Notes under the pieces: generated by a model
Database searches by the model: none
What the model saw: the letters and a program-made list of their open reading frames with translations, nothing else
Told to the model about the DNA's origin: nothing
Shown here: piece after piece, positions 1-64,000 of the stretch
Numbering within the stretch: the first letter of the stretch is position 1
Layout: every line of letters starts with the position of its first letter
Source: Aminobacter anthyllidis
GTDB lineage: Bacteria > Pseudomonadota > Alphaproteobacteria > Rhizobiales > Rhizobiaceae
Length of the DNA: 64,000 nucleotides
Direction of reading: 5' to 3'
Assembly (NCBI RefSeq): GCF_018555685.1
Contig: NZ_JAFLWW010000003.1
Span: 434,001 to 498,000, forward strand
Program-made: the position numbers and the translations under genes

Positions 1-457
1 CGGCAAACGGCATGGCTGCCGCCGTCTCGCGCATCGCCACATGCGACGGCTCGCCGATATTGTCGGGCATCTGCACCGCAAGGCAGCCGCCCGGCGCAAG
101 CAGCCCCATCAGCCGAGCCAGCACCGCCTGATGGTCGGGCAACCACTGGAACACGGCGTTGGCGAAGATCACGTCGACCGGCGCATCAGGCGTCCAGTCG
201 CGCGCATTGGCGAGCTTAAAGTCGACACCGGGAAGCCGCTGGCGGGCTTCTTCGATCATGGCCGGCGAGCTGTCGAAGCCCGAAACCCGGGCATTGGGCC
301 AGCGCTCGACAAGCAGCTCGGTCGAATTGCCGGGTCCGCAGCCGATGTCGACGACATGCCCTGGTTTCTCAAGCGGAATTTGCGCCACAAGGTCCCTTGC
401 CGGCCGCGTTCGCTCATCCTCGAACTTCAGATATTGCGCAGCTGACCAGTCTTTCAT
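1..457 (-). CDS. tam: Trans-aconitate 2-methyltransferase (C-terminus off window)
   Basis: The minus-strand frame opens at the ATG at 457 (protein begins [19 protein letters not shown]) and runs off the left edge, so about 152 residues are seen and the C-terminal part is missing. Residues about 32-40 read VDIGCGPGN, the class I SAM-methyltransferase motif I. It is followed by an acidic motif II region (VSGFDSS) and a later [12 protein letters not shown] segment typical of Tam. The family transfers a methyl group from SAM to trans-aconitate, detoxifying this spontaneous aconitase inhibitor in the cytoplasm. The start fits the family N-terminus (MxDW..[14 protein letters not shown]). It lies downstream of ettA, separated by a terminator, so it is probably transcribed on its own. 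A generic class I methyltransferase is the alternative. Confidence 0.85.
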
Positions 458-481
458 GTCGGGAACTCCCAGAGGCGTCAT

Positions 482-513
482 GAAACAAAAACGCCCCGCT
501 TGGGGCGGGGCGT
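482..513 (-). terminator. Rho-independent terminator after ettA
   Basis: A perfect 9-bp stem (ACGCCCCGC at 491-499 paired with 505-513) encloses a 5-nt loop. On the minus strand it is followed by a T-rich run (positions 490-482). It sits 16 nt past the ettA stop and before tam, as expected for an intrinsic terminator. Confidence 0.85.
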
Positions 514-528
514 TCTTGAAGTCGGAAA

Positions 529-2178
529 TCAGCGCGTCAGGCGCTTGTGGCTCATCCGGTGCGGGTTTGCCGCATCGGCGCCGAGACGGCGGACCTTGTC
601 CTTCTCGTACTCTTCGAAGTTGCCTTCGAACCACTCGACATGCGCGTCGCCTTCATAGGCGAGCATGTGGGTCGCCATGCGATCGAGGAACATACGATCG
701 TGGGAGATGATGACGGCGCAGCCGGCATAGGCTTCGAGTGCGTCTTCGAGCGCGCCCAGCGTTTCAGTGTCGAGATCGTTGGTCGGTTCGTCGAGGAGCA
801 GGACGTTGCCGCCATTCTTCAGCATCTTGGCGAGGTGGACACGGTTGCGCTGGCCACCCGACAAATTGCCGACGCGCTGCTGCTGGTCGCCGCCACGGAA
901 GTTGAACGACGAGCAATAGGCACGGCTGTTCACTTCATGCTTGCCGAGCTTGATGACTTCGGCACCGCCGGAAATCTCTTCCCAGACGGTCTTGGTCGGG
1001 TCGAGCGCGTCGCGGCTCTGGTCGACATAACCGAGCTTGACGGTCTCGCCGACACGGATCGTGCCGCTATCGGGCGTTTCCTGGCCGGTGATCATCCTGA
1101 ACAGCGTGGTCTTGCCCGCGCCGTTGGGGCCGATGACGCCGACGATGCCGCCGGGCGGCAGCTTGAAGTTCAGGTTCTCGATCAGCAGTTCGTCGCCGTA
1201 GCCCTTGTTCACGCTATCGACCTCGATCACCACGTTGCCGAGGCGTTCGCCGGCCGGAATGACGATCTGCGTGTCGGTCGGACGACGCTGATCCGCCTTC
1301 TCCACCAACTCTTCATAGGCCTTGATACGCGCCTTGGACTTGGTCTGGCGTGCCTTGGGCGAGGATGCGATCCACTCGCGCTCGCGCCAGATCGCCTTCT
1401 GGCGCGAATCGTCCTCGCGGCCTTCCTGGATCAGGCGCTTGGCCTTGGCATCGAGATACTTGGTGTAGTTGCCCTCGTAGGGGATGCCACGGCCGCGATC
1501 GAGTTCGAGGATCCAGCCGGTCACGTTGTCGAGGAAGTAGCGATCGTGGGTAATGATCAGCACCGAGCCGGGATAGTCGCGCAGGTGCTTTTCCAGCCAC
1601 GCCGTGGTCTCGGCGTCCAGATGGTTGGTCGGTTCGTCGAGCAGCAGGAGGTCAGGCTGTTCGAGCAGGAGGCGGCAAAGCGCGATACGGCGGCGTTCGC
1701 CACCCGACAGCTGGGTCACTTCGGAGTCGGCGGGCGGGCACTGCAGCGCGTCCATCGCCATCTCGACCTGCTGTTCCAGGTCCCACAGGTTGAGACGATC
1801 CATCTCGTCCTGCAGCTTGGCGCCCTCGTCGGCGGTCTCGTCCGAGTAGTTCATCATCAGCTCGTTGTAGCGATTGATGATGGCGGTCTTCTTGGAAACG
1901 CCGTCCATGACGTTCTCGAACACGGTCTTGGCCGGATCGAGCTGCGGTTCCTGCGCCAGGTAGCCAACGGTCGCGCCGTCGGCCAGCCAGGCTTCGCCCG
2001 ACCATTCCTTGTCTAGGCCGGCCATGATCTTGAGTACTGTCGACTTGCCGGCGCCGTTGGGGCCGAGGATGCCGATCTTGGCGTCCGGATAGAACGACAG
2101 GTTGAGATTATCCAGCACCTTCTTGGTGCCGTAGGACTTGGTCAGTCCCGACATGTGATAGATGAACTGGCGTGCCAC
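529..2178 (-). CDS. ettA: Energy-dependent translational throttle protein EttA (ABC-F)
   Basis: 549 residues, the usual EttA length (about 555). Two ABC cassettes are visible: Walker [10 protein letters not shown] near residue 40 and GPNGAGKTT near 350; signatures LSGGERRR and LSGGQRNR; Walker [13 protein letters not shown] and [11 protein letters not shown]. An arm/linker region rich in charged residues lies between them. ABC-F proteins bind the ribosomal E site and gate entry into elongation according to the ATP/ADP ratio; they have no membrane domain. The start is GTG at 2178, chosen because MARQFIYHM aligns with the EttA N-terminus (MAQFVYTM in E. coli). It is followed by a strong terminator, so it is probably monocistronic. 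Confidence 0.95.
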
Positions 2179-2522
2179 GCGCGCGTATCCTGCTTCAGGT
2201 GAACGGAGATTTGCGCGCTATGTAGGCCATCCCACCCCAAACGGCAAATGCTTTCGGGCCTCGCCTTCAAGCCTTGGACGGATCCGGCCCACGGGTTCAA
2301 AACGGCCGGAAGCAGGCGACGCGCGCAACGATGCAAAACAGCTGTGCAGGCGCAAAGCAAAATTTAACCATATTTGTCCATCCTTTCTCCATCGTTCTGT
2401 CGAGTTGGGGACATTCCGGAAATCTCGCACTGCGGTCGCTCGCCGGCCGGAAGACGTTGCGCGACAACTGGTCTGCTACGCGTTTGAGTAAAATCGTTCG
2501 TCCACAGTCCTTGCGCCATCTG
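2179..2522. other. Intergenic region between ettA and the DUF2778 gene
   Basis: A 344-nt divergent spacer that must carry the promoters of ettA (minus) and of the DUF2778 gene (plus). I see an AT-richer patch around 2355-2400 but no convincing -35/-10 pair, RNA gene or repeat. The plus-strand frame is open from 2274, but the translated upstream part looks non-native. Confidence 0.5.
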
Positions 2523-3821
2523 ATGCGCCCACTGCTGATCGCCAGCTTCGGTACGGCTTTTGCCGGCCTGGCGGCTTGGTCGATGGCCGGCATGGTCGCG
2601 ATGGGCAATGTCAGCGCTTTCGATCCGGCGCACTTCACGATCAAGCCTCATGTTCAGGCGGCCACCGTCAAGCAGCCGCGCCTGTCGGCCTATGTCAGTA
2701 CCGACAAGGCATCGCGGCTCGTCGCCGCGGCCAAAACAGTCATCGCCATCAAGGACGCGAAGCCCGCCATCGTGGCGAGCTTGACCGGCGGCAGCGGCAA
2801 GTCGGCGCGCCACGCCGACGTCGCCGGGACACAGTTTGCCGCGGTGGCGCCCGCAACCGGCCATGCTGCGCGTTTCGACACCATCGCGAGGCAGGCCGAT
2901 CTCAGCTCGAAGAAGCTCGCCAGCCTGTTCTCGGCCAGCTCCGTCGAACTGCAGCAGCTTGCCTCTGCCACAGCGGACGCCGACCAGCCGGTATTGCCCG
3001 CGTCGGTCGCAGAGCGCCCGACCATCCTCGCTTATGCCGATCCGTCGCCAGGCGGCGCTGCCGATATGGCGCTATCGACCTTGCTGACAGGCCCCTCCGA
3101 GGAAGAACTCGCGGCGGCGCAGGCCGAAGCTGAAGCAGCTGCCCTGCCCGATTATGTCGAAACCCCGTCCGCAGGCCCCCGTCCAGAACTTCGCCCGGAA
3201 GCAGCCGCCGCCAAGCCTGCCGACGCTGGCAAGGCGGATGCCGGCGAACCTGAGGCCGATGAGCCAAAGACAGCCGATAAGCCTGAAACGCGAAAGCCTG
3301 CGAAGCTTGCCTATGCGCGCCCGGAAATTCCTGAAGACAAGCCAGGCAGCACGCTCGGCCAGTCGCTGCGCAGCCTGTTCGGCGGCAAGACAAGGGCCGG
3401 CAACGGCGTCGCCGTCTACGACATCAGCGCCGCAAAGGTCTACATGCCCGACGGCAGCGTGCTCGAGGCACATTCGGGCATCGGCAACATGGCCGACAAC
3501 CCGCGCTACGTCCACGTCAAGATGAACGGCCCGACCCCGCCCCACACCTACAATCTCAAGATGCGCGAAAGCCGCTTCCACGGCGTCGAGGCAATCCGCA
3601 TGCTGCCGGTCGACGGCAAGAACAAATACGGCCGCGACGGCTTCCTGACCCACAGCTACCTGCTGCGCGGCGGACGCGAAGAGTCGCACGGTTGCGTCGC
3701 CTTCGCCGACTACAAGCGCTTCCTCACCGCCTTCAAGCAGGGCAAGGTCAAGCAGATGATCGTGGTGCCGAGCGGTGGACGCGAAAGCTTCCGCCTGGCT
3801 TCCAACGGCAAGAGCATCTGA
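2523..3821 (+). CDS. DUF2778 (Tlde1-like L,D-transpeptidase-fold) domain protein
   Basis: 432 residues from the ATG at 2523. A hydrophobic N-terminal stretch (about residues 3-28) serves as signal or anchor. A low-complexity Ala/Pro/Glu/Lys-rich middle (about 190-285) looks like a periplasmic spacer. The C-terminal 130 residues form a DUF2778 domain with the HSYLLRGG and ESHGCVAFADY motifs, the His and Cys expected of an L,D-transpeptidase-like active site. The domain is named from Tlde1 type VI effectors that cut or exchange peptidoglycan peptides; no secretion locus is seen here, so a housekeeping periplasmic role in peptidoglycan modification is more likely (inference). An in-frame TTG at 2484 would add 13 residues before the membrane helix and cannot be excluded. 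Confidence 0.8.
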   Translation: MRPLLIASFGTAFAGLAAWSMAGMVAMGNVSAFDPAHFTIKPHVQAATVKQPRLSAYVSTDKASRLVAAAKTVIAIKDAKPAIVASLTGGSGKSARHADVAGTQFAAVAPATGHAARFDTIARQADLSSKKLASLFSASSVELQQLASATADADQPVLPASVAERPTILAYADPSPGGAADMALSTLLTGPSEEELAAAQAEAEAAALPDYVETPSAGPRPELRPEAAAAKPADAGKADAGEPEADEPKTADKPETRKPAKLAYARPEIPEDKPGSTLGQSLRSLFGGKTRAGNGVAVYDISAAKVYMPDGSVLEAHSGIGNMADNPRYVHVKMNGPTPPHTYNLKMRESRFHGVEAIRMLPVDGKNKYGRDGFLTHSYLLRGGREESHGCVAFADYKRFLTAFKQGKVKQMIVVPSGGRESFRLASNGKSI

Positions 3822-3884
3822 GACAAAACGGCCTCAAATCCGCCAACGGTGGACATCGGCAAGCGGCTATTTCATAGCTGAGGC

Positions 3885-4802
3885 ATGAAAACCGAAACCA
3901 ATCTGCTTCGGATGTCGATCGCCGTGACGTTTGTTGTCGCGCTGTTCGGCATCGTCTTCGGTGTCCTCAGCGGCTCGTTTTCGATCGCTTTCGACGGCGC
4001 CTACTCGCTCGCCGATGCGACGATGACCATCCTGGCGCTGATCGTCGCCCGCCTGATCACCAGCAACGCCAATCACAATCGTCGTTTGCACAAGCGCTTC
4101 TCGTTTGGTTTCTGGCACCTTGAGCCCATCGTGCTCGGCCTCAACGGCATCGTCCTGATCAGTGTGTCCTGCTATGCGCTGATCAATGCCATCGCCAATC
4201 TGCTTGCTGGCGGACACCACCTCGAATTTGACTACGCCATCATCTATGCGGCGGTCACGCTTGCGGCCTGCCTGACCATGGCCTTCATTGGCAGCCGCGC
4301 CAACCGGACGATCCAATCCGACTTCGTGCGCCTCGACGTCACCGCCTGGATGATGTCGGGCGGTATTACCGCAGCGTTGCTGGTTGCCTTCATCGGCGGA
4401 TGGCTGGTCGAAGGCACCGAGCTTGCCTGGACGGCACCCTATGTCGATCCCGCCGTGCTGGCGCTTGTCTGCCTGGTCATCATCCCGATGCCCATCGGCA
4501 CAGTCCGCCAGGCTTTCTCCGACATTTTGCTGATCACGCCGGAAACGCTCAAGGCGCATGTCGACGAGGTTGCGCGGGCAACCGTGACAAAGCACGGCTT
4601 CGTTTCCTATCGTGCCTATGTCGCCAAGGTCGGTCGCCTGATGCAGGTCGAGCTTTATTTCATCGTGCCGCCCGGCTGGCCCGCCAAGACCATCGAGGAA
4701 TGGGACGCCTTGCGCAACGAGATCGGCGACGCGCTTGGCGATGAAGGTCCCGACCGCTGGCTGACGATCGCCTTCACCGCCGACAAGGAATGGGCGGAGT
4801 AA
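3885..4802 (+). CDS. Cation diffusion facilitator (CDF) family transporter
   Basis: 305 residues with about six hydrophobic segments in the first 210 and a soluble C-terminal domain of about 90. The region FSIAFDGAYSLADATM in helix 2 and the loop RFSFGFWHLEPIVLG are hallmarks of the cation-efflux fold. Such proteins exchange divalent metals or other cations for protons across the inner membrane; the substrate cannot be read from the sequence. The usual HxxxD metal ligands are degenerate (FDGAYSLAD), and there is no His-rich loop. The gene stands alone, 63 nt after the DUF2778 gene and convergent with the ABC-2 exporter (15-nt gap). Confidence 0.85.
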   Translation: MKTETNLLRMSIAVTFVVALFGIVFGVLSGSFSIAFDGAYSLADATMTILALIVARLITSNANHNRRLHKRFSFGFWHLEPIVLGLNGIVLISVSCYALINAIANLLAGGHHLEFDYAIIYAAVTLAACLTMAFIGSRANRTIQSDFVRLDVTAWMMSGGITAALLVAFIGGWLVEGTELAWTAPYVDPAVLALVCLVIIPMPIGTVRQAFSDILLITPETLKAHVDEVARATVTKHGFVSYRAYVAKVGRLMQVELYFIVPPGWPAKTIEEWDALRNEIGDALGDEGPDRWLTIAFTADKEWAE

Positions 4803-4817
4803 ACCTCCGCCCTTCCG

Positions 4818-5575
4818 CTACACCTTGATGCGCCAGCCGGTCCGGAAGATCCACCAGACCGCGGCAAGGCAGGCTGCCAGGAACACCAGCGTCATGCCGA
4901 GGCTGATGCCGACATTGACGTCCGATATGCCGAAGAAGCTCCAGCGGAAACCGCTGACCAGATAGACCACCGGGTTGAACAGCGACACCGTGCGCCAGAA
5001 CGGCGGCAGCATGTCTATGGAGTAGAAGCTGCCGCCCAGGAAGGTCAGCGGGGTGACGATCAGCAGCGGCACCAGCTGCAGTTGCTCGAAGCTGCGCGCC
5101 CAGATGCCGATGATGAAGCCGAACAGGCTGAAGGTCACCGCCGTCAGCACCAGAAACAGCAACATCCAGACCGGATGCTGGACCTGCAGAGGCACGAACA
5201 GGGCCGCAGTGGCCAGGATGATCAGCCCGAGGATGATCGACTTGGACGCCGCCGCCCCGACATAGGCGATGACGATCTCCAGATAGGACACCGGTGCCGA
5301 CAGGAGCTCGTAGATGGTGCCTACGAATTTCGGGAAATAGATGCCGAACGACGCGTTGGAGATGCTCTGGGTCAACAGCGACAGCATGACCAGGCCCGGC
5401 ACGATGAAAGCGCCGTAGCTGATGCCGTTGATCTCGCTGATGCGCGAACCGATGGCAGCGCCGAAGACGACGAAATACAGAGAGGTCGAGATGACGGGCG
5501 AAACGATGCTTTGCAGCAGCGTGCGCCAGGTGCGCGCCATTTCAAACAGGTAGATTGCGCGGATCGCGTAAAAAT

Positions 5576-5579
<4 letters not shown>
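4818..5579 (-). CDS. ABC-2 type transporter permease
   Basis: 253 residues with six hydrophobic segments in the NodJ/ABC-2 arrangement and the conserved stretch [20 protein letters not shown], which marks the ABC-2 exporter permease family. It is the membrane half of an exporter whose ATPase is encoded immediately upstream. The ATG overlaps the ATPase stop by 4 nt (ATGA, 5576-5579), so the two are translationally coupled. The exported substrate is unknown; family members export polysaccharide, lipo-oligosaccharide or drugs. Confidence 0.88.
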
Positions 5580-6502
<923 letters not shown>

Positions 6503-6714
6503 GACGAGCATCACTTCAGCTGGGAATGAGAAGGAAAGACGCAAAAAATGCCGGCGGGGCCGGCCGGTTCTGGGGTTAGCGGAATATATGGGCTGGCTTC
6601 CACCGAACAAGGGTCGTCGTGACACCTCCTGACATTGTCGCTGTGCAACGCCGTCCGCCGGCCTTGACGCGCGCGCCGCACTTCCCCAACAGTCCGGTCA
6701 GGGGGAGACTACAA

Positions 6715-7647
6715 ATGCCATTCGATACCAGTTCCACGCTTGCCTCTCCGACCGGGGCAAAGCTCAATCTCTACGTCAGGCGCGCCGAGGCCCCTGCCCG
6801 CGCCGTGGTCCAGGTCAATCACGGCCTCGCCGAGCATGCGGCGCGCTACGCCGGTTTCGCCGATTTCCTTGCCGCACGGGGCTACCATGTCTACGCGCAT
6901 GATCATCGCGGCCATGGTGCGACCACTGCCCCTGACGCGCCCAGGGGCCGTTTCGCCCAAAAGAACGGCATGGAACTTGTGGTCGCTGACGTCGGGGCGG
7001 TGCATGACCGCATCGCCGAACAGCATCCCGGCCTGCCGGTCGTCATTTTCGGCCATTCGATGGGCGGGCTGATCGCACTCAACTTCGTCCTGCGCCACTC
7101 CGACCGCGTTGCCGCCGCCACGATCTGGAATGCCAATTTCTCCGCCGGCATCCTCGGCCGCCTGGCCCAGGCGATCCTCGCCTTCGAGCGTTTCCGGCTG
7201 GGCTCGGACGTGCCCTCCCGCATGCTGCCCAAGCTGACCTTCGGCGACTGGGCGAAGAAGATTCCCAACCGCCGCACCGAGTTCGACTGGCTGTCGCGCG
7301 ACGAGGCCGAAGTCGACGCCTATGTCGCCGACCCGCTCTGCGGCTGGGATGCATCGGTGTCGATGTGGATCGACGTCTTCGACCTCGTCTTCGCCGGTGC
7401 CGACGACCGCAACTTTGCAAGCGTGCGAAGGGACCTGCCGTTCAATCTCGTCGGCGGTCAGCGTGACCCGGCAACCGACGGCGGCAAGGCGGTCGAAGCG
7501 CTGGCAGCGCGCATGCGGCGGATGGGTTTTTCGAATCTCGTTTCAAAGGTTTATCCCGAGACCCGCCACGAAAGCCTGAACGAGATCAACCGCGAACCAA
7601 TCATGGCCGATTTCGCCGGCTGGCTCGACCGCACGTTCTCCCGGTGA
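6715..7647 (+). CDS. Alpha/beta hydrolase, monoacylglycerol lipase/lysophospholipase type
   Basis: 310 residues. The ATG at 6715 has a clear Shine-Dalgarno (GGGGGAG, 6699-6705). N-terminal motif HGLAEHAARY and YAHDHRGHG are the oxyanion-loop signature of the Hydrolase_4/PldB family. The nucleophile elbow is FGHSMGG, and the likely catalytic His is in ETRHESLNE near the C-terminus. The family hydrolyses monoglycerides or lysophospholipids. No signal peptide is seen, so it is cytoplasmic. The gene stands alone, divergent from the ABC exporter. Confidence 0.85.
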   Translation: MPFDTSSTLASPTGAKLNLYVRRAEAPARAVVQVNHGLAEHAARYAGFADFLAARGYHVYAHDHRGHGATTAPDAPRGRFAQKNGMELVVADVGAVHDRIAEQHPGLPVVIFGHSMGGLIALNFVLRHSDRVAAATIWNANFSAGILGRLAQAILAFERFRLGSDVPSRMLPKLTFGDWAKKIPNRRTEFDWLSRDEAEVDAYVADPLCGWDASVSMWIDVFDLVFAGADDRNFASVRRDLPFNLVGGQRDPATDGGKAVEALAARMRRMGFSNLVSKVYPETRHESLNEINREPIMADFAGWLDRTFSR

Positions 7648-7706
7648 ACGGCAGGACTGGCCCAGTGCAACGCTGTGGCGGCCAATCGGGACTCCTGCTA
7701 GAGCCA

Positions 7707-7718
7707 ATTGTGTACAAT
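7707..7718. promoter_or_regulatory. GntR-like operator upstream of CoA-transferase operon
   Basis: ATTGTGTACAAT forms a near-perfect palindrome (ATTGT-GT-ACAAT) 25 nt before the CoA-transferase start. It matches the TTGTnnACAA type bound by FadR/VanR-subfamily GntR regulators, and TACAAT within it could double as a -10 element. Very similar boxes occur at 60165-60176 and 60199-60210 upstream of an amino-acid importer. No GntR gene lies in the window. Confidence 0.5.
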
Positions 7719-7743
7719 CTTCTGAAATGACTTCTGGTGCCTC

Positions 7744-8919
7744 ATGAGCAATCCGCCTCTTCACGGAATCCGCGTCATCGAACTCGCCCGCATCCTCGCC
7801 GGCCCCTGGGCCGGGCAATTGCTGGCCGATCTCGGCGCCGACGTCATCAAGGTCGAAAACCCTGATGGCGGCGACGACACGCGCAAATGGGGCCCGCCCT
7901 TCGTCACCGGCCATGACGGCGAAAACCTCTCGGCCGCCTACTACCACTCGTGCAACCGCGGCAAACGCTCGATCGCGCTCGACTTCTCGACGCCGGAGGG
8001 TGCCGAGATCGTGCGCAAGCTCGTCGCCGACGCCGACGTGCTGATCGAGAATTTCAAGCTCGGCGGCCTCAAGAAATACGGCCTCGACTATGACAGCCTG
8101 AAGAAGATCAATCCCAGGCTCGTCTACTGCTCGATCACCGGCTTCGGCCAGGATGGCCCCTACGCGCCGCGCGCCGGCTACGACTTCATCGTCCAGGGCA
8201 TGTCGGGCCTAATGTCGATCACCGGTCCAGCCGGCGGCGAGCCGCAGAAGGTCGGCGTCGCCGTCACCGACATCTTCACCGGGCTTTATTCCGTCATCGC
8301 CATCCAGGCGGCACTACGCCACGCCGAGGCCACCGGCCAGGGCCAGCATGTCGACATGGCCTTGTTCGACGCCCAGATGTCGGTGCTCGCCAACCAGAAC
8401 CTGAATTACCTGGTCTCGGGCAATTCGCCGGTGCAGATGGGCAATGCCCACCCCAACATCTCGCCTTACGAAGTGCTGCCGGTAAGTGACGGGCACTTTA
8501 TCCTGGCCGTCGGCAATGACGGCCAGTTCCAGAAGTTCTGCGCCATCGTCGGCCTCGAAGCCATCGCGACCGACCCGCTCTTCGCCACCAATTCGGCGCG
8601 CGTCGCCAATCGTGTCGCCTTGCGCGAGAAGATCGTCGCGGCGCTCGCCGGCTTCGGACGCGAGGAGCTGCTTGCCAGGCTCGAAGCGTCAGGCGTGCCG
8701 GCGAGCCCGATCAACACCATCGGCCAGGCCTTCGCCGACCCGCAGGCGATCGCGCGCGGCATGCGCATGGACCTCGACGACGGCCACGGCAACAAGCTGC
8801 CGTCGGTGCGCGCGCCGATGGTCATGTCGGAGACCCCGCTCGCCTATGACCGCCCGTCGCCGCGCCTCGGGCAACACACCGCTGAGATCCTTGCCGAACT
8901 GGAGAAGACTGCGAAATGA
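7744..8919 (+). CDS. Class III (CaiB/BaiF) CoA-transferase
   Basis: 391 residues, the standard length. The N-terminus GIRVIELARILAGPWAGQLLADLGADVIKVE is the family signature (only part needed: LARILAGPWAGQ). The Asp of HVDMALFDAQ, near residue 205, is the expected catalytic aspartate that carries the acyl/CoA intermediate. These cytoplasmic enzymes move CoA between thioesters and free acids such as oxalate/formate, carnitine or dicarboxylates. The stop overlaps the next ATG by 4 nt, so it is coupled to a ThDP enzyme. The arrangement resembles Frc/Oxc oxalate degradation, but the ThDP partner is not a clear oxalyl-CoA decarboxylase, so the substrate is open. Confidence 0.9.
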   Translation: MSNPPLHGIRVIELARILAGPWAGQLLADLGADVIKVENPDGGDDTRKWGPPFVTGHDGENLSAAYYHSCNRGKRSIALDFSTPEGAEIVRKLVADADVLIENFKLGGLKKYGLDYDSLKKINPRLVYCSITGFGQDGPYAPRAGYDFIVQGMSGLMSITGPAGGEPQKVGVAVTDIFTGLYSVIAIQAALRHAEATGQGQHVDMALFDAQMSVLANQNLNYLVSGNSPVQMGNAHPNISPYEVLPVSDGHFILAVGNDGQFQKFCAIVGLEAIATDPLFATNSARVANRVALREKIVAALAGFGREELLARLEASGVPASPINTIGQAFADPQAIARGMRMDLDDGHGNKLPSVRAPMVMSETPLAYDRPSPRLGQHTAEILAELEKTAK

Positions 8920-10565
8920 AGACCGGCGGACAACTGATCGTCGACGCGCTCGAGGCCAATGGCGTCGACCGCATGTATTGCGTGCCGGGCGAATCCTATC
9001 TCGCCGTGCTCGACGCGCTGCATGATTCAAAGATCCGCAGCATCGTCTGCCGCCAGGAGGGAGGTGCTGCGATGATGGCCGATTGCCATGGCCGCCTCAC
9101 TGGCAAGCCAGGCATCTGCTTCGTCACCCGTGGCCCCGGCGCCACCAACGCATCCGCAGGCGTCCACATCGCCATGCAGGATTCGATCCCGATGATCCTG
9201 TTTATCGGCCAGGTGGCGAGCCACGCCAAGGAGCGCGAGGCCTTCCAGGAGGTCAATTACCGCCGCTTCTTCGGCGATATCGCCAAGTGGGTGGTCGAAA
9301 TCGACGACGCCGCGCGCATTCCCGAATTGGTCACCCGCGCCTTCTCCGTGGCAACGTCCGGCCGTCCCGGCCCAGTGGTCATCTCGCTGCCGGAAGACAT
9401 GCTGACCAGCGAAGTCGAAGCGCCGGTGGCCCTTCCTGCCGTGGCTGTCGAAACACGGCCGGGCGAAGAGGAACTCTCCAAACTCGAGGAACTGCTCAAC
9501 GGCGCCAAAAACCCCTTCGTCATCCTCGGCGGCACCCGCTGGAATGCCGAGGCCGTCGAGCGGATCAAGAAGATTTCGGAAACCTGGGCGCTGCCCGTTG
9601 GCGTTTCCTTCCGCCGCCAGATGCTGTTCGACCATCTGCACGAAAACTACGCCGGCGACGTCGGCATCGGCGTCAACCCCAAGATCGCCAAGGCGATCAA
9701 GGACGCCGATCTGGTGCTTTTGATCGGTGGTCGCTTCGGCGAAATGCCGTCCTCCGACTACACGCTGATCAAGAGCCCCTACCCGGATCAGAAGCTCGTT
9801 CACGTCCATGCCGATGCCAATGAGCTCGGCCGCGTCTATCGCCCGACCATCGCCATCAACGCCTCGCCGGCTGCTTTCGTCGAGGCCTTCGCAAAACGCA
9901 AGCCTGCCGCCAGGCCGGCCTGGGCCGAGGCCACCAAGGCGCTGCACGCCGCCTATCTCGAATGGTCGACGCCACCGCTCACCGGCCCAGGCGCCGTGCA
10001 GATGGGCCCGATCATGAACTGGCTGGAAAAGGTCCTTCCCGAGGACGCCATCCTGACCAACGGTGCCGGCAACTATGCCACCTGGGTGCATCGCTTCCAC
10101 CGCTTCCGCCGCTTCGCCACCCAGGGCGCGCCGACATCGGGCTCCATGGGCTATGGCACGCCGGCTGCGGTCGCCGCCAAGGGCCTGTTCCCCGATCGCG
10201 AGGTCGTCGCCTTTGCCGGCGACGGCTGCTTCATGATGAACGGCCAGGAATTCGCCACCGCCGTGCAATACAACATTCCGATCATCGTGATCGTCGTCAA
10301 CAACGGCATCTACGGCACCATCCGCATGCACCAGGAGCGTGAGTATCCCGGCCGCGTCGAGGCAACCGACCTCAGGAACCCGGATTTCGCCGCCCTTGCC
10401 CGCGCCTATGGCGGCCATGGCGAGACGGTGCGCGAAACCGACGAGTTCGCGCCTGCCTTCGAACGCGCGCGCGCCAGCGGCAAGCCGGCGATCATCGAGA
10501 TCAAGCTAGATGCCGAGGCGATCACGCCGACGCGCACGCTGAGCGACATCAGGGACAAGCGCTGA
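8916..10565 (+). CDS. Thiamine-diphosphate-dependent enzyme, acetolactate-synthase-like
   Basis: 549 residues with the three-domain ThDP fold: an N-terminal PYR domain (catalytic Glu in CRQEGGAAMM, near residue 51), a central domain (about 190-330) and a C-terminal PP domain with the GDG...NN thiamine motif (GDGCFMMNGQEF to VVNN, about 430-460). The sequence is nearest the acetohydroxyacid synthase/2-hydroxyacyl lyase branch, but there is no regulatory small-subunit gene, which argues against a biosynthetic role. Coupling to a CoA-transferase suggests C-C cleavage or decarboxylation of a 2-oxo- or 2-hydroxyacyl-CoA (inference). It ends a two-gene operon. Confidence 0.82.
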   Translation: MKTGGQLIVDALEANGVDRMYCVPGESYLAVLDALHDSKIRSIVCRQEGGAAMMADCHGRLTGKPGICFVTRGPGATNASAGVHIAMQDSIPMILFIGQVASHAKEREAFQEVNYRRFFGDIAKWVVEIDDAARIPELVTRAFSVATSGRPGPVVISLPEDMLTSEVEAPVALPAVAVETRPGEEELSKLEELLNGAKNPFVILGGTRWNAEAVERIKKISETWALPVGVSFRRQMLFDHLHENYAGDVGIGVNPKIAKAIKDADLVLLIGGRFGEMPSSDYTLIKSPYPDQKLVHVHADANELGRVYRPTIAINASPAAFVEAFAKRKPAARPAWAEATKALHAAYLEWSTPPLTGPGAVQMGPIMNWLEKVLPEDAILTNGAGNYATWVHRFHRFRRFATQGAPTSGSMGYGTPAAVAAKGLFPDREVVAFAGDGCFMMNGQEFATAVQYNIPIIVIVVNNGIYGTIRMHQEREYPGRVEATDLRNPDFAALARAYGGHGETVRETDEFAPAFERARASGKPAIIEIKLDAEAITPTRTLSDIRDKR

Positions 10566-10616
10566 CGATTGCCCTGGGGACAAACGCGGACCTTGCCCTC
10601 AGCGGACAAGTGGGAC

Positions 10617-10713
10617 TTGCCTTGGGGAAAGTGTAACCATCGTGGCAAATGCGTGGCTTTGTGCTATTGAGGCCGCGCATTTCGCCATCCTGACGTAACT
10701 TTCCCCAGGCAAA
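10617..10713. repeat. Spaced inverted repeat abutting the GT2 start
   Basis: TTGCCTTGGGGAAAGT (10617-10632) is repeated inverted at 10698-10713 with one mismatch. The right arm ends 3 nt before the GT2 ATG. In mRNA the arms could pair across 65 nt and occlude translation initiation. A related TTGCCCTGGGGACA stretch lies at about 10568-10581. Function unknown. Confidence 0.5.
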
Positions 10714-10716
10714 CTG

Positions 10717-11433
10717 ATGATTTCAATCGTCATTCCGTGCAAGAACGAAGCCGAGAACCTGCCCATTCTGGTCGGCGAGGTTCATGCCGCGATGGCCGGC
10801 CGTGACTACGAGGTGATCGTCGTCGACGACGGCTCGACCGACCGCACGCCTGAGGTTCTCGCCGAGCTTGCCCGCGCCGCAGGTCGCCTGCGTCACGTCA
10901 GGCACGACCGCTCGGCCGGTCAAAGTGCCGCCGTGCGCTCTGGCGTCTTCGCCGCGAAAGGCGAAATCGTCGTCACCATGGACGGCGATGGCCAGAACGA
11001 TCCGGCCTACCTGCCCAAGCTCGCCGACGCACTCGTCGCCGCCGGCCCCTCCGTCGGCATCGCCGCCGGCCAGCGCCTCAAGCGTACCGACACCAAGCTC
11101 AAGCAGCTGTCCTCGCGCTTCGCCAACGGCCTGCGCGAAATGATTCTGCGCGACGGCACCCGCGACTCGGGCTGCGGCCTCAAGGCGCTGCACACCGACC
11201 TGTTCCGCCAGCTGCCGTTCTTCGACGGCTGGCATCGCTACCTGCCGGCACTCGCCCTGCGCGAAGGCCGTGGCGTGGTCCATGTCGACGTCGTCGACCG
11301 CTCGCGCATCCACGGCAAATCCAATTATGGCATCCTCGATCGCGGCCTGCGCGGCATCCTCGATCTCTTCGGCGTGTGGTGGTTGCGCCGCCGCCGCAAG
11401 GTCGTGCCATCAGTCACGGAGCTTGGCCAATGA
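10717..11433 (+). CDS. Family 2 glycosyltransferase (polyprenyl-phosphate sugar synthase type)
   Basis: 238 residues. ISIVIPCKNEAENL, VVDDGSTDRTPEV and the DXD-like TMDGDGQNDP are GT-A/DPM1-type motifs. No C-terminal membrane helices are present, unlike ArnC or GtrB, so it is probably a peripheral membrane enzyme. It is expected to transfer a sugar from a nucleotide donor to undecaprenyl (or a related) phosphate on the cytoplasmic face. It overlaps the next gene by 4 nt (ATGA), and a GT39 transferase closes the operon, the arrangement used for lipid A/core decoration with aminoarabinose or galacturonic acid. RgtE-like activity is possible but not shown. Confidence 0.87.
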   Translation: MISIVIPCKNEAENLPILVGEVHAAMAGRDYEVIVVDDGSTDRTPEVLAELARAAGRLRHVRHDRSAGQSAAVRSGVFAAKGEIVVTMDGDGQNDPAYLPKLADALVAAGPSVGIAAGQRLKRTDTKLKQLSSRFANGLREMILRDGTRDSGCGLKALHTDLFRQLPFFDGWHRYLPALALREGRGVVHVDVVDRSRIHGKSNYGILDRGLRGILDLFGVWWLRRRRKVVPSVTELGQ

Positions 11434-11759
11434 ACCTGATCTCGGAACTCGGCACCTGGCTGCACGATGTCTTCATCGCCCAGTTCGACGGCTGGATCCT
11501 GCTCGGCTTCGTTGCCCAGGGCTTCTTCACCATGCGCTTCGTGGTGCAGTGGCTCGCCTCCGAGCGCGCCAAGCGCTCGGTCGTGCCGATCGCCTTCTGG
11601 TTCTTCTCGCTCGGCGGCGGCGCGCTGCTGCTGATCTACGCGATCAAGCGCCAGGACCCGGTCTTCATCGCCGGCCAGGGGCTCGGCCTGTTTATCTACA
11701 TCCGCAATCTCTGGCTGATCGCCAATGAGCGGCGCCTGGCCATGTCCAAGACGGACTGA
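11430..11759 (+). CDS. LAB_N domain membrane protein (lipid-A-disaccharide synthase N-terminal-like)
   Basis: 109 residues from the ATG overlapping the GT2 stop. Three hydrophobic segments (about 24-45, 53-69, 78-96) and the motif ASERAKRSVVPIAFWFFS identify the LAB_N family, found alone or at the N-terminus of LpxB. When it lies between a GT2 and a GT39 gene, a role in flipping or presenting the polyprenyl-linked sugar, like ArnE/ArnF, is attractive (inference). Very small and easily missed, but the coupling and the family motif make it certain to be coding. Confidence 0.88.
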   Translation: MNLISELGTWLHDVFIAQFDGWILLGFVAQGFFTMRFVVQWLASERAKRSVVPIAFWFFSLGGGALLLIYAIKRQDPVFIAGQGLGLFIYIRNLWLIANERRLAMSKTD

Positions 11760-11766
11760 CCACGGC

Positions 11767-13455
11767 ATGTCGACGACCGGAATCAAAACCTCCGCAACGC
11801 CCCGCAAGACGTTGTCGCCGCTGACTTATCTTCTCCTGGCATTGCTTGCCCTCTTCGCCTTCGTGCCGGGCACCTCGACCTTGCCGCCGACCGACCGCGA
11901 CGAGTCGCGCTTCGTCCAGGCGACCAAGCAGATGGTTGAGAGCGCAGACTATGTCGACATCCGCTTCCAGGACGTGCCGCGCTACAAGAAGCCTGCCGGC
12001 ATCTACTGGCTGCAGTCGACGGCAGTGCTGCTGAGCGGCCAGGGCAGCGATGCCCCGATCTGGGTCTACCGGCTGATTTCGGTGCTCGCCGGCACCTTCT
12101 CCGTGCTGGCGCTTGCCTTCATCGGCGACCGCATGTTCGGCCGAACCGCTGGCGTCATCGCCGGCCTCGGCATGATGGGCATCCTGATGCTCGGCGTCGA
12201 AGCCCGCATCGCCAAGACCGACGCGACGCTGCTTGCCACCGCCCTGCTCGCCCAAGGCGCACTCGCCACGATCTATCTCGGCCACAAGGCCGGCAAGCCG
12301 CAGGGACGCGCGCATTGGTGGTTCTGGATAGCCCAGGGCCTGTCGATCCTGATCAAGGGCCCGGTCATCCCGTTCATGAGCGTGCTGACGATTGCGGCCA
12401 TCGCCATCTTCGACCGCGACCGCTCCTGGCTGCGCAAGCTGAAGCCGCTCCCCGGCATCCTGCTGACATTGCTGGTCGCAGCCCCTTGGCTGATCCTGAT
12501 CACGCTCAAGACCGGCAGCGCTTTCTGGCAGGAATCGGTCGGCAAGGACCTGTTGAGCAAGGTAGGCTCCGGCCAGGAGTCGCACGGCTTCCCGCCCGGC
12601 TACTACTTCCTGACCTACTCGCTGTTCATGTGGCCCTTCGCGCTGGTCGCGCTCGAAGGCGGGCTCAAGGCGCTCAATCGCTTCCGCCAGGACCCGCGCC
12701 TGCTGTTCTGCCTCGCCTGGTACCTGCCCTACTGGGTGGCGATCGAGCTAATTCCGACCAAGCTGCCACACTACGCCTTACCGGCCTATCCGGCGATGAT
12801 CCTGCTGATGGCATGGGTGCTGACCTCCAAGTCGGCGGCCAGCATCGAGCTGTCGCGCTGGCAGTTCTGGCTGCGCCGCGCCTGCGCATTCGGCATGTTC
12901 GGCATCAGCATCGGCCTTGCGGCAATCGCCTTTGGCATCACGCCCTACTTCCTCGGCTATGTCTCCTGGTGGGGGCTGCTCGCCGCCGTGCTGGTCCTGA
13001 TCGCCGCGCGCTACGGCATCGGCGCGCCCGACGGCATGGACCCGGTCAAGCGTGTCGCCTTCGCCTCGGCGGCGGCTGCGGCGGTTTTCGGCGTGCTGAC
13101 GTGGAAAATCCTGCCGCCGCTCAAGCCGCTATGGCTCAGCCCGCAGATCGCGGAGCGTTTCGAGAAGCTGAAACCATGCCCGGCTTCGGTGCTGGCTTCC
13201 GCGGGCTATGGCGAACCGAGCCTTGTCTTCCTCACCGGCACCAACACCCAGCTGACCGACGGCAAGGGAGCAGCGGCAGCGCTGATCGCCGATCCCGCCT
13301 GCGCCATCGCTGTCGTCGCCGAAGCCGAGAGCAAGGCCTTCCTTGCCGCCATCCCAGGCGGCGTGGACGCACCCAGGCAGCGCGGCATCATCGAAGGCAT
13401 GAACTACTCCAAGGGCGAACCGCGCACGCTGACCTTCTACACCTTGGCGAAGTAG
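11767..13455 (+). CDS. GT39-type (ArnT/PMT-like) integral membrane glycosyltransferase
   Basis: 562 residues from the ATG at 11767, 7 nt after the LAB_N stop. About eleven to twelve hydrophobic segments fill residues 20-440, followed by a periplasmic tail. The first periplasmic loop contains PPTDRDESRFVQATKQM (the DE motif of the PMT family) and RYKKPAGIYWLQ, as in ArnT. The enzyme would transfer a sugar from a polyprenyl-phosphate carrier to lipid A, core or protein on the periplasmic side. It completes the three-gene envelope-modification operon. Acceptor and sugar are not readable from the sequence. Confidence 0.88.
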   Translation: MSTTGIKTSATPRKTLSPLTYLLLALLALFAFVPGTSTLPPTDRDESRFVQATKQMVESADYVDIRFQDVPRYKKPAGIYWLQSTAVLLSGQGSDAPIWVYRLISVLAGTFSVLALAFIGDRMFGRTAGVIAGLGMMGILMLGVEARIAKTDATLLATALLAQGALATIYLGHKAGKPQGRAHWWFWIAQGLSILIKGPVIPFMSVLTIAAIAIFDRDRSWLRKLKPLPGILLTLLVAAPWLILITLKTGSAFWQESVGKDLLSKVGSGQESHGFPPGYYFLTYSLFMWPFALVALEGGLKALNRFRQDPRLLFCLAWYLPYWVAIELIPTKLPHYALPAYPAMILLMAWVLTSKSAASIELSRWQFWLRRACAFGMFGISIGLAAIAFGITPYFLGYVSWWGLLAAVLVLIAARYGIGAPDGMDPVKRVAFASAAAAAVFGVLTWKILPPLKPLWLSPQIAERFEKLKPCPASVLASAGYGEPSLVFLTGTNTQLTDGKGAAAALIADPACAIAVVAEAESKAFLAAIPGGVDAPRQRGIIEGMNYSKGEPRTLTFYTLAK

Positions 13456-13486
13456 GCTTCCGCTTGCCCGTTGGGCGCGCCCTGTC

Positions 13487-13622
13487 GTGCGTCCTTCGAG
13501 GCTCGCTGCGCTCGCACCTCAGGATGAGGACCGTTGCTGCTGCAGCACTTCTCAGAGGAGCATAGCGCCAACTTCCCTCATCCTGAGGTGCTCGCCTGAA
13601 AGGCGAGCCTCGAAGGACGCAC
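13487..13622. repeat. Palindromic intergenic repeat element (rhizobial type)
   Basis: The left arm (13487-13529, starting GTGCGTCCTTCGAGGCTCGC) and right arm (13576-13622) are inverted copies of each other, sharing GTGCGTCCTTCGAGGCTCG and CACCTCAGGATGAGG with an internal divergence, around a 46-nt centre. The CTCAGGATGAGG core recurs at 29126-29137. It resembles the short dispersed palindromes common between genes in rhizobia. It lies between the convergent GT39 and substrate-binding genes. Confidence 0.8.
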
Positions 13623-13636
13623 TTCAACCTCAAAGA

Positions 13637-13662
13637 AAAAGGGGCGGTTTCCCGCCCCTTTT
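13637..13662. terminator. Bidirectional intrinsic terminator
   Basis: GGGGCGG (13641-13647) pairs with CCGCCCC (13652-13658), extended by A and T runs on both sides, so a U-tract follows the stem in either direction. It serves the convergent GT39 operon (plus) and pyrimidine-locus ABC transporter operon (minus, stop at 13686). Confidence 0.85.
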
Positions 13663-13685
13663 GCCGATTTCAGATCATCAATACC

Positions 13686-14660
13686 TTACTTGATCGCCTT
13701 GTCGGTGATCGCCGAAGTCCAGGCGCCCGAAGGCTCCTTGGTGATGATCTTCTGCGCCAGCAGCGCTTCAGCCGTGCGCTTGTAGGCCGCTTCGACCAGC
13801 TTGCCATCGGCATTGTCGATCAGCTTGGCCACTTCGCCCATCATCCGCTTCTGGTGGTTTTCGTCCTGGCCGCCATTGTCGACGACGATGCCGGCGGCCT
13901 CGTCAGGATTGTCGACGGCATATTTCCAGCCCTTCATCGAGGCGCGCACGAAGCGAACCATCTTGTCTTCGAAGGCCGGGTCCTTGAGCTTGTCTTCCAT
14001 GGCATAGAGACCATCCTCGAGCAGGTCGTTGCCCATGGCGGTGTAGTTGAAGACGGTCAGCTCTTCCGGCTTGAAGCCGGCGTCGATCAGCTGCCAGTAC
14101 TCGTTGTAGGTCATGACCGAGATGCAGTCGGCCTGCTTCTGGATCAGCGGCTGCACGTCGAAGCTCTGCTTCAGCACCGTCACGCCATCGGCGCCGCCTT
14201 CGGTCGACAGGCCAAGCTTGTTCATCCAGGCGAAGAACGGATACTCGTTGCCGAAGAACCAGACGCCCAGCGTCTTGCCCTTGAAATCGGCTTCGGTCTT
14301 GACCGGGCCGTCCTTCGGGCAGACCAGCTCCATGCCGGCCTTCTTGTAGGGCTGGGCGATGTTGACCAGGCCGACGCCCTTTTCGCGGGCCGCAAGCGCG
14401 CCGCCCATCCAGTCGACGATGACGTCGGCGCCGCCGCCGGCGATCACCTGCTCTGGCGCGATGTCGGGACCGCCCGGCTTGATGTCGACGTCGAGGTTTT
14501 CCTCGCTATAGAAACCCTTCTCCTTGGCGACGTAGTAGCCGGCAAACTGCGACTGCGTCACCCATTTGAGCTGCAGCGTCACCTTGTCGGCGGCAAGTGC
14601 CGCCTGCGCGGCGGCCAGCGACATCGCTCCCGCCATCAACGATACCATCAGTCTTTTCAT
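13686..14660 (-). CDS. NMT1/THI5-family ABC transporter substrate-binding protein
   Basis: 324 residues with a signal peptide (MKRLMVSLMAGAMSLAAAQA, cleavage near residue 23) and strong Shine-Dalgarno (AGGGAAA). VTLQLKWVTQSQFAGYYVAKEKGFY is the NMT1/THI5-like ligand-binding signature (first 20 residues suffice). Family members bind hydroxymethylpyrimidine, riboflavin or similar ring compounds in the periplasm. As the last gene after two permeases and an ATPase in a pyrimidine-degradation locus, its ligand is probably uracil, thymine, a dihydropyrimidine or a hydantoin (inference). No TPP riboswitch is seen upstream, which argues against thiamine salvage. Confidence 0.9.
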   Translation of the reverse strand: MKRLMVSLMAGAMSLAAAQAALAADKVTLQLKWVTQSQFAGYYVAKEKGFYSEENLDVDIKPGGPDIAPEQVIAGGGADVIVDWMGGALAAREKGVGLVNIAQPYKKAGMELVCPKDGPVKTEADFKGKTLGVWFFGNEYPFFAWMNKLGLSTEGGADGVTVLKQSFDVQPLIQKQADCISVMTYNEYWQLIDAGFKPEELTVFNYTAMGNDLLEDGLYAMEDKLKDPAFEDKMVRFVRASMKGWKYAVDNPDEAAGIVVDNGGQDENHQKRMMGEVAKLIDNADGKLVEAAYKRTAEALLAQKIITKEPSGAWTSAITDKAIK

Positions 14661-14711
14661 CTTCTTTTTTCCCTCTGAAGTTGGACCGCGGCCCCGCCCA
14701 AGGAGCTCAGG

Positions 14712-15845
14712 TCACGCCCGCCCACCACGGACAGACGGATGCCAGAAAGTGGTGGCCCTCTCGATCAGGGCGACCACGCCATAGAAGACGGAACCGGCCA
14801 GAGCCGCAACTGCGATCTCCGCCCAGACCATGTCGACATTCATGCGCCCGATCTCGGTCGAGATGCGGAAGCCCATGCCGACGATCGGCGTGCCGAAGAA
14901 TTCGGCGACGATGGCGCCGATCAGCGCCAGCGTGGAGTTGATCTTCAACGCGTTGAAGATGAAGGGCGCGGTCGCCGGCAGGCGCAGCTTGAACAGCGTC
15001 TGCCAGTAGTTGGAGGCGTAGGTGCGCATCAGGTCGCGCTCCATGTGGCCCGATGCGGTGAGGCCGGCGACAGTGTTCACCAGCATCGGGAAGAAGGTCA
15101 TGATGATGACCACGGCGGCCTTGGACTGCCACTCGAAGCCGAACCAGATCACCATGATCGGGGCGACGCCGATGATCGGCAGCGCCGAAACCATGTTGCC
15201 GATCGGCAAAAGCCCCCGGCGCAGGAACGGCACGCGGTCCGCCAGGATCGCCACGATGAACCCCGAGGCGCAACCGACGATGTAGCCGAACAGCACCGCC
15301 TTAAAGATCGTCTGGCGCACGTCGGCCAAAAGGATGGGCAGCGAATTGCCGATGCGCGCGGCAATGGCGCTTGGCGGCGGCAACAGGATGAACGGAACCC
15401 CCGCACCCCGCGTTACCGCTTCCCATATGATCAGGATCCACGCGCCGAAGATCGCCGGGATCAGCAGGCGCAGGAATGTCCTGACCTGCTTGGACACCGG
15501 CCTGATGGCCGACAGCACGGCGACGCAGCGCCAGGCCAGCAGCCAGGCGGCGGCAAGCAGCAGGAAGTACGGCATCCGCGCCGTGCCTTCATTGCCTGAT
15601 ATGCCTGATATCAGCAACCAGGCCGCCCCATGCGCTCCGACGAAGAGCACGGCGGCGCTGGCAAGGCCGGAAAACATGGCGAAGGAGGCCACGCCACTCA
15701 AAGCGATCAGCCCGATGACAAGTGTCGTCGTGCCGTTCGACATCGGCGCTGTAGCTTCGCTCGCCAGCATCGGCATGGTGGCCATGGCGATGGTGCACAG
15801 CACCAAAGCCAGCAAGACTTGCCAGGACGGCTTGGAATTCATCAT
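14712..15845 (-). CDS. ABC transporter permease with extra N-terminal membrane region
   Basis: 377 residues starting at the ATG that overlaps the preceding permease stop by 4 nt (ATGA). The C-terminal 250 residues are a BPD_transp_1/SsuC-type permease with about six segments and an EAA-like loop (RTYASNYWQTLFKLRLPATA). The first 110-120 residues add about four further hydrophobic segments not found in usual SsuC/ThiX permeases (about 260 residues). It pairs with the other permease as a heterodimer for the NMT1/THI5-type importer. Confidence 0.88.
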   Translation of the reverse strand: MMNSKPSWQVLLALVLCTIAMATMPMLASEATAPMSNGTTTLVIGLIALSGVASFAMFSGLASAAVLFVGAHGAAWLLISGISGNEGTARMPYFLLLAAAWLLAWRCVAVLSAIRPVSKQVRTFLRLLIPAIFGAWILIIWEAVTRGAGVPFILLPPPSAIAARIGNSLPILLADVRQTIFKAVLFGYIVGCASGFIVAILADRVPFLRRGLLPIGNMVSALPIIGVAPIMVIWFGFEWQSKAAVVIIMTFFPMLVNTVAGLTASGHMERDLMRTYASNYWQTLFKLRLPATAPFIFNALKINSTLALIGAIVAEFFGTPIVGMGFRISTEIGRMNVDMVWAEIAVAALAGSVFYGVVALIERATTFWHPSVRGGRA

Positions 15846-16720
15846 GCCGGCCGCCCTCCCATCGAACGTTCGACAACTCTGCCGACGAAGCCGACGAGCA
15901 CGACCAGCAGTGCCGCCACCACTGAGCCGGCGACGAGTGCCGCCCACATTTCGATGGTCTGGCTGTAGTAGGAGCCGGCGAGCAGCTTGGCGCCGATGCC
16001 GGCAACAGCACCTGTCGGCAACTCGCCGACGATGGCGCCGACAAGGCTCGCCGCCACCGCGACCTTCATCGAGGCGAACAGGAATGGCACCGAGGCCGGC
16101 ACGCGCAGCTTCCAGAAGGTCTGTGATGCGCTGGCATTGTAAGTGTGCATCAGGTCGAGATGCATGAGGTCCGGCGAACGCAGCCCCTTCACCATGCCGA
16201 CGGCGACGGGGAAGAATGACAGATAGGTCGAGATCAGCGCCTTGGGGATCAGCCCGGTGATGCCGATCGCCGCCAGCACCACGATGATCATCGGTGCCAC
16301 AGCAAGGATCGGGATCGTCTGCGAGGCGATGATCCACGGCATCAGCGAGCGGTCGAGCGCAATGACATGGACGATGCCGACGGCGATCAGGATGCCGAGG
16401 GCGGTACCGAAGGTGAAGCCGAGCAGTGTCGACGACAGCGTCACCCACGAATGGTAGACGAGGCTGCGCGCGCTGGTCACCTTCCGCAAGAAGGTGTTTT
16501 CAAAGAAATTCTGCGCCACCTGGTGTGGTGCGGGCATCGTCGGCTTCGGCTGCGACAACGTCTTGCCGATGAATTCCACGGTGCCTGGTGTCAGGCCTGC
16601 GCGCCGGTCGAGATCGCGCTGGAACGGCGCGTTCATGTAGACGGCGAACGCATACCATGCCGCGACGATGACCAGCAGGATGGCGATGACGGGAAAAACC
16701 CGGTCTCTGAGGCGATCCAT
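15842..16720 (-). CDS. ABC transporter permease
   Basis: 292 residues with an N-terminal anchor helix (about 10-28), a periplasmic stretch of about 70 residues, then a six-segment BPD_transp_1 core. The coupling loop reads LMHTYNASASQTFWKLRVPA, the EAA motif that docks on the ATPase. It belongs to the SsuC/TauC/ThiX group. It lies 6 nt after the ATPase gene and overlaps the second permease by 4 nt, so the operon is tightly coupled. Confidence 0.9.
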   Translation of the reverse strand: MDRLRDRVFPVIAILLVIVAAWYAFAVYMNAPFQRDLDRRAGLTPGTVEFIGKTLSQPKPTMPAPHQVAQNFFENTFLRKVTSARSLVYHSWVTLSSTLLGFTFGTALGILIAVGIVHVIALDRSLMPWIIASQTIPILAVAPMIIVVLAAIGITGLIPKALISTYLSFFPVAVGMVKGLRSPDLMHLDLMHTYNASASQTFWKLRVPASVPFLFASMKVAVAASLVGAIVGELPTGAVAGIGAKLLAGSYYSQTIEMWAALVAGSVVAALLVVLVGFVGRVVERSMGGRPA

Positions 16721-16726
16721 CGCGGC

Positions 16727-17545
16727 TCAATCCTCGTAGGAATGGCCGGCGCGCAGCCCGTCACGGACACGCGCTGCGATCGCCAGGAATTCCGGGCTCT
16801 CGCGGATGTCGAGCGGCCGCTCCGTGGGCAGCGTCGACTCGATGACGTCGGTGACCCGGCCCGGGCGCGGCGACATGACGACGATGCGTGTCGACAGGTA
16901 GACGGCCTCGGGGATCGAGTGGGTGACGAAGCAGATCGTCTTGTTGGTCTGCCGCCACAGCCTGAGCAACTGCTCGTTGAGATGGTCGCGCACGATCTCG
17001 TCGAGCGCGCCGAACGGCTCGTCCATCAGCAGAAGATCGGCGTCGAAGGCGAGCGCGCGCGCGATCGAGGCGCGCTGCTGCATGCCGCCTGAGAGCTGCC
17101 AGGGATACTTCTTCTCGAAGCCGGTGAGATTGACCAGATCCATCGTGCGCTTGATGCGCTCCTGCTGCTCGGCCTTGGACAGGCCGATGATCTCGAGCGG
17201 CAGCCCGACATTGCTCTCGATGGTCCGCCACGGAAACAGCGCCGCTGCCTGGAAGACATAGCCATAGGCGCGGGCCTGGCGCGCCTGTTCGGGCGTCATG
17301 CCATTGATCGAAATCGTGCCTTCGGTCGGCTGCTCGAGATCGGCGATCACCCGCAGGAACGTCGTCTTGCCGCAGCCTGAAGGCCCAATGAAGGAGACGA
17401 ACTCGCCCTTGTTGATGGTCAGATTGACGTCCGACAACGCCCGCACCGGGCCGTCATTGGTCTGGAAGGTCAGCCCCAGCTTTCTGGCTTCGACGACGGC
17501 GCTACCGACGCTTGTCGCCGTGGCTTGATTGACTGTCATGAGCAT
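16727..17545 (-). CDS. ABC transporter ATP-binding protein (SsuB/TauB/ThiZ type)
   Basis: 272 residues. Walker A IGPSGCGKTT, Q-loop YVFQAAALFPW, signature LSGGMQQR, Walker [14 protein letters not shown] and the switch His in CFVTHSIPEAVYL are all intact. It energises uptake of the pyrimidine-related substrate. Two near ATGs compete (17545 and 17539); the latter has GGG 9 nt upstream and may be the real start. It is probably first in a four-gene transporter operon, 257 nt after the dihydropyrimidinase stop. Confidence 0.92.
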   Translation of the reverse strand: MLMTVNQATATSVGSAVVEARKLGLTFQTNDGPVRALSDVNLTINKGEFVSFIGPSGCGKTTFLRVIADLEQPTEGTISINGMTPEQARQARAYGYVFQAAALFPWRTIESNVGLPLEIIGLSKAEQQERIKRTMDLVNLTGFEKKYPWQLSGGMQQRASIARALAFDADLLLMDEPFGALDEIVRDHLNEQLLRLWRQTNKTICFVTHSIPEAVYLSTRIVVMSPRPGRVTDVIESTLPTERPLDIRESPEFLAIAARVRDGLRAGHSYED

Positions 17546-17802
17546 TGCCCGACTTTACCCCACATCATGCCATCCTCTCCGAAGTTGAGGGAGGCGTCCA
17601 CTTGATCGGGATGTTTTTCCTGGCCTGTGAAACCGGGCTGGTTCCTGCGCCATCCTTGCGACCGCCAGACGCGGTCGCCATCCCTGTTCGGTACGTTTGG
17701 AAATCGCCTGCACGTGTTGCAGGTCGTTACGGCCGCAGCGAGAGCCGACAGCGGCCGCAAGCATGTCCCGGCGGCCCGCGATCGCCGGCCGCCGCAAGTC
17801 GC

Positions 17803-19254
17803 CTAGACCCCGGTCGCCGGAATGCCTGTCCGTTCGACCTTGCGCGGCGCGGTGATCTCTTTCCACTGCGACAGCGCCCGGTTGACCGCGGCGTGCGGCT
17901 CGCGGGCAACGAACTCGCCATGACCGGGATGAGCCCTGACCTCGTGCTCCTGGATCGCCAGCTCGCCACGGGTGAAGACGAAGCGCGGCAGGCCGGTCAC
18001 CTCGATGCCCTCGAAGACGTTGTAGTCGATGACCGACTGCTGGCTCTTCGCCGCGATGGTCTTCTTGCGCTTCGGGTCCCAGACGATGATGTCGGCATCG
18101 GCACCTTCAACGATCGCGCCCTTCTTCGGATACATGTTGAGGATCTTGGCGATGTTGGTCGAGGTCACCGCCACGAACTCGTTCATCGTGAGGCGCCCGG
18201 TGTTGACGCCCTTGGTCCACAGCACCGGCATGCGGTCCTCGAGACCGCCCGTGCCGTTGGGGATCTTGGTGAAGTTGCCGACACCGGTACGCTTCTGATC
18301 AGTGGTGAACGAGCAATGGTCGGTCGCCACCACCTGCAGCGAGCCCGCCTGCAGGCCGGCCCACAAGGAATCCTGGTGCAGCTTGTTGCGGAAGGGCGGG
18401 CTCATCACCCGGCGCGCCGCGTGGTCCCAGTCCTTGTTGAAATATTCGGTCTCGTCGAGCACCAGATGCTGGATCAGCGGCTCGCCATAGACGCGCATGC
18501 CTTTCTGCCTAGCCCGGCGGATCGCCTCATGCGCCTGTTCGCAGGAGGTGTGCACGACGTAAAGCGGCGAACCCACCATGTCGGCGATCATGATGGCGCG
18601 GTTGGTCGCCTCGCCCTCGACTTCCGGCGGGCGCGAATAGGCGTGCGCCTCGGGGCCATTGTTGCCCTCGGCCAGCAGCTTGGCCGACAGCTGGGCGACG
18701 ACGTCGCCGTTTTCGGCATGCACCAGCGGCAGCGCGCCAAGCTCGGCGCAGCGCTTGAACGACGAGTACATCTCGTCGTCGTCGACCATCAGCGCGCCCT
18801 TGTAGGCCATGAAATGCTTGAACGAGGTGATGCCCTTGTCGACGACCTGGGCCATCTCGTTGAACACCTGCTCGCCCCACCAGGTGATCGCCATGTGGAA
18901 CGAGTAGTCGGAACAGGCCTTCGAGGTCTTGTTGTCCCACATCTGCAGCGCTTCGAGCAGCGACTGGCCGGGCGACGGCAGGCAGAAATCGACAACCATC
19001 GTCGTTCCGCCGGAAAGTGCGGCGCGCGTGCCGCTCTCGAAGTCGTCGGCCGAATAGGTGCCCATGAACGGCATTTCGAGATGGGTGTGCGGATCGATGC
19101 CGCCGGGCATGATGTAGCAGCCGGTGGCGTCGAACTCGTGGTCGGCATGCAGGTTGTCGCCGATGGCGACGATCTTGCCATGCTGGATCAGCACGTCGGC
19201 CTTCCACGTCCGGTCGGCCGTGACGACGGTGCCGTTTCGGATGACTTTGGTCAT
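17803..19254 (-). CDS. hydA: Dihydropyrimidinase / D-hydantoinase
   Basis: 483 residues, usual for the family. Metal ligands of the cyclic-amidohydrolase TIM barrel are visible: DPHTH (His56, His58), the lysine in ITSFKHFMAYKG (Lys146, position of the carboxylated lysine), His179 in LVHAENGD, the histidine in VVHTSCEQ, and Asp of ATDHCSF. The enzyme opens 5,6-dihydrouracil or dihydrothymine to N-carbamoyl-beta-alanine or its methyl analogue, the second step of reductive pyrimidine breakdown. It lies downstream of the amidohydrolase, and the start follows GGGGAACTGAAG. PydB is an alternative name. Confidence 0.94.
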   Translation of the reverse strand: MTKVIRNGTVVTADRTWKADVLIQHGKIVAIGDNLHADHEFDATGCYIMPGGIDPHTHLEMPFMGTYSADDFESGTRAALSGGTTMVVDFCLPSPGQSLLEALQMWDNKTSKACSDYSFHMAITWWGEQVFNEMAQVVDKGITSFKHFMAYKGALMVDDDEMYSSFKRCAELGALPLVHAENGDVVAQLSAKLLAEGNNGPEAHAYSRPPEVEGEATNRAIMIADMVGSPLYVVHTSCEQAHEAIRRARQKGMRVYGEPLIQHLVLDETEYFNKDWDHAARRVMSPPFRNKLHQDSLWAGLQAGSLQVVATDHCSFTTDQKRTGVGNFTKIPNGTGGLEDRMPVLWTKGVNTGRLTMNEFVAVTSTNIAKILNMYPKKGAIVEGADADIIVWDPKRKKTIAAKSQQSVIDYNVFEGIEVTGLPRFVFTRGELAIQEHEVRAHPGHGEFVAREPHAAVNRALSQWKEITAPRKVERTGIPATGV

Positions 19255-19353
19255 TCTTCAGTTCCCCAATTGCTGCCGCGCTTCTTTGCGAGCGCTTCGG
19301 CAAAGTTTCACATCATGTAAGGGCAGACACTCCACGCAGGCCAAGCGCAAGCC

Positions 19354-19378
19354 GCCCTTCCCCTTGATGGGAAAGGGC
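19354..19378. repeat. Small hairpin between amidohydrolase and hydA
   Basis: GCCCTTCCC (19354-19362) can pair with GGGAAAGGGC (19369-19378) with one bulge, in the 153-nt spacer between the two catabolic genes. No T-run follows on the minus strand, so it is more likely an mRNA-processing or stability element than a terminator. Confidence 0.4.
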
Positions 19379-19407
19379 TGCCAGCGCGGCAATGTCGGCC
19401 CAAAAAC

Positions 19408-20658
19408 TCACTCCACGATCTCCGCGGTCTCCACCACGGCATGGAACAGCACGTCGCAGCCGGCGGCGGCCCATTCGGGATAGATTTCCTCGTCTTCGTT
19501 GTGGCTCAGCCCGTCGACGCAGGGACAAAACACCATTGCCGTCGGCGCCACGCGGTTGATCCAGCAGGCGTCGTGGCCGGCGCCCGAGACGATGTCACGA
19601 TGGCTGTAGCCGAGCCGGTCGGCGGCGTCGCGCACGGCCTTGACGCAATCCGGGTCGAAGGCGACGGGATCGAAGTGGCCGACCTGCTCGATCTCGAAGG
19701 AAATGTCGAGCGCCTCGCAGATCGTCGCCACACCCTCGCGGATGCGGCCGTCCATGGCATCGAGCACTTCCTTCTCCGGCGAGCGGATGTCGATGGTGAA
19801 GACGGTACGCCCGGCGATGATGTTTCGCGAGTTGGGATAGACCTCCATGTGACCGACCGCGCCAACGGCGTCGGGCTGGTAGTCCATGGCGATCTCGTGC
19901 ACGAGTTCGGTCACCCGCGCCATGCCGAGGCCGGCGTTGCGGCGCTTGTACATCGGTGTCGAGCCGGTATGTGCTTCCATGCCGGTCAAGGTCACCTGCA
20001 GCCACTTCAGGCCCTGTCCATGGGTGACGACGCCGATTTCAATCTCTTCGTCCTCGAGGATCGGTCCCTGCTCGATATGCAGCTCGAAGAACGCCTTCAT
20101 CTTGCGGGCGCCGACCTTCTCGGTGCCTTTCCAGCCGATGCGCTCCAGCTCGTCGCCGAAGCTCTTGCCATGCGCGTCCTTGCGGGCATAGGCGAAATCC
20201 TGCTCGAGCACGCCGGCAAACACGCCCGATGCCAGCATGGCCGGGGCAAAGCGCGTGCCTTCCTCGTTGGTCCAGTTGGTGACGACGATGGGATGCTTCG
20301 TCTTGATGCCGAGATCGTTGAGTGAGCGGATCACCTCAAGCCCGCCGAGCACGCCGAGCACGCCGTCGAACTTGCCGCCCGTCGGCTGGGTGTCGAGATG
20401 GCTGCCGACATAGACCGGCAGCGCTTCGGGGTCGGTGCCTTCGCGGCGGGCAAACATCGTGCCCATCTCGTCGATGCCCATTTCAAGGCCGGCTTCGTCG
20501 CACCACCGCTTGAACAGATGGCGGCCCTCGCCGTCCTCGTCGGTCAGGGTCTGGCGGTTGTTGCCGCCGGCAATGCCGGGTCCGATCTTCGCCATCTCCA
20601 TCAGCGAATCCCACAAACGATCTGAATTGATTCGGAGATTCTCGCCAGGTGCGGCCAT
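19408..20658 (-). CDS. pydC: N-carbamoyl-beta-alanine amidohydrolase (Zn-dependent, M20/ArgE family)
   Basis: 416 residues. Metal-binding motifs follow the beta-ureidopropionase/L-carbamoylase order: GSHLDTQPTGGKFDGVLG (His and bridging Asp), WTNEEGTRFAPAM (Glu pair), FELHIEQGP (His) and a C-terminal LSHNEDE (His), with a dimerisation lid domain between about 215 and 330 (SRNIIAGR). It hydrolyses N-carbamoyl-beta-alanine to beta-alanine, CO2 and ammonia, the third step of the reductive pathway. The ATG at 20658 lies 11 nt after the cupin stop, so it is in the aminotransferase-cupin operon. Hydantoin-linked L-carbamoylase activity is a possible alternative. Confidence 0.92.
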   Translation of the reverse strand: MAAPGENLRINSDRLWDSLMEMAKIGPGIAGGNNRQTLTDEDGEGRHLFKRWCDEAGLEMGIDEMGTMFARREGTDPEALPVYVGSHLDTQPTGGKFDGVLGVLGGLEVIRSLNDLGIKTKHPIVVTNWTNEEGTRFAPAMLASGVFAGVLEQDFAYARKDAHGKSFGDELERIGWKGTEKVGARKMKAFFELHIEQGPILEDEEIEIGVVTHGQGLKWLQVTLTGMEAHTGSTPMYKRRNAGLGMARVTELVHEIAMDYQPDAVGAVGHMEVYPNSRNIIAGRTVFTIDIRSPEKEVLDAMDGRIREGVATICEALDISFEIEQVGHFDPVAFDPDCVKAVRDAADRLGYSHRDIVSGAGHDACWINRVAPTAMVFCPCVDGLSHNEDEEIYPEWAAAGCDVLFHAVVETAEIVE

Positions 20659-20669
20659 GGTTCGGACCC

Positions 20670-20969
20670 TTATGCTTTCAGTTCGACTTCAACGAACGAC
20701 ATCGGCTTGTCGCCGCCATTGACCACATTGTGCTCGACGCCTTCATCCCGCCTGTAGGCCAAGCCGGCAGCCATGTCGACACGCCTGACACCGCCACCCG
20801 GCTCCTCCAGCAGAAACGAGCAAGGCGTGATCGTCGTCACGACATAGTCCATGCCATGCCTGTGCCAACGTGTTTCCGCGCCGGGATCGAAATCCCAGCG
20901 CGTGACGCGGACCTTGTCATCGTCCACAAGCACTTCGCTCGTGGCCTGCTGCCGCGCCTGATAGGTCAA
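20670..20969 (-). CDS. Small cupin-domain protein
   Basis: 99 residues forming one cupin barrel: PGAETRWHRHGMDYVVTTI gives the first metal motif (HRH...), and GVEHNVVNGGDKPMSFVEVE gives the second. The start is TTG at 20969, which overlaps the aminotransferase stop by 4 nt (TTGA); this coupling supports the unusual start. No catalytic assignment is possible. Its place between the aminotransferase and the amidohydrolase suggests an accessory or ligand-binding role in pyrimidine catabolism. Confidence 0.85.
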   Translation of the reverse strand: MTYQARQQATSEVLVDDDKVRVTRWDFDPGAETRWHRHGMDYVVTTITPCSFLLEEPGGGVRRVDMAAGLAYRRDEGVEHNVVNGGDKPMSFVEVELKA

Positions 20970-22294
20970 TCCACCATCCTCAGCACTTCACGGACGTGAT
21001 CGATCAACTCGTTGATCTGGCCGTTGGTGATGATCAGTGGCGGCGACAGCGCGATGATGTCACCGGTGGTCCGGATCAGCGCGCCGCGCTCAAACGCCTT
21101 CACGAAGGCCGAGAACGCGCGCTTGCTCGGGCTGCCGGCAATCGGCTGCAGCTCGATCGCGCCGATCAGGCCGATATTGCGGATGTCGATAACGTGCGGT
21201 TCGCCCTTCAGCGAATGCAGCGCATCTTCCCAATAAGACGCAAGTTCGGCGCCGCGGGTCAGCAAGCCCTCTTCCTTGTAGGTGTCGAGGGTGGCGAGTG
21301 CCGCGGCCGAGGCGATCGGGTTGCCCGAATAGGTGTAGCCGTGGAAGAACTCGATCAGGTGTTCCGGCCCGGTCATGAAGGCGTCGTGGATTTCCTTCTT
21401 CACGAACACCGCGCCCATCGGGATGACGCCGTTGGAGACACCCTTGGCGGTGGTGATGATATCAGGAATGACGCCGAAGTAATCGGACGCGAACGGCGTG
21501 CCGAGGCGGCCGAAACCGGTGATGACCTCGTCGAAGATCAACAGGATGCCGTGCTTGGTGCAGATTTCGCGCAGTTTCTGCAGATAGCCCTTCGGCGGGA
21601 TCAGCACGCCAGTGGAGCCGGCGACCGGCTCGACGATGACGGCAGCGATGGTCGAGGCGTCGTGCAGTGTCACGATCCGCTCGAGTTCGTCGGCAAGCTC
21701 CGCGCCATACTCAGGCTCACCCTTGGTGAAGGCGTTCTTGGCCGGCAGATGTGTGTGCGGCATGTGGTCGACGCCGCCGAGCAGCGTACCGAACATCTTG
21801 CGGTTGGTGACGATGCCGCCGACCGAGATGCCGCCGAAATTGACGCCGTGATAGCCACGCTCGCGGCCAATGAGACGGGTACGTGCGCCCTCGCCCTTCA
21901 CCCGGTGATAGGCGATCGCCATCTTGAGGGCCGTGTCGACCGACTCCGAACCGGAATTGGTGAAGAATACATGGTCCATGCCCTTGGGCGCGATGTCGAC
22001 GAGGCGGTTGGCCAGTTCGAAGACGATCGGGTGGCCCATCTGGAACGCCGGGGCATAGTCGAGCTCGGCGGCCTGTTTCTGGATCGCCTCGGTGATCTTG
22101 GGCCGGCAGTGGCCGGCATTGACGCACCACAGGCCTGCGGTGCCGTCGAGAATCTTGCGGCCGTCGCTGGCCGTGTAATGCATGTCCTTTGCCGCAACCA
22201 TCATGCGCGGCGCCTGCTTGAACTGCCTGTTCGAGGTGAACGGCATCCAGAATGCGCTGAGATCGTTGGGCGTAACTTTTAGCCTGTCCGACAT
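20966..22294 (-). CDS. Omega-amino acid (beta-alanine):pyruvate aminotransferase
   Basis: 442 residues from the ATG at 22294, with GGAAAG 8 nt upstream. Class III PLP aminotransferase motifs: GLWCVNAGH, FFTNSGSESVDTALKMA, LIFDEVITGFGRLG and the PLP lysine in TTAKGVSNGVIPMGAV. The FW-MPFT N-terminal segment and HPIVFELANRL match the beta-alanine:pyruvate group. It would turn beta-alanine (or 3-aminoisobutyrate) into malonic semialdehyde with pyruvate as acceptor, the fourth step after PreTA, HydA and PydC. It heads an operon with the cupin and amidohydrolase; a RutR-like box lies about 77 nt upstream. Confidence 0.92.
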   Translation of the reverse strand: MSDRLKVTPNDLSAFWMPFTSNRQFKQAPRMMVAAKDMHYTASDGRKILDGTAGLWCVNAGHCRPKITEAIQKQAAELDYAPAFQMGHPIVFELANRLVDIAPKGMDHVFFTNSGSESVDTALKMAIAYHRVKGEGARTRLIGRERGYHGVNFGGISVGGIVTNRKMFGTLLGGVDHMPHTHLPAKNAFTKGEPEYGAELADELERIVTLHDASTIAAVIVEPVAGSTGVLIPPKGYLQKLREICTKHGILLIFDEVITGFGRLGTPFASDYFGVIPDIITTAKGVSNGVIPMGAVFVKKEIHDAFMTGPEHLIEFFHGYTYSGNPIASAAALATLDTYKEEGLLTRGAELASYWEDALHSLKGEPHVIDIRNIGLIGAIELQPIAGSPSKRAFSAFVKAFERGALIRTTGDIIALSPPLIITNGQINELIDHVREVLRMVD

Positions 22295-22370
22295 GACCAA
22301 GCTTTCCTTTCTTCCCCGGGTTCGGTACGGCCAACGCTTGGTCTTCGGTGCGTTTTCATGCTACGCAATT

Positions 22371-22390
22371 TTTTGACCGATTGGACAAAC
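22371..22390. promoter_or_regulatory. RutR-like operator between aminotransferase and rutR
   Basis: TTGACCGATTGGACAA (within 22371-22390) is a near-palindrome matching the RutR consensus TTGACCAnnTGGTCAA known from E. coli. It lies in the divergent spacer, so one site could control both the catabolic operon and rutR. A second, closer match lies at 28898-28915. Confidence 0.7.
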
Positions 22391-22515
22391 GTTAGCACCG
22401 CCGCATTGGCGGTCAAGGGATTACTACCGGAAATGCGGCTTCTGAGGCGCGCTCCACAGGTCGGCAAGAACTGGTCCAGCCGATTGGTCCAGATGGCGTC
22501 GGCACCCACCCTCGC

Positions 22516-23169
22516 ATGCGGGACGTGATGACCATGGAAGGCTCGACACCGCGCGGTCGCACCCGCATCCAGAAAGAAAAGCGCGAGGTCATCCTCGAGG
22601 CCGCGCTGGAGGTGTTTTCGACCAACGGCTTCAGGGGCTCGACCATCGACCAGATCGCCGAGGCGGCGGGCATGTCGAAGCCCAATTTGCTCTATTATTT
22701 CCGCCGCAAGGAAGACATCCACGAGACGCTGATGCACCGGCTGCTCGACACCTGGCTGGCGCCGCTGAAGGAGCTCGACGATATCGGCGACCCGATGACC
22801 GAGCTACGCAGCTACATCAGGCGCAAGCTCGAAATGGCGCGGGACTTCCCCCGGGAAAGCCGGCTCTTCGCCAACGAGATCCTGCAGGGCGCACCGCGCA
22901 TCATGGCGATGCTCGAAGGCGAACTGAAGACGCTGGTGGACGAGAAGGTCGAGGTCATCAGGGGCTGGATGCGCGCAGGCAAAGTCGCCAAGGCCGACCC
23001 ATGGCATTTGATCTTCGCGATCTGGGCGACGACCCAGCATTATGCCGATTTCGACGTCCAGGTCCGCGCCGTGCTCGGCCCCGACCGTGGCGGCGATGGC
23101 CGCTTCGAGGACGCCGCACGCTTCCTCGAACAGCTTTTCCTCGAAGGACTCAAGCCGAAGGCCAACTGA
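22516..23169 (+). CDS. rutR: TetR-family pyrimidine regulator RutR
   Basis: 217 residues. The N-terminal TetR helix-turn-helix is VFSTNGFRGSTIDQIAEAAG followed by MSKPNLLYYFRRKE. The ligand domain carries RutR hallmarks: LDTWLAPLKEL, YIRRKLEMARDFPRESRLF, LIFAIWATTQHYADFDVQV and EGLKPK, all alignable to E. coli RutR, which binds uracil/thymine. It should derepress the surrounding pyrimidine genes in the presence of uracil. ATGs at 22516, 22528 and 22534 are all possible starts. It is divergent from the aminotransferase operon with a shared operator. Confidence 0.92.
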   Translation: MRDVMTMEGSTPRGRTRIQKEKREVILEAALEVFSTNGFRGSTIDQIAEAAGMSKPNLLYYFRRKEDIHETLMHRLLDTWLAPLKELDDIGDPMTELRSYIRRKLEMARDFPRESRLFANEILQGAPRIMAMLEGELKTLVDEKVEVIRGWMRAGKVAKADPWHLIFAIWATTQHYADFDVQVRAVLGPDRGGDGRFEDAARFLEQLFLEGLKPKAN

Positions 23170-23196
23170 CCGCCGCAAGAAACAGCGGCCAGTTGG
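23162..23196. terminator. Hairpin between convergent rutR and EF-hand gene
   Basis: A 12-bp stem with one mismatch (23162-23173 with 23185-23196) spans the rutR stop, with an 11-nt loop. No clear T-run follows on either strand, so termination is likely but weak. Confidence 0.5.
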
Positions 23197-23206
23197 GCCC
23201 ACGCTC

Positions 23207-24016
23207 CTACCCTCGCGGTGCCATGAATTCCTGGCGCGACAGCCGGCCATCGGCATCGCTGTCAAACGCAGCAATCAGCGCCGGACCATCGCCATCGCCC
23301 GCATTGGCCTGGGCAAGCTCGCTGGCCGACAGCAAACCGTCCTTGTTGGCGTCCACTGCGGCAAAGGCCTTGTCGACAAGCGAGCGATGATGCGCTTCGA
23401 ATTCGGGGAAGCTCAGCCGACCGTCATGGTCGATATCCATCTGCGCGAACTCGCTGGCACGGATCTCCGTCGGACTGCCGAGACCTGCGCCCCTGCCAGG
23501 AACGCGCACGGCGAGGATGACCGGTTTGCTACCTGCTGCGCCGGGCGCGGCGCGCATGACAAACATCATCCCCGGGGGAGGCGTATCAGGCGGCAATCGA
23601 GCCTCTGGCTCCGGGGCGTCGGCGGCTCCTGTCTTGAACTTGCGGATCAGCGTACCGCTGCCGAACTCGCTCGAACTGATGACGCCGTTGCCGTCGGCAT
23701 CGAGCTCCTTGAATGCGGCCTGCAGGTCAGGCAGCGCGGTCGCCGGCGATACCGCCAGACTGACGCCGCCAACCGCGACGAAGGCCGCTAGCAATGCCAT
23801 TGCGGGTCGAGAATAGGTGCGAAACTTGGCCATGCTTCTTTCCCATGCTGTCTGGGGTGGAGAACATGCCGCCTCGGCCAGATAGGCGTCGATGAAACTG
23901 CGCACGACCTCGCTCGCCGGTCTGCCCTCGGCACGGCTGCGGGCCATCAGGGCCTGCTTGGTCTCGTGCGGGATCCTGATTTCCAGCGTTTCGCTTTTCT
24001 TGGGAGCTCGGGTCAT
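23207..24016 (-). CDS. Ribbon-helix-helix / transmembrane / EF-hand fusion protein
   Basis: 269 residues from the ATG at 24016. Residues 9-46 (ETLEIRIPHETKQALMARSR, then EGRPASEVVRSFIDAYL) form a CopG/Arc-type ribbon-helix-helix DNA-binding domain. Residues about 70-91 form one hydrophobic segment. The rest carries four canonical calcium loops: DADGNGVISSSE (106-117), DIDHDGRLSFPE (194-205), DANKDGLLSASE (222-233) and DSDADGRLSRQE (252-263). All are in one frame without a stop. A cytoplasmic DNA-binding and periplasmic calcium-binding topology would make it a membrane-tethered calcium sensor (inference). An internal ATG at 23833 with GGGAAAGAAG before it could also yield a secreted EF-hand protein of 208 residues with a signal peptide. 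Confidence 0.8.
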   Translation of the reverse strand: MTRAPKKSETLEIRIPHETKQALMARSRAEGRPASEVVRSFIDAYLAEAACSPPQTAWERSMAKFRTYSRPAMALLAAFVAVGGVSLAVSPATALPDLQAAFKELDADGNGVISSSEFGSGTLIRKFKTGAADAPEPEARLPPDTPPPGMMFVMRAAPGAAGSKPVILAVRVPGRGAGLGSPTEIRASEFAQMDIDHDGRLSFPEFEAHHRSLVDKAFAAVDANKDGLLSASELAQANAGDGDGPALIAAFDSDADGRLSRQEFMAPRG

Positions 24017-24114
24017 GGCGGGTCTCATCTTCGCCGTCGGCTTGGCGGCCCGCCAATCACGACAGGCCGCAGCGTTCATTGAAACATGAGAGCCGTCCCG
24101 ATGCAGGCGTTTTC

Positions 24115-24126
24115 GTGTCCGGACAC
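24115..24126. promoter_or_regulatory. 12-bp perfect palindrome upstream of the RHH/EF-hand gene
   Basis: GTGTCCGGACAC is a perfect dyad 99 nt upstream of the EF-hand gene start, inside a 235-nt spacer otherwise lacking features. Ribbon-helix-helix dimers bind short palindromes, so autoregulation is conceivable (inference). Confidence 0.35.
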
Positions 24127-24251
24127 AGCAAAAAGCACCACTTGCAGCGACGAAAAGAGGCAGATCGAAGATGCCTCGCGCATCCTCGGCCTGCTTTTGC
24201 ATGAATGGCTTAGATCAAAGAGCTGAATCAGTTTCTCGACAGCGATCGGCT

Positions 24252-24623
24252 CTATTGGCCAGCCGCGATCACCAGCAGGAAACTGCCGGCCAGAGCCACG
24301 TTGCTGACCACCCCGTTGATCCGGGAGGCGCGATCCGGACCCTGGTGGTCCCAGAAATTGTGGAACATCAGCGTCCCTGCAACCAGGAACACGATGAGCG
24401 CCGCTGCCGCATAGGCTGCGTGGAAGCCGACCATCAGCATCAAGCCGGCAACGATCTGCAGTACGATCCCGCCCCAAAGGACCACCCCTGCCTGCGGCAC
24501 GCCGCGAGTGGTCATCATGCCGGTGAGCAGTTTGGTATTGGCGATGTTGCGCAAGCCGGCAAAAACGAAAGCGCCGCCAAGCAGCAGCCGGCCGACAAAG
24601 GCCAGAGTCGAAATGTCGAACAT
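24252..24623 (-). CDS. DoxX-family membrane protein
   Basis: 123 residues from the ATG at 24623 (Shine-Dalgarno GGGGGA 4 nt upstream). Four hydrophobic segments and the motifs RLLLGGAFVFAGLRNI and HNFWDH mark the DoxX/SURF4-like family. Members sit in the inner membrane with redox or thiol-stress partners; CatD-like DoxX proteins assist quinone detoxification. It is the third gene of an Rrf2-AhpD-DoxX operon, 60 nt after the AhpD-like gene. Confidence 0.87.
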   Translation of the reverse strand: MFDISTLAFVGRLLLGGAFVFAGLRNIANTKLLTGMMTTRGVPQAGVVLWGGIVLQIVAGLMLMVGFHAAYAAAALIVFLVAGTLMFHNFWDHQGPDRASRINGVVSNVALAGSFLLVIAAGQ

Positions 24624-24682
24624 AAGTCCCCCATGGCGACCGCCTTCCGGCGATCGCTGCAAAACGTCTTTTGGTTTGTGAA

Positions 24683-25141
24683 TCAGGCGGCCTTGGCTTC
24701 GGCGACCGGATGAACGGCGTGGAACGTCACGCAAAGCCGGTTCCATGTGTTGATCATGCCGACCGCCATGGTCAGCTTGACCAGCTCTTCTCCCGAGAAG
24801 TGCTTTTGCGCTTCGGCATAGAGTTCCCCCGGAACACCCGCATCGGCAATGTTGGTGACGGCTTCGGTCCAGGCAAAGGCCATGCGCTCGCGCTCGCTGA
24901 ACAGCGGCGATTCCTTCCAGGCAGCTACCAGCCAGAGGCGCTGCTCGGTCTCGCCGTCGTGCTTGGCTTCGCGGCTGTGCATGTCGACACAGTAGGAACA
25001 GCCATTGATCTGCGACGCGCGCAGCTTGATCAGGTGCAGCAAGCCGACTTCGAGCCCACATTCGTTGATGGCGGTGTTGAGCGAGACCAGAAGCTTCGTC
25101 AGCTCGGGTGCGGCAGTATAGAAATTCAATCTGGGTTTCAT
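24683..25141 (-). CDS. Carboxymuconolactone decarboxylase/AhpD-family protein
   Basis: 152 residues. The AhpD core INGCSYCVDMHSREA contains the CxxC pair and the downstream His, so a thiol-peroxidase-like or disulfide-exchange activity is likely rather than lactone decarboxylation. The ATG at 25141 has GGAAG upstream and overlaps the Rrf2 stop by 4 nt. It is probably a cytoplasmic alkylhydroperoxidase-like enzyme under the adjacent regulator. Confidence 0.9.
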   Translation of the reverse strand: MKPRLNFYTAAPELTKLLVSLNTAINECGLEVGLLHLIKLRASQINGCSYCVDMHSREAKHDGETEQRLWLVAAWKESPLFSERERMAFAWTEAVTNIADAGVPGELYAEAQKHFSGEELVKLTMAVGMINTWNRLCVTFHAVHPVAEAKAA

Positions 25142-25671
25142 GGCATCTTCCTTTCGTTGATAAGTCTTTGCTTGGAGTTCTGCGGCCGCTGGTTCAGTGC
25201 CACGAAGGCGCAACTGGCGGCGACGATGCGTTGATCCGCGGTGGCATTGAAATCGGCGACGATGTCGGAGAGCCTGGTTTCAGCAAGTGCCGCGCGATAG
25301 GCCCGCTCGGCCTTGAGCATGGCGACATTGATGCCGCAGGGCTTCACATAGGCCGACGGGTCAAGCGCATAGCTGCCCTTCTGCCTGATCTCGCCGCAGC
25401 GAAACGCCGGTTCCCTGCCCTCGATCGCCAGCACGATGTCGAGCAGCGTGATTTTTTCCGCCGCCCGCGCCAGGCGGTAGCCGCCGTTCGGGCCGGGCAC
25501 AGATTCCAGGATCCTTGCCCCCGTCAGCGCCTTGAGGTGCTTGAGCAGGTAGCTCGGCGACAGGCCGAAGGCCACGGCCATGACATTGCCGGGCAGCGTG
25601 CCGTCGCCGTCGACTCCGGCCAGCATCGCCGCGCAATGGATCGCCGCCTCCACGCCATCACCAAGCTTCAT
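25138..25671 (-). CDS. Rrf2-family transcriptional regulator
   Basis: 177 residues from the second of two ATGs (25671), which is correctly spaced from AAAGGAG; the first ATG (25677) directly abuts that site. The winged-helix recognition region LSPSYLLKHLKALTGARILESV and the wing GPNGGYRLAR are Rrf2 hallmarks. Cysteines in FRCGEIRQKG and KPCGIN could ligate an Fe-S cluster or act as redox switches, though the spacing is not the IscR three-Cys pattern. It heads the AhpD-DoxX operon and probably regulates itself via the palindrome at 25706-25720. Confidence 0.9.
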   Translation of the reverse strand: MKLGDGVEAAIHCAAMLAGVDGDGTLPGNVMAVAFGLSPSYLLKHLKALTGARILESVPGPNGGYRLARAAEKITLLDIVLAIEGREPAFRCGEIRQKGSYALDPSAYVKPCGINVAMLKAERAYRAALAETRLSDIVADFNATADQRIVAASCAFVALNQRPQNSKQRLINERKMP

Positions 25672-25705
25672 CGCCATCTCCTTTATCGTCGATAATTAAT
25701 ATCTT

Positions 25706-25720
25706 GGATAAATTTTATCC
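25706..25720. promoter_or_regulatory. Putative Rrf2 operator
   Basis: GGATAAATTTTATCC is a perfect 7+1+7 dyad 35 nt upstream of the Rrf2 start in an AT-rich stretch, with a looser GATAATTAATATC beside it (25691-25703). Its placement and AT-rich dyad suit NsrR/RirA/IscR-type binding. Confidence 0.55.
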
Positions 25721-25758
25721 GCAATAGCTACGACGAAAAATTTCATTGATGACGATGC

Positions 25759-26160
25759 CTAAATGTTGAGCTCTGCTCCGGATCCGTCTTGCCTGCTCGC
25801 CGGCGTCACGTGGCTGAGCACGCACTTCCAGCCGGTTCCGTGACGGGCGAAGACATCGCTGGTCCATTCGTCGGCCGTAAAACGCTGACCGCGAAAATGG
25901 CCGCTGTTGACGACGCGCGCGGTGTAGACCGCGGTCGCGCCGTAGAGTTCGACGCGTGGTTCGCTGGCAGTTCGCATCATATCGTGGGTGAGGTCGCCCG
26001 AGGCGACCAAGGCGAGAAAATCTGTTTTGGATGTCGCACCGTCGGGGCCGACGATGACCCAATCGTCGGTCATGAAGTGGCCAATGGCAGCGGCGTCATT
26101 GGCAACGATCGCCTCCGCCCAGGCAAGAGCGAGTTCGACGATCTCGCTCCTGTCGTCCAT
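25759..26160 (-). CDS. NTF2-like (SnoaL/DUF4440) protein
   Basis: 133 residues. The cone-shaped NTF2-like fold is suggested by the N-terminal helix ELALAWAEAIVANDAAAIGH, the DDWVIVGPDG strand and the GTGWKCVLSHVTP C-terminal strand. It starts 6 nt after the preA stop, so it is co-transcribed with preTA. Family members are small ligand-binding or isomerase-like proteins; a specific role in dihydropyrimidine metabolism is not known to me. Confidence 0.83.
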   Translation of the reverse strand: MDDRSEIVELALAWAEAIVANDAAAIGHFMTDDWVIVGPDGATSKTDFLALVASGDLTHDMMRTASEPRVELYGATAVYTARVVNSGHFRGQRFTADEWTSDVFARHGTGWKCVLSHVTPASRQDGSGAELNI

Positions 26161-26166
26161 GGCTCC

Positions 26167-27480
26167 CTACTCCGCCGCCACCTTGGCCATCGGGTTGTTG
26201 GGATGCGTCGTCCAGTTGGCATAATGCGGCGACACCGGCTTGCCGGTGCGCTTGTCCATGGCGCCGACGGCCAGGGGCTCCATGGTGATGCAGTTCTCGA
26301 CCGGGCAGACGTTGACGCAGAGATTGCAGCCAACGCACTCCTCGTCGATCACCTCGAAGTGCCTGACACCGTCGACCATGCTGGTGATCGCCTGGTGCGA
26401 AGTGTCCTCGCAGGCGATGTGGCAGCGGCCGCACTTGATGCAGGCGTCCTGGTCGATATGCGCCTTGGCGACGTAGTTGAGGTTGAGATACTGCCAGTCG
26501 GTGACATTGGGCGTGGCGCGGCCGACAATGTCGTCGAGCGAGCGGTGGCCCTTCTCGTCCATCCAGTTTTCGAGACCGGCGATCATTTCCTGCACGATCT
26601 TGAAGCCGTAGGTCATCGCCGCTGTGCAAACCTGAACGTTGCCGGCACCGAGCGCCATGAACTCAGCCGCATCGCGCCAGGTGGTGATGCCGCCGATGCC
26701 CGAAATCGGCAGTCCGGCCGTCTCAGGGTCGCGCGCGATCTCGGCCACCATGTTCATGGCGATCGGCTTGACCGCCGGGCCGCAATAGCCGCCATGCGAA
26801 CCCTTGCCGTCGATTGTCGGCTCCGGCGCGAAGCTGTCGAGGTTGACGCCGGTGATCGAGTTGATGGTGTTGATCAGCGACACCGCGTCGGTGCCGCCGG
26901 CATGCGCCGCGCGCGCCGGCTTGCGCACGTCGGTGATGTTGGGCGTCAGCTTGGTGATGACGGGCATGCGCGTGTTTTGCTTGCACCAGCGCACGACCAT
27001 TTCGATATATTCGGGCACCTGGCCGACGGCCGCACCCATGCCGCGTTCCGACATGCCATGCGGGCAGCCGAAATTGAGCTCGATGCCATCGGCGCCGGTC
27101 TCCTCGACGACCGGCAGGATCGCCTTCCAGGCTTCCTCGACGCACGGCACCATCAGCGACACGACGATGGCCCTGTCGGGCCAGTCCATCTTGACCTGCT
27201 TGATCTCGCGCAGATTGGTCTGCAGGTCGCGATCGGTGATCAGCTCGATGTTGTTGAGGCCGAGCAGGCGGCGGTCGGCACCCCAGATCGCGCCATAGCG
27301 CGGGCCGTTGACGTTGACGACAGGCGGGCCTTCCTCGCCCAGCGTCTTCCACACGACACCGCCCCAACCCGCCTTGAAGGCGCGGACGACGTTGTAGGCC
27401 TTGTCGGTGGGTGGCGCGGAGGCCAGCCAGAACGGGTTGGGCGACTTGATGCCGACGAAATTGTTGCGGATGTCTGCCAT
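26167..27480 (-). CDS. preA: NAD-dependent dihydropyrimidine dehydrogenase subunit PreA
   Basis: 437 residues. Residues 1-310 form a dihydroorotate-dehydrogenase-type FMN barrel; NFGCPHGMSERGMG holds the catalytic cysteine (Cys139) and mobile loop seen in mammalian DPD. The C-terminal part has two 4Fe-4S motifs: CIKCGRCHIAC and CVGCNLCVNVCP. With PreT it reduces uracil and thymine to the 5,6-dihydro forms with NADH, the first step of the reductive pathway. It lies 11 nt after preT and 6 nt before the NTF2-like gene. Confidence 0.96.
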   Translation of the reverse strand: MADIRNNFVGIKSPNPFWLASAPPTDKAYNVVRAFKAGWGGVVWKTLGEEGPPVVNVNGPRYGAIWGADRRLLGLNNIELITDRDLQTNLREIKQVKMDWPDRAIVVSLMVPCVEEAWKAILPVVEETGADGIELNFGCPHGMSERGMGAAVGQVPEYIEMVVRWCKQNTRMPVITKLTPNITDVRKPARAAHAGGTDAVSLINTINSITGVNLDSFAPEPTIDGKGSHGGYCGPAVKPIAMNMVAEIARDPETAGLPISGIGGITTWRDAAEFMALGAGNVQVCTAAMTYGFKIVQEMIAGLENWMDEKGHRSLDDIVGRATPNVTDWQYLNLNYVAKAHIDQDACIKCGRCHIACEDTSHQAITSMVDGVRHFEVIDEECVGCNLCVNVCPVENCITMEPLAVGAMDKRTGKPVSPHYANWTTHPNNPMAKVAAE

Positions 27481-27491
27481 CTTGTCCTCCC

Positions 27492-28844
27492 TCAGCCGAT
27501 CAGGGCGCGGTTGATCGATTCAGCCGCGTCGCGTCCTTGCGCCACAGCCGAGACGGTCAGATCGTCGCCGCCTGCGATGCAGTCGCCACCGGCCCAGACC
27601 TTGGCGAGCGATGTACGCCCTTCGCCATCGACCTTGATGCGGCCGCCTTCCATGGCGATCGAAACGCCGCTGCCGTTGAGTGCTGCCGGCTCGAAGCTCT
27701 GGCCGATCGCCTTGAACACCTGGTCGGCGGCGAGCCTGACGATCTCGCCGGTGCCGGCGAGCTTGTCGCCCTTCATGGCGGTGTATTCGAGCTCGATGGC
27801 GACCACCTTGCCGCCGTCGGCGATGACCTGCTTGGGCTGCAGCCAGTGGCGGATGACGACGCCGTTGGCAGCGGCCAGATCCTGCTCGAAGCCCGAAGCG
27901 TTCATGTGCTCCTGGCCGCGGCGGTAGCAGATCGTCACCTCCTCGGCGCCGAGCAGCTTGGACTGCACGGCGGCGTCGACGGCCGTCATGCCGCCGCCGA
28001 TGACGACGACGCGGCGCCCGACCGGCAGGCCGGCGAGATCGCTCGACTGGCGCAAGGTGGAGATGAAGTCGACCGCATTGGAGACGCCTGAAGCGTCTTC
28101 GCCCTCGGCGCGCAGCGCGTTGACGCCGGCAAGGCCGAGGCCGAGGAACACGGCGTCGTAAGAGGCGGCCAGATCGGCGAGATGATAGTCGCGGCCGAGC
28201 GCCTTGCCGTTTTCGGTCGTAATGCCACCGATTGCTGTGACGTAGTCGACTTCGGCCTGGGCGAAATCGTCGGTGCTCTTATAGGCGGCGATGCCATATT
28301 CGTTGAGGCCGCCGGCCTTTGGCCGGGCTTCGAGGATGGTCACCTCATGGCCATGGCGCGCGAGCCTGTGCGCGGCCGCAAGACCAGCCGGGCCTGCACC
28401 GACGACGGCGATCTTCTTGCCGGTCGGCTCGGCGCGCTGGTAAAACTGCTTGCCCTGCGCCATCGCCACATCGGTGGCGTAGCGTTGCAGGCGGCCGATC
28501 TGCACCGGCTTGCCCTCGGCGACCTCGCGGACGCAGACTTCCTCGCACAATGTCTCGGTCGGGCAGACACGGGCGCACATGCCGCCGAGAATGTTCTGGT
28601 CGAAGATGGTCTTGGCCGAACCGATCGGATTGCCAGTCGAAATCTGGCGGATGAACATCGGGATGTCGATCGATGTCGGGCATGCCTGCATGCACGGCGC
28701 GTCGTAGCAGAAATAGCAACGATCGGACTCCACCAGCGCCTCGTGGTGGTCCAGCGCCGGGTGCAGGTCGGAGAAATTCTCGGCGTATTGAGTGGGCGCA
28801 AGGCGGCCGCCGACGATGCCTTCCTTGAAAAGACCTTCTGCCAT
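27492..28844 (-). CDS. preT: NAD-dependent dihydropyrimidine dehydrogenase subunit PreT
   Basis: 450 residues from the ATG at 28844 with GGGGAAC upstream. Similar to the GltD-like half of DPD: N-terminal Fe-S cysteines CYFCYDAPCMQACP and GGMCARVCPTETLCEEVC, an FAD motif VVGAGPAGLAAAHRLA, and an NAD(P) motif VVVIGGGMTAVDAA. It takes electrons from NADH and passes them through flavin and clusters to PreA. It is the first gene of the preT-preA-NTF2 operon, with a strong RutR-like box 54-71 nt upstream. Confidence 0.95.
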   Translation of the reverse strand: MAEGLFKEGIVGGRLAPTQYAENFSDLHPALDHHEALVESDRCYFCYDAPCMQACPTSIDIPMFIRQISTGNPIGSAKTIFDQNILGGMCARVCPTETLCEEVCVREVAEGKPVQIGRLQRYATDVAMAQGKQFYQRAEPTGKKIAVVGAGPAGLAAAHRLARHGHEVTILEARPKAGGLNEYGIAAYKSTDDFAQAEVDYVTAIGGITTENGKALGRDYHLADLAASYDAVFLGLGLAGVNALRAEGEDASGVSNAVDFISTLRQSSDLAGLPVGRRVVVIGGGMTAVDAAVQSKLLGAEEVTICYRRGQEHMNASGFEQDLAAANGVVIRHWLQPKQVIADGGKVVAIELEYTAMKGDKLAGTGEIVRLAADQVFKAIGQSFEPAALNGSGVSIAMEGGRIKVDGEGRTSLAKVWAGGDCIAGGDDLTVSAVAQGRDAAESINRALIG

Positions 28845-28897
28845 TCCAGTTCCCCAGTTTATTCTCGTTTTGAGGAAGCGTAGCACGTTCTAATTTT

Positions 28898-28915
28898 TTA
28901 TCAATTGGTCAATTT
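28898..28915 (-). promoter_or_regulatory. RutR-like operator overlapping the preT promoter
   Basis: On the minus strand the sequence reads TTGACCAATTGATAA, close to the RutR consensus TTGACCAnnTGGTCAA, in a very AT-rich 100-nt stretch. TTGACC could also act as the -35 hexamer, so binding would block preT transcription. Confidence 0.7.
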
Positions 28916-28997
28916 TTTGCGCAAGTGTTTGATTTTATTCAAAAATAAGATGATTATTTTGGTCAGGATTTGAGAGGTCTGAGTGACGCAATTCCGC

Positions 28998-29070
28998 TGG
29001 GGCAGGATGAAGGAAAAATGCCCCAACACCACGCGTCATCCCCGCTCTCGCTCCGCTCGGCCGGGATGAC
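28998..29070. repeat. Two adjacent stem-loops
   Basis: TGGGGCA (28998-29004) pairs with TGCCCCA (29019-29025), and GTCATCCC (29035-29042) pairs with GGGATGAC (29063-29070). They lie side by side downstream of no annotated plus gene and upstream of the preT promoter. Typical of short intergenic palindromes. Confidence 0.6.
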
Positions 29071-29609
29071 CGCGTCGGCGTTGCCGCCGATCGCTGCCGA
29101 GATCGGCTTCCCATCCTTCGACAGGCTCAGGATGAGGGGAGCCAAGTTTCTTCACTGCCACGCCCCGTTTCCGGTCTGGCCATTGTCAAAGAACACTCCC
29201 GTGTCGGGAGAAAAGTTCGGGAAGCGGGGCGCGAGGCCGTGCCTTCCGATTAGTGATATGTGGCGCGAACCTCGCGCTCCGCCGGCGATTTCTGTTCCCG
29301 CCTGTTCCGCTTCCGCAGGCCACCTTTAGCATTTGCGCTCTTCGGTGGTCTCACTAGCGCTCGTCCAGCGCACCCCGGGCGTAGTCCCGGGAGGGGAACC
29401 TTTCGGCGGAACCTCCCCGGGCGATGAGCTACGTTGGCCCGTCGCCGGAGGCGCCGGCTCCTCCCCACTGATCACCGTCGCGACCGGCGTTCCCGTGGGA
29501 GGAACTGGAGTGGATTGTACGGGAGGTTCGGAGGGCGTGGAAAATCGGGCGCGGCTATCCACGCGTGATGGTGACAGATGGTGACATCCAATCATCCATG
29601 TAGCGATCC

Positions 29610-29800
29610 TTCGCACCCCCCTCTGCCCTGCCGGGCATCTCCCCCACAAGGAGGGAGATCAGTCGCGTCCTCGACGACACCCATCCTGCGACGTTGCAAG
29701 GATCAGGCTTGCAAGGCTGCCGATTGGCTGCGAGGGCGATGGTGGCCTGATCTCCCCCCTTGAGGGGGAGATGCCCGGCAGGGCAGAGGGGGGCGCGAAG
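29610..29800. repeat. About 53-bp inverted repeat (RIME-like)
   Basis: The arm at 29610-29662 (CCCCTCTGCCCTGCCGGGCA, CTCCCCC and GGGAGATCAG within) is repeated inverted at 29747-29800 with only a few changes, enclosing 84 nt. The arms themselves contain a nested GCCCTGCCGGGC dyad. It looks like a non-autonomous palindromic element of the kind dispersed in rhizobial intergenic regions. Related stem sequences are at 48705-48797 and 63927-63973. Confidence 0.8.
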
Positions 29801-29891
29801 AAATGAGGCGTCTCTGGAAAGCCGGAACCGCTTCAATCGCGACAGCAAGAAAAGGCAAAGGCGTGGAGAACCTCTCCACGCCCGCACCTGA

Positions 29892-30233
29892 TCAAGCCTC
29901 CGGCATCACCTCATCGTCTTCGTGGACTAGAACCTGATTGCCCCAATATCGGAGGACGGCAGCGGAGCTGAGGATAAGTTCGAACCAGTCCCCTCCATCC
30001 TGGTAAGGATCGCCGATCCCCCCGGTCATGCCTTGCAAGCTGAACACGCCATCCTGCACGCTTTTGACGAAAACATGCCATTTCAACTGCTGTCCGTCGA
30101 ACAGGACAAAAATCTCGTCCTGATTGGACTCGTCTATCTCTACGGAGTAGAGGCCATTAGAGGACTGAAATGCGATGGACCGCCGTCCGAAATTGGCAGT
30201 CTCATGGTCCCCGATCCTTGTCCCTTCTCCCAT
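29892..30233 (-). CDS. Hypothetical protein
   Basis: 113 residues from the ATG at 30233, which has GGGGGGAG just upstream; a GTG at 30254 is the alternative. The protein is acidic with no signal peptide or membrane segment, and alternates short hydrophobic strands (IAFQSSNGLYSVEIDE, EIFVLFDGQQLKWHVFVKSV), suggesting a small all-beta fold. I do not recognise a family. Less GC-rich than its neighbours. Its isolation between a repeat-filled spacer and an ABC operon suggests an acquired or orphan gene. Confidence 0.6.
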   Translation of the reverse strand: MGEGTRIGDHETANFGRRSIAFQSSNGLYSVEIDESNQDEIFVLFDGQQLKWHVFVKSVQDGVFSLQGMTGGIGDPYQDGGDWFELILSSAAVLRYWGNQVLVHEDDEVMPEA

Positions 30234-30363
30234 TGCTCCCCCCGAACTGAACACAGGCGCACCATACCTGCGACTTGTTGCTCAGCCGAGAAGATAGACA
30301 CTCCCGTAACCCGTCAACAGAGGTTGGCGAAAGCGTAGAGGAACGACCTCGCCACCCCACCCT

Positions 30364-32499
30364 TCACGCCTCCGGCGTGATGTCGTGCGCGCCCGATACC
30401 GCGCCCTTGCCCATGCTGATGACCGGCTCCATGGCATCGAAGGCGCTGGGCGGCAGGTGGCACTTGATCTGGTGGCCACCTCCCATCTCGCGCACCGGCG
30501 GCACCTGGGTTTCGCAGAGATTGCCCGGCACCTGGGACTTGTAGCGGCAGCGCGTCTGGAACGGGCAGCCCGACGGCGGGTTCATCGCCGAGGGAATGTC
30601 GCCCTCCAGCACGATGTGTTTCTTCACCACCGACGTATCGGCGATCGGAATCGCCGAGAGCAGTGCTTCCGTATACGGGTGATAGGGAGGGGAAAAAATC
30701 TGGTCGGTGGTGCCCTGCTCGACGATGTGGCCAAGATACATGACCACCACGCGGTCGGCGATGTAGCGCACCACGGAGAGGTCGTGGCTGATGAACAGCA
30801 TCGTCGTCTTCGACTTGCGCTGGATGTCCATCAAAAGCTCGGTCACCGCCGCCTGGACGGAGACGTCGAGCGCCGAAACCGGCTCGTCGGCGACGACGAC
30901 ACGGGCCTCACCGGCAAAGGCACGGGCAACGCCGATGCGCTGCTTCTGCCCGCCCGAGAGCTGGCGCGGCATGCGTTCGGCGAAAGCGCGTGGCAGCTTG
31001 ACCAGATCAAGCAGTTCCAGCATGCGCTGCTTTCGATCAGCGGCGGTCTTGCCGATCTTGAATTTTTCCAGCGTGCGGACGATCTGCGACCCGACCGAAT
31101 GGCTCGGGTTGAGCGTGTCGAACGGGTTCTGGAATACCATCTGGATCGCCGACACTGTCGCGACGTCACGGTCCTCGATGCCGGTCGACTGGATCTCCTT
31201 GTTGCCGAGCAGCACCTTGCCGGAGCTTGCCGTCTCGAGGCCGAGCAGCACCTTGGCCAAAGTCGACTTTCCGCAGCCGGATTCACCGACGATGGCGACG
31301 GTCTCGGATTCGCGCGCCTGGAAGCTGATCGTCTCGTTGGCCTTGACGACCCTGCCCTCGCCGCTCGAGCCGAACACCTCGTTGCCGCCGACGCGGTAGT
31401 ATTTTTTCAGGTCCTCGATCCTCAGCACGGGCGCCCCGGGCTTGACCGGCTCGTGCTTCTTTTCGGCACCGGGCGGAAAGGCCGTCCAGTCGATCTCGTT
31501 GAAGCGCACGCAGCGGCTGAAATGGCCGTCGTGACCAGTGACCGGGATCATCGGGATCTCGTCGGCGTTGCACAGGCCTTCAACGAAATGGTGGCAGCGC
31601 GGGCCGAAATTGCAGCCCTTGGGGCGCTGGTGCGGCAGCGGCAGCTGGCCGGGAATGGCGACAAGCGGGCGCGAATTCTTGTCCGCTCCCGGCAACGGGA
31701 TCGAGCGGAACAGCCCTTGCGTATAGGGATGGCGCATCCGGTCGAAGACGTCCTTGATCGAGCCGGTCTCGACCGCCTCGCCTGAATACATCACCGTGAT
31801 GCGGTCGCAGGTCTCGAGGATCAGGCCGAGATTGTGCGACACGAAGATCATCGAGGTGCCGAACTGCTTCCCCAGCCCCTTGACCAGTTGCACAATGCCG
31901 GCCTCGACGGTGACATCGAGCGCGGTGGTCGGCTCGTCGAGCAACAGCAGCGCCGGATTGGACAACAGCGCCATGGCGATGACAATGCGCTGCTGCTGGC
32001 CGCCGGAAAGCTGATGCGGGAACGAGCGCATCATGCGCTCGGGATCGGGCAGCTTGACGGAGCGCACCATTTCGAGGGCGCGTTTGTAGGCCTCGTCCTT
32101 CGACACCTTGTCGTGGATCATCGGCACTTCCATCAGCTGCTGGCCGACCTTCATCGCCGGGTTCAGGCTGGCCATCGGCTCCTGGTAGATCATGGCGATC
32201 TTGTTGCCGCGGATGGAGCGCAGCTCCTCGTCGGACATGTCGCCCATGTCCTTGCCCTGGAACCTGATGCGGCCGCCGACGATCTTTCCGATGTTGGAGA
32301 GGTCGCGCATGATGCCGAGCGAAACCGTCGACTTGCCGCAACCGCTCTCGCCGACGATACCCATCGCCTCGCCCGGCATGACGGTGCAGGAGAAGTCCAT
32401 CACCGCGGGGATTTCACCGCGCCGGGTGAAGAAGGAGATCGACAGGTTCTCGATCTCGAGGATTGGTTCGGCGGTGGCGTTTCTGACGGCTTCGTTCAT
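30364..32499 (-). CDS. Fused double-ATPase of a peptide-type ABC importer (DppD-DppF)
   Basis: 711 residues with two complete OppD/OppF-type cassettes in one chain. Walker A GESGCGKST occurs twice (about residues 50 and 425), with signatures LSGGQQQR and LSGGQKQR and Walker [13 protein letters not shown] and VVVADEPVSALD. Each half ends in the oligopeptide-transporter C-terminal region with clustered cysteines (GCNFGPRCHH; GCPFQTRCRYKS) that may bind Fe-S, as in OppD/DppD. The ATG at 32499 has AAGGAGAG upstream. It energises the two permeases encoded just upstream. Confidence 0.93.
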   Translation of the reverse strand: MNEAVRNATAEPILEIENLSISFFTRRGEIPAVMDFSCTVMPGEAMGIVGESGCGKSTVSLGIMRDLSNIGKIVGGRIRFQGKDMGDMSDEELRSIRGNKIAMIYQEPMASLNPAMKVGQQLMEVPMIHDKVSKDEAYKRALEMVRSVKLPDPERMMRSFPHQLSGGQQQRIVIAMALLSNPALLLLDEPTTALDVTVEAGIVQLVKGLGKQFGTSMIFVSHNLGLILETCDRITVMYSGEAVETGSIKDVFDRMRHPYTQGLFRSIPLPGADKNSRPLVAIPGQLPLPHQRPKGCNFGPRCHHFVEGLCNADEIPMIPVTGHDGHFSRCVRFNEIDWTAFPPGAEKKHEPVKPGAPVLRIEDLKKYYRVGGNEVFGSSGEGRVVKANETISFQARESETVAIVGESGCGKSTLAKVLLGLETASSGKVLLGNKEIQSTGIEDRDVATVSAIQMVFQNPFDTLNPSHSVGSQIVRTLEKFKIGKTAADRKQRMLELLDLVKLPRAFAERMPRQLSGGQKQRIGVARAFAGEARVVVADEPVSALDVSVQAAVTELLMDIQRKSKTTMLFISHDLSVVRYIADRVVVMYLGHIVEQGTTDQIFSPPYHPYTEALLSAIPIADTSVVKKHIVLEGDIPSAMNPPSGCPFQTRCRYKSQVPGNLCETQVPPVREMGGGHQIKCHLPPSAFDAMEPVISMGKGAVSGAHDITPEA

Positions 32500-32510
32500 G
32501 ACGCTCTCCT

Positions 32511-33668
32511 TCAATCCTTCATCGATTGTTCGCGCAGCGCATCGGCAAGAAGGTTGAGGCCGAGCACGAAGGACATCAGCGCGATTGTCGGCGGCAGTGC
32601 CGGGTGGATGAACGAGCGCAGCAACCGGCTGGCGTCCTTGATCGCGGTGCCCCAGTCGGGGCTTTCGGGCGCGAGGCCAAGGCCGAAATAGCCGAGCGTG
32701 CCGAGCAGGATGGTGGTGTAGCCGATGCGCAGGCAGGCATCGACGATGAGGGGGCCACGGGCGTTGGGCAGGATCTCCCACAGCATGATGTACCAAGGCG
32801 TCTCGCCGCGTGTCTGGGCGGCGGCAACGTAGTCGCGCGTCTTGATGTCCATGGTCAGGCCACGCACGATGCGGAACACACCGGGGCTGGAGGCGAAGAC
32901 GACGGCGACGAAGATGTTGAGCTGGTTGGGCTCGATCGAGACGATGCCGAACGGGTCGGCATTGAAGACGAGGCCGGCATAGATCCAGCCGCCGAACACA
33001 AGCGTTATGCCGAGCAACAGATAGATGCGGTCCGGCCGGTCCTTGAAGCGGGTGTAAAACAGCACCGAGAAGAAGATGATCGGGAACAGGAAGAACAACC
33101 CCGCCAGCGCATAGGGTATGGGCGTGTCCATGATCCCCGGCGTGACCAGCAGGTAAAACAGCAGGATGACGGGGAAGGCCAGCACGAGGTTGGCGAGGAA
33201 CGACAGGACGGAGTCGATACGTCCGCCATAATAGCCCGCCGGCAGCCCGAGCGTGATGCCGACCATCAGCGCGAACATGGTGGCGGCAGGCGCGATGATC
33301 AGCACGATCTGGCTGCCATGGACCATGCGCGAGAACACGTCGCGCGCAAGCTTGTCGCCGCCGAAGAGGTAGGTCAGTCCGGATGCCGGCTCGATGGCAC
33401 CGGGCAGCGCATCCTTCATGACGGGAATCTGCGCTAGCGGGTCGAATGGCGCGACCTCGGCGGCGAAGATCGCCGTGAACAGCCAGAAAAAGCAGATCGA
33501 CACGCCGGCGATGCCGACGCCTGAATCGAAGAGCTGGCCGTAGAGACCGAGATGCTTGCGGAAGTTGAAGCTGGCGACCAGCACGATGGCCATCGCCAGC
33601 CACACCGGCCAGAAGCGGGCCAGCACGCCGAGGAAGACCTGGAAACCGCCGATATATTCGATCTGCAT
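32511..33668 (-). CDS. ABC transporter permease, DppC/OppC type (enlarged)
   Basis: 385 residues, about 85 longer than usual DppC. The N-terminus is followed by AEVAPFDPLAQ and FGGDKLARDVFSR, typical of OppC/DppC. The permease core has the EAA loop VAAAQTRGETPWYIMLWEIL (about 281-300) and ends with GTLGYFGLGLAPESPDWG. Between GYYGGRIDSVLSF (150) and the EAA loop sits an insertion of about 70-80 residues with two extra hydrophobic stretches. It forms a heterodimer with the DppB-type protein encoded 11 nt upstream. Confidence 0.92.
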   Translation of the reverse strand: MQIEYIGGFQVFLGVLARFWPVWLAMAIVLVASFNFRKHLGLYGQLFDSGVGIAGVSICFFWLFTAIFAAEVAPFDPLAQIPVMKDALPGAIEPASGLTYLFGGDKLARDVFSRMVHGSQIVLIIAPAATMFALMVGITLGLPAGYYGGRIDSVLSFLANLVLAFPVILLFYLLVTPGIMDTPIPYALAGLFFLFPIIFFSVLFYTRFKDRPDRIYLLLGITLVFGGWIYAGLVFNADPFGIVSIEPNQLNIFVAVVFASSPGVFRIVRGLTMDIKTRDYVAAAQTRGETPWYIMLWEILPNARGPLIVDACLRIGYTTILLGTLGYFGLGLAPESPDWGTAIKDASRLLRSFIHPALPPTIALMSFVLGLNLLADALREQSMKD

Positions 33669-33679
33669 GCGGCCGTCTC

Positions 33680-34717
33680 CTACTGAACCCGGATGCGGGG
33701 ATTGAGATAGGCGTAGCCGACATCGGAGATCAGCTGCGTCACCAGGACCACGAAGACCGAGACCAGCGAGCAGCCGAGCAGAAGGTCGATGTCGTTGTTG
33801 CCGGCGGCTTCAACAAGCGTGAAGCCGAAACCCTGGTAGCGGAACATCGTCTCGACGATGACAACACCGGTGAGCAGCCATGGAAACTGCAGCATGATGA
33901 CGGTGAACGGCGCAATCAGCGCGTTGCGCAAAGCGTGCTTGACCACCACGTTGCCAAAGGAAAGCCCCTTGAGCCGGGCGGTGCGGATGTATTGCTGGGT
34001 CATGACCTCGACCATCGAGGCGCGGGTCATGCGCGCGATGTAGCCGATGCCATAGATCGCCATGGTCATCACAGGCAGGGTGAAATTGTAGAAGGTGATG
34101 CCCTGCGATGTGGCGCTTGCCGCCGAGCCGTTGAACCAGCCCAGCCATGAGGCGAAGATGACGGTGAAGATGACGCCGGAGACATATTCCGGGGTCGCCG
34201 TGGTGGCGATCGAGGCCACCGACAGCGTTCGGTCGGTGCGCGATCCCTCGCGCATGCCGGCGAAGATGCCGATCAACAGCGCGATCGGCACCATCGTCAC
34301 CATGACCCAGAACATCAGGATGCCAGTGGCACCGAGTGCGGGGAACAGCTTTGACGCGACGGTGGTCTTGAACTTGGTCGAGCAGCCGAAATCGCCTTGC
34401 AGCACGCCGGAGAATTGCGGCACCGACGGCTCGTTGCAGAAGGAGAAGCGCGGCACGGCCTGTCCGGTGGCCGGGTCGATGTTCGGCTGCTTCGGCATCA
34501 CCCCGAGCCATTGGCCATAGCGGACGAAGAAGTTCTGCCGATAGCCGTTGCGCTGCAGCCAGCTTTCAAGCTGCTCGGAGGTGGCGCGCATCTCGGTCTG
34601 GCTGATCGCCAGCTTCTTCAGGTTGGGATCGAGGTTGATCAGGAAAAAGACGACAAGCGTCAGGCAGAGCATCGTCAGCCCGATGACCCCGAGGCGCCTG
34701 AGGATGAATGAAAGCAC
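33680..34717 (-). CDS. ABC transporter permease, DppB/OppB type
   Basis: 345 residues with an N-terminal helix, a periplasmic loop of about 90 residues (containing NIDPATGQ and the cysteine of RFSFCNEP) and a C-terminal permease core with the EAA loop YIRTARLKGLSFGNVVVKHA. The start is GTG at 34717 with AGGGGG 5 nt upstream, giving the usual DppB N-terminus (LSFILRRLGVIGL). It pairs with the DppC-like permease. The periplasmic loop is larger than in classic DppB. Confidence 0.9.
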   Translation of the reverse strand: MLSFILRRLGVIGLTMLCLTLVVFFLINLDPNLKKLAISQTEMRATSEQLESWLQRNGYRQNFFVRYGQWLGVMPKQPNIDPATGQAVPRFSFCNEPSVPQFSGVLQGDFGCSTKFKTTVASKLFPALGATGILMFWVMVTMVPIALLIGIFAGMREGSRTDRTLSVASIATTATPEYVSGVIFTVIFASWLGWFNGSAASATSQGITFYNFTLPVMTMAIYGIGYIARMTRASMVEVMTQQYIRTARLKGLSFGNVVVKHALRNALIAPFTVIMLQFPWLLTGVVIVETMFRYQGFGFTLVEAAGNNDIDLLLGCSLVSVFVVLVTQLISDVGYAYLNPRIRVQ

Positions 34718-34830
34718 TGTCGCCCCCTGCCTGTTGGGTTGGGCTCCGTATCAGGCGGCCCGGCATGACCGGGACTGCCTGGCGAACAGCGGGAGGGACG
34801 CCAACGTCCCTCCCCTCAACAGTGGACGGC

Positions 34831-36486
34831 TTATGCCTGCTTGTCGAGCCAGACCTTATGGAAGTCGTGCTCGTTGGTCGGATGCATGCCGTGGTTCATC
34901 ACATATTTGGCGGAGTGGTTGAACAGCGACCGCCAGTAGGACTGGATCAGGATGCCGGAGTCCTGAAGAATCTGCTCGAGATCCTTCATCAGCAGCTTGC
35001 GCTTCTCGACATCGGGCTGCGCCGTGGCTTCGGTCAGCTTCTTGTCGAAGTCCGGATTGGCGAATGCGCTTTCGTTCCAGGCTTCGCCGGACTTGTAGCC
35101 GAGCACCAGGATCTGCACGCCGAGCGGGCGCATGTTCCAGGTGGTCATCGAGAACGGATACTTGGTCCAGTCGTTCCAGAAGGTCGAGCCCGGAAGCACG
35201 GTGCGCTTGACCTTGATGCCGGCCTCGCGGATCTGCGCGGCAATGGCGTCGCCGGTGTTCTTGTGCCAGTCCTCGTCGGTGGTGATGAGGTCGTGCTCGA
35301 AGTCCGCGTGACCCGACTCCTCCATCAGCTTCTTGGCGCCGGCGGCGTCGCGGGTCTTCTTCGGCAGCTCGACATACTCCGGGTGGATCGGCGCGACATG
35401 GTGGTTTTCCGCCACCGTGCCACGGCCGCCATAACCGAGCTGCAGCACGGTCGCGTTGTCGACCGCCATCTGCATGGCGTTGCGAACCTTCTGGTTCTCG
35501 TAAGGCTTGTTGTTGACGTTGAAGCGCGCAACGATCGTCGCGGCGGTCACGACCTCAGACTTCACCAGGCCAAGACCGTCGAGGATATCGACATAGTCGG
35601 CGACGGTTTCGTAGTTGGTGTCGACTTCGCCCGCCTCGAAGGCGTTGACGGCTGCGGACGGATCGGGACCGTAGTCGATGAACTCGACGCCATCGAGATA
35701 GGCTTCGCCGCCCCACCACTTGCCGTTCTCACGCCGCTTGAGCACGGCCTTGGAGCCGACATCGTAGGAGACCAGCTCGAAAGGCCCGGTGCCGATGGGA
35801 TGGCTGACAAGGTTGGAGCCGTTCTTTTCGAAGTCGCGGTGGACGATGATACCAGGATAGTCCGACACGCCGGGAATGAAGGTGATGTCGGGCGCCGGGA
35901 ACTTGATCGCGATGGTGTAGTCGTCGACCTTGGTGATGGCGCCTTCCTTGGCCTTCTTCGTCGCCGGATCGACAAGCGCGCCCATGCGGGCGGCCATCGA
36001 GTTGCCTTCAGCCGCACTGTCGCACCAGCGCAGCAGGTTGAACATGACGTCGTCGGCGTTGAACTCGTCGCCGTTGTTCCAGGTCACGCCCTTGCGCACG
36101 TTGAGCTTGTATTCGGTGGCGTCGTCGTTGATTTCCCAGCTTTCGAGCAGGGCCGGCTCGAAGGTGAAGGTGCGGGTGTATTTGACCAGCGGCTCGAGGA
36201 ACTGGCGCGTGACGTTGGCCATCTCCGGCCAGTCATAGCTGCGCGGATCCTTCTGATCCTTCACGAACATCGAAACGCGGATGACGCCACCCTTCTTGGG
36301 CTCCTGGGCCAGGGCCTCGGTCGGCGCCGCCAACCCCAGCATGCCGTAGGCCATTGCCGTCGTGGCACCGAAAGCGCTCGCCAGGGCCAGAAACTCGCGA
36401 CGGTCCATCTCGCCGGACCCGGCGCTTTTCGCCAGCTCACGGATGTGGCCGGGAACAAGATCAGAGTTGCTCTTGTAGAATGTCAT
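34831..36486 (-). CDS. ABC transporter substrate-binding protein, family 5 (peptide type)
   Basis: 551 residues from the ATG at 36486 with GGGAGACGGAA upstream. A twin-arginine-like signal ([16 protein letters not shown], about residues 27-42) follows an unusual 25-residue N-terminal leader, so Tat export is likely. The mature part has SBP_bac_5 features: [36 protein letters not shown] and [14 protein letters not shown]. It binds a peptide or other small solute in the periplasm and delivers it to the permeases. First gene of a four-gene operon; ligand unknown. Confidence 0.92.
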
Positions 36487-36506
36487 TTCCGTCTCCCATT
36501 GAAGCT

Positions 36507-36516
36507 GTAACGTTAC
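36507..36516. promoter_or_regulatory. LacI-like palindrome upstream of the SBP
   Basis: GTAACGTTAC is a perfect 10-bp dyad with a central CG, extended to TGGTAACGTTACAG, 20 nt before the SBP start. LacI-family operators typically have this kind of CG-centred dyad. No LacI gene is in view. Confidence 0.4.
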
Positions 36517-36759
36517 CATTTCGCATCCGATTGCCGTTGTCAAAACGGTCGGATGTCATCGTTCCCATGGGTAAGTTTGCAATTTTGGGAGGTGGGCAGT
36601 TCGCGTGATAGCGACAGAGTTGGCGCAAAAATGGTAGTGCGCAGCGGATTCGTCGGAATCTTCGCCCCAAGCTAATATGCCGGGTCCCGACAACCTACGG
36701 CAGTACCACGACAGATCGCCTGATATGTCAGTGCGGGGGTTACTGCAGCGGCAGTCCGC

Positions 36760-39700
36760 TCAGTATTCCTTCTCGTAGAAGATGCCGCCCTTGGCCTCGC
36801 CGGCGTCGGTGGCCTGGCCGCGCAGCTTGACGCCACGGCCGACATTGAGATCGATCGTCGCCTTGCCGGACCCGGGCTGGTCGCCAGCCTCGATCGACAG
36901 ATAGGTGCGGTCGTTCAGATACTTGCCGACGGCAACCGAGGTGTCGCCCTGCTCGTTGGTCTTGATGTCGAGGTCGTCGACGCCGAGCGTCGCGCGCAGG
37001 CTCGACAAGAGCGATGTGGAGCCGCCGATACCGGCCATCTGGGCGGCGGCGTCGGCGAGCTGGGCGATCTGCAGCGGCGAGAGGTTCGACATCGAACGGC
37101 CGAAGATCAGCCGCGCCAGCACTTCGTCTTCAGGCAATGCCGGCACCGAGGAGAAGGCGAATTTCGGATTGTTGGCCTCGCCCGTAATGCCGATCGTGAC
37201 GGTGGCATCGCCGGCGGTCGTCTCGGCGGCAAAGTTGATCGTCGGCACCAGCGAGCCGGAGAAGCCGACGGAGCCCCGGGTGAAGTTGAGCCGCTTGCCG
37301 AGAATGGACAGGCGCCCCCGGCGCAGCGTGAATTCGCCAACGGCCTGCGGCGACGCGGACGATCCCGACAGGCGCAGCGTGCCGCCGAGTTCGGCGTCGA
37401 GGCCCCGGCCCTGGACGAAGATCTGGTTGGGTGCATTGACGGTGACATCGAGCATCAGCGCGCCGCTGCCGCCGCTCGCCTTGGCCGGCGGGCGCATCGC
37501 CTCCTGCTGGGCGACGACCGCCTTGGGCGCGTTCTTGTGCTTGACGTCGACGGCGGTCAAAGCGCCCGGGAATTTTTCCGGGATGCTGATGACGGTGCGG
37601 GCAAGGTTGATCGTTCCCGACAGCACCGGCGCCGAAACCAGCGGGCCCTTGATGGCGATGTCGCCGCCGAGATTGGCGGTGACGACCCGACCATCGGTAT
37701 AGCGGCCGTCGGTCAGCTTGATGGCGATATCAGCCGGGAAGCCCTGCGCGGCATTGGTGCCGACCGTGCCACTGGCAGTCAGCGAACCGCCGGTCGACAG
37801 AGCGCCTGTCAGCCGGTTGATGCGGGCAACGCCGGCGGCGATGCCGACATCAAGATTGATGTCGTTGATGGCGATGCCCGACTGGGCGATCAAAAGCCGT
37901 GCGCCGGAAGCGCGAATGCTGCCGCCGATGACCGGCGACGTGGCGGGGCCGCGCACCTGGACATTGACGTCAGCCGACCCACTCAGCGCCATGCCCTGTG
38001 CGGCGAGCGTGCGGCCGAGGAAGGAGAATGGCACGGGACCCGCGAAATTGAGGTCGAGCGCGACCGGCTTGGCGTCGGTGACGACGGTGCCGCCGCCCTT
38101 CAGCGCCAGGCCCGCCCCCTCGCTGATCGTCGACTGGAAGGTGAGCTTGCCGCCGGCAAAGGTGCCGGTAGAACCGATGTTCATGGCGCCGAAGCCAGCG
38201 CCCGTGGTCTGCGAGGTTGCCGCCCCCGCGACCTTGAGGTCGTAGCCGACGGTCGGGTTGGCGGCGGCGCCCGACACCTTGACCGTACCCGAAATGGAAC
38301 CAGCGGCACCGAGGCCGGGCGAGAAGGAGTTGGCAAGCGAAGCCGGCACGTTAGCCAGCGTGGCGTTGAGATTGAGCGCAGAGCCGGCGGTGCCGGAGAC
38401 GGTCGCCGTGCCGCCGCCGAGATTGAGCGTAAGCTTCTCGAGCGTCGTCGTGCCGCCAGCAATTGAGACCGTCGTCGGGCGCGCGATGGCAGCCTTGATG
38501 CCGCGCATGACGGCTTCGCCCGAGGCGAGTTCGATGGTCGTGGTGCCGCCTGCCAGCTTGACGCGGCCTGCCGCCTTGGCCGGGATATCGGCGACGGTGG
38601 CGCCGCCGGAGAAACCGGTCCATTCGCCATCGCGCTTGAGATCGACTGATATGCCCGAGATGACCGTCTTGCCCGAGGTCACCGACTTGGCCTTGATCGT
38701 GCCCGAGATCGCCGGCGCCTTGAGATAGTTGAGGATGTCGGCGTTGATGGAAACGTCGCTGGCTGAGAGATCGCCGCGCTTGAGCGAAGCCGTGCCCACC
38801 TCGACGGTCGCCTGCGGGACATCGCCGGAACGGGTGAAGTTAATCGTGCCGCGCAGATCACCTTCAGCTTTCTCAAGCGCGAGTGCTGCGAGCGGACCGA
38901 TGTCGGGCATGTCGATGTTGACGGTGCCGAGCGGGGCGAAATCCTGGTCGAGGACAAGGTCGCCGGATAGTTTGTTTTCGCCCAGCGACAGGGACAGGCC
39001 CTTGATCTGGCGCTTGCCGTCGGCAGTGGCGAGCACGGCACTGCCCTGAAGCGGCTGGCCGGCGACGTTGCCAGTGAGCGCGACATTGGCGGCCGGGTTG
39101 GCCTGGTCGATCTTGCCGGTCGCCTTCAGGCTGAGGCCGGTGATCTCTCGGGCCGCCGCCTCGATGCGATCGCTGGTGACGGTGAGCGAAATGTCGGGCG
39201 CGGTGCGCGCGCCCTTGGCGGTCAGCGCGAAGTCGACCGAGCCCTTGGCATCCTTGGACAGCAACGAGATGTCGGCGAAGGACCCCTTGAGGTCGGCGTC
39301 GACATCGGTGCCCTTGATCCGCGCCGTGCCGCTGGCGGTCAGCGCGCCGGAGGTGAACTCGATGGCATTGGCGGCGAAGCTGCCTTCGGCGTCGCGGCTG
39401 GCGGTGGCGGAAAACTGGGTACGCTCGGCGAGCGCGAGGCGGACGGCGGCGGGCAGTGCTGTGGAGGCGACATCGGCCTTGACGCCGAGTTCAAGCGACA
39501 GGTCGGCCAGGTTGAGCTTGGCGTTGAGCGAGCCGTTGAGCGTATCGCTGCGGATCGTGCCTTCATCGACGACGACCTGATCCTTGCCGATGGAGCCTAT
39601 CATGTCGACCGCGACACGGCCGGCGACAAGCGGCGCGAGCGTCGCGACATCGGTCTTGAGTTCGGCAACACCGAGCTTGATCGACAGCGGGCCGCTGCGG

Positions 39701-40932
39701 TTGGCGATGTCGAAGCTGTCGGAATGAGCGGAGGCAGCAATGTCGCGCAGCTCGGTGTTGCCGGCGATGACCGACAGCAGCGAGGCGCTGAAATCGACGG
39801 CCGGCACCTTGCCGTCGCCGAAGGCGCGCAGGCTTGCAGCATTGATGGCAACGGTGACCGGCTGGGCATCGCTGCCCAAGCTCAGCACGATCGGGCCCTC
39901 ATTGGCCTTGACGTCGAGCGACAGGTCGGCGGCACCTTCCGGATTGAGCGAGCCGGCGGCATTGGCGGTCAGCGCGCTGCTGGCGACGGTCGCGCGCTCG
40001 ATGTCGACGCCACCGGTCACAGTCCTTGTTCCTGCGATGTCGAAAGTGGTGTTGCCGGCGAGCAGCGGCTTCAGCGCGGCGGGCAGGAAATCCTCGAACG
40101 CGCCGTCGCCCTTGGCCGAAATGACATTGCCGTTGTCGGTCAGCTGGTGGGTGCCGGAAATGCGGGTGACGACCTTGCCGTCGACGGCGAAGGTGCCGTT
40201 GCCGCTCCAGTTGGCGGCAGGCCCCTCGCCCGAAACGACGAGTTCGACCGCCGGCTGGTTGGGCAGATTGAGCAGATTGGCGATGATGCCACCGGCGGGC
40301 TCTGAGGCGCGGATGTTCAGCGCGATGCGGTTGTCGGCAGGCGCGAACGCGATGTCGGCATCGACGACGCCCTGCTTGCCGTCACTGCGCGAGACGTTGA
40401 GCCTGGTCTCGATGCCGAGCGGCGAACGGTCGGCGTGAACCATGCCCTTGGCGGCAAGCTCGGCGATGCCGGTGCCGGCCAGCGCTTCGCCAAGCGCGAT
40501 CTCGGGCAGCTCGATCTGCTTGATGTCAATCGAAACCGGCAGCGAAAAGCCGCCCGTGTTCTCTTTCTTTGTGCCACCCTGCGGCAGGCGGGCGACCTCG
40601 ATGCGGTCGGCGGCAACCCTGTCGGCACGGAAAGTGCGCGACAAAAGCGCCAGTGGCGACCAGTCGACGGCAACGCCACGCAAGGCGAGCCAGGCGCCCT
40701 GGCTGTCTTCGATCACCACGTTGTCGAGCCTGAGATTGCCCGACCAGATGCCGCCCAGCCCGCTCAGCCGGATCTTCTGGTCCGGCGTCGAGGCAACGCT
40801 GGAAATCAGCCCGGCTAGGTTTTCGCGGCCCTTCGCGGTCAGCGTGAAGACGGCGGTGGCGCCGATGACGAAGGCCAGAACGACCAGCACCGCGATACGG
40901 AGGATGCGCAGGATTTTCTTCAGCATAACCAT
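36760..40932 (-). CDS. tamB: Translocation and assembly module protein TamB
   Basis: 1390 residues. A single N-terminal membrane anchor (about 9-33, IAVLVVLAFVIGATAVFTL) is followed by a very long beta-rich periplasmic region of AsmA/TamB repeats and a C-terminal DUF490/TamB domain (GGTLRLSGSSASPQAVGEFT, LPEDEVLARLIFGRSMSNLS) ending in EKEY. TamB spans the periplasm from the inner membrane to TamA, and is implicated in outer-membrane protein insertion and phospholipid transport. It begins 5 nt after the tamA stop, so the two form an operon. Longer than E. coli TamB (1259), as common in alphaproteobacteria. Confidence 0.95.
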   Translation of the reverse strand: MVMLKKILRILRIAVLVVLAFVIGATAVFTLTAKGRENLAGLISSVASTPDQKIRLSGLGGIWSGNLRLDNVVIEDSQGAWLALRGVAVDWSPLALLSRTFRADRVAADRIEVARLPQGGTKKENTGGFSLPVSIDIKQIELPEIALGEALAGTGIAELAAKGMVHADRSPLGIETRLNVSRSDGKQGVVDADIAFAPADNRIALNIRASEPAGGIIANLLNLPNQPAVELVVSGEGPAANWSGNGTFAVDGKVVTRISGTHQLTDNGNVISAKGDGAFEDFLPAALKPLLAGNTTFDIAGTRTVTGGVDIERATVASSALTANAAGSLNPEGAADLSLDVKANEGPIVLSLGSDAQPVTVAINAASLRAFGDGKVPAVDFSASLLSVIAGNTELRDIAASAHSDSFDIANRSGPLSIKLGVAELKTDVATLAPLVAGRVAVDMIGSIGKDQVVVDEGTIRSDTLNGSLNAKLNLADLSLELGVKADVASTALPAAVRLALAERTQFSATASRDAEGSFAANAIEFTSGALTASGTARIKGTDVDADLKGSFADISLLSKDAKGSVDFALTAKGARTAPDISLTVTSDRIEAAAREITGLSLKATGKIDQANPAANVALTGNVAGQPLQGSAVLATADGKRQIKGLSLSLGENKLSGDLVLDQDFAPLGTVNIDMPDIGPLAALALEKAEGDLRGTINFTRSGDVPQATVEVGTASLKRGDLSASDVSINADILNYLKAPAISGTIKAKSVTSGKTVISGISVDLKRDGEWTGFSGGATVADIPAKAAGRVKLAGGTTTIELASGEAVMRGIKAAIARPTTVSIAGGTTTLEKLTLNLGGGTATVSGTAGSALNLNATLANVPASLANSFSPGLGAAGSISGTVKVSGAAANPTVGYDLKVAGAATSQTTGAGFGAMNIGSTGTFAGGKLTFQSTISEGAGLALKGGGTVVTDAKPVALDLNFAGPVPFSFLGRTLAAQGMALSGSADVNVQVRGPATSPVIGGSIRASGARLLIAQSGIAINDINLDVGIAAGVARINRLTGALSTGGSLTASGTVGTNAAQGFPADIAIKLTDGRYTDGRVVTANLGGDIAIKGPLVSAPVLSGTINLARTVISIPEKFPGALTAVDVKHKNAPKAVVAQQEAMRPPAKASGGSGALMLDVTVNAPNQIFVQGRGLDAELGGTLRLSGSSASPQAVGEFTLRRGRLSILGKRLNFTRGSVGFSGSLVPTINFAAETTAGDATVTIGITGEANNPKFAFSSVPALPEDEVLARLIFGRSMSNLSPLQIAQLADAAAQMAGIGGSTSLLSSLRATLGVDDLDIKTNEQGDTSVAVGKYLNDRTYLSIEAGDQPGSGKATIDLNVGRGVKLRGQATDAGEAKGGIFYEKEY

Positions 40933-40937
40933 CGCAA

Positions 40938-42872
40938 TCAGAACGCCTGGCCGACGCCGGCGTAGAAGCCGTAGCTCGGATCGCCGGGGCCGGGATTGAG
41001 CGGCACGGCGACGTCGACGCGCAGCGGGCCGAACGGCGTAAGATAGCGGACGCCAATGCCGGCGCCGACCTTCACGGCGCCGAAATCGGGGAACTGCTTG
41101 GCGGAGACGGTGCCGGCGTCGATGAAGGGCACGATGCCGATCTTGTCATTGAAGGCGTAGCGGATCTCGACCGAGGTCTCGGCATAGGACAGACCGCCCG
41201 TCGGCTTGCCGCCGATCTCGGGGCCGATGCCCTGATAGGCATAGCCGCGTACCGAGCCGCCGCCGCCGGAGTAGAAGCGCCTGTCGGCCGGCACGTCGTC
41301 GAGGCCCGCGCCGAGGATCGAGCCCATGGCGACGCGGCCGGCGAGCACGAAGCGGTTCTGGTCGCCGAGGCCGTAATAGGCCGAGCCCTCGCCCTTGAGC
41401 TTGACGAAGGCGTTGCCATTCAGCGCGTCATAGGTCGGCTCGATATAGGCAAGGGCCCGGAAGCCGCGTGTCGGGTTGAGCTTGTCGTCGCGGTTGTCGA
41501 AGGCATATTGCAGCGGCGTCGAGACCAGCAGGTAGCGCTTGCCCTCAGGGTTGAGCGCGTCCTCGATGTCGGAATAGTCGACGGCGAGCGCGGCCGAGAC
41601 GGTCTGCCGCCTGTCCAGCTCGTAGGAAATGCCGGTGTTGCCCTTGACCGAGAAGATGTCATAGGCGTCGGGGTGCTCGAACGACACCTTGGCGTTGGCA
41701 AAGAACTTCGAGGCCGGCCCGATGACGCCGGGCTTTTCGAACATGATGCCGGCGTTGTAGTTGAGCTTGCTCAGTTCAGTGGTGTCGCTGATGCGGCCGA
41801 TCGAGCCGCTGATGCGCAGCTTTTCGGCACGCCCGAACAGGTTGCGGTGGCCCCAGTAGCCTTCGAAGCCGGCGCCTTCCGTATTGGAGAAAGTGGCGCC
41901 GGCGCCGAAATAGCGCATCTTGCGCTCGCTGACGCGGACATCGATGGGGATCTCGCCGGCCGGGTTGAGGGCAAGCGCCTCGTTGATCGACACCGAGCTG
42001 AACACTTCGAGCGCAAGCAGACGGTTGCGCGCCTCGTCGATTTCCTTGGGCGAATATTGCCGGCCGCGTTCGAGGCCGGTCATGTAGACGGTGAAGTCGC
42101 GGTCGACGGCCTCGGTGCCTTCGACCGTCGTTTCGCCATAACCGGCGATCGGGCCGGCGGCGACGTCGAGGGTGACGTCGAGCGTGGTGGTGGCGTGGTC
42201 GGCGACGATGGTGCGGCTGGTCACCTTGGCGAGCGGCCTGCCCTCTTCCTTGAGCGCGCGCACGATGCCGGCCTCGGCCTTCAAGATGGCGTCCGAGGCG
42301 GCATTGCCGCCGGCGATCAGGCCGAAATCGGCGCCCCGGATGTTGGCGGCGTCGCCCTTGAGCACGACGTCGCCGAGCGTGAACATCGAGCCGGGCTGGA
42401 CCGTGACGCTGACGGGGATTGGCTGCGGCCCGTCGAACACGGCGTCGGGCGCGAGATCGTCGAGGTTCTTGCCGGCAATGGAAATGTTGACGACGCCGTC
42501 ATAGTGCGCCTTGGAAAACAGCGCCGCGACGAGGCGCTCGCGGTCGTTGCGCGCCTTGGCGAGCAGGCCGAGCGAGCCCGACACCGGCCGCTCCTCCTCG
42601 CCCTTGAGCAGCGAGGCGTTTTCGATCGCCTTGCGCAGGTCGTCGTCAGTGGTGTCGACTTCGAAGGTGACGGCATAGTCGAGCGGGTCGACGACGTCGG
42701 CGTCGTCTTCCTTCGACGAGCCCCACAGCCTGATTCCGAAGATTTCAAAGGCGGCCGCCTTGTGCGTTTCAACGGCAAGGATGGTAGAAGACAAAGCAAG
42801 CGCAACCGCCGCGCGCGGAAGCGCACGGGCGAACGTTGGTCTGTCGAATCCACGCAAACGCCGCACAAACAT
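40938..42872 (-). CDS. tamA: Translocation and assembly module protein TamA (Omp85 family)
   Basis: 644 residues from the ATG at 42872 (a TTG one codon earlier also opens the frame). A signal peptide with a long basic n-region (cleavage near AAAFEIF) precedes POTRA repeats (about 60-280) and a 16-strand barrel. The barrel loop motif GGGGSVRGYAYQGIGPE is the VRGY lid-lock motif of Omp85 proteins, and the chain ends in the aromatic C-terminal beta-signal (GFYAGVGQAF). It is the outer-membrane partner of TamB. Confidence 0.95.
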   Translation of the reverse strand: MFVRRLRGFDRPTFARALPRAAVALALSSTILAVETHKAAAFEIFGIRLWGSSKEDDADVVDPLDYAVTFEVDTTDDDLRKAIENASLLKGEEERPVSGSLGLLAKARNDRERLVAALFSKAHYDGVVNISIAGKNLDDLAPDAVFDGPQPIPVSVTVQPGSMFTLGDVVLKGDAANIRGADFGLIAGGNAASDAILKAEAGIVRALKEEGRPLAKVTSRTIVADHATTTLDVTLDVAAGPIAGYGETTVEGTEAVDRDFTVYMTGLERGRQYSPKEIDEARNRLLALEVFSSVSINEALALNPAGEIPIDVRVSERKMRYFGAGATFSNTEGAGFEGYWGHRNLFGRAEKLRISGSIGRISDTTELSKLNYNAGIMFEKPGVIGPASKFFANAKVSFEHPDAYDIFSVKGNTGISYELDRRQTVSAALAVDYSDIEDALNPEGKRYLLVSTPLQYAFDNRDDKLNPTRGFRALAYIEPTYDALNGNAFVKLKGEGSAYYGLGDQNRFVLAGRVAMGSILGAGLDDVPADRRFYSGGGGSVRGYAYQGIGPEIGGKPTGGLSYAETSVEIRYAFNDKIGIVPFIDAGTVSAKQFPDFGAVKVGAGIGVRYLTPFGPLRVDVAVPLNPGPGDPSYGFYAGVGQAF

Positions 42873-43090
42873 CAAGCCAAGGTAACTCCCAATCCTAAAA
42901 TTGGAATGAAGTTTCTGGCATTTCGTAAAGCAGCCACATTCGATATGTCAGAATTCATTGGGCAAATGAGCGACAGCCGGGCCAGGGATTCGGGTGTTGT
43001 CATCGGAGCGATCCGCATGGTCGGGCAATATCATGCACAGCGTCCAAGACAAGTATTAACGTAGCAGGCCAGGCCTGCGCGGCTGCAGTA

Positions 43091-43117
43091 TTGACTGGAC
43101 TGTGGCAAGCTTAGCAT
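43091..43117 (+). promoter_or_regulatory. Candidate promoter for alpha-2-macroglobulin gene
   Basis: TTGACT (43091-43096) and TAGCAT (43112-43117) flank a 15-nt spacer 42 nt before the start. The spacer is shorter than ideal, so the call is weak. Confidence 0.3.
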
Positions 43118-43158
43118 GTCGTCTTGAGCGACGATCAGGGTGGTGGAGGGATTTGACG

Positions 43159-46100
43159 ATGCGTGCGGTGCGGGCTTTTCCGGTATTCGTTCTTCTCGTT
43201 CTGGCCGCGGCATTCGGGCTGGCCAACACATTCGAGGCGGCGGCGGTCGAAGCCCGGCGCGTCGTGACGACCGAAAACTCGGATTATTTCGGTTTTGACC
43301 TGCGCTCGGAGCAGAATGTCAGCCTCGACCAGTGCCAGACCTCGTGCCTGGGCGACCAGTCGTGCCGCGCCTTCACCTACAACACCAAGGCGAAATGGTG
43401 CTTCCTCAAATCCGATTTCGCCGTCATCAAGCCGTTCACCGGCGCGGTTGCCGGCAAGGTCGTGCCGGTCAGCGGTGAAGCAGACATCGGCGCGCCGGCC
43501 GAACTCACGTTCTTTCCGGCCTCAATGGTCGAGGAAGCCCGCCAGTTCCGCAGCGGACTGACCACCAACACTGTCGTCGATCCGGCGCTCGGCCTCGCCG
43601 CGCTGATTGATGCCGGCGAACAGGCACTCTTGGGCGGCGACAGCCGAACGGCGATGCAGAAATTCCGCGCCGCAGCGATCATCCTGCCCGACGACGCCGC
43701 GATCTGGACGCGCCTCGCCCGCGCCACGCCGACAGTTTCGCCGATCAATGGCGAAGAAACCGCCTCCCTGCAGCGCGACACGACGTCGACAGCCTACAAC
43801 GCTTATCTTTTGTCGCGCTCGGCCAGCGGCCGCGCAGAAACCCTGGCACTTCTGGCGCGCGGTCTCGACAAGCGCGACATGTTCCGCCCCTCGCTGCAGG
43901 CCTATGAGGCGAGCCTGGCACTCGACAATTCGGCCTCCGTCCGCGCCGAATACGAGGACCTGAAAGCGCGAAAGGGCTTCCGCGTCGTCGAGCACACCAT
44001 CGACGCCGACACCACCTCGCCGCGCGTCTGCGCCCAGTTCTCCGAGGCGCTGGTCAAGACGGGCGTCGACTACGCGCCGTTCGTCACCATCGACGACGCG
44101 GCGCCGAAGAGTGTCGAGGCCAAGGACCAGCAGATCTGCGTCGAAGGCCTGCAGCATGGCCAGCATTACCGCGTCACCTTCCGCTCCGGCCTGCCGGCAG
44201 CACTCGGCGAGGTGCTGGAAGCCCCTGTCGTGCTCTCGGTCTATGTCCAGGATCGTGGCCAGTCGGCGCGTTTCACCGGCGACAGCTTCGTTTTGCCGTC
44301 GACCGCCCGCCGCGGCATCCCTGTTGTCACAGTCAACATGGAAGCCGCCAATATGAAGCTTTACCGCATCGGCGACCGTTCGCTGGCGCAGCTGCTCTCC
44401 GGCTACCAGTTCCTGCGCCAGCTCGACGGCTATGATCTCTCCAGCATCTCCGACCAGATGGGCGAGCCGGTCTGGGAAGGCCAGCTGGCGATCACCAACG
44501 AGCTCAACAAGGAAGTGACGACCTCCTTCCCGGTCGACGAAGCGCTGCCGAGCCGCAAGCCCGGCGTCTATGTGCTGACCGCCCAGCCGGTCGACGACAA
44601 GAGCGACACCTGGGCGACCAAGGCGACACAGTGGTTCGTCGTCTCCGACATCGGGCTGTCGACCTACACCGGCCAGGACGGGCTCAACGTGTTCGCCCGC
44701 TCGCTCGGCTCGGCCAAGCCGATCGCCGACGCGGAGCTGACGCTGCTTGCCCGCAACAACGAGATCCTGGGCACCGGCAAGACCGATGCCGAAGGCCGCG
44801 CCACCTTCAATCCCGGCCTGACCCGTGGCGAAGGCGGCCTGGCACCAGCCGTGCTGATGGCCAAGCAGGGCGACGCCGATTTCGTCTTCCTCGACATGAC
44901 AAGGGCCGGCTTCGACCTCTCCGACCGTGGCGTCACCGGCCGTGCCGCACCCGGCGCCCTCGACGTCTATGCCTGGACCGAGCGCGGCATCTACCGCGTC
45001 GGCGAGACAGTTCACGCAGCGGCATTGGCGCGCGATGACACCGCCAAGGGCGTCGACAATTTGCCGCTGACCTTCATCTTCACCCGCCCCGATGGTGTCG
45101 AGGATCGACGCGTCGTCAGCCAGGGCGGCAATGCAGGCGGCCATGCCGTCGACCTGTCGCTGTCCTCCGCCGCCATGCGCGGCACCTGGACGCTGGCCAT
45201 CCACACCGACCCCAAGCAGCCGGCGGTGTCGAGCCAGATGTTTTTGGTCGAGGATTTCGTGCCCGACCGCATCGAATTCACGCTGACCTCCGACCGCAAC
45301 GAGATCGCGGCGGGCGAGACCACAGAGGCCACCGTCGACGGCCGCTTCCTCTATGGCGCACCGGCCGCGGGCCTGGCGCTCGAAGGCGAGCTGACGCTGT
45401 CGACCAAGCGCCAGTGGGACAGCTTCAAGGGCTATTATTTCGGTCTCGCCGACGAACAGGAAGGCGAAGCCACGCGCATTCCGCTGACCGACATGCCGGT
45501 GGTCGGCGATGACGGCAAGGCAACCTTCCCCGTTTCTGTCGACCAGCTGCCGTCGACGACGCGGCTGGTCAACGCCGCGCTGACTGTGCGCATGCGCGAG
45601 ACTGGCGGCCGCGCCGTCGAGGAAAAGCTCGACATCGGCATCCGTCCGCAGGCGACGATGATCGGCATCCGCCCCGACTTTTCGGGCGAGGAAGTGCCGC
45701 AGGGCGGCACCGCCAAGTTCAGCCTGATCGCGGCTGAACCCGGTGGCCAGCGCGCCGAGCTCAAGGGCGCGCAATGGTCGCTGGTCAAGGTCGAGCGGAA
45801 CTACCAGTGGTACCGCTCCGGCAATAGCTGGAATTACGAGCCGGTGACCTTCACCAAGTCGGTCGCGACCGGCCAGGTCGATCTCACCGCCGATGCCGAA
45901 GCGACAGTTTCGCTGCCCGTCGACTGGGGTCGCTACCGCCTTGAAGTCGAGACAGCCGATCCGACTGGGCCGGCAACCAGCTACGAGTTCGACGCCGGCT
46001 GGTACGTCTCGGCAACCTCGACCGAAACGCCCGACGGCCTCGAAGTGGCGCTCGACAAGGAAGCCTACAAGGCAGGCGAAGTGGCCAAGCTCCAGGTTTC

Positions 46101-48642
46101 GCCGCGCTTTGCCGGTGAGCTGCTGGTCACCGTTGGCGCCGAAAAACTGCTCAAGACCATCACGGCGAGCATCCCCGAGGGCGGCGCAACCGTCGACATC
46201 CCGGTCGGCGAGGACTGGGGCGCTGGCGCCTATGTGACCGCCACGCTCTACCGCCCCGGCGAAGCGCAGGAATCGCGCATGCCGGCCCGCGCCATCGGCC
46301 TGAAATGGCTCTCGGTCAATCCCGCCGACAAGAAGCTGGCCGTCGCGCTGGCGCTTCCGGAGAAGACCGAGCCGCGCAAGGCGCTGTCGATCCCGGTCTC
46401 GGTGACCGGGGCAGCCGCAGGCGAAAAGGCCTATGTCACTGTCGCCGCCGTCGATGTCGGCATCCTCAACCTGACCAGCTACAAGGTGCCGGATCCCGAA
46501 GGCTGGTATTTCGGCCAGCGCATGCTGGGGCTTGAACTGCGCGACCTCTATGGCCGCCTGATAGACGGCTCGCTGGGTGCGATGGGCAAGCTGCGCACTG
46601 GTGGCGATGGCGCAGCACTGACCTCTCAGGGCAGTCCGCCCAAGGAAAAGCTCGTCGCCTTCTTCTCCGGCATCGTCGAGCTCGACGCCGACGGCAAGGC
46701 GACTGTCGACTTCGACATTCCGCAGTTCAACGGCACCGTGCGCGTGATGAGCGTGGCATGGACGAAGAACGCCGTCGGCCACGCCACCGGCGACGTGATC
46801 GTGCGTGATCCGATCGTGCTGACGGCCGGCATGCCGCGCTTCATGGCGCCGGGCGATTTCGCCCAGATGACGCTCGACATCACCAACACCGACGCCCCGG
46901 CCGGCGACTACAGCTTTGCCGTGGAGACGACGGGCGACCTGTCGACCGGCAGTGCCGCCCTGCCCGAAAAGGTGACGCTGGAGCCAGGCAAGCGCCAGAC
47001 GCTCTCAATCCCGCTGATGCCCCTGACGGCAGGAACCGTCGGGCTGAAGATCCGGCTTGCCAATGCCGACGGCCTCGAAGTCGAGCAGGAACTGTCCATG
47101 CCGGTGCGGCCCGGGCAGTTGCCTGTCACCACGCGCATGGTGGTGGACCTCAAGCCCAACGCCTCGCTGCGCATCGACAAGGAACTGCTGGCGGCAAGCC
47201 TGCTCGACGACGCCCATGTCAGCGTCGGCGTGTCTCTGGCCTCCGCCTTCGACGTGCCGTCGCTTTTGATGACGCTCGACCGCTACCCCTATGGCTGCGC
47301 CGAGCAGACGACCAGCCGGGCACTTCCGCTGCTCTATGTCAGCGAGCTCAGCGCCGAGAACGGCATGGCCGAAGACCCCGAGCTGCGCGAGCGCATCCAG
47401 GGCGCGATCTATCGCGTGCTCAACTACCAGTCCTCGTCGGGCAGCTTCGGCCTGTGGGGCCCGGGCTCGGGCGACCTGTGGCTCGACGCCTATGTCACCG
47501 ACTTCCTGACAAGGGCGCGCGAGAAGAACTTCGACGTACCGCAGCAGGCGATGATGCAGGCGCTGAACAACCTGCAGAACGCCATCGGCTACGATGTCGA
47601 TGTCGAGGACCGCGGCTCGGAGATCGCCTATGCGCTCTATGTGCTGGCGCGCAACAAGAAGGCCTCGGTCGGCGACCTGCGTTACTTCGCCGACACCAAG
47701 CTGGAAGCCTTCTCCAGCGCGATGGCGGTCGCCCAGCTCGGCGCGAGCCTCGCGCTTTACGGCGATGCCCAGCGTTCGGAAAGCCTCTTCGGCGCTGCCC
47801 TGCAGATCGCCAGGACGACGACCGAGCATGACTGGTACCGCTCCGACTATGGCTCGCGCCTGCGCGATGGCGCGGCCATGCTGGCGCTAGCTGCCGAAAG
47901 CAAGCCGTTGCCTTCGGTGGTGCCGGAACTGGTCAAGATGGTGGCGGCCGACCGCGCCAAGGCACGCTGGACCAGCACCCAGGACGACGCCTGGATGCTG
48001 CTAGCGGCACGCGCGCTGAAAGCCGGCAACGAGGCGATTGCGCTCGACGTCAACGGTGCCGCTCACAAGGGCGCCTATTCCGAACGCGTCGACGGTGCTG
48101 ACCTTTTGACCAACCCGATCGTCATCGCCAACACCGGCAAGGACGCCTTGCAGGCGGTGGTGACGACAGTCGCCGCCCCTGCCCAGCCGCTGCCCGCCGG
48201 CGGCGACGGCTTCACCATCGAGCGCACCTACTACCGCCTCGATGGCTCGGAAGCCAATGTGACGGAGGTCAAGCAGAACGAGCGTTTCGTCGTCGTGCTC
48301 AAGATCAGCGAGCTCAACGACTGGCCCTCGCGCGTGGTGGTGGCCGACATGTTGCCGGCCGGCTTCGAGATCGACAATCCGGGGCTGGTCAACAGCGCCA
48401 ACCTGTCGAACTTCTCCTGGCTGGAACAGACGGAAGCCGCCCATCTCGAGTTCCGCAACGACCGCTTCATCGCCGCCATGAACAGCGGCGAAGGTGCCGA
48501 CCAGGAGTTCACGCTCGCTTATGTCGTGCGCGCGGTGACGCCAGGCACCTACGCGCATCCCGCTGCCAATGTCGAGGACATGTACCGCCCGCAATATTCG
48601 GCGCGGACGGCCACCGGCATGATGGAGGTGAAGGCGGAGTGA
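43159..48642 (+). CDS. Bacterial alpha-2-macroglobulin with N-terminal PAN domain
   Basis: 1827 residues from the ATG at 43159 (GGAGGG upstream). After a signal peptide (about 1-29), residues about 37-95 form a PAN/apple-type cysteine module (SLDQCQTSCLGDQSCRAFTY). Macroglobulin-like beta domains follow, with a helical thioester domain carrying GCAEQ (Cys1380-Gln1383), which can form the covalent protease-trapping thioester. The family works in the periplasm as a broad protease inhibitor. It is followed by pbpC, the classic A2M-PBP1C pair, suggesting defence during envelope damage. No lipobox is seen, unlike E. coli YfhM. Confidence 0.93.
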   Translation: MRAVRAFPVFVLLVLAAAFGLANTFEAAAVEARRVVTTENSDYFGFDLRSEQNVSLDQCQTSCLGDQSCRAFTYNTKAKWCFLKSDFAVIKPFTGAVAGKVVPVSGEADIGAPAELTFFPASMVEEARQFRSGLTTNTVVDPALGLAALIDAGEQALLGGDSRTAMQKFRAAAIILPDDAAIWTRLARATPTVSPINGEETASLQRDTTSTAYNAYLLSRSASGRAETLALLARGLDKRDMFRPSLQAYEASLALDNSASVRAEYEDLKARKGFRVVEHTIDADTTSPRVCAQFSEALVKTGVDYAPFVTIDDAAPKSVEAKDQQICVEGLQHGQHYRVTFRSGLPAALGEVLEAPVVLSVYVQDRGQSARFTGDSFVLPSTARRGIPVVTVNMEAANMKLYRIGDRSLAQLLSGYQFLRQLDGYDLSSISDQMGEPVWEGQLAITNELNKEVTTSFPVDEALPSRKPGVYVLTAQPVDDKSDTWATKATQWFVVSDIGLSTYTGQDGLNVFARSLGSAKPIADAELTLLARNNEILGTGKTDAEGRATFNPGLTRGEGGLAPAVLMAKQGDADFVFLDMTRAGFDLSDRGVTGRAAPGALDVYAWTERGIYRVGETVHAAALARDDTAKGVDNLPLTFIFTRPDGVEDRRVVSQGGNAGGHAVDLSLSSAAMRGTWTLAIHTDPKQPAVSSQMFLVEDFVPDRIEFTLTSDRNEIAAGETTEATVDGRFLYGAPAAGLALEGELTLSTKRQWDSFKGYYFGLADEQEGEATRIPLTDMPVVGDDGKATFPVSVDQLPSTTRLVNAALTVRMRETGGRAVEEKLDIGIRPQATMIGIRPDFSGEEVPQGGTAKFSLIAAEPGGQRAELKGAQWSLVKVERNYQWYRSGNSWNYEPVTFTKSVATGQVDLTADAEATVSLPVDWGRYRLEVETADPTGPATSYEFDAGWYVSATSTETPDGLEVALDKEAYKAGEVAKLQVSPRFAGELLVTVGAEKLLKTITASIPEGGATVDIPVGEDWGAGAYVTATLYRPGEAQESRMPARAIGLKWLSVNPADKKLAVALALPEKTEPRKALSIPVSVTGAAAGEKAYVTVAAVDVGILNLTSYKVPDPEGWYFGQRMLGLELRDLYGRLIDGSLGAMGKLRTGGDGAALTSQGSPPKEKLVAFFSGIVELDADGKATVDFDIPQFNGTVRVMSVAWTKNAVGHATGDVIVRDPIVLTAGMPRFMAPGDFAQMTLDITNTDAPAGDYSFAVETTGDLSTGSAALPEKVTLEPGKRQTLSIPLMPLTAGTVGLKIRLANADGLEVEQELSMPVRPGQLPVTTRMVVDLKPNASLRIDKELLAASLLDDAHVSVGVSLASAFDVPSLLMTLDRYPYGCAEQTTSRALPLLYVSELSAENGMAEDPELRERIQGAIYRVLNYQSSSGSFGLWGPGSGDLWLDAYVTDFLTRAREKNFDVPQQAMMQALNNLQNAIGYDVDVEDRGSEIAYALYVLARNKKASVGDLRYFADTKLEAFSSAMAVAQLGASLALYGDAQRSESLFGAALQIARTTTEHDWYRSDYGSRLRDGAAMLALAAESKPLPSVVPELVKMVAADRAKARWTSTQDDAWMLLAARALKAGNEAIALDVNGAAHKGAYSERVDGADLLTNPIVIANTGKDALQAVVTTVAAPAQPLPAGGDGFTIERTYYRLDGSEANVTEVKQNERFVVVLKISELNDWPSRVVVADMLPAGFEIDNPGLVNSANLSNFSWLEQTEAAHLEFRNDRFIAAMNSGEGADQEFTLAYVVRAVTPGTYAHPAANVEDMYRPQYSARTATGMMEVKAE

Positions 48643-48704
48643 TCCGCCTTCAAATGCCTATGTCTCGCGAAAACGGTTGCCCGAAGCGCCGCCCCTCACC
48701 CTTA

Positions 48705-48797
48705 CCCTCTCCCCGTGAACGGGGAGAGGGGGGCGTCGGTGTTGCGGCCGGCCTCCTTCTCCCCGTCCTGACGGGGAGAAGGTCCGGCAGGGGATGA
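48705..48797. repeat. Tandem stem-loop element between A2M and pbpC
   Basis: Stem 1: CCCTCTCCCC (48705-48714) with 48721-48730. Stem 2: a perfect 12-bp CCTTCTCCCCGT (48755-48766) with 48771-48782. The right flank read in reverse (CTCATCCCCTGCCGGA) matches 63930-63945, so this is a dispersed repeat family. The hairpins may moderate readthrough to pbpC. Confidence 0.75.
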
Positions 48798-48807
48798 GAG
48801 GCAGCGG

Positions 48808-50907
48808 ATGCGCCCGACTGGAAAGACACTGCGTAGATTGCTGCAGGCCGGTGCGGTGACTACCGGCCTGGCCGCCCTCGCCTTTGGCGGCCTGTTCGCG
48901 CTCGACCGCGCCTTTCCGCCACCCCTGCCCGAAAAGCTGACCGTCTCCGCCGAGGTGCTCGACCGCGATGGGCAGTTGCTGCGCGCCTACGCGACGCCGT
49001 CGGGCCATTGGCGGCTTGGAGTCAGCCTCGATCAGGTCGACCCGCAGCTGGTGAAGATGCTGGTCGCCTATGAGGACAAGCGCTTCTGGGACCATGAGGG
49101 CGTCGATGTGCTGGCGCTGGGGCGTGCCGCCCAGCAATTCGTCACCAATGGCCGCATCGTCTCGGGCGGCTCGACGCTGTCGATGCAGCTGGCGCGCCTG
49201 ATCGAGCCGCGCACTGAGCGCAGCTTGACGTCCAAGCTTCGGCAGCTGGCCCGCGCCATCCAGATCGAGCGGCGGCTGTCAAAGGAAGAAATCCTCGAGC
49301 GCTACCTGACGCTCGCGCCTTATGGCGGCAATCTCGAAGGCGTGCGCGCGGCAGCCCTTGCCTATTTCGGCAAGGAGCCGAAGCGGCTGACGGTGTCGGA
49401 AGCAGCCCTTCTGGTCGCCCTGCCGCAGCTGCCGGAGCGGCGCCGGCCCGACCGCAACCTTGCCAACGCGCAGGCCGCGCGCGACCGCGTGCTCGGCCGC
49501 ATGGTGACATCAGGCCTGCTGAGCGAAACGGAGGCCGCGCGCGCCGCACTTGAGGATGTGGCCGCCATGCGACTGGCGCTCCCGACACTTGCGCCGCACG
49601 CATCCGACAACGCGCTGCGCAATCAGCCCGGCACCGTCACGCACCAGCTCACCTTGCGCAAGAGCGTGCAAGAGGGGCTTGAGGCGGTGGCGCGCGAGGC
49701 CGCCACCCGGCTCGGCCCGAAAATTTCGGTCGCCATGGTGCTGGCTGATGCGATGACCGGCGAAATCCTCGGCGAAGTCGGATCGGCCAGCTACCTCGAC
49801 GCCTCGCGCTCGGGCTGGATCGACATGACAAGGACGATACGCTCGCCCGGCTCGACGCTGAAACCGTTCATCTACGGCCTCGCCTTCGAACAGGGGCTGG
49901 TGGCGCAGGAGACGATGATCGAGGACCGGCCGACCGATTTCGGCGGCTACCGGCCCAAGAATTTCGACATGAGCTACCAAGGCGACGTGTCGGTGCGCCA
50001 GGCGCTGCAGCTGTCGCTCAACGTGCCCGCGATCCGCCTGCTCGACGCGGTCGGACCGCAGCGGCTGACGGCGCGCTTCCGCCAGGGCGGCGTCACCCCG
50101 CAACTGCCTGCGAATGAAGTGCCCGGCCTCGCCATCGGCCTGGGCGGCGTCGGCGTGACCCTGCGCGACCTCGTCCAGCTCTACACCGGGCTTGCCAATG
50201 GCGGCCGCGCCAAGATTTTACGCGACGGATCGGAGCCAAGCACGCCTGCCCCGCTCGCCAACGGCACCATCCTGGAGGAACAGGCCGCCTGGCAGATCGC
50301 CGACATCCTGTCCGGCGTCAAGCCGCCCGAGGGCGCGGCCAAACGCGCCATCGCCTACAAGACCGGCACCTCCTACGGCTACCGCGACGCCTGGTCGATC
50401 GGCTATGACGGCCGCTACGTGCTCGGCGTCTGGGCCGGCCGGCCCGACGCTGGCGCGGTGCCCGGCTTGTCGGGTTACGTCTCGGCGGCACCCATCCTGT
50501 TCGAGGGCTTTGCCCGCTCCGGCCTGCCGTCAATGCCGCTGCCCCGCCCGCCGGCGGGAACGCTGCGCACCGCCCGCGCCGACCTGCCGGTGACACTGGG
50601 ACGCTTTTCGACCGCAAGCGAACTGCCGACGGTCGCAGCCGCCATCACCGAACCGGCGCCGCAGATCGTCTTCCCGCCTGACGGCGCCCGTGTCGAACTC
50701 GGTGCATCCTCAGCCGACGCCTCGCCGCTGGTGCTCAAGCTGCAGGGCGGCCGCGCCCCATTCCGCTGGCTCGCCAACGGCAAGCCGCTCGCGGCCCTTG
50801 CCCGCCGCCGCGAGGCAACCTGGCAGCCCGACGGCACCGGCTTCTCGACACTGACCGTCATCGACGCGGCGGGACGCGCGGCAAGCGTGCGGGTGTTCGT
50901 GGAGTAG
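48808..50907 (+). CDS. pbpC: Penicillin-binding protein 1C
   Basis: 699 residues. Signal anchor (about 10-33), a GT51 transglycosylase domain with EDKRFWDHEGVD and GGSTLSMQLARL, then a transpeptidase domain with SxxK at STLK (Ser349-Lys352), SLN in LQLSLNVPA and KTGTS (518-522), and a C-terminal BiPBP_C module (about 610-699). Such bifunctional enzymes polymerise and crosslink peptidoglycan on the outer face of the inner membrane. It is coupled by gene order to alpha-2-macroglobulin. The start has AGAGG 6 nt upstream. Confidence 0.94.
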   Translation: MRPTGKTLRRLLQAGAVTTGLAALAFGGLFALDRAFPPPLPEKLTVSAEVLDRDGQLLRAYATPSGHWRLGVSLDQVDPQLVKMLVAYEDKRFWDHEGVDVLALGRAAQQFVTNGRIVSGGSTLSMQLARLIEPRTERSLTSKLRQLARAIQIERRLSKEEILERYLTLAPYGGNLEGVRAAALAYFGKEPKRLTVSEAALLVALPQLPERRRPDRNLANAQAARDRVLGRMVTSGLLSETEAARAALEDVAAMRLALPTLAPHASDNALRNQPGTVTHQLTLRKSVQEGLEAVAREAATRLGPKISVAMVLADAMTGEILGEVGSASYLDASRSGWIDMTRTIRSPGSTLKPFIYGLAFEQGLVAQETMIEDRPTDFGGYRPKNFDMSYQGDVSVRQALQLSLNVPAIRLLDAVGPQRLTARFRQGGVTPQLPANEVPGLAIGLGGVGVTLRDLVQLYTGLANGGRAKILRDGSEPSTPAPLANGTILEEQAAWQIADILSGVKPPEGAAKRAIAYKTGTSYGYRDAWSIGYDGRYVLGVWAGRPDAGAVPGLSGYVSAAPILFEGFARSGLPSMPLPRPPAGTLRTARADLPVTLGRFSTASELPTVAAAITEPAPQIVFPPDGARVELGASSADASPLVLKLQGGRAPFRWLANGKPLAALARRREATWQPDGTGFSTLTVIDAAGRAASVRVFVE

Positions 50908-50912
50908 ATGAT

Positions 50913-51305
50913 TTGATATCGCGACTGAACATGTTCGACGTGCTTCTGGAGGTAGACCCGACATTCCAGCCCGTCTGGGAGGCGTTTGTGGACAAATGGC
51001 GCGACCAGATCGAACTGCCGCTTTACCTGGCCTTGGGAGACCTCGCTCGACACGTGGTCGGCAAGATCGAGGGCGGCCAGACCAGTGAACTTCAGCAAAT
51101 CTTCGCAGTCGTCGAGCGTTGGCTCGCCGATGGTGACGAACTGGTGCGGGAAGCTGCGACGATTGGGCTGCTGGAGGACCTGCACAACCCGAACCTTCAC
51201 AAAATCACATCGCCTGATCAGGTGAAGCAGTGGTTGGGTCCTCTCAGCGCACTGCAATGGACAGACGTCGAGAGATTCTGGTCGGGGCAAATCGCCAAGG
51301 CCTGA
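50913..51305 (+). CDS. Hypothetical protein (DUF7674-like)
   Basis: 130 residues from a TTG at 50913 (GGAG 8 nt upstream); the ATG at 50931 is an alternative giving 124 residues. MFDVLLEVDPTFQPVWEAFV, LALGDLARHVVGKIEGG and WLADGDELVREAATIGLLED suggest an all-helical small cytoplasmic protein of the type often seen as an immunity or orphan gene beside polymorphic toxins. I do not see a toxin partner. It follows pbpC by 5 nt and may be co-transcribed. Family name is tentative. Confidence 0.65.
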   Translation: MISRLNMFDVLLEVDPTFQPVWEAFVDKWRDQIELPLYLALGDLARHVVGKIEGGQTSELQQIFAVVERWLADGDELVREAATIGLLEDLHNPNLHKITSPDQVKQWLGPLSALQWTDVERFWSGQIAKA

Positions 51306-51477
51306 GCCCCCTTGCCTCCCCTTCCATCTCCCCTAGCTGTCATCGTTCGTGTCGAACGTTTCGATCGCTCAGGCGGTGCAGGACTTTTTAAGCGAGCAAA
51401 AAAATTTCCGGCGGCCCGGCAGTTCGCACGAAATTTGCCCATGCGGCGTGAAATTCGGAACATTCGCCGCATCTAAT

Positions 51478-51501
51478 TTCTACCAGTTCGATAGAGTAGA
51501 A
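51478..51501. promoter_or_regulatory. Inverted repeat in the sulfate-importer promoter
   Basis: TTCTAC (51478-51483) and GTAGAA (51496-51501) are inverted with a 12-nt spacer, in an AT-rich stretch 22 nt before the sbp start. It could be a regulator site; no known CysB consensus is evident. Confidence 0.35.
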
Positions 51502-51523
51502 CCATATTCGAACGGAGGCGGAA

Positions 51524-52552
51524 ATGACGACTTCACGCAGAACCATCCTGCTCTCGGCGCTGCTGGCCGGCGCGGTTCAACTCGGTGGCCTGGGCTTCGC
51601 CCATGCCGACACCACGCTCCTCAACGTCTCCTATGACCCGACGCGCGAGCTCTACAAGGACTACAACGAGGCCTTCGCCAAGCACTGGAAGGCGGAGAGC
51701 GGCGAGACGGTGACGATCCAGCAGTCGCATGGCGGCTCGGGCAAGCAGGCGCGTGCGGTGATCGACGGCCTCGACGCCGACGTGGTGACGCTGGCGCTCG
51801 AGAGCGACATCAACGCGATCGTCGAGAAGTCGAAGAAAATCAATCCCGACTGGCGCTCGAAGCTGCCCAACAATGCCTCGCCCTACACCTCGACGATCAT
51901 CTTTTTGGTGCGCAAGGGCAATCCCAAGGGCATCAACGACTGGGGCGACCTGATCAAGGACGGCGTCCAGGTGATCACGCCGAACCCGAAGACCTCGGGC
52001 GGCGCGCGCTGGAACTACCTCGCGGCCTGGGCCTGGGCCAACGGCCAATTCGCAGGCGACGAAGCCAAGATCAAGGAATTCGTCGGCAACCTCTACGCCC
52101 ATGTGCCGATCCTCGACACCGGCGCCCGCGGCTCGACGGTGACCTTCGCCGAGCGTGAACAGGGCGACGTCCTGCTCGCCTGGGAAAACGAAGCGTATCT
52201 CGCGCTCGACGAGTTCGGCGCCGAAAAATTCGACATCGTCTTCCCGCCGCAGTCGATCCTGGCCGAGCCGCCGGTCGCCGTGGTCGACGCCAATGTCGAC
52301 GCCAAGGGCACCCGCAAGGTCGCCGAGGCCTACCTCAACTACCTCTATTCGGCGGAAGGCCAGACCCTTGCCGCCAAGCATCACTACAGGCCGTCCAAGC
52401 CCGAGCTGGTGCCTGCCAGCGACCTGCAGAAGCAGCACGAACTGAAACTGGTTTCCATCGACGATCCGATTTTCGGCGGATGGAAGAAAGCACAACCCTA
52501 TCACTTCGGAGATGGTGGTATATTCGACCAGATCTACAAGCCGGCCCAGTAA
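51524..52552 (+). CDS. sbp: Periplasmic sulfate-binding protein
   Basis: 342 residues with a signal peptide (cleavage near AHA-DTTLLN) and a good Shine-Dalgarno (GGAGGCGGA). [37 protein letters not shown] and [18 protein letters not shown] are the sulfate/thiosulfate-binding family motifs that build the oxyanion pocket. It delivers sulfate to CysTWA, encoded directly downstream. CysP (thiosulfate) is the close alternative. Confidence 0.95.
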
Positions 52553-52574
52553 GCCAAGGTAAGACCAGGACGAT

Positions 52575-53426
52575 ATGACCACAGCACCCGCCAAGGCGGG
52601 GTGGCGGTTCAGACAGCCGAGCGTCATTCCGGGATTCGGATTGACGCTCGGCTTCTCGCTTGCCTACCTCACGCTCATCATCCTCATCCCGCTCTCAGGG
52701 CTCGTCTGGCGTTCGGCATCGCTTGGCTGGACCGATTTCTGGGCCATCGCCACCGACCGCCGCACCGTCAAGGCGCTGGAAATCAGCTTCGGCACGGCCT
52801 TCATCGCCGCCGCCATCAACGTCGTGTTCGGCACCATCGTCGCCTGGGTACTGGTGCGCTACCGCTTTCCCGGCCGCCGCGTCATCGACGCGATGGTCGA
52901 TTTGCCCTTTGCGCTGCCGACGGCGGTCGCGGGCATCGCGCTGACGACGCTGTACTCGCCGAAGGGCTGGATGGGCGCGCTGTTGGCGCCGCTCGGCATC
53001 AAGGTCGCCTACACCCCGCTCGGCATCGTCATAGCACTCGTCTTCATCGGCCTGCCCTTCGTCGTGCGCACGGTGCAGCCGATCATCGAGGAGATCGACA
53101 AGGAGGTCGAGGAAGCCGCCGCCACGCTTGGCGCCAACCGCTTCCAGACGATCTTCCTCGTGCTGTTTCCGGGACTGGCGCCCGCCGTGGTGACCGGCTT
53201 CGCGCTCGCCTTCGCGCGCGGCGTCGGCGAATACGGCTCGGTCATCTTCATCGCCGGCAACCTGCCCTACATCTCGGAAATCGCGCCGCTGCTGATCGTC
53301 ATCCGGCTCGAGGAGTACGATTACGCCGCGGCGACCGCGATCGCCACGATCATGCTGGCGCTGTCGTTTGCGATGCTGCTCGTCATCAACCTCATCCAGT
53401 CATGGACCCGCAAACGCTATGGCTGA
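52575..53426 (+). CDS. cysT: Sulfate ABC transporter permease CysT
   Basis: 283 residues with six hydrophobic segments and the family motifs [16 protein letters not shown] and [20 protein letters not shown] (EAA loop). It forms the sulfate channel with CysW. It lies 22 nt after sbp and overlaps cysW by 8 nt. CysU is a synonym. Confidence 0.95.
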
Positions 53427-54303
53427 TCCAGAGCTTTATCCCGCCGACGTCCATCACGAGCACGCCTCGCTTGCGGTGACCGAACGGCCCTGGGCGCGCG
53501 CGGCTTTGATGCTTGTCGCCTTCGGCTTCCTCGCCATCTTCCTGCTGTTGCCGCTGGTGGTGGTGTTCGAGCAGGCGTTTTCACGCGGCATCGGCGCGTT
53601 TGTCGAAGCCATCAACGAACACGACACGATTGCCGCGATCAAGCTGACGCTTCTGGTCGCCGTCATCTCGGTGCCGCTCAACCTGGTGTTCGGCGTCGCC
53701 GCCGCCTGGGCCATCGCCAAGTTCGAGTTCAAGGGCAAGGCCTTCCTGATCACGCTGATCGACCTGCCGTTCTCGGTCTCGCCGGTCATCTCGGGCCTGG
53801 TCTATGTGCTGTTGTTCGGCGCATCGAGCCTGCTTGGGCCCTGGCTCAAGCTGCACGGCATCGTCATCCTGTTCGCCGTGCCGGGCATCGTGCTGGCGAC
53901 TGTCTTCGTCACCTTCCCCTTCGTTGCCCGCGAGCTGATCCCGCTGATGCAGGAACAGGGCACCGGCGACGAGGAGGCAGCCCTTTCGCTCGGCGCCAAT
54001 GGCTGGCAGACTATCTGGCATGTCACCTTGCCCAACATCAAATGGGGCCTGCTCTATGGCGTCTTGCTGTGCAACGCGCGCGCCATGGGCGAGTTCGGCG
54101 CGGTGTCGGTGGTCTCGGGCCACATCAGGGGCATGACCAACACCATGCCGCTGCATGTCGAGATCCTGTACAACGAATACAATGCCGTCGGCGCCTTTGC
54201 CGTGGCGTCCGTGCTCGCCGGCCTCGCGCTTGTGACGCTTGTGCTCAAAACCCTTCTCGAGCTCCGCTACGGCGCCGAGATCGCCGCCACGCGCGGACAC
54301 TGA
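53419..54303 (+). CDS. cysW: Sulfate ABC transporter permease CysW
   Basis: 294 residues from the ATG at 53419, which overlaps the cysT stop. Six hydrophobic segments, [20 protein letters not shown], and an EAA loop in [20 protein letters not shown], then [20 protein letters not shown], which is specific for CysW. It completes the heterodimeric permease of the sulfate importer. Confidence 0.95.
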
Positions 54304-54316
54304 CAGAGGTCGACTG

Positions 54317-55366
54317 ATGGAAGTTCGCGTTTCAAATGTGCGCAAGGAATTCGACCGGTTTCCGGCGCTGCGCGACGTCTCGCTCGACATCAAGTCGGGC
54401 GAGCTGATCGCGCTGCTTGGCCCCTCGGGCTCGGGCAAGACAACGCTTCTGCGCCTCATCGCCGGGCTTGAGCGGCCGACGCGCGGCACGATCTTCTTCG
54501 GCGACGAGGATGCGTCCAACCGGACCATCCAGGAGCGCAATGTCGGCTTCGTGTTCCAGCATTACGCCCTGTTCCGCCACATGACGGTGGCCGACAATAT
54601 CGGCTTCGGCCTCAAGGTGCGGCCTTCGGCCAAGCGCCCGACCAGGGCAGAGATCCGCCGTCGCGCCTCCGAACTGCTCGACCTGGTGCAGCTGTCGGGG
54701 CTGGAAAAGCGCTATCCGGCGCAGCTTTCCGGCGGCCAGCGCCAGCGCGTGGCGCTTGCCCGCGCCATGGCGATCGAGCCCAAGGTGCTGCTGCTCGACG
54801 AACCCTTTGGCGCGCTCGACGCCCAGGTGCGCCGCGAGCTTCGCCGCTGGCTGCGTGAAATCCACGACGCCACCGGCCACACCACCATCTTCGTCACCCA
54901 CGACCAGGAAGAGGCGCTCGAACTCGCCGACCGCGTGGTGGTGATGAGCCAGGGCCGCATCGAGCAGATCGGCACCGCCGACGAGGTCTACGACACGCCG
55001 AACTCGCCCTTCGTCTACGGCTTCATCGGCGAGTCGAGCTCGTTGCCGGTCAAGATCGAGGACGGACAGATATGGATCGCCGATCGGCCGATCGGACTGG
55101 CAACGCCTGATCTGCCAAATGGCGAGGCGACGCTCTACTTCCGCCCGCACGACATCGAACTGCTCGACGAATGCAATGGCTGCATTGCCGGCACGGTGGC
55201 GGCGAGCCGCCGCGTTGCCGGCACCCGTCGCGTCGAACTGGAGATCGGCGGCGGCCGCGAGCGCATCGAGATCGAGCTCCCCGTCGGGCATCCAGCCGCG
55301 CAGAAGAGCCGCGTGGCGTTCAGGCCGAAGCGGTGGAAAGTGTTTCCGAAGGTGGACCAAGCTTAA
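54317..55366 (+). CDS. cysA: Sulfate/thiosulfate import ATP-binding protein CysA
   Basis: 349 residues from the ATG at 54317. Walker [12 protein letters not shown]-loop [14 protein letters not shown], signature LSGGQRQR, Walker [13 protein letters not shown] and the switch His in [12 protein letters not shown] are intact. A C-terminal regulatory TOBE-like domain follows (about 240-349, with [11 protein letters not shown]). It energises CysTW. Last gene of sbp-cysTWA, 13 nt after cysW. Confidence 0.95.
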
Positions 55367-55423
55367 GGGCACAGTTGCGCGGTCACCGCAACGTCTGCTG
55401 CGTCCCCTAAAGTGCATAAATCT

Positions 55424-55792
55424 TCATTCGCGCCCAGGTATCTGAGCAGAGGTAATGCGGCAATTGTCCACGGTGTCCAATATCTTTCGCCGAAAGGGTG
55501 ATCTAGTTGGAAGAAAGCTTGCCGCGCGCTCAAGGCACAGAAGTGCCTCTTCGTGGAGATGCGAACATGCTGCGATGTGGTCTATGCGAACTTTCAGGGA
55601 GGCGGCAGGATCGAACGAAGCTTGATGTTGCTCCAGTTTGTTGACCGCCTGTTCAAAACACATCCAGGAATCGCGGTCGATTTTGACCACGGCCTCCCGC
55701 CATTTGCCAGGTAGATCTAATATTGAAGCCCGGTCAGAGTAAGGGCGCATGCGGTCAACCTTGTGGCCAATCAGAGCATCCATACATTGCAT
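55424..55792 (-). CDS. Hypothetical protein
   Basis: 122 residues from the ATG at 55792 (an in-frame ATG at 55783 is equally possible). Mostly helical with His/Cys-containing segments (HIAACSHLHEEALLCLERAA); no signal or membrane segment. Less GC-rich than its neighbours. It shares strand with a DUF4145 gene in a small islet between the sulfate operon and the amino-acid transporter. I do not recognise the family; spurious calling cannot be excluded. Confidence 0.5.
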   Translation of the reverse strand: MQCMDALIGHKVDRMRPYSDRASILDLPGKWREAVVKIDRDSWMCFEQAVNKLEQHQASFDPAASLKVRIDHIAACSHLHEEALLCLERAASFLPTRSPFRRKILDTVDNCRITSAQIPGRE

Positions 55793-55905
55793 CGGCCGAC
55801 AGGCTGTAGCACCTCGTCGTGGGCGACCACTTGTTCCTCGGGTGTCACGACCGCGGCTTGGTTAGCGGCAAAATACGGTGACAATACGCTCATCCAATCT
55901 GAGCA

Positions 55906-56535
55906 CTATTTTGCTTTCCCCACGTGCTCGGCTGCCTTGATGCCACGTTCAATCCGTGCGGTTAGCACGAAGAGAAACGTACCAAGTCCCTCTGCGAAGT
56001 CGACAGCCTGCTGAGCTTCCTCCCATGAGGTATGGGGCTTATTTTCATCGGCATGGCGAGGTCTATTTGAGCCAAGTCGGACAGAGTGCGCCCAATCCGC
56101 CATCCCCTTGGTCAGGATGTTGTCCGCCAAGGCTTTGTCAATTCGCTGATACAGCGATCCGTCCGAGTATCCCTTTGCTTTTAGCATCGAATCGACCGCG
56201 CTTCCTGCCATTACTGCGGCAGCATCAGGCGCGTGCAATGTCTCATAGGCCTGTTGCAAGAACCGACGCGCTATCGGTGGGATGTCTTCGTGTGCATGCT
56301 TCTCATCTGGAAAGATTTCGTAGGCGGCCCCCTTCCAGTCCTGTCCATACGATTGGGCTGTTACGAGAGAGCCGCACGTGCGGCAGGCAAATACTGACCA
56401 GCCCTTTCTGTTTTGACCGTCAGTTCGTTGCAAGCCGTTTTCATCGCTGTGCCACACCAGGGACAATAGTGGATCGGCGATGGAGCAATGAGGGCATCGG
56501 CGGACGTTGATTAGACTTTGTCCTGCTGTTGCCAT
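55906..56535 (-). CDS. DUF4145-domain protein with zinc ribbon
   Basis: 209 residues. Two CxxC pairs (CPHC near residue 14 and CRTC near 51) form a likely zinc ribbon, followed by the DUF4145 helical domain (IPPIARRFLQQAYETLHAPD, AAAVMAGSAVDSMLKAKGY, and LGSNRPRHADE). DUF4145 domains recur in restriction-modification and defence-associated or orphan genes; function is unknown. The start is the ATG at 56535. Less GC-rich than its neighbours. It occupies the place where an Aap-type ATPase gene might be expected. Confidence 0.8.
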   Translation of the reverse strand: MATAGQSLINVRRCPHCSIADPLLSLVWHSDENGLQRTDGQNRKGWSVFACRTCGSLVTAQSYGQDWKGAAYEIFPDEKHAHEDIPPIARRFLQQAYETLHAPDAAAVMAGSAVDSMLKAKGYSDGSLYQRIDKALADNILTKGMADWAHSVRLGSNRPRHADENKPHTSWEEAQQAVDFAEGLGTFLFVLTARIERGIKAAEHVGKAK

Positions 56536-56722
56536 TCATCAATACCTTTGAAACCATCAATCTCCAAAGCAGCAAATCAAACATGTCTCCCGGCAGCAAT
56601 ACACCGAATGCCGGTAGCAAGCGTGATGCACCGAATAATGCGTCAAGGCCAACAGGGGTAGCCTAAAGCGGCCGATGCTATGGCATCAGCTATGTCGGGT
56701 TGTTTCCTGTTGAGCGCTTCCC

Positions 56723-57817
56723 CTACCGATACGACGTGTTGAAATGTCGCTCCAGAAACCGGCTGTATGCCCCCATCAGTGCGCTGAACACGAAGTACAC
56801 GGCGGCCGCGAAGACATAACCTTCCAGCACGGCGATGCCTTGCCAGTCGGGGTCGCGGAGCGCGGTGCGGACGGTGTCGAGGAAGTCGAGCAGGCCGATG
56901 ATCGTCACCAGCGTGGTGTCCTGGAAAAAGGCAATGAACAGGCTGACGAGTGCCGGGATGACCTTCTTCAGCGCCTGCGGCAAAACGATCTTGAACATCA
57001 CCTGCCAGTAATGCAGGCCAAGCGCGCGGCCGGCCTCGTATTGGCCCGTGGGCACGTCCTGCAGGCCGCCGCGCACGATCTCGGCGATGTAGGCGGCGGC
57101 AAACAGGATGATCGCCACCTGGGCGCGCAAAAGCTTGTCGATGGTGACGCCGTCGGGCATGAACAGCGGCAGCATGACGGCGGCCATGAACAGGATGCTG
57201 ATCAGCGGCACGCCGCGCACCAGCTCGATGAAGCCGACACCGAGCACGCGGATGGCCGGCAGATGCGAGGCGCGCGCCAGCGCGAGGCCAATGCCGAGCG
57301 GCAGGGCGAAGGCGAGGCCGACGAAGGACAGCATGAAGGACAGCGGCAGGCCGCCCCATTTCGACGTCGGCACCGCCGTCAGGCCGAAGATGCCGCCGGC
57401 CATCAGCACGTAGAGCACAGGCAGGATGACGAGCGCCCAGGCAAGCAAAAGGCCCCTGCCCCAGACACGCGGCACCATCGACACGCAACAGGCGCCGAGG
57501 AACAGGCAAAGGGCAACGAGGGGGCGCCACTGCTCCTCGAACGGGTAGAAGCCGAACAGCATGTAGCGCAGCTTGTCGGCAAGGAACGGCCAGCAGGCGC
57601 CGGAGCTTTGCTTGCAGGCGTCGGCGCCGCCGTCGAACACGGCATCGAGGAACAGCCAGCCGAAGGCGAGCTTGGCAATGAGCAGGATGACAGCGCCACA
57701 GACGAGCGTGGTCAGCGCATTGCCCGGCGTGCCGAAATAGGCTGCGCGCCACTCGGAGCGCCGCGCCGGGCGGGCGACTGGATCGATGGCTGCGGGAAGG
57801 ACCTGGGTGTCGCTCAT
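56723..57817 (-). CDS. Amino-acid ABC transporter permease (AapM-like)
   Basis: 364 residues. The N-terminal third holds about four hydrophobic segments and a long loop, then a HisM-type permease core with EAA loop QYEAGRALGLHYWQVMFKIV and ends in LERHFNTSYR. AapM, BztC and YhdY share this enlarged form. It starts 1 nt after the AapQ-like stop. Imports polar amino acids with broad specificity in this family. No ATPase gene follows, although aapP normally would. Confidence 0.9.
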   Translation of the reverse strand: MSDTQVLPAAIDPVARPARRSEWRAAYFGTPGNALTTLVCGAVILLIAKLAFGWLFLDAVFDGGADACKQSSGACWPFLADKLRYMLFGFYPFEEQWRPLVALCLFLGACCVSMVPRVWGRGLLLAWALVILPVLYVLMAGGIFGLTAVPTSKWGGLPLSFMLSFVGLAFALPLGIGLALARASHLPAIRVLGVGFIELVRGVPLISILFMAAVMLPLFMPDGVTIDKLLRAQVAIILFAAAYIAEIVRGGLQDVPTGQYEAGRALGLHYWQVMFKIVLPQALKKVIPALVSLFIAFFQDTTLVTIIGLLDFLDTVRTALRDPDWQGIAVLEGYVFAAAVYFVFSALMGAYSRFLERHFNTSYR

Positions 57818-57818
57818 C

Positions 57819-58967
57819 TCAGCGCGCCTTCAGCGCGACACGCGCATTGTACCAGTTCATGAACAGCGAGATCGCCACCGACAGGCCGAGATAGATGCCC
57901 ATGAAGATGGCGATGGTCTCCATCGCCTGGCCGGTCTGGTTCATGATGGTGTTGGAGACCATGACCAGGTCGGGATAGCCGATGGCGATGGCCAGCGAGC
58001 TGTTCTTGAACACGGTGAGATAGGTGTTGGTCAAAGGCGGGATGATGACCCTGAGCGCCTGCGGCAGCACGACGAGCCGGAGCGTGCGCGAGCGCGGCAG
58101 GCCGAGCGCCTGGGCGGCTTCCCACTGGCCCCGGCTTACCGCCTGGATGCCGGCGCGGACGATCTCGGCGACGCTGGCCGACAAATTGAGCATCAGGCCG
58201 ACAAGCAGCGCCACGAACTCCGGACGGATCTGCAGCCCGCCGGTGAGGCGGAAACGCCCGGCCTCCGGCGCGCTCCAGCTCAGCGAGATCGCGCCGCTTG
58301 CCCAGACGGCGAGCACGGGCAGCACCAGCAGGACGAGCGCAAAAATCCAGCCGGCATTGGCCTTGCCGCTTTGGATGCGCCGGCGCTGGCTGACACCACG
58401 CACGACGAGTGCCGAGGCGATGCCGAACGCGAGGGCTGCGAAGGTCAGCCCGAAACCGCTCTGCCATTCGAGCGCTGGCATGGCCAAGCCGCTGTTGGAG
58501 AGGAAGAAGCCGGGAAACAGCTGGATAGCCTGGCGAACGGGGGGAAACACCAGGATGATCAGGAAGTACCACAGGAACAGATAGAGCAGCAGCGGCACGT
58601 TGCGCAGCAGCTCGACATAAGCAAGCATCAGCCGGCTGAGCAGCGGGTTTGTCGACATGCGGCCGATGCCAACCAGCACGCCAATGATGGTGCCGAACAG
58701 GGCCGCGAGGAACGACACCTTGATGGTGTTGATCAGCCCGACGAGGATGGCGCGGGCAACCGTGTCGGTCGGCCCGTAGGCGATCGAGCTTTCGCTGATG
58801 GCGATGCCGGCCTGCCGCGACAGGAAGTCGAAGCCGGTGGCGATGTCCTGCTTGGCAAGGTTCGCGCTCGCGGTCGCGTACATCGCCCAGGCGGCGAGCA
58901 GCACCAGCGAAATGGCGACGAATTGGTAGAAGACCGCGCGAAATCGCGCGTCGTTCAAAAACAGCAT
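57819..58967 (-). CDS. Amino-acid ABC transporter permease (AapQ-like)
   Basis: 382 residues. N-terminal segment plus a wide loop, then the permease core with LLYLFLWYFLIILVFPPVRQ, and the EAA loop QWEAAQALGLPRSRTLRLVV. AapQ/BztB/YhdX type. Its start lies just downstream of a terminator-like hairpin after the binding-protein gene, which probably lowers permease expression relative to the binding protein. Confidence 0.9.
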   Translation of the reverse strand: MLFLNDARFRAVFYQFVAISLVLLAAWAMYATASANLAKQDIATGFDFLSRQAGIAISESSIAYGPTDTVARAILVGLINTIKVSFLAALFGTIIGVLVGIGRMSTNPLLSRLMLAYVELLRNVPLLLYLFLWYFLIILVFPPVRQAIQLFPGFFLSNSGLAMPALEWQSGFGLTFAALAFGIASALVVRGVSQRRRIQSGKANAGWIFALVLLVLPVLAVWASGAISLSWSAPEAGRFRLTGGLQIRPEFVALLVGLMLNLSASVAEIVRAGIQAVSRGQWEAAQALGLPRSRTLRLVVLPQALRVIIPPLTNTYLTVFKNSSLAIAIGYPDLVMVSNTIMNQTGQAMETIAIFMGIYLGLSVAISLFMNWYNARVALKAR

Positions 58968-59004
58968 GGGCGCGCCGCCGTCAGATAGCCGGGATCAGGG
59001 GACA

Positions 59005-59040
59005 AGAAAAAGGTCCGCGCCAGGTTTCGGCGCGGACCTT
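59005..59040 (-). terminator. Attenuating hairpin between binding-protein and permease genes
   Basis: A perfect 12-bp stem (59010-59021 with 59029-59040), loop of 7 nt, followed on the minus strand by TTTTTCTTG. It is placed right after the abundant binding-protein gene, where partial termination is common. Confidence 0.8.
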
Positions 59041-59048
59041 GGTTCTTC

Positions 59049-60071
59049 TTAGCGGACCGGCGGCGCGTAGAGCAGGCCCCCGGCATTCCACTGCGTGTTG
59101 GGTCCGCGCGTCATGCCGAGTTTGGTCTTTTCGCCGAGATTGCGGTCGAACACCTCGGCGTAGTTGCCGACTCCCTTGACGATGTTGTAGCCCCACTTGT
59201 TGTCGAGGCCGAGCATCTTGCCGAGCTCGTCGGCGCCGCCCAGCATGCGCTGGATCTCGGGATCCTCGCTCTTCGCCATCTCGTCGACATTGGCCTGGAT
59301 GATGCCCTTCTCCTCGGCCGCCATCAGCATGTAGACCGACCACGAAACGATATCGCGCCAGTTGGAATCGTTCTGGCGCACGGCGGGCGCCAGCGGCTCC
59401 TTGGAGATGGTCTCGGGCAGCAGCACGTAGTCGTCGGGATTGTTGGCGACAGCGCGGATCGAGGCGAGGTCCGAACGGTCGGACGAGATCGCCTCGCAGC
59501 GGCCGGAATAGAAGGCAGCGCGGTTCTCGTCGGGGCTCTCGAAGACCACCAGCTCGAATTTGCCGCCGACGGTGCGGAAGAAGTCGGTCAGGTTCTGCGA
59601 GGTGGTGGTGCCAGGCAGCGTGCAGATCGCAGCATCCGTCAGCTCCTTGGCGGAGGCGACGCCGAGCGACTTGGGTACCAGGAGGCCCTGGCCGTCATAA
59701 AACACGGTCGGGCCGAAATCGATGCCAAGCGAGGCTTCGCGCGAGAAGGTCGCGGTCGTCTGGCGCGACAAAACGTCGATCTCGCCCGACTGCAGCGCCT
59801 GGAAGCGGGTGTTGATGTTGGTCAGCACGAAGTCGACCTTGTCGGGATCGCCGAACACGGCAGCCGCGATCGAGCGGCAGATGTCGGCGTCAAAGCCCTG
59901 CATGCGGCCCTTGTCGTCGGCCGCGGCGAAGCCGGGCGTGCTGAGCGAGACGCCGCAGATCAGCTTGCCGCGCGCCTTGACGGTTTCGAGCGTGGTGGCG
60001 GACTGCGCGGCGGTCGCACCGACCATGAGTGCTGCCGTTGCGGCGCAGAGCGCCAGGAATTTACGTTTCAT
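59049..60071 (-). CDS. Amino-acid ABC transporter binding protein (AapJ-like)
   Basis: 340 residues from the ATG at 60071 with GGGAGGGAAGC upstream. A signal peptide (about 1-23) precedes the family 3 solute-binding fold: TVKARGKLICGVS, GFDADICRSIAAAVFGD, FQALQSGEIDVLSRQTTATF and NKWGYNIVKGVGNYAEVFDR, the last typical of AapJ/BztA. It captures amino acids in the periplasm. Two GntR-like boxes lie upstream. Confidence 0.93.
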   Translation of the reverse strand: MKRKFLALCAATAALMVGATAAQSATTLETVKARGKLICGVSLSTPGFAAADDKGRMQGFDADICRSIAAAVFGDPDKVDFVLTNINTRFQALQSGEIDVLSRQTTATFSREASLGIDFGPTVFYDGQGLLVPKSLGVASAKELTDAAICTLPGTTTSQNLTDFFRTVGGKFELVVFESPDENRAAFYSGRCEAISSDRSDLASIRAVANNPDDYVLLPETISKEPLAPAVRQNDSNWRDIVSWSVYMLMAAEEKGIIQANVDEMAKSEDPEIQRMLGGADELGKMLGLDNKWGYNIVKGVGNYAEVFDRNLGEKTKLGMTRGPNTQWNAGGLLYAPPVR

Positions 60072-60164
60072 GCTTCCCTCCCTTGATGTGACCGCGGGCC
60101 GCCATGCCATGTCTCCCCCGGCATGAGCGCCGCCCCGGTCAGTCGCGGGGCTATGTATGCATAG

Positions 60165-60176
60165 ATTGTGTACGAT
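60165..60176. promoter_or_regulatory. GntR-like operator, proximal box
   Basis: ATTGTGTACGAT differs by one base from the box at 7707-7718. It lies 94 nt upstream of the binding-protein start, followed by a TATGCATA dyad (60155-60162). Centre-to-centre distance to the distal box is 34 nt, about three helical turns. Confidence 0.5.
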
Positions 60177-60198
60177 TTGGAAGATAAATGTTGGTCAA

Positions 60199-60210
60199 TA
60201 TGTATACAAT
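60199..60210. promoter_or_regulatory. GntR-like operator, distal box
   Basis: TATGTATACAAT contains the perfect dyad TGTATACA (60201-60208) and reads ATTGTATACATA on the minus strand. It lies next to TTGACC, a plausible -35 of the transporter promoter. Confidence 0.5.
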
Positions 60211-60266
60211 TATTCAACGGTGTGAATAAAGCTCGCGAGGCCGTTGCGGCGCCGGAAGCGCACCCC

Positions 60267-62567
60267 TTACGGCGTGTTTCCAGTGATGATGGTGTCGCCT
60301 GCCGTTGTCAGAACGCCGCTGTTGCCTCGCCCGACGAGGCGATTGTCGCGTACGGCCACGCCGGAGGACCAGACATAAACGCCATGCGGACCAGCTGAAG
60401 TCACGGTGTTGTTTTCCACCACCCCATTGTGGCTGTTGAAGCCTATGGATACGCCATGCGAATTGTTCGGGTTCGTGGTCGTCAGGGTGTTGCCGCTGAC
60501 AGTGTTGGAGGCTGACCCCACCAAGGCGACGGCCGTTGCGTTCTCGCCGTTGGTCGTCACTGTGTTTCCGGAAATGGTGCTGTTGGCGCTATAGCGCAGA
60601 AGGATGCCGGCAGCGCCGCGCGCGCGCGTCGTCACAGAATTGCCGCTCACCGTCAGGTTGTCGCTTCCTTCGGTCATGATGCCGAAGGCCGCCGTGTAGA
60701 GCGACAGGGAGGTGTCGTTCGTTGTGTTGGTGGCCACGGTGTTGCCGGAAATGGTGGCGCCGTCGCTGTCGATAAGGCGTATCCCGCGGCTCATGTAGTT
60801 GTTGGTGGTCACCTTGTTGCCGGAAATTGCGATGCCGGCGCTGCCGGTGACGTGGATGCCGTTGGCCAGCTCGCCATTGGTGGTGATGACGTTGTTGGCG
60901 ATGGTCAGGCCGCCGCTGTTGTTGATCGACAGGCCATGGGCCGGGCGTGCCGATGTATGGGTATCGTTGTAGCCGCTGCCATTGCCATTGGTGGTGATGG
61001 TGTTGCCCTCGATACGGCCCGCGACATTGTCGGCGACGATACCGATGCCGCTGGCGCCGTTCTGGACGATGGTGGCGCCGCTGATGCTGACCCCGGTGCT
61101 GTCCTTGATGGCGACGACGCTGCCCTTGGCCGCGGTGATGTTGCCGCCTTGGAGAGTGAAGTTTGTGGTGTTGTCCACCTTCACCCCGTTGGCGGCCGAA
61201 ATGACTGACACGTCGCGCAGGCTGGCGCCGCTGGCACCTGAGACGGCCCAGGAATTGGCGCTCGACGAGGTGTTTTCCACTGAAATCCCGCGCATGCTGC
61301 TGTCCGCGGCCATCCTGACCAGGGTGTCGCTGGCCGCACCGGAAATGCGGCCCGCGCTGCCCGCTGCAGCATAGTCGACGGCAACGCCGCTGGTCGCGCC
61401 CTTGAGCTTGAGAACGGTGCCGCCGCCGACAAGCAATTGCTTGTCGTTGAGGGAGATTGCGCCCGTCGCCACAAGGTTGCCATTCAACAGCACGATGCCT
61501 TGGGCACCGACGCTGTCGAGCGCGGCCTGGAGGGCCGCCTGGTCCTGGGTCGTGCCGTCGATCCGCACGACCGAGGTGATGGTCTTGCCGTTCCACGCGT
61601 TGACCGCATCTTCGGATGAGGTGAGCGTATCGTACGTCGACCTGGTTCCGTTGCGGGTGTTCGAGACGATATCGACGTCGCGCACCACCGTGTCGGCCAT
61701 GCGCCGTTCCATGTAGGACAGCGGCTCGCGCCCGGCGGATGAGGCTGCCTGCAGGGGAATGCGCAGCCGCGCCTGGGTGATCCATTGGTCGCCGCGGACG
61801 TCGTCGTGCTGGAAGGTCAGTCCCGCAGTCACCTTGACGCCGGGCAGGTCGGCGAAGTCGTCGGCGCTGAATTCGAGCCGCGCGCGTGGACCGGCGATAG
61901 CCTCCACGCCGGAGCCGCCGAAATAGTAGCCGCCGACGAAGGCGCGCATGTCGAATCCCGAATCCGGTTCGAACACCGGCAGCCGGATGCCAAGCTCGGC
62001 GTCGGCGCCCGCCAGCGCCTTTTCGACCCTGTAGCTGGTCGTCGTCGTCTGCACCGCCTGGTGATGGATCGCCAGCGACGTGCCGGTAAGGATCGCCTGG
62101 CTGCTCCAGGGACCAACTGTCGCGGTCGCGCCGAGGTCCATTCGCCGCTCGGTCTCGCCTATCGGCAGGTAGGCGTTGGCGCGCAGGTCGAAGACCTCGC
62201 TCAGCGCTTCAGCGCCGAGCGTCAACTGATGGAACGTGTTGCCATAGGGCGAACGGCGGACGTCGTAATAGCCGTAGGCTCCCAGGTTCCAGCCGGAGGG
62301 CAGCATGTGCCTGATCCCGAGGCCGAAATTGCCTTCGACGGAGTCGTTGTTGTCGAACTTGCCGCGCAGATCGGTGAAGACAAGCGTGTCGCCGTTCTGG
62401 AACAGCGGCACGAACAGGTTCAGCTCGCCGAGCGAACGGCCCTTGCCGAGCTGCCCGCCGGTTTCGACCCATGGCCCCCATCGCTTGGCCAGGGCATCTT
62501 CCGCATGGGCCGATGAAACGGAACAGATCGCCAATAGGGACGCGGAAAGAGCCCATCTCGAATGCAT
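60267..62567 (-). CDS. Probable inverse autotransporter with beta-helix passenger
   Basis: 766 residues with a signal peptide (about 1-22, ending SSAHA). Residues about 25-285 resemble the N-terminal barrel of intimin/invasin-type (type Ve) inverse autotransporters: ELNLFVPLFQNGDTLVFTDL, NFGLGIRHMLPSGWNLGAY and LGAEALSEVFDLRANAYLP, then a linker with MADTVVRDVDIV. The rest is right-handed beta-helix sequence with many PbH1-like repeats (ISGNTVTTN, VSGNTLTTT). The barrel would sit in the outer membrane with the helix exposed. A plain periplasmic or secreted beta-helix protein with an OMP-like N-terminus is the alternative. Confidence 0.8.
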   Translation of the reverse strand: MHSRWALSASLLAICSVSSAHAEDALAKRWGPWVETGGQLGKGRSLGELNLFVPLFQNGDTLVFTDLRGKFDNNDSVEGNFGLGIRHMLPSGWNLGAYGYYDVRRSPYGNTFHQLTLGAEALSEVFDLRANAYLPIGETERRMDLGATATVGPWSSQAILTGTSLAIHHQAVQTTTTSYRVEKALAGADAELGIRLPVFEPDSGFDMRAFVGGYYFGGSGVEAIAGPRARLEFSADDFADLPGVKVTAGLTFQHDDVRGDQWITQARLRIPLQAASSAGREPLSYMERRMADTVVRDVDIVSNTRNGTRSTYDTLTSSEDAVNAWNGKTITSVVRIDGTTQDQAALQAALDSVGAQGIVLLNGNLVATGAISLNDKQLLVGGGTVLKLKGATSGVAVDYAAAGSAGRISGAASDTLVRMAADSSMRGISVENTSSSANSWAVSGASGASLRDVSVISAANGVKVDNTTNFTLQGGNITAAKGSVVAIKDSTGVSISGATIVQNGASGIGIVADNVAGRIEGNTITTNGNGSGYNDTHTSARPAHGLSINNSGGLTIANNVITTNGELANGIHVTGSAGIAISGNKVTTNNYMSRGIRLIDSDGATISGNTVATNTTNDTSLSLYTAAFGIMTEGSDNLTVSGNSVTTRARGAAGILLRYSANSTISGNTVTTNGENATAVALVGSASNTVSGNTLTTTNPNNSHGVSIGFNSHNGVVENNTVTSAGPHGVYVWSSGVAVRDNRLVGRGNSGVLTTAGDTIITGNTP

Positions 62568-62721
62568 GAATACATGTCCAGCAGATACAAGGGACTGCTG
62601 GTTGCCACGAGCCGCAGAGCGCGGCTAGCCGGCTAGAACGATGATACCAAAGTTGGTTCTGGAGCATTGCCAGCCAGCTGAGTTGGCAAAGTCACAGAAC
62701 AGGCAATGCCAAAGCCTGCCC

Positions 62722-63894
62722 TTATAGCTTCGTCCACGCCGCGTTCTTTTTCGACGAGCGCACGCAAGCTTCGACGAAGGCAACGCCCTCGACGCCGTCC
62801 TGAACGGTCGGGTAGATCACGTCCTTGCCCGGCTTGCCGCCCTTCTTGCGTGCAGCTCGGATGGCGCGGGCGGCTTCCTGGTAGATGTTGGCGAAACCTT
62901 CGAGATAGCCTTCGGGGTGGCCGGACGGCACGCGGGTGACGCGCGCCGCGGCCGGACCGGCGCCGACGCCACCACGGGTGATCAGCTGTTTGGGCTGGCC
63001 GAAGGGCGTGTACCAGAGGTAGTTCGGGTCGGCCTGCACCCATTCGATGCCGCCCTTGGAACCATAGACGCGCAGCTTGAGGCCGTTCTCGTGGCCCGGC
63101 GCCACCTGGCTCGCCCAGATCATGCCCTTGGCCCCGCCCTTGAAGCGCAGCATGACGTTGACGTTGTCGTCGAGCAGCCGGCCCGGCACGAAGGCGTCGA
63201 GATCGGCCGACAGGCTGTCGAGCTCGAGTCCGGTAACGAAGCGGGCGAGATTGTAGGCGTGCGTGCCGATGTCGCCGGTGGCGCCGCCGACGCCAGACTG
63301 CTTGGGGTCGGCGCGCCACGACGCCTGCTTCTGGCCGGTGGCGGCGAGATCCTCGGTCAGCCAGTCCTGCGGGTATTCGGCCTGGACGACCCTGATGTCG
63401 CCGAGCTGGCCCTTGGCGACCATCTCGCGCGCCTGCCGGATCATCGGATAGCCGGTGTAGTTGTGGGTCAGCACGAAGACCTTGCCGGTTTTCTCGACGA
63501 GCGCGGCGAGCTTCTTCGCCTCGGCAAGCGTTGCCGTCAGCGGTTTGTCGCAGATGACGTGGATGCCGGCCTCGAGGAAGGCCTTGGCGGCGGGGAAGTG
63601 GACGTTGTTGGGCGTAACGATCGCCACCGCCTCGATGCCGTCGGGGCGTTTAGCCTCGGCCTTGGCCATCTCGGCATAGGAGGTATAGCTGCGCTCGGGA
63701 TCGAGGCCGATCTCGGCGGCGGAGGCTTTCGCCCGCTCCGGGTTGGACGACAGCGCGCCGGCGACCAGCTGGAAGTCGCCGTCCATGCGGGCGGCAATGC
63801 GATGCACGCCGCCGATGAAGGCGCCCTGCCCGCCGCCGACCATGCCGTAGCGGATCGGACCGCTGCCATTTCCGGATTTCGATGCGCCGACCAT
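62722..63894 (-). CDS. Gfo/Idh/MocA-family oxidoreductase
   Basis: 390 residues from the ATG at 63894 with GGGAGGA upstream. Rossmann motif GMVGGGQGAFIGGVH binds NAD(P), followed by EAGIHVICDKPLTATLAEAK (the conserved EKP-like DKP) and the C-terminal domain with GGATGDIGTHAYNLARF, which holds the likely catalytic Asp/His (GDIGTH). Such enzymes oxidise sugars or cyclitols. A further minus-strand gene ends just upstream, so it may be a sugar-catabolic operon. Confidence 0.92.
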   Translation of the reverse strand: MVGASKSGNGSGPIRYGMVGGGQGAFIGGVHRIAARMDGDFQLVAGALSSNPERAKASAAEIGLDPERSYTSYAEMAKAEAKRPDGIEAVAIVTPNNVHFPAAKAFLEAGIHVICDKPLTATLAEAKKLAALVEKTGKVFVLTHNYTGYPMIRQAREMVAKGQLGDIRVVQAEYPQDWLTEDLAATGQKQASWRADPKQSGVGGATGDIGTHAYNLARFVTGLELDSLSADLDAFVPGRLLDDNVNVMLRFKGGAKGMIWASQVAPGHENGLKLRVYGSKGGIEWVQADPNYLWYTPFGQPKQLITRGGVGAGPAAARVTRVPSGHPEGYLEGFANIYQEAARAIRAARKKGGKPGKDVIYPTVQDGVEGVAFVEACVRSSKKNAAWTKL

Positions 63895-63926
63895 GCTTGT
63901 GTCCTCCCTTGATAATGTTCGTGCTG

Positions 63927-63973
63927 CCCCTCATCCCCTGCCGGGACTTTCTTCCCGTAAACGGGGAGAAGTG
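63927..63973. repeat. Copy of the CTCATCCCCTGCCGG stem-loop repeat
   Basis: CCCTCATCCCCTGCCGGGA is followed by a hairpin (TTCTTCCCGT, 63949-63958, with ACGGGGAGAA, 63961-63970; one mismatch). It matches the inverted copy at 48766-48797, so the family is dispersed. Confidence 0.7.
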
Positions 63974-63974
63974 G

Positions 63975-64000
63975 CTACTCGATCCCCATCATCTTCCGCA
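63975..64000 (-). CDS. C-terminal end of an upstream gene (partial)
   Basis: A minus-strand frame enters from the right edge and ends at TAG (63975-63977), coding for the final residues RKMMGIE. A gene end here fits an operon with the oxidoreductase, separated by the repeat. Too short to identify. Confidence 0.35.

What the first reader, a model, noticed from the sequence alone, without database searches (positions are those of the whole stretch)
23207..24016. Ribbon-helix-helix DNA-binding domain fused through a membrane segment to four EF-hands
One open frame joins an RHH domain (residues 9-46), a hydrophobic segment (70-91) and four well-formed calcium loops. The expected topology puts the DNA-binding part in the cytoplasm and the EF-hands in the periplasm, a ToxR-like plan with calcium as input. 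I know of no described regulator with this architecture. It lies next to redox genes and rutR.
Basis: partly seen in the sequence, partly recalled or inferred. Interest (0 to 1): 0.78.

Follow-up and report, generated by a model that had tools for sequence, protein, structure and literature searches.

The report
Membrane calcium-binding gene regulator family
The gene encodes one protein that joins a DNA-binding head, a membrane-crossing segment and four calcium-binding loops; the same build and the same DNA signal in front of the gene recur in distantly related bacteria, so it is probably a calcium-sensing switch that controls its own production.

Summary
The minus-strand frame 24016-23207 (269 aa) joins an RHH domain, one hydrophobic segment and four canonical EF loops. 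It is not a frame error: I found 11 unbroken fused genes in 8 genera of one class. The window genome shares its genus with Aminobacter ciceronei and A. carboxidus. The RHH part changes least (pN/pS 0.07).

The strongest new result is the DNA in front. All 8 lineages carry a 10-bp palindrome 95-158 bp before the start (TGTCCGGACA in 7, TGTCATGACA in 1). A second, weaker copy follows 22 bp on (mean 7.0 of 10 matches against 2.4 +/- 0.6 at 58 other offsets). No neighbour family is shared by more than two lineages.

Best reading: an N-in/C-out membrane regulator that binds tandem operators in its own promoter, with periplasmic EF-hands as input. Operator binding and calcium gating are inferred, not shown. 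Two features complicate this: a cleavage-like site before EF1 in all 8 lineages, and a Met just before the hydrophobic segment in 7 of 8, which could start an exported EF-hand product.

The parts
23207..24016 (-). RHH-hydrophobic segment-EF-hand gene, 269 aa plus stop
   Evidence: homologues
23879..24016 (-). Ribbon-helix-helix domain, residues 1-46
23834..23878 (-). Variable linker, residues 47-61 (pN/pS 0.72 in Aminobacter; no stop in any of the 11 unbroken genes)
23831..23833 (-). Internal Met62 codon, possible second start; ATA in G001
23747..23803 (-). Hydrophobic segment, residues 72-90, KD 2.17, preceded by net +3 in 15 residues
23735..23743 (-). A-T-A (residues 92-94), possible signal peptidase I site
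   Evidence: -3/-1 rule recalled
23666..23701 (-). EF loop 1 DADGNGVISSSE
23402..23437 (-). EF loop 2 DIDHDGRLSFPE
23318..23353 (-). EF loop 3 DANKDGLLSASE
23228..23263 (-). EF loop 4 DSDADGRLSRQE
24104..24125 (-). Putative operator unit 1, TGTCCGGACACGAAAACGCCTG
24082..24103 (-). Putative operator unit 2, degenerate copy 22 bp on (6 of 10 core matches), CATCGGGACGGCTCTCATGTTT

Best explanation
It is a single-pass transmembrane transcription regulator. The N-terminal RHH domain stays in the cytoplasm and binds, as dimers, the tandem 22-bp-spaced palindromes in its own promoter, most likely as an autorepressor. The hydrophobic segment carries the C-terminal half into the periplasm, where four EF-hands bind calcium (or another metal), and the metal-bound state changes DNA binding. 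Shown by sequence: the fused frame, its conservation, the EF loops, the RHH-type match, the conserved upstream element. Inferred: that this RHH binds this element (about 0.8), N-in/C-out topology (about 0.85), the sign (repression, about 0.6), and that metal binding gates DNA binding (about 0.5).
For: Fused open frame in 11 unbroken genes of 8 genera, at 24-28% identity to the window protein in the six most distant. RHH pN/pS 0.07, the lowest of six segments over 6 Aminobacter pairs. A perfect TGTCCGGACA lies upstream in 7 of 8 lineages; first-order Markov resampling of each upstream region gives it in about 1-6 of 10,000, and 0 of 75 EF-hand-only or RHH-only control loci (238 kb; three pairs overlap) hold it. 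The second copy stands at 22 bp. G915, the one lineage with a changed palindrome centre (CATG for CCGG), also has Lys in place of Ser/Thr in the RHH strand; one event, so only suggestive. No neighbour family shared by more than two lineages. Net +1 to +4 in the 15 residues before the hydrophobic segment, -1 to +1 after. A pair of Cys in the EF half of 5 lineages fits a periplasmic disulfide.
Against: No binding, topology or metal experiment exists here, and no topology or signal-peptide program was available. The window's own RHH match is below Pfam's cut-off. A cleavage-like site before EF1 suggests that signal peptidase could cut the EF half off, which would uncouple sensor and DNA-binding head. 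G001 has lost EF loop 2 while keeping the RHH. In Aminobacter synonymous change is also low in the RHH part (pS 0.26 against 0.44-0.59 in the four segments after the linker), so part of its conservation may lie at the DNA level. The palindrome core is not enriched in the own genome: 5 sites, control 5, and the full unit with up to 3 mismatches is found only at its own promoter, so there is no sign of a wider regulon; a more divergent site would be missed by that pattern.
Confidence: 0.55

Rival explanations
1. Export-coupled autorepressor without sensing: the hydrophobic segment is a cleavable signal peptide. Signal peptidase releases the EF-hand protein into the periplasm as the working product, and the RHH-signal-peptide remnant represses the gene in proportion to what was exported.
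For: Small residues at -3/-1 just before EF1 in all 8 lineages (ATA, ASA, AQA, AQS, ARA, ASA, AQS, SKA; read by eye). An RHH-less EF-hand protein has the same layout with an ordinary-looking signal peptide (L085; others). Full operator unit found only at its own promoter.
Against: A-x-A/S is a loose motif in Ala-rich sequence and no signal-peptide predictor was available. A 60-70 residue n-region is unusual.
Confidence: 0.25
2. Two products from one gene: the long RHH-anchored form, and a short exported EF-hand protein begun at the internal Met just before the hydrophobic segment. Compatible with the best explanation or with rival 1.
For: A Met lies 8-15 residues before the hydrophobic peak in 7 of 8 lineages (17% expected each, binomial 2.8e-5; the test window was chosen after looking) although the linkers diverge. 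Shine-Dalgarno energies at these Mets are -3.3 to -6.9 kcal/mol in six lineages.
Against: The codon is ATA in G001, and G949 has no Met there. G915 scores only -1.5, and other internal Mets reach similar or stronger energies, so the Shine-Dalgarno evidence is not special. The Met could be a relic of the fusion.
Confidence: 0.25
3. Two separate genes joined by a sequencing error or by chance in the same frame.
For: Linker constraint is weak (pN/pS 0.72), and an ordinary signal peptide could start at Met62.
Against: The frame is open in 11 genes of 8 genera; linker length differences in Aminobacter are whole codons; no close stand-alone copy of this RHH at E 1e-4 in 199 family genomes.
Confidence: 0.02
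4. Cytoplasmic protein: the hydrophobic stretch is a buried core helix and the EF-hands sense cytosolic calcium.
For: The peak KD of 1.55-2.22 is moderate, not extreme.
Against: One clear peak in each of the 11 proteins, after net positive charge and before a cleavage-like site; Cys pair in 5 lineages.
Confidence: 0.06

Closest known systems
Transmembrane transcription regulators (TTRs), e.g. ToxR and CadC (examples recalled), surveyed in PMC10269533
   Same: Cytoplasmic DNA-binding domain, one membrane segment and an outer domain in one chain
   Different: RHH in place of a winged helix, EF-hands outside, no shared partner gene seen. The survey's main text holds 0 occurrences of 'ribbon', 'RHH' or 'EF-hand'; its supplementary domain table was not available to me, so RHH members may be listed there.
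Soluble RHH regulators and antitoxins (Arc, CopG, PutA N-terminus, AmrZ, NikR; names partly recalled)
   Same: Helix pair of the RHH fold and palindromic or tandem operators, commonly autoregulated (recalled)
   Different: Those known to me are not membrane-anchored through an export-type segment and have no EF-hands
Exported alphaproteobacterial EF-hand proteins (e.g. L085 in G057)
   Same: Signal-type segment followed by EF loop 1, then further loops
   Different: No RHH domain. Of 25 EF-hand loci checked by pattern and by the first residues of the frame, one carries an RHH-like start, the G271 homologue (in two the frame is cut short)
HigX of Caulobacter (PMC13384398; abstract and passages seen)
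   Same: Alphaproteobacterial membrane-bound regulator
   Different: LytTR domain, four membrane helices, no apparent periplasmic domain
Lanmodulin (NCBIfam LanM)
   Same: EF-hand protein with matching loops
   Different: 34.1 bits against a cut-off of 135; loops lack Pro at position 2 (recalled as the LanM hallmark)

Membership tests
Transmembrane transcription regulator (TTR) | Predicted DNA-binding domain plus at least one predicted transmembrane region in one protein (definition in PMC10269533) | tested here: met
   RHH and one hydrophobic peak; judged by hydropathy only, no topology program, so a cleavable signal peptide is not excluded
Transmembrane transcription regulator (TTR) | Regulates transcription while in the membrane | not testable with these tools
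   needs experiment
Ribbon-helix-helix superfamily | Sequence profile above the curated cut-off, in the window protein or its direct homologues | tested here: inconclusive
   Window protein below it: 12.6-14.2 bits against 20.5 for RHH_1. Three of seven homologues scanned reach one: G438, G949, G915
Ribbon-helix-helix superfamily | Strand-helix-helix fold | tested here: inconclusive
   Both helices modelled with block pLDDT 88-96 and RHH chains head the Foldseek list, but the best E is 0.18 and the strand, which forms in the dimer, was not modelled
Ribbon-helix-helix superfamily | Dimer that inserts a two-stranded ribbon into DNA | not testable with these tools
   needs experiment
EF-hand | 12-residue loop with D1, x3, x5, G6, I/L/V8, E12 | tested here: met
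   4 of 4 loops in the window protein, Pfam cut-offs passed
ToxR/CadC family | OmpR-type winged-helix DNA-binding domain | tested here: not met
   No such Pfam match up to E 1; the RHH occupies that place
ToxR/CadC family | ToxS-type partner gene next door | tested here: inconclusive
   No neighbour family shared by more than two lineages, but no ToxS profile was searched
Lanmodulin | NCBIfam LanM cut-off of 135 bits | tested here: not met
   34.1 bits
XopAW calcium-binding effector | NCBIfam cut-off of 120 bits | tested here: not met
   55.2 bits; best stretch 188-266, EF loops

The most novel reading that the evidence does not exclude
A previously undescribed, class-wide family in which one gene serves as trans-envelope calcium sensor, tethered autorepressor and source of an exported EF-hand protein: an RHH head placed in front of an export signal lets the cell regulate a periplasmic calcium-binding protein by how much of it has been exported and loaded with calcium.
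Probability: 0.22. Interest if true: 0.86.

Novelty: new variant of a known kind. Interest (0 to 1): 0.74.

Why it matters
How bacteria sense outside calcium is poorly understood, and few direct calcium-to-promoter regulators are known (recalled). This family offers a one-protein candidate with a predicted operator, in several families of one bacterial class, so the idea can be tested with a gel shift and a reporter. It would also extend the membrane-bound regulators to an RHH head with an EF-hand input.

Tried and rejected
Frame error or two genes: rejected by 11 unbroken fused genes. Upstream extension of the frame to 24202: judged unlikely. Weak RHH hits: L016 and L025, L067, L069, L076, L079 and L097, L101, L109 were read; none holds EF-hands fused to an RHH in the frame read, and L025 looked unrelated. 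The other low hits were not read: 5 of 16 read for (one of them as L016), 2 of 13 for, 1 of 4. These searches scored at most 6, 13, 12 or 16 candidates per genome, so members can have been missed. Wider regulon in the own genome: palindrome 5 sites against control 5, full unit with up to 3 mismatches only at its own promoter. The site in L061, between an EF-hand gene and a serine-hydrolase-like gene, is kept in A. ciceronei (L114) but absent in G001 (L115); the hydrolase gene was found in 3 of 10 genus genomes, so it stays undecided. Plasmid records: no match. Full-length AlphaFold2 with two sequences failed (mean pLDDT 37.5) and is not used. Conserved neighbours: five cross-lineage ORF pairs within 6.5 kb, none in more than two lineages; one is an aminotransferase in Aminobacter and G406 with a shadow of it on the other strand, the rest match what look like common families. 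Literature: no paper in the held library has both 'ribbon-helix-helix' and 'EF-hand' or 'EF hand'. Searches found no paper, one on calcium indicators, and one search listed 15 of 649, among them the TTR survey and HigX but nothing on this architecture by title and abstract start. The palindrome as a term is in 18 papers; the 10 listed are by title and abstract start not about bacterial regulators, several concern p53.

Full report
What is there. The finding's coordinates hold a 269-residue frame on the minus strand, 24016 to 23207. Residues 1-46 look like a ribbon-helix-helix domain, residues 72-90 are the only strong hydrophobic stretch (KD 2.17; next best 1.13), and four canonical EF loops follow at 106, 194, 222 and 252. 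The Pfam EF-hand match is E 9.3e-24. The Pfam RHH_1 match in this protein is weak and below cut-off (12.6 bits; 14.2 for the first 46 residues alone). Three of seven homologues scanned reach cut-off for RHH-type models (G438 RHH_1, G949 NikA-like, G915 RHH_9). AlphaFold2 on residues 1-52 gives two confident helices in the right places, and Foldseek ranks RHH structures on top, at weak E-values, best 0.18 (that these chains are RHH proteins is partly my recall).

Where it comes from. The window lies in a 6.7-Mb genome. In the genus 4 of 10 held genomes carry an unbroken copy and one (G007) a broken copy with a stop in the RHH part and a large deletion; 5 have none at E 1e-8, one of these (G008) only 81% complete.

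Wider family. A profile of four Aminobacter proteins found a full-length homologue in G406 and a distant one in G271 (5 of 394 family genomes with an unbroken fused gene, plus the broken G007). An N-terminal profile found G438 in another family of the order (2 of 347 genomes including the own one). A profile with G438 added found G734, G983, G949 and G915 in four further families of the class (5 of 289 including the own one). These four were not in the profile. They have RHH, hydrophobic segment and four EF loops (three in G915) by a loose pattern in one frame. Their scores (48.8-96 bits) stand clear of the next hits, at most 29.6 bits and 33.6 bits. The same profile over 374 family genomes gave no new member. 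Searches around G438 (150 genomes) and G271 (101 genomes) found no further copy with an RHH at E 1e-6; G057 has an EF-hand protein without RHH in its frame. The profile searches scored only 6-16 candidates per genome, so counts are lower bounds. The family is rare and patchy but spread through a class.

One protein, not two. The frame is open in all 11 genes. In Aminobacter the linker changes length only by whole codons. The internal Met62 codon is ATA in G001. Over six Aminobacter pairs pN/pS is 0.07 for the RHH, 0.72 for the linker, 0.24 for the export segment, 0.23 for EF1, 0.40 for the middle and 0.21 for EF2-4. Synonymous change is lower in RHH and linker (pS 0.26) than in the rest (0.44-0.59), so some constraint may act on the DNA. 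Of 25 EF-hand loci fetched, checked by a pattern and by the first 130 residues of the frame, one carries an RHH-like start, and that is the G271 homologue (in L054 and L055 the frame is cut short by a stop). A search with the RHH part alone found no close stand-alone copy at E 1e-4 in 199 family genomes.

The operator. TGTCCGGACA lies 109 bp before the start in all five Aminobacter loci (the broken one included) and in G406, 129 bp in G271 and G734, 118 and 96 bp in G438 (two perfect copies), 100 bp in G983 and 158 bp in G949; G915 has TGTCATGACA at 95 bp. First-order Markov resampling of the upstream regions gives the perfect site in about 1-6 per 10,000. None of 75 loci fetched as EF-hand-only or RHH-only hits contains it (238 kb, three pairs overlapping, not every frame read). 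With the first palindrome as anchor, matches to the palindrome summed over the 8 lineages peak at an offset of exactly 22 bp: 7.0 of 10, against a mean of 2.43 with SD 0.64 over 58 other offsets. G915 is the exception, with its GACAC repeated at 21 bp. Two DNA turns between copies fit cooperative binding on one face (inference). ORFs within 6.5 kb were compared across the 8 lineages: five matching pairs, none in more than two lineages, the strongest an aminotransferase in Aminobacter and G406. So the element travels with the gene. Autoregulation is the simplest reading. In its own genome the full unit with up to 3 mismatches occurs only there and the bare palindrome is not enriched (5 sites, control 5).

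How it may work. The charge pattern (net +1 to +4 in the 15 residues before the hydrophobic stretch, -1 to +1 after) and a pair of cysteines in the EF half of G271, G438, G734, G983 and G949 fit a cytoplasmic RHH and a periplasmic EF half. The plain reading is a tethered one-component regulator whose EF-hands read periplasmic metal. Two features keep rivals alive. First, small residues sit at -3 and -1 just before EF1 in all 8 lineages, as for signal peptidase I (rule recalled; read by eye). If cut, the EF half is an exported product and the RHH remnant a repressor that counts exports. Second, a Met lies 8-15 residues before the hydrophobic peak in 7 of 8 lineages, against 17% expected each (2.8e-5, window chosen after looking), so a short exported form may be made too. 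Against that, its Shine-Dalgarno energies are no better than those of other internal Mets, and G001 and G949 lack it.

Results against the reading. No metal or DNA binding is shown. G001 has lost EF loop 2. G915 shows three loops under the loose pattern; G734, G949 and G915 only two under the strict one. The second operator copy is weak in Aminobacter (6 of 10) and out of register in G915. Five genomes of the genus show no copy, so the gene is dispensable there.

What is known. The TTR survey (PMC10269533; abstract, section 6 and passages seen) defines the kind this belongs to. Its main text holds no 'ribbon', 'RHH' or 'EF-hand', but it speaks of over a hundred DNA-binding domains in a table that I could not see. 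No paper in the held library contains both 'ribbon-helix-helix' and 'EF-hand' or 'EF hand', and related searches showed nothing on this architecture in what they listed. I therefore rate it a new variant of a known kind: a membrane-bound one-component regulator with a new pairing of domains and, by inference, its own operator.

Noticed in passing
L061:1501 (own genome C12:333139) and L114: A TGTCCGGACA site sits between an exported EF-hand gene and a serine-hydrolase-like gene, kept in A. ciceronei but absent in G001.
   Followed up: partly
L005/L026 (G007, A. carboxidus): Broken copy of the fusion: stop in the RHH part and loss of large parts of the EF half, while the upstream palindrome stays.
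   Followed up: partly
G271, G438, G734, G983, G949 homologues: Two cysteines in the EF half, 74-102 residues apart, in five lineages and absent there in Aminobacter, G406 and G915; possible periplasmic disulfide.
   Followed up: partly
L085:1405-2139 (G057): RHH-less exported EF-hand protein that follows an upstream ORF whose end looks, by eye, like a histidine kinase; may show another way of regulating the same kind of protein.
   Followed up: no
window 23498-23572, residues 149-173: A conserved insert between EF1 and EF2 (MFVMRAAP...KPVILAVRVP) is shared only by Aminobacter and G406 among the 11 proteins; function unknown.
   Followed up: no
window 19408-28886: Pyrimidine-degradation-like block with a RutR-like TetR regulator (TetR_C_3 match), and a DoxX-AhpD-Rrf2-like group next to the gene; most names are from sequence appearance, Pfam was run on three.
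   Followed up: partly
L088:9522-10898 (G406) and window 20966-22300: An aminotransferase of the same kind (36% identity) lies near the fused gene in both G406 and Aminobacter, the strongest shared neighbour; may be chance.
   Followed up: no
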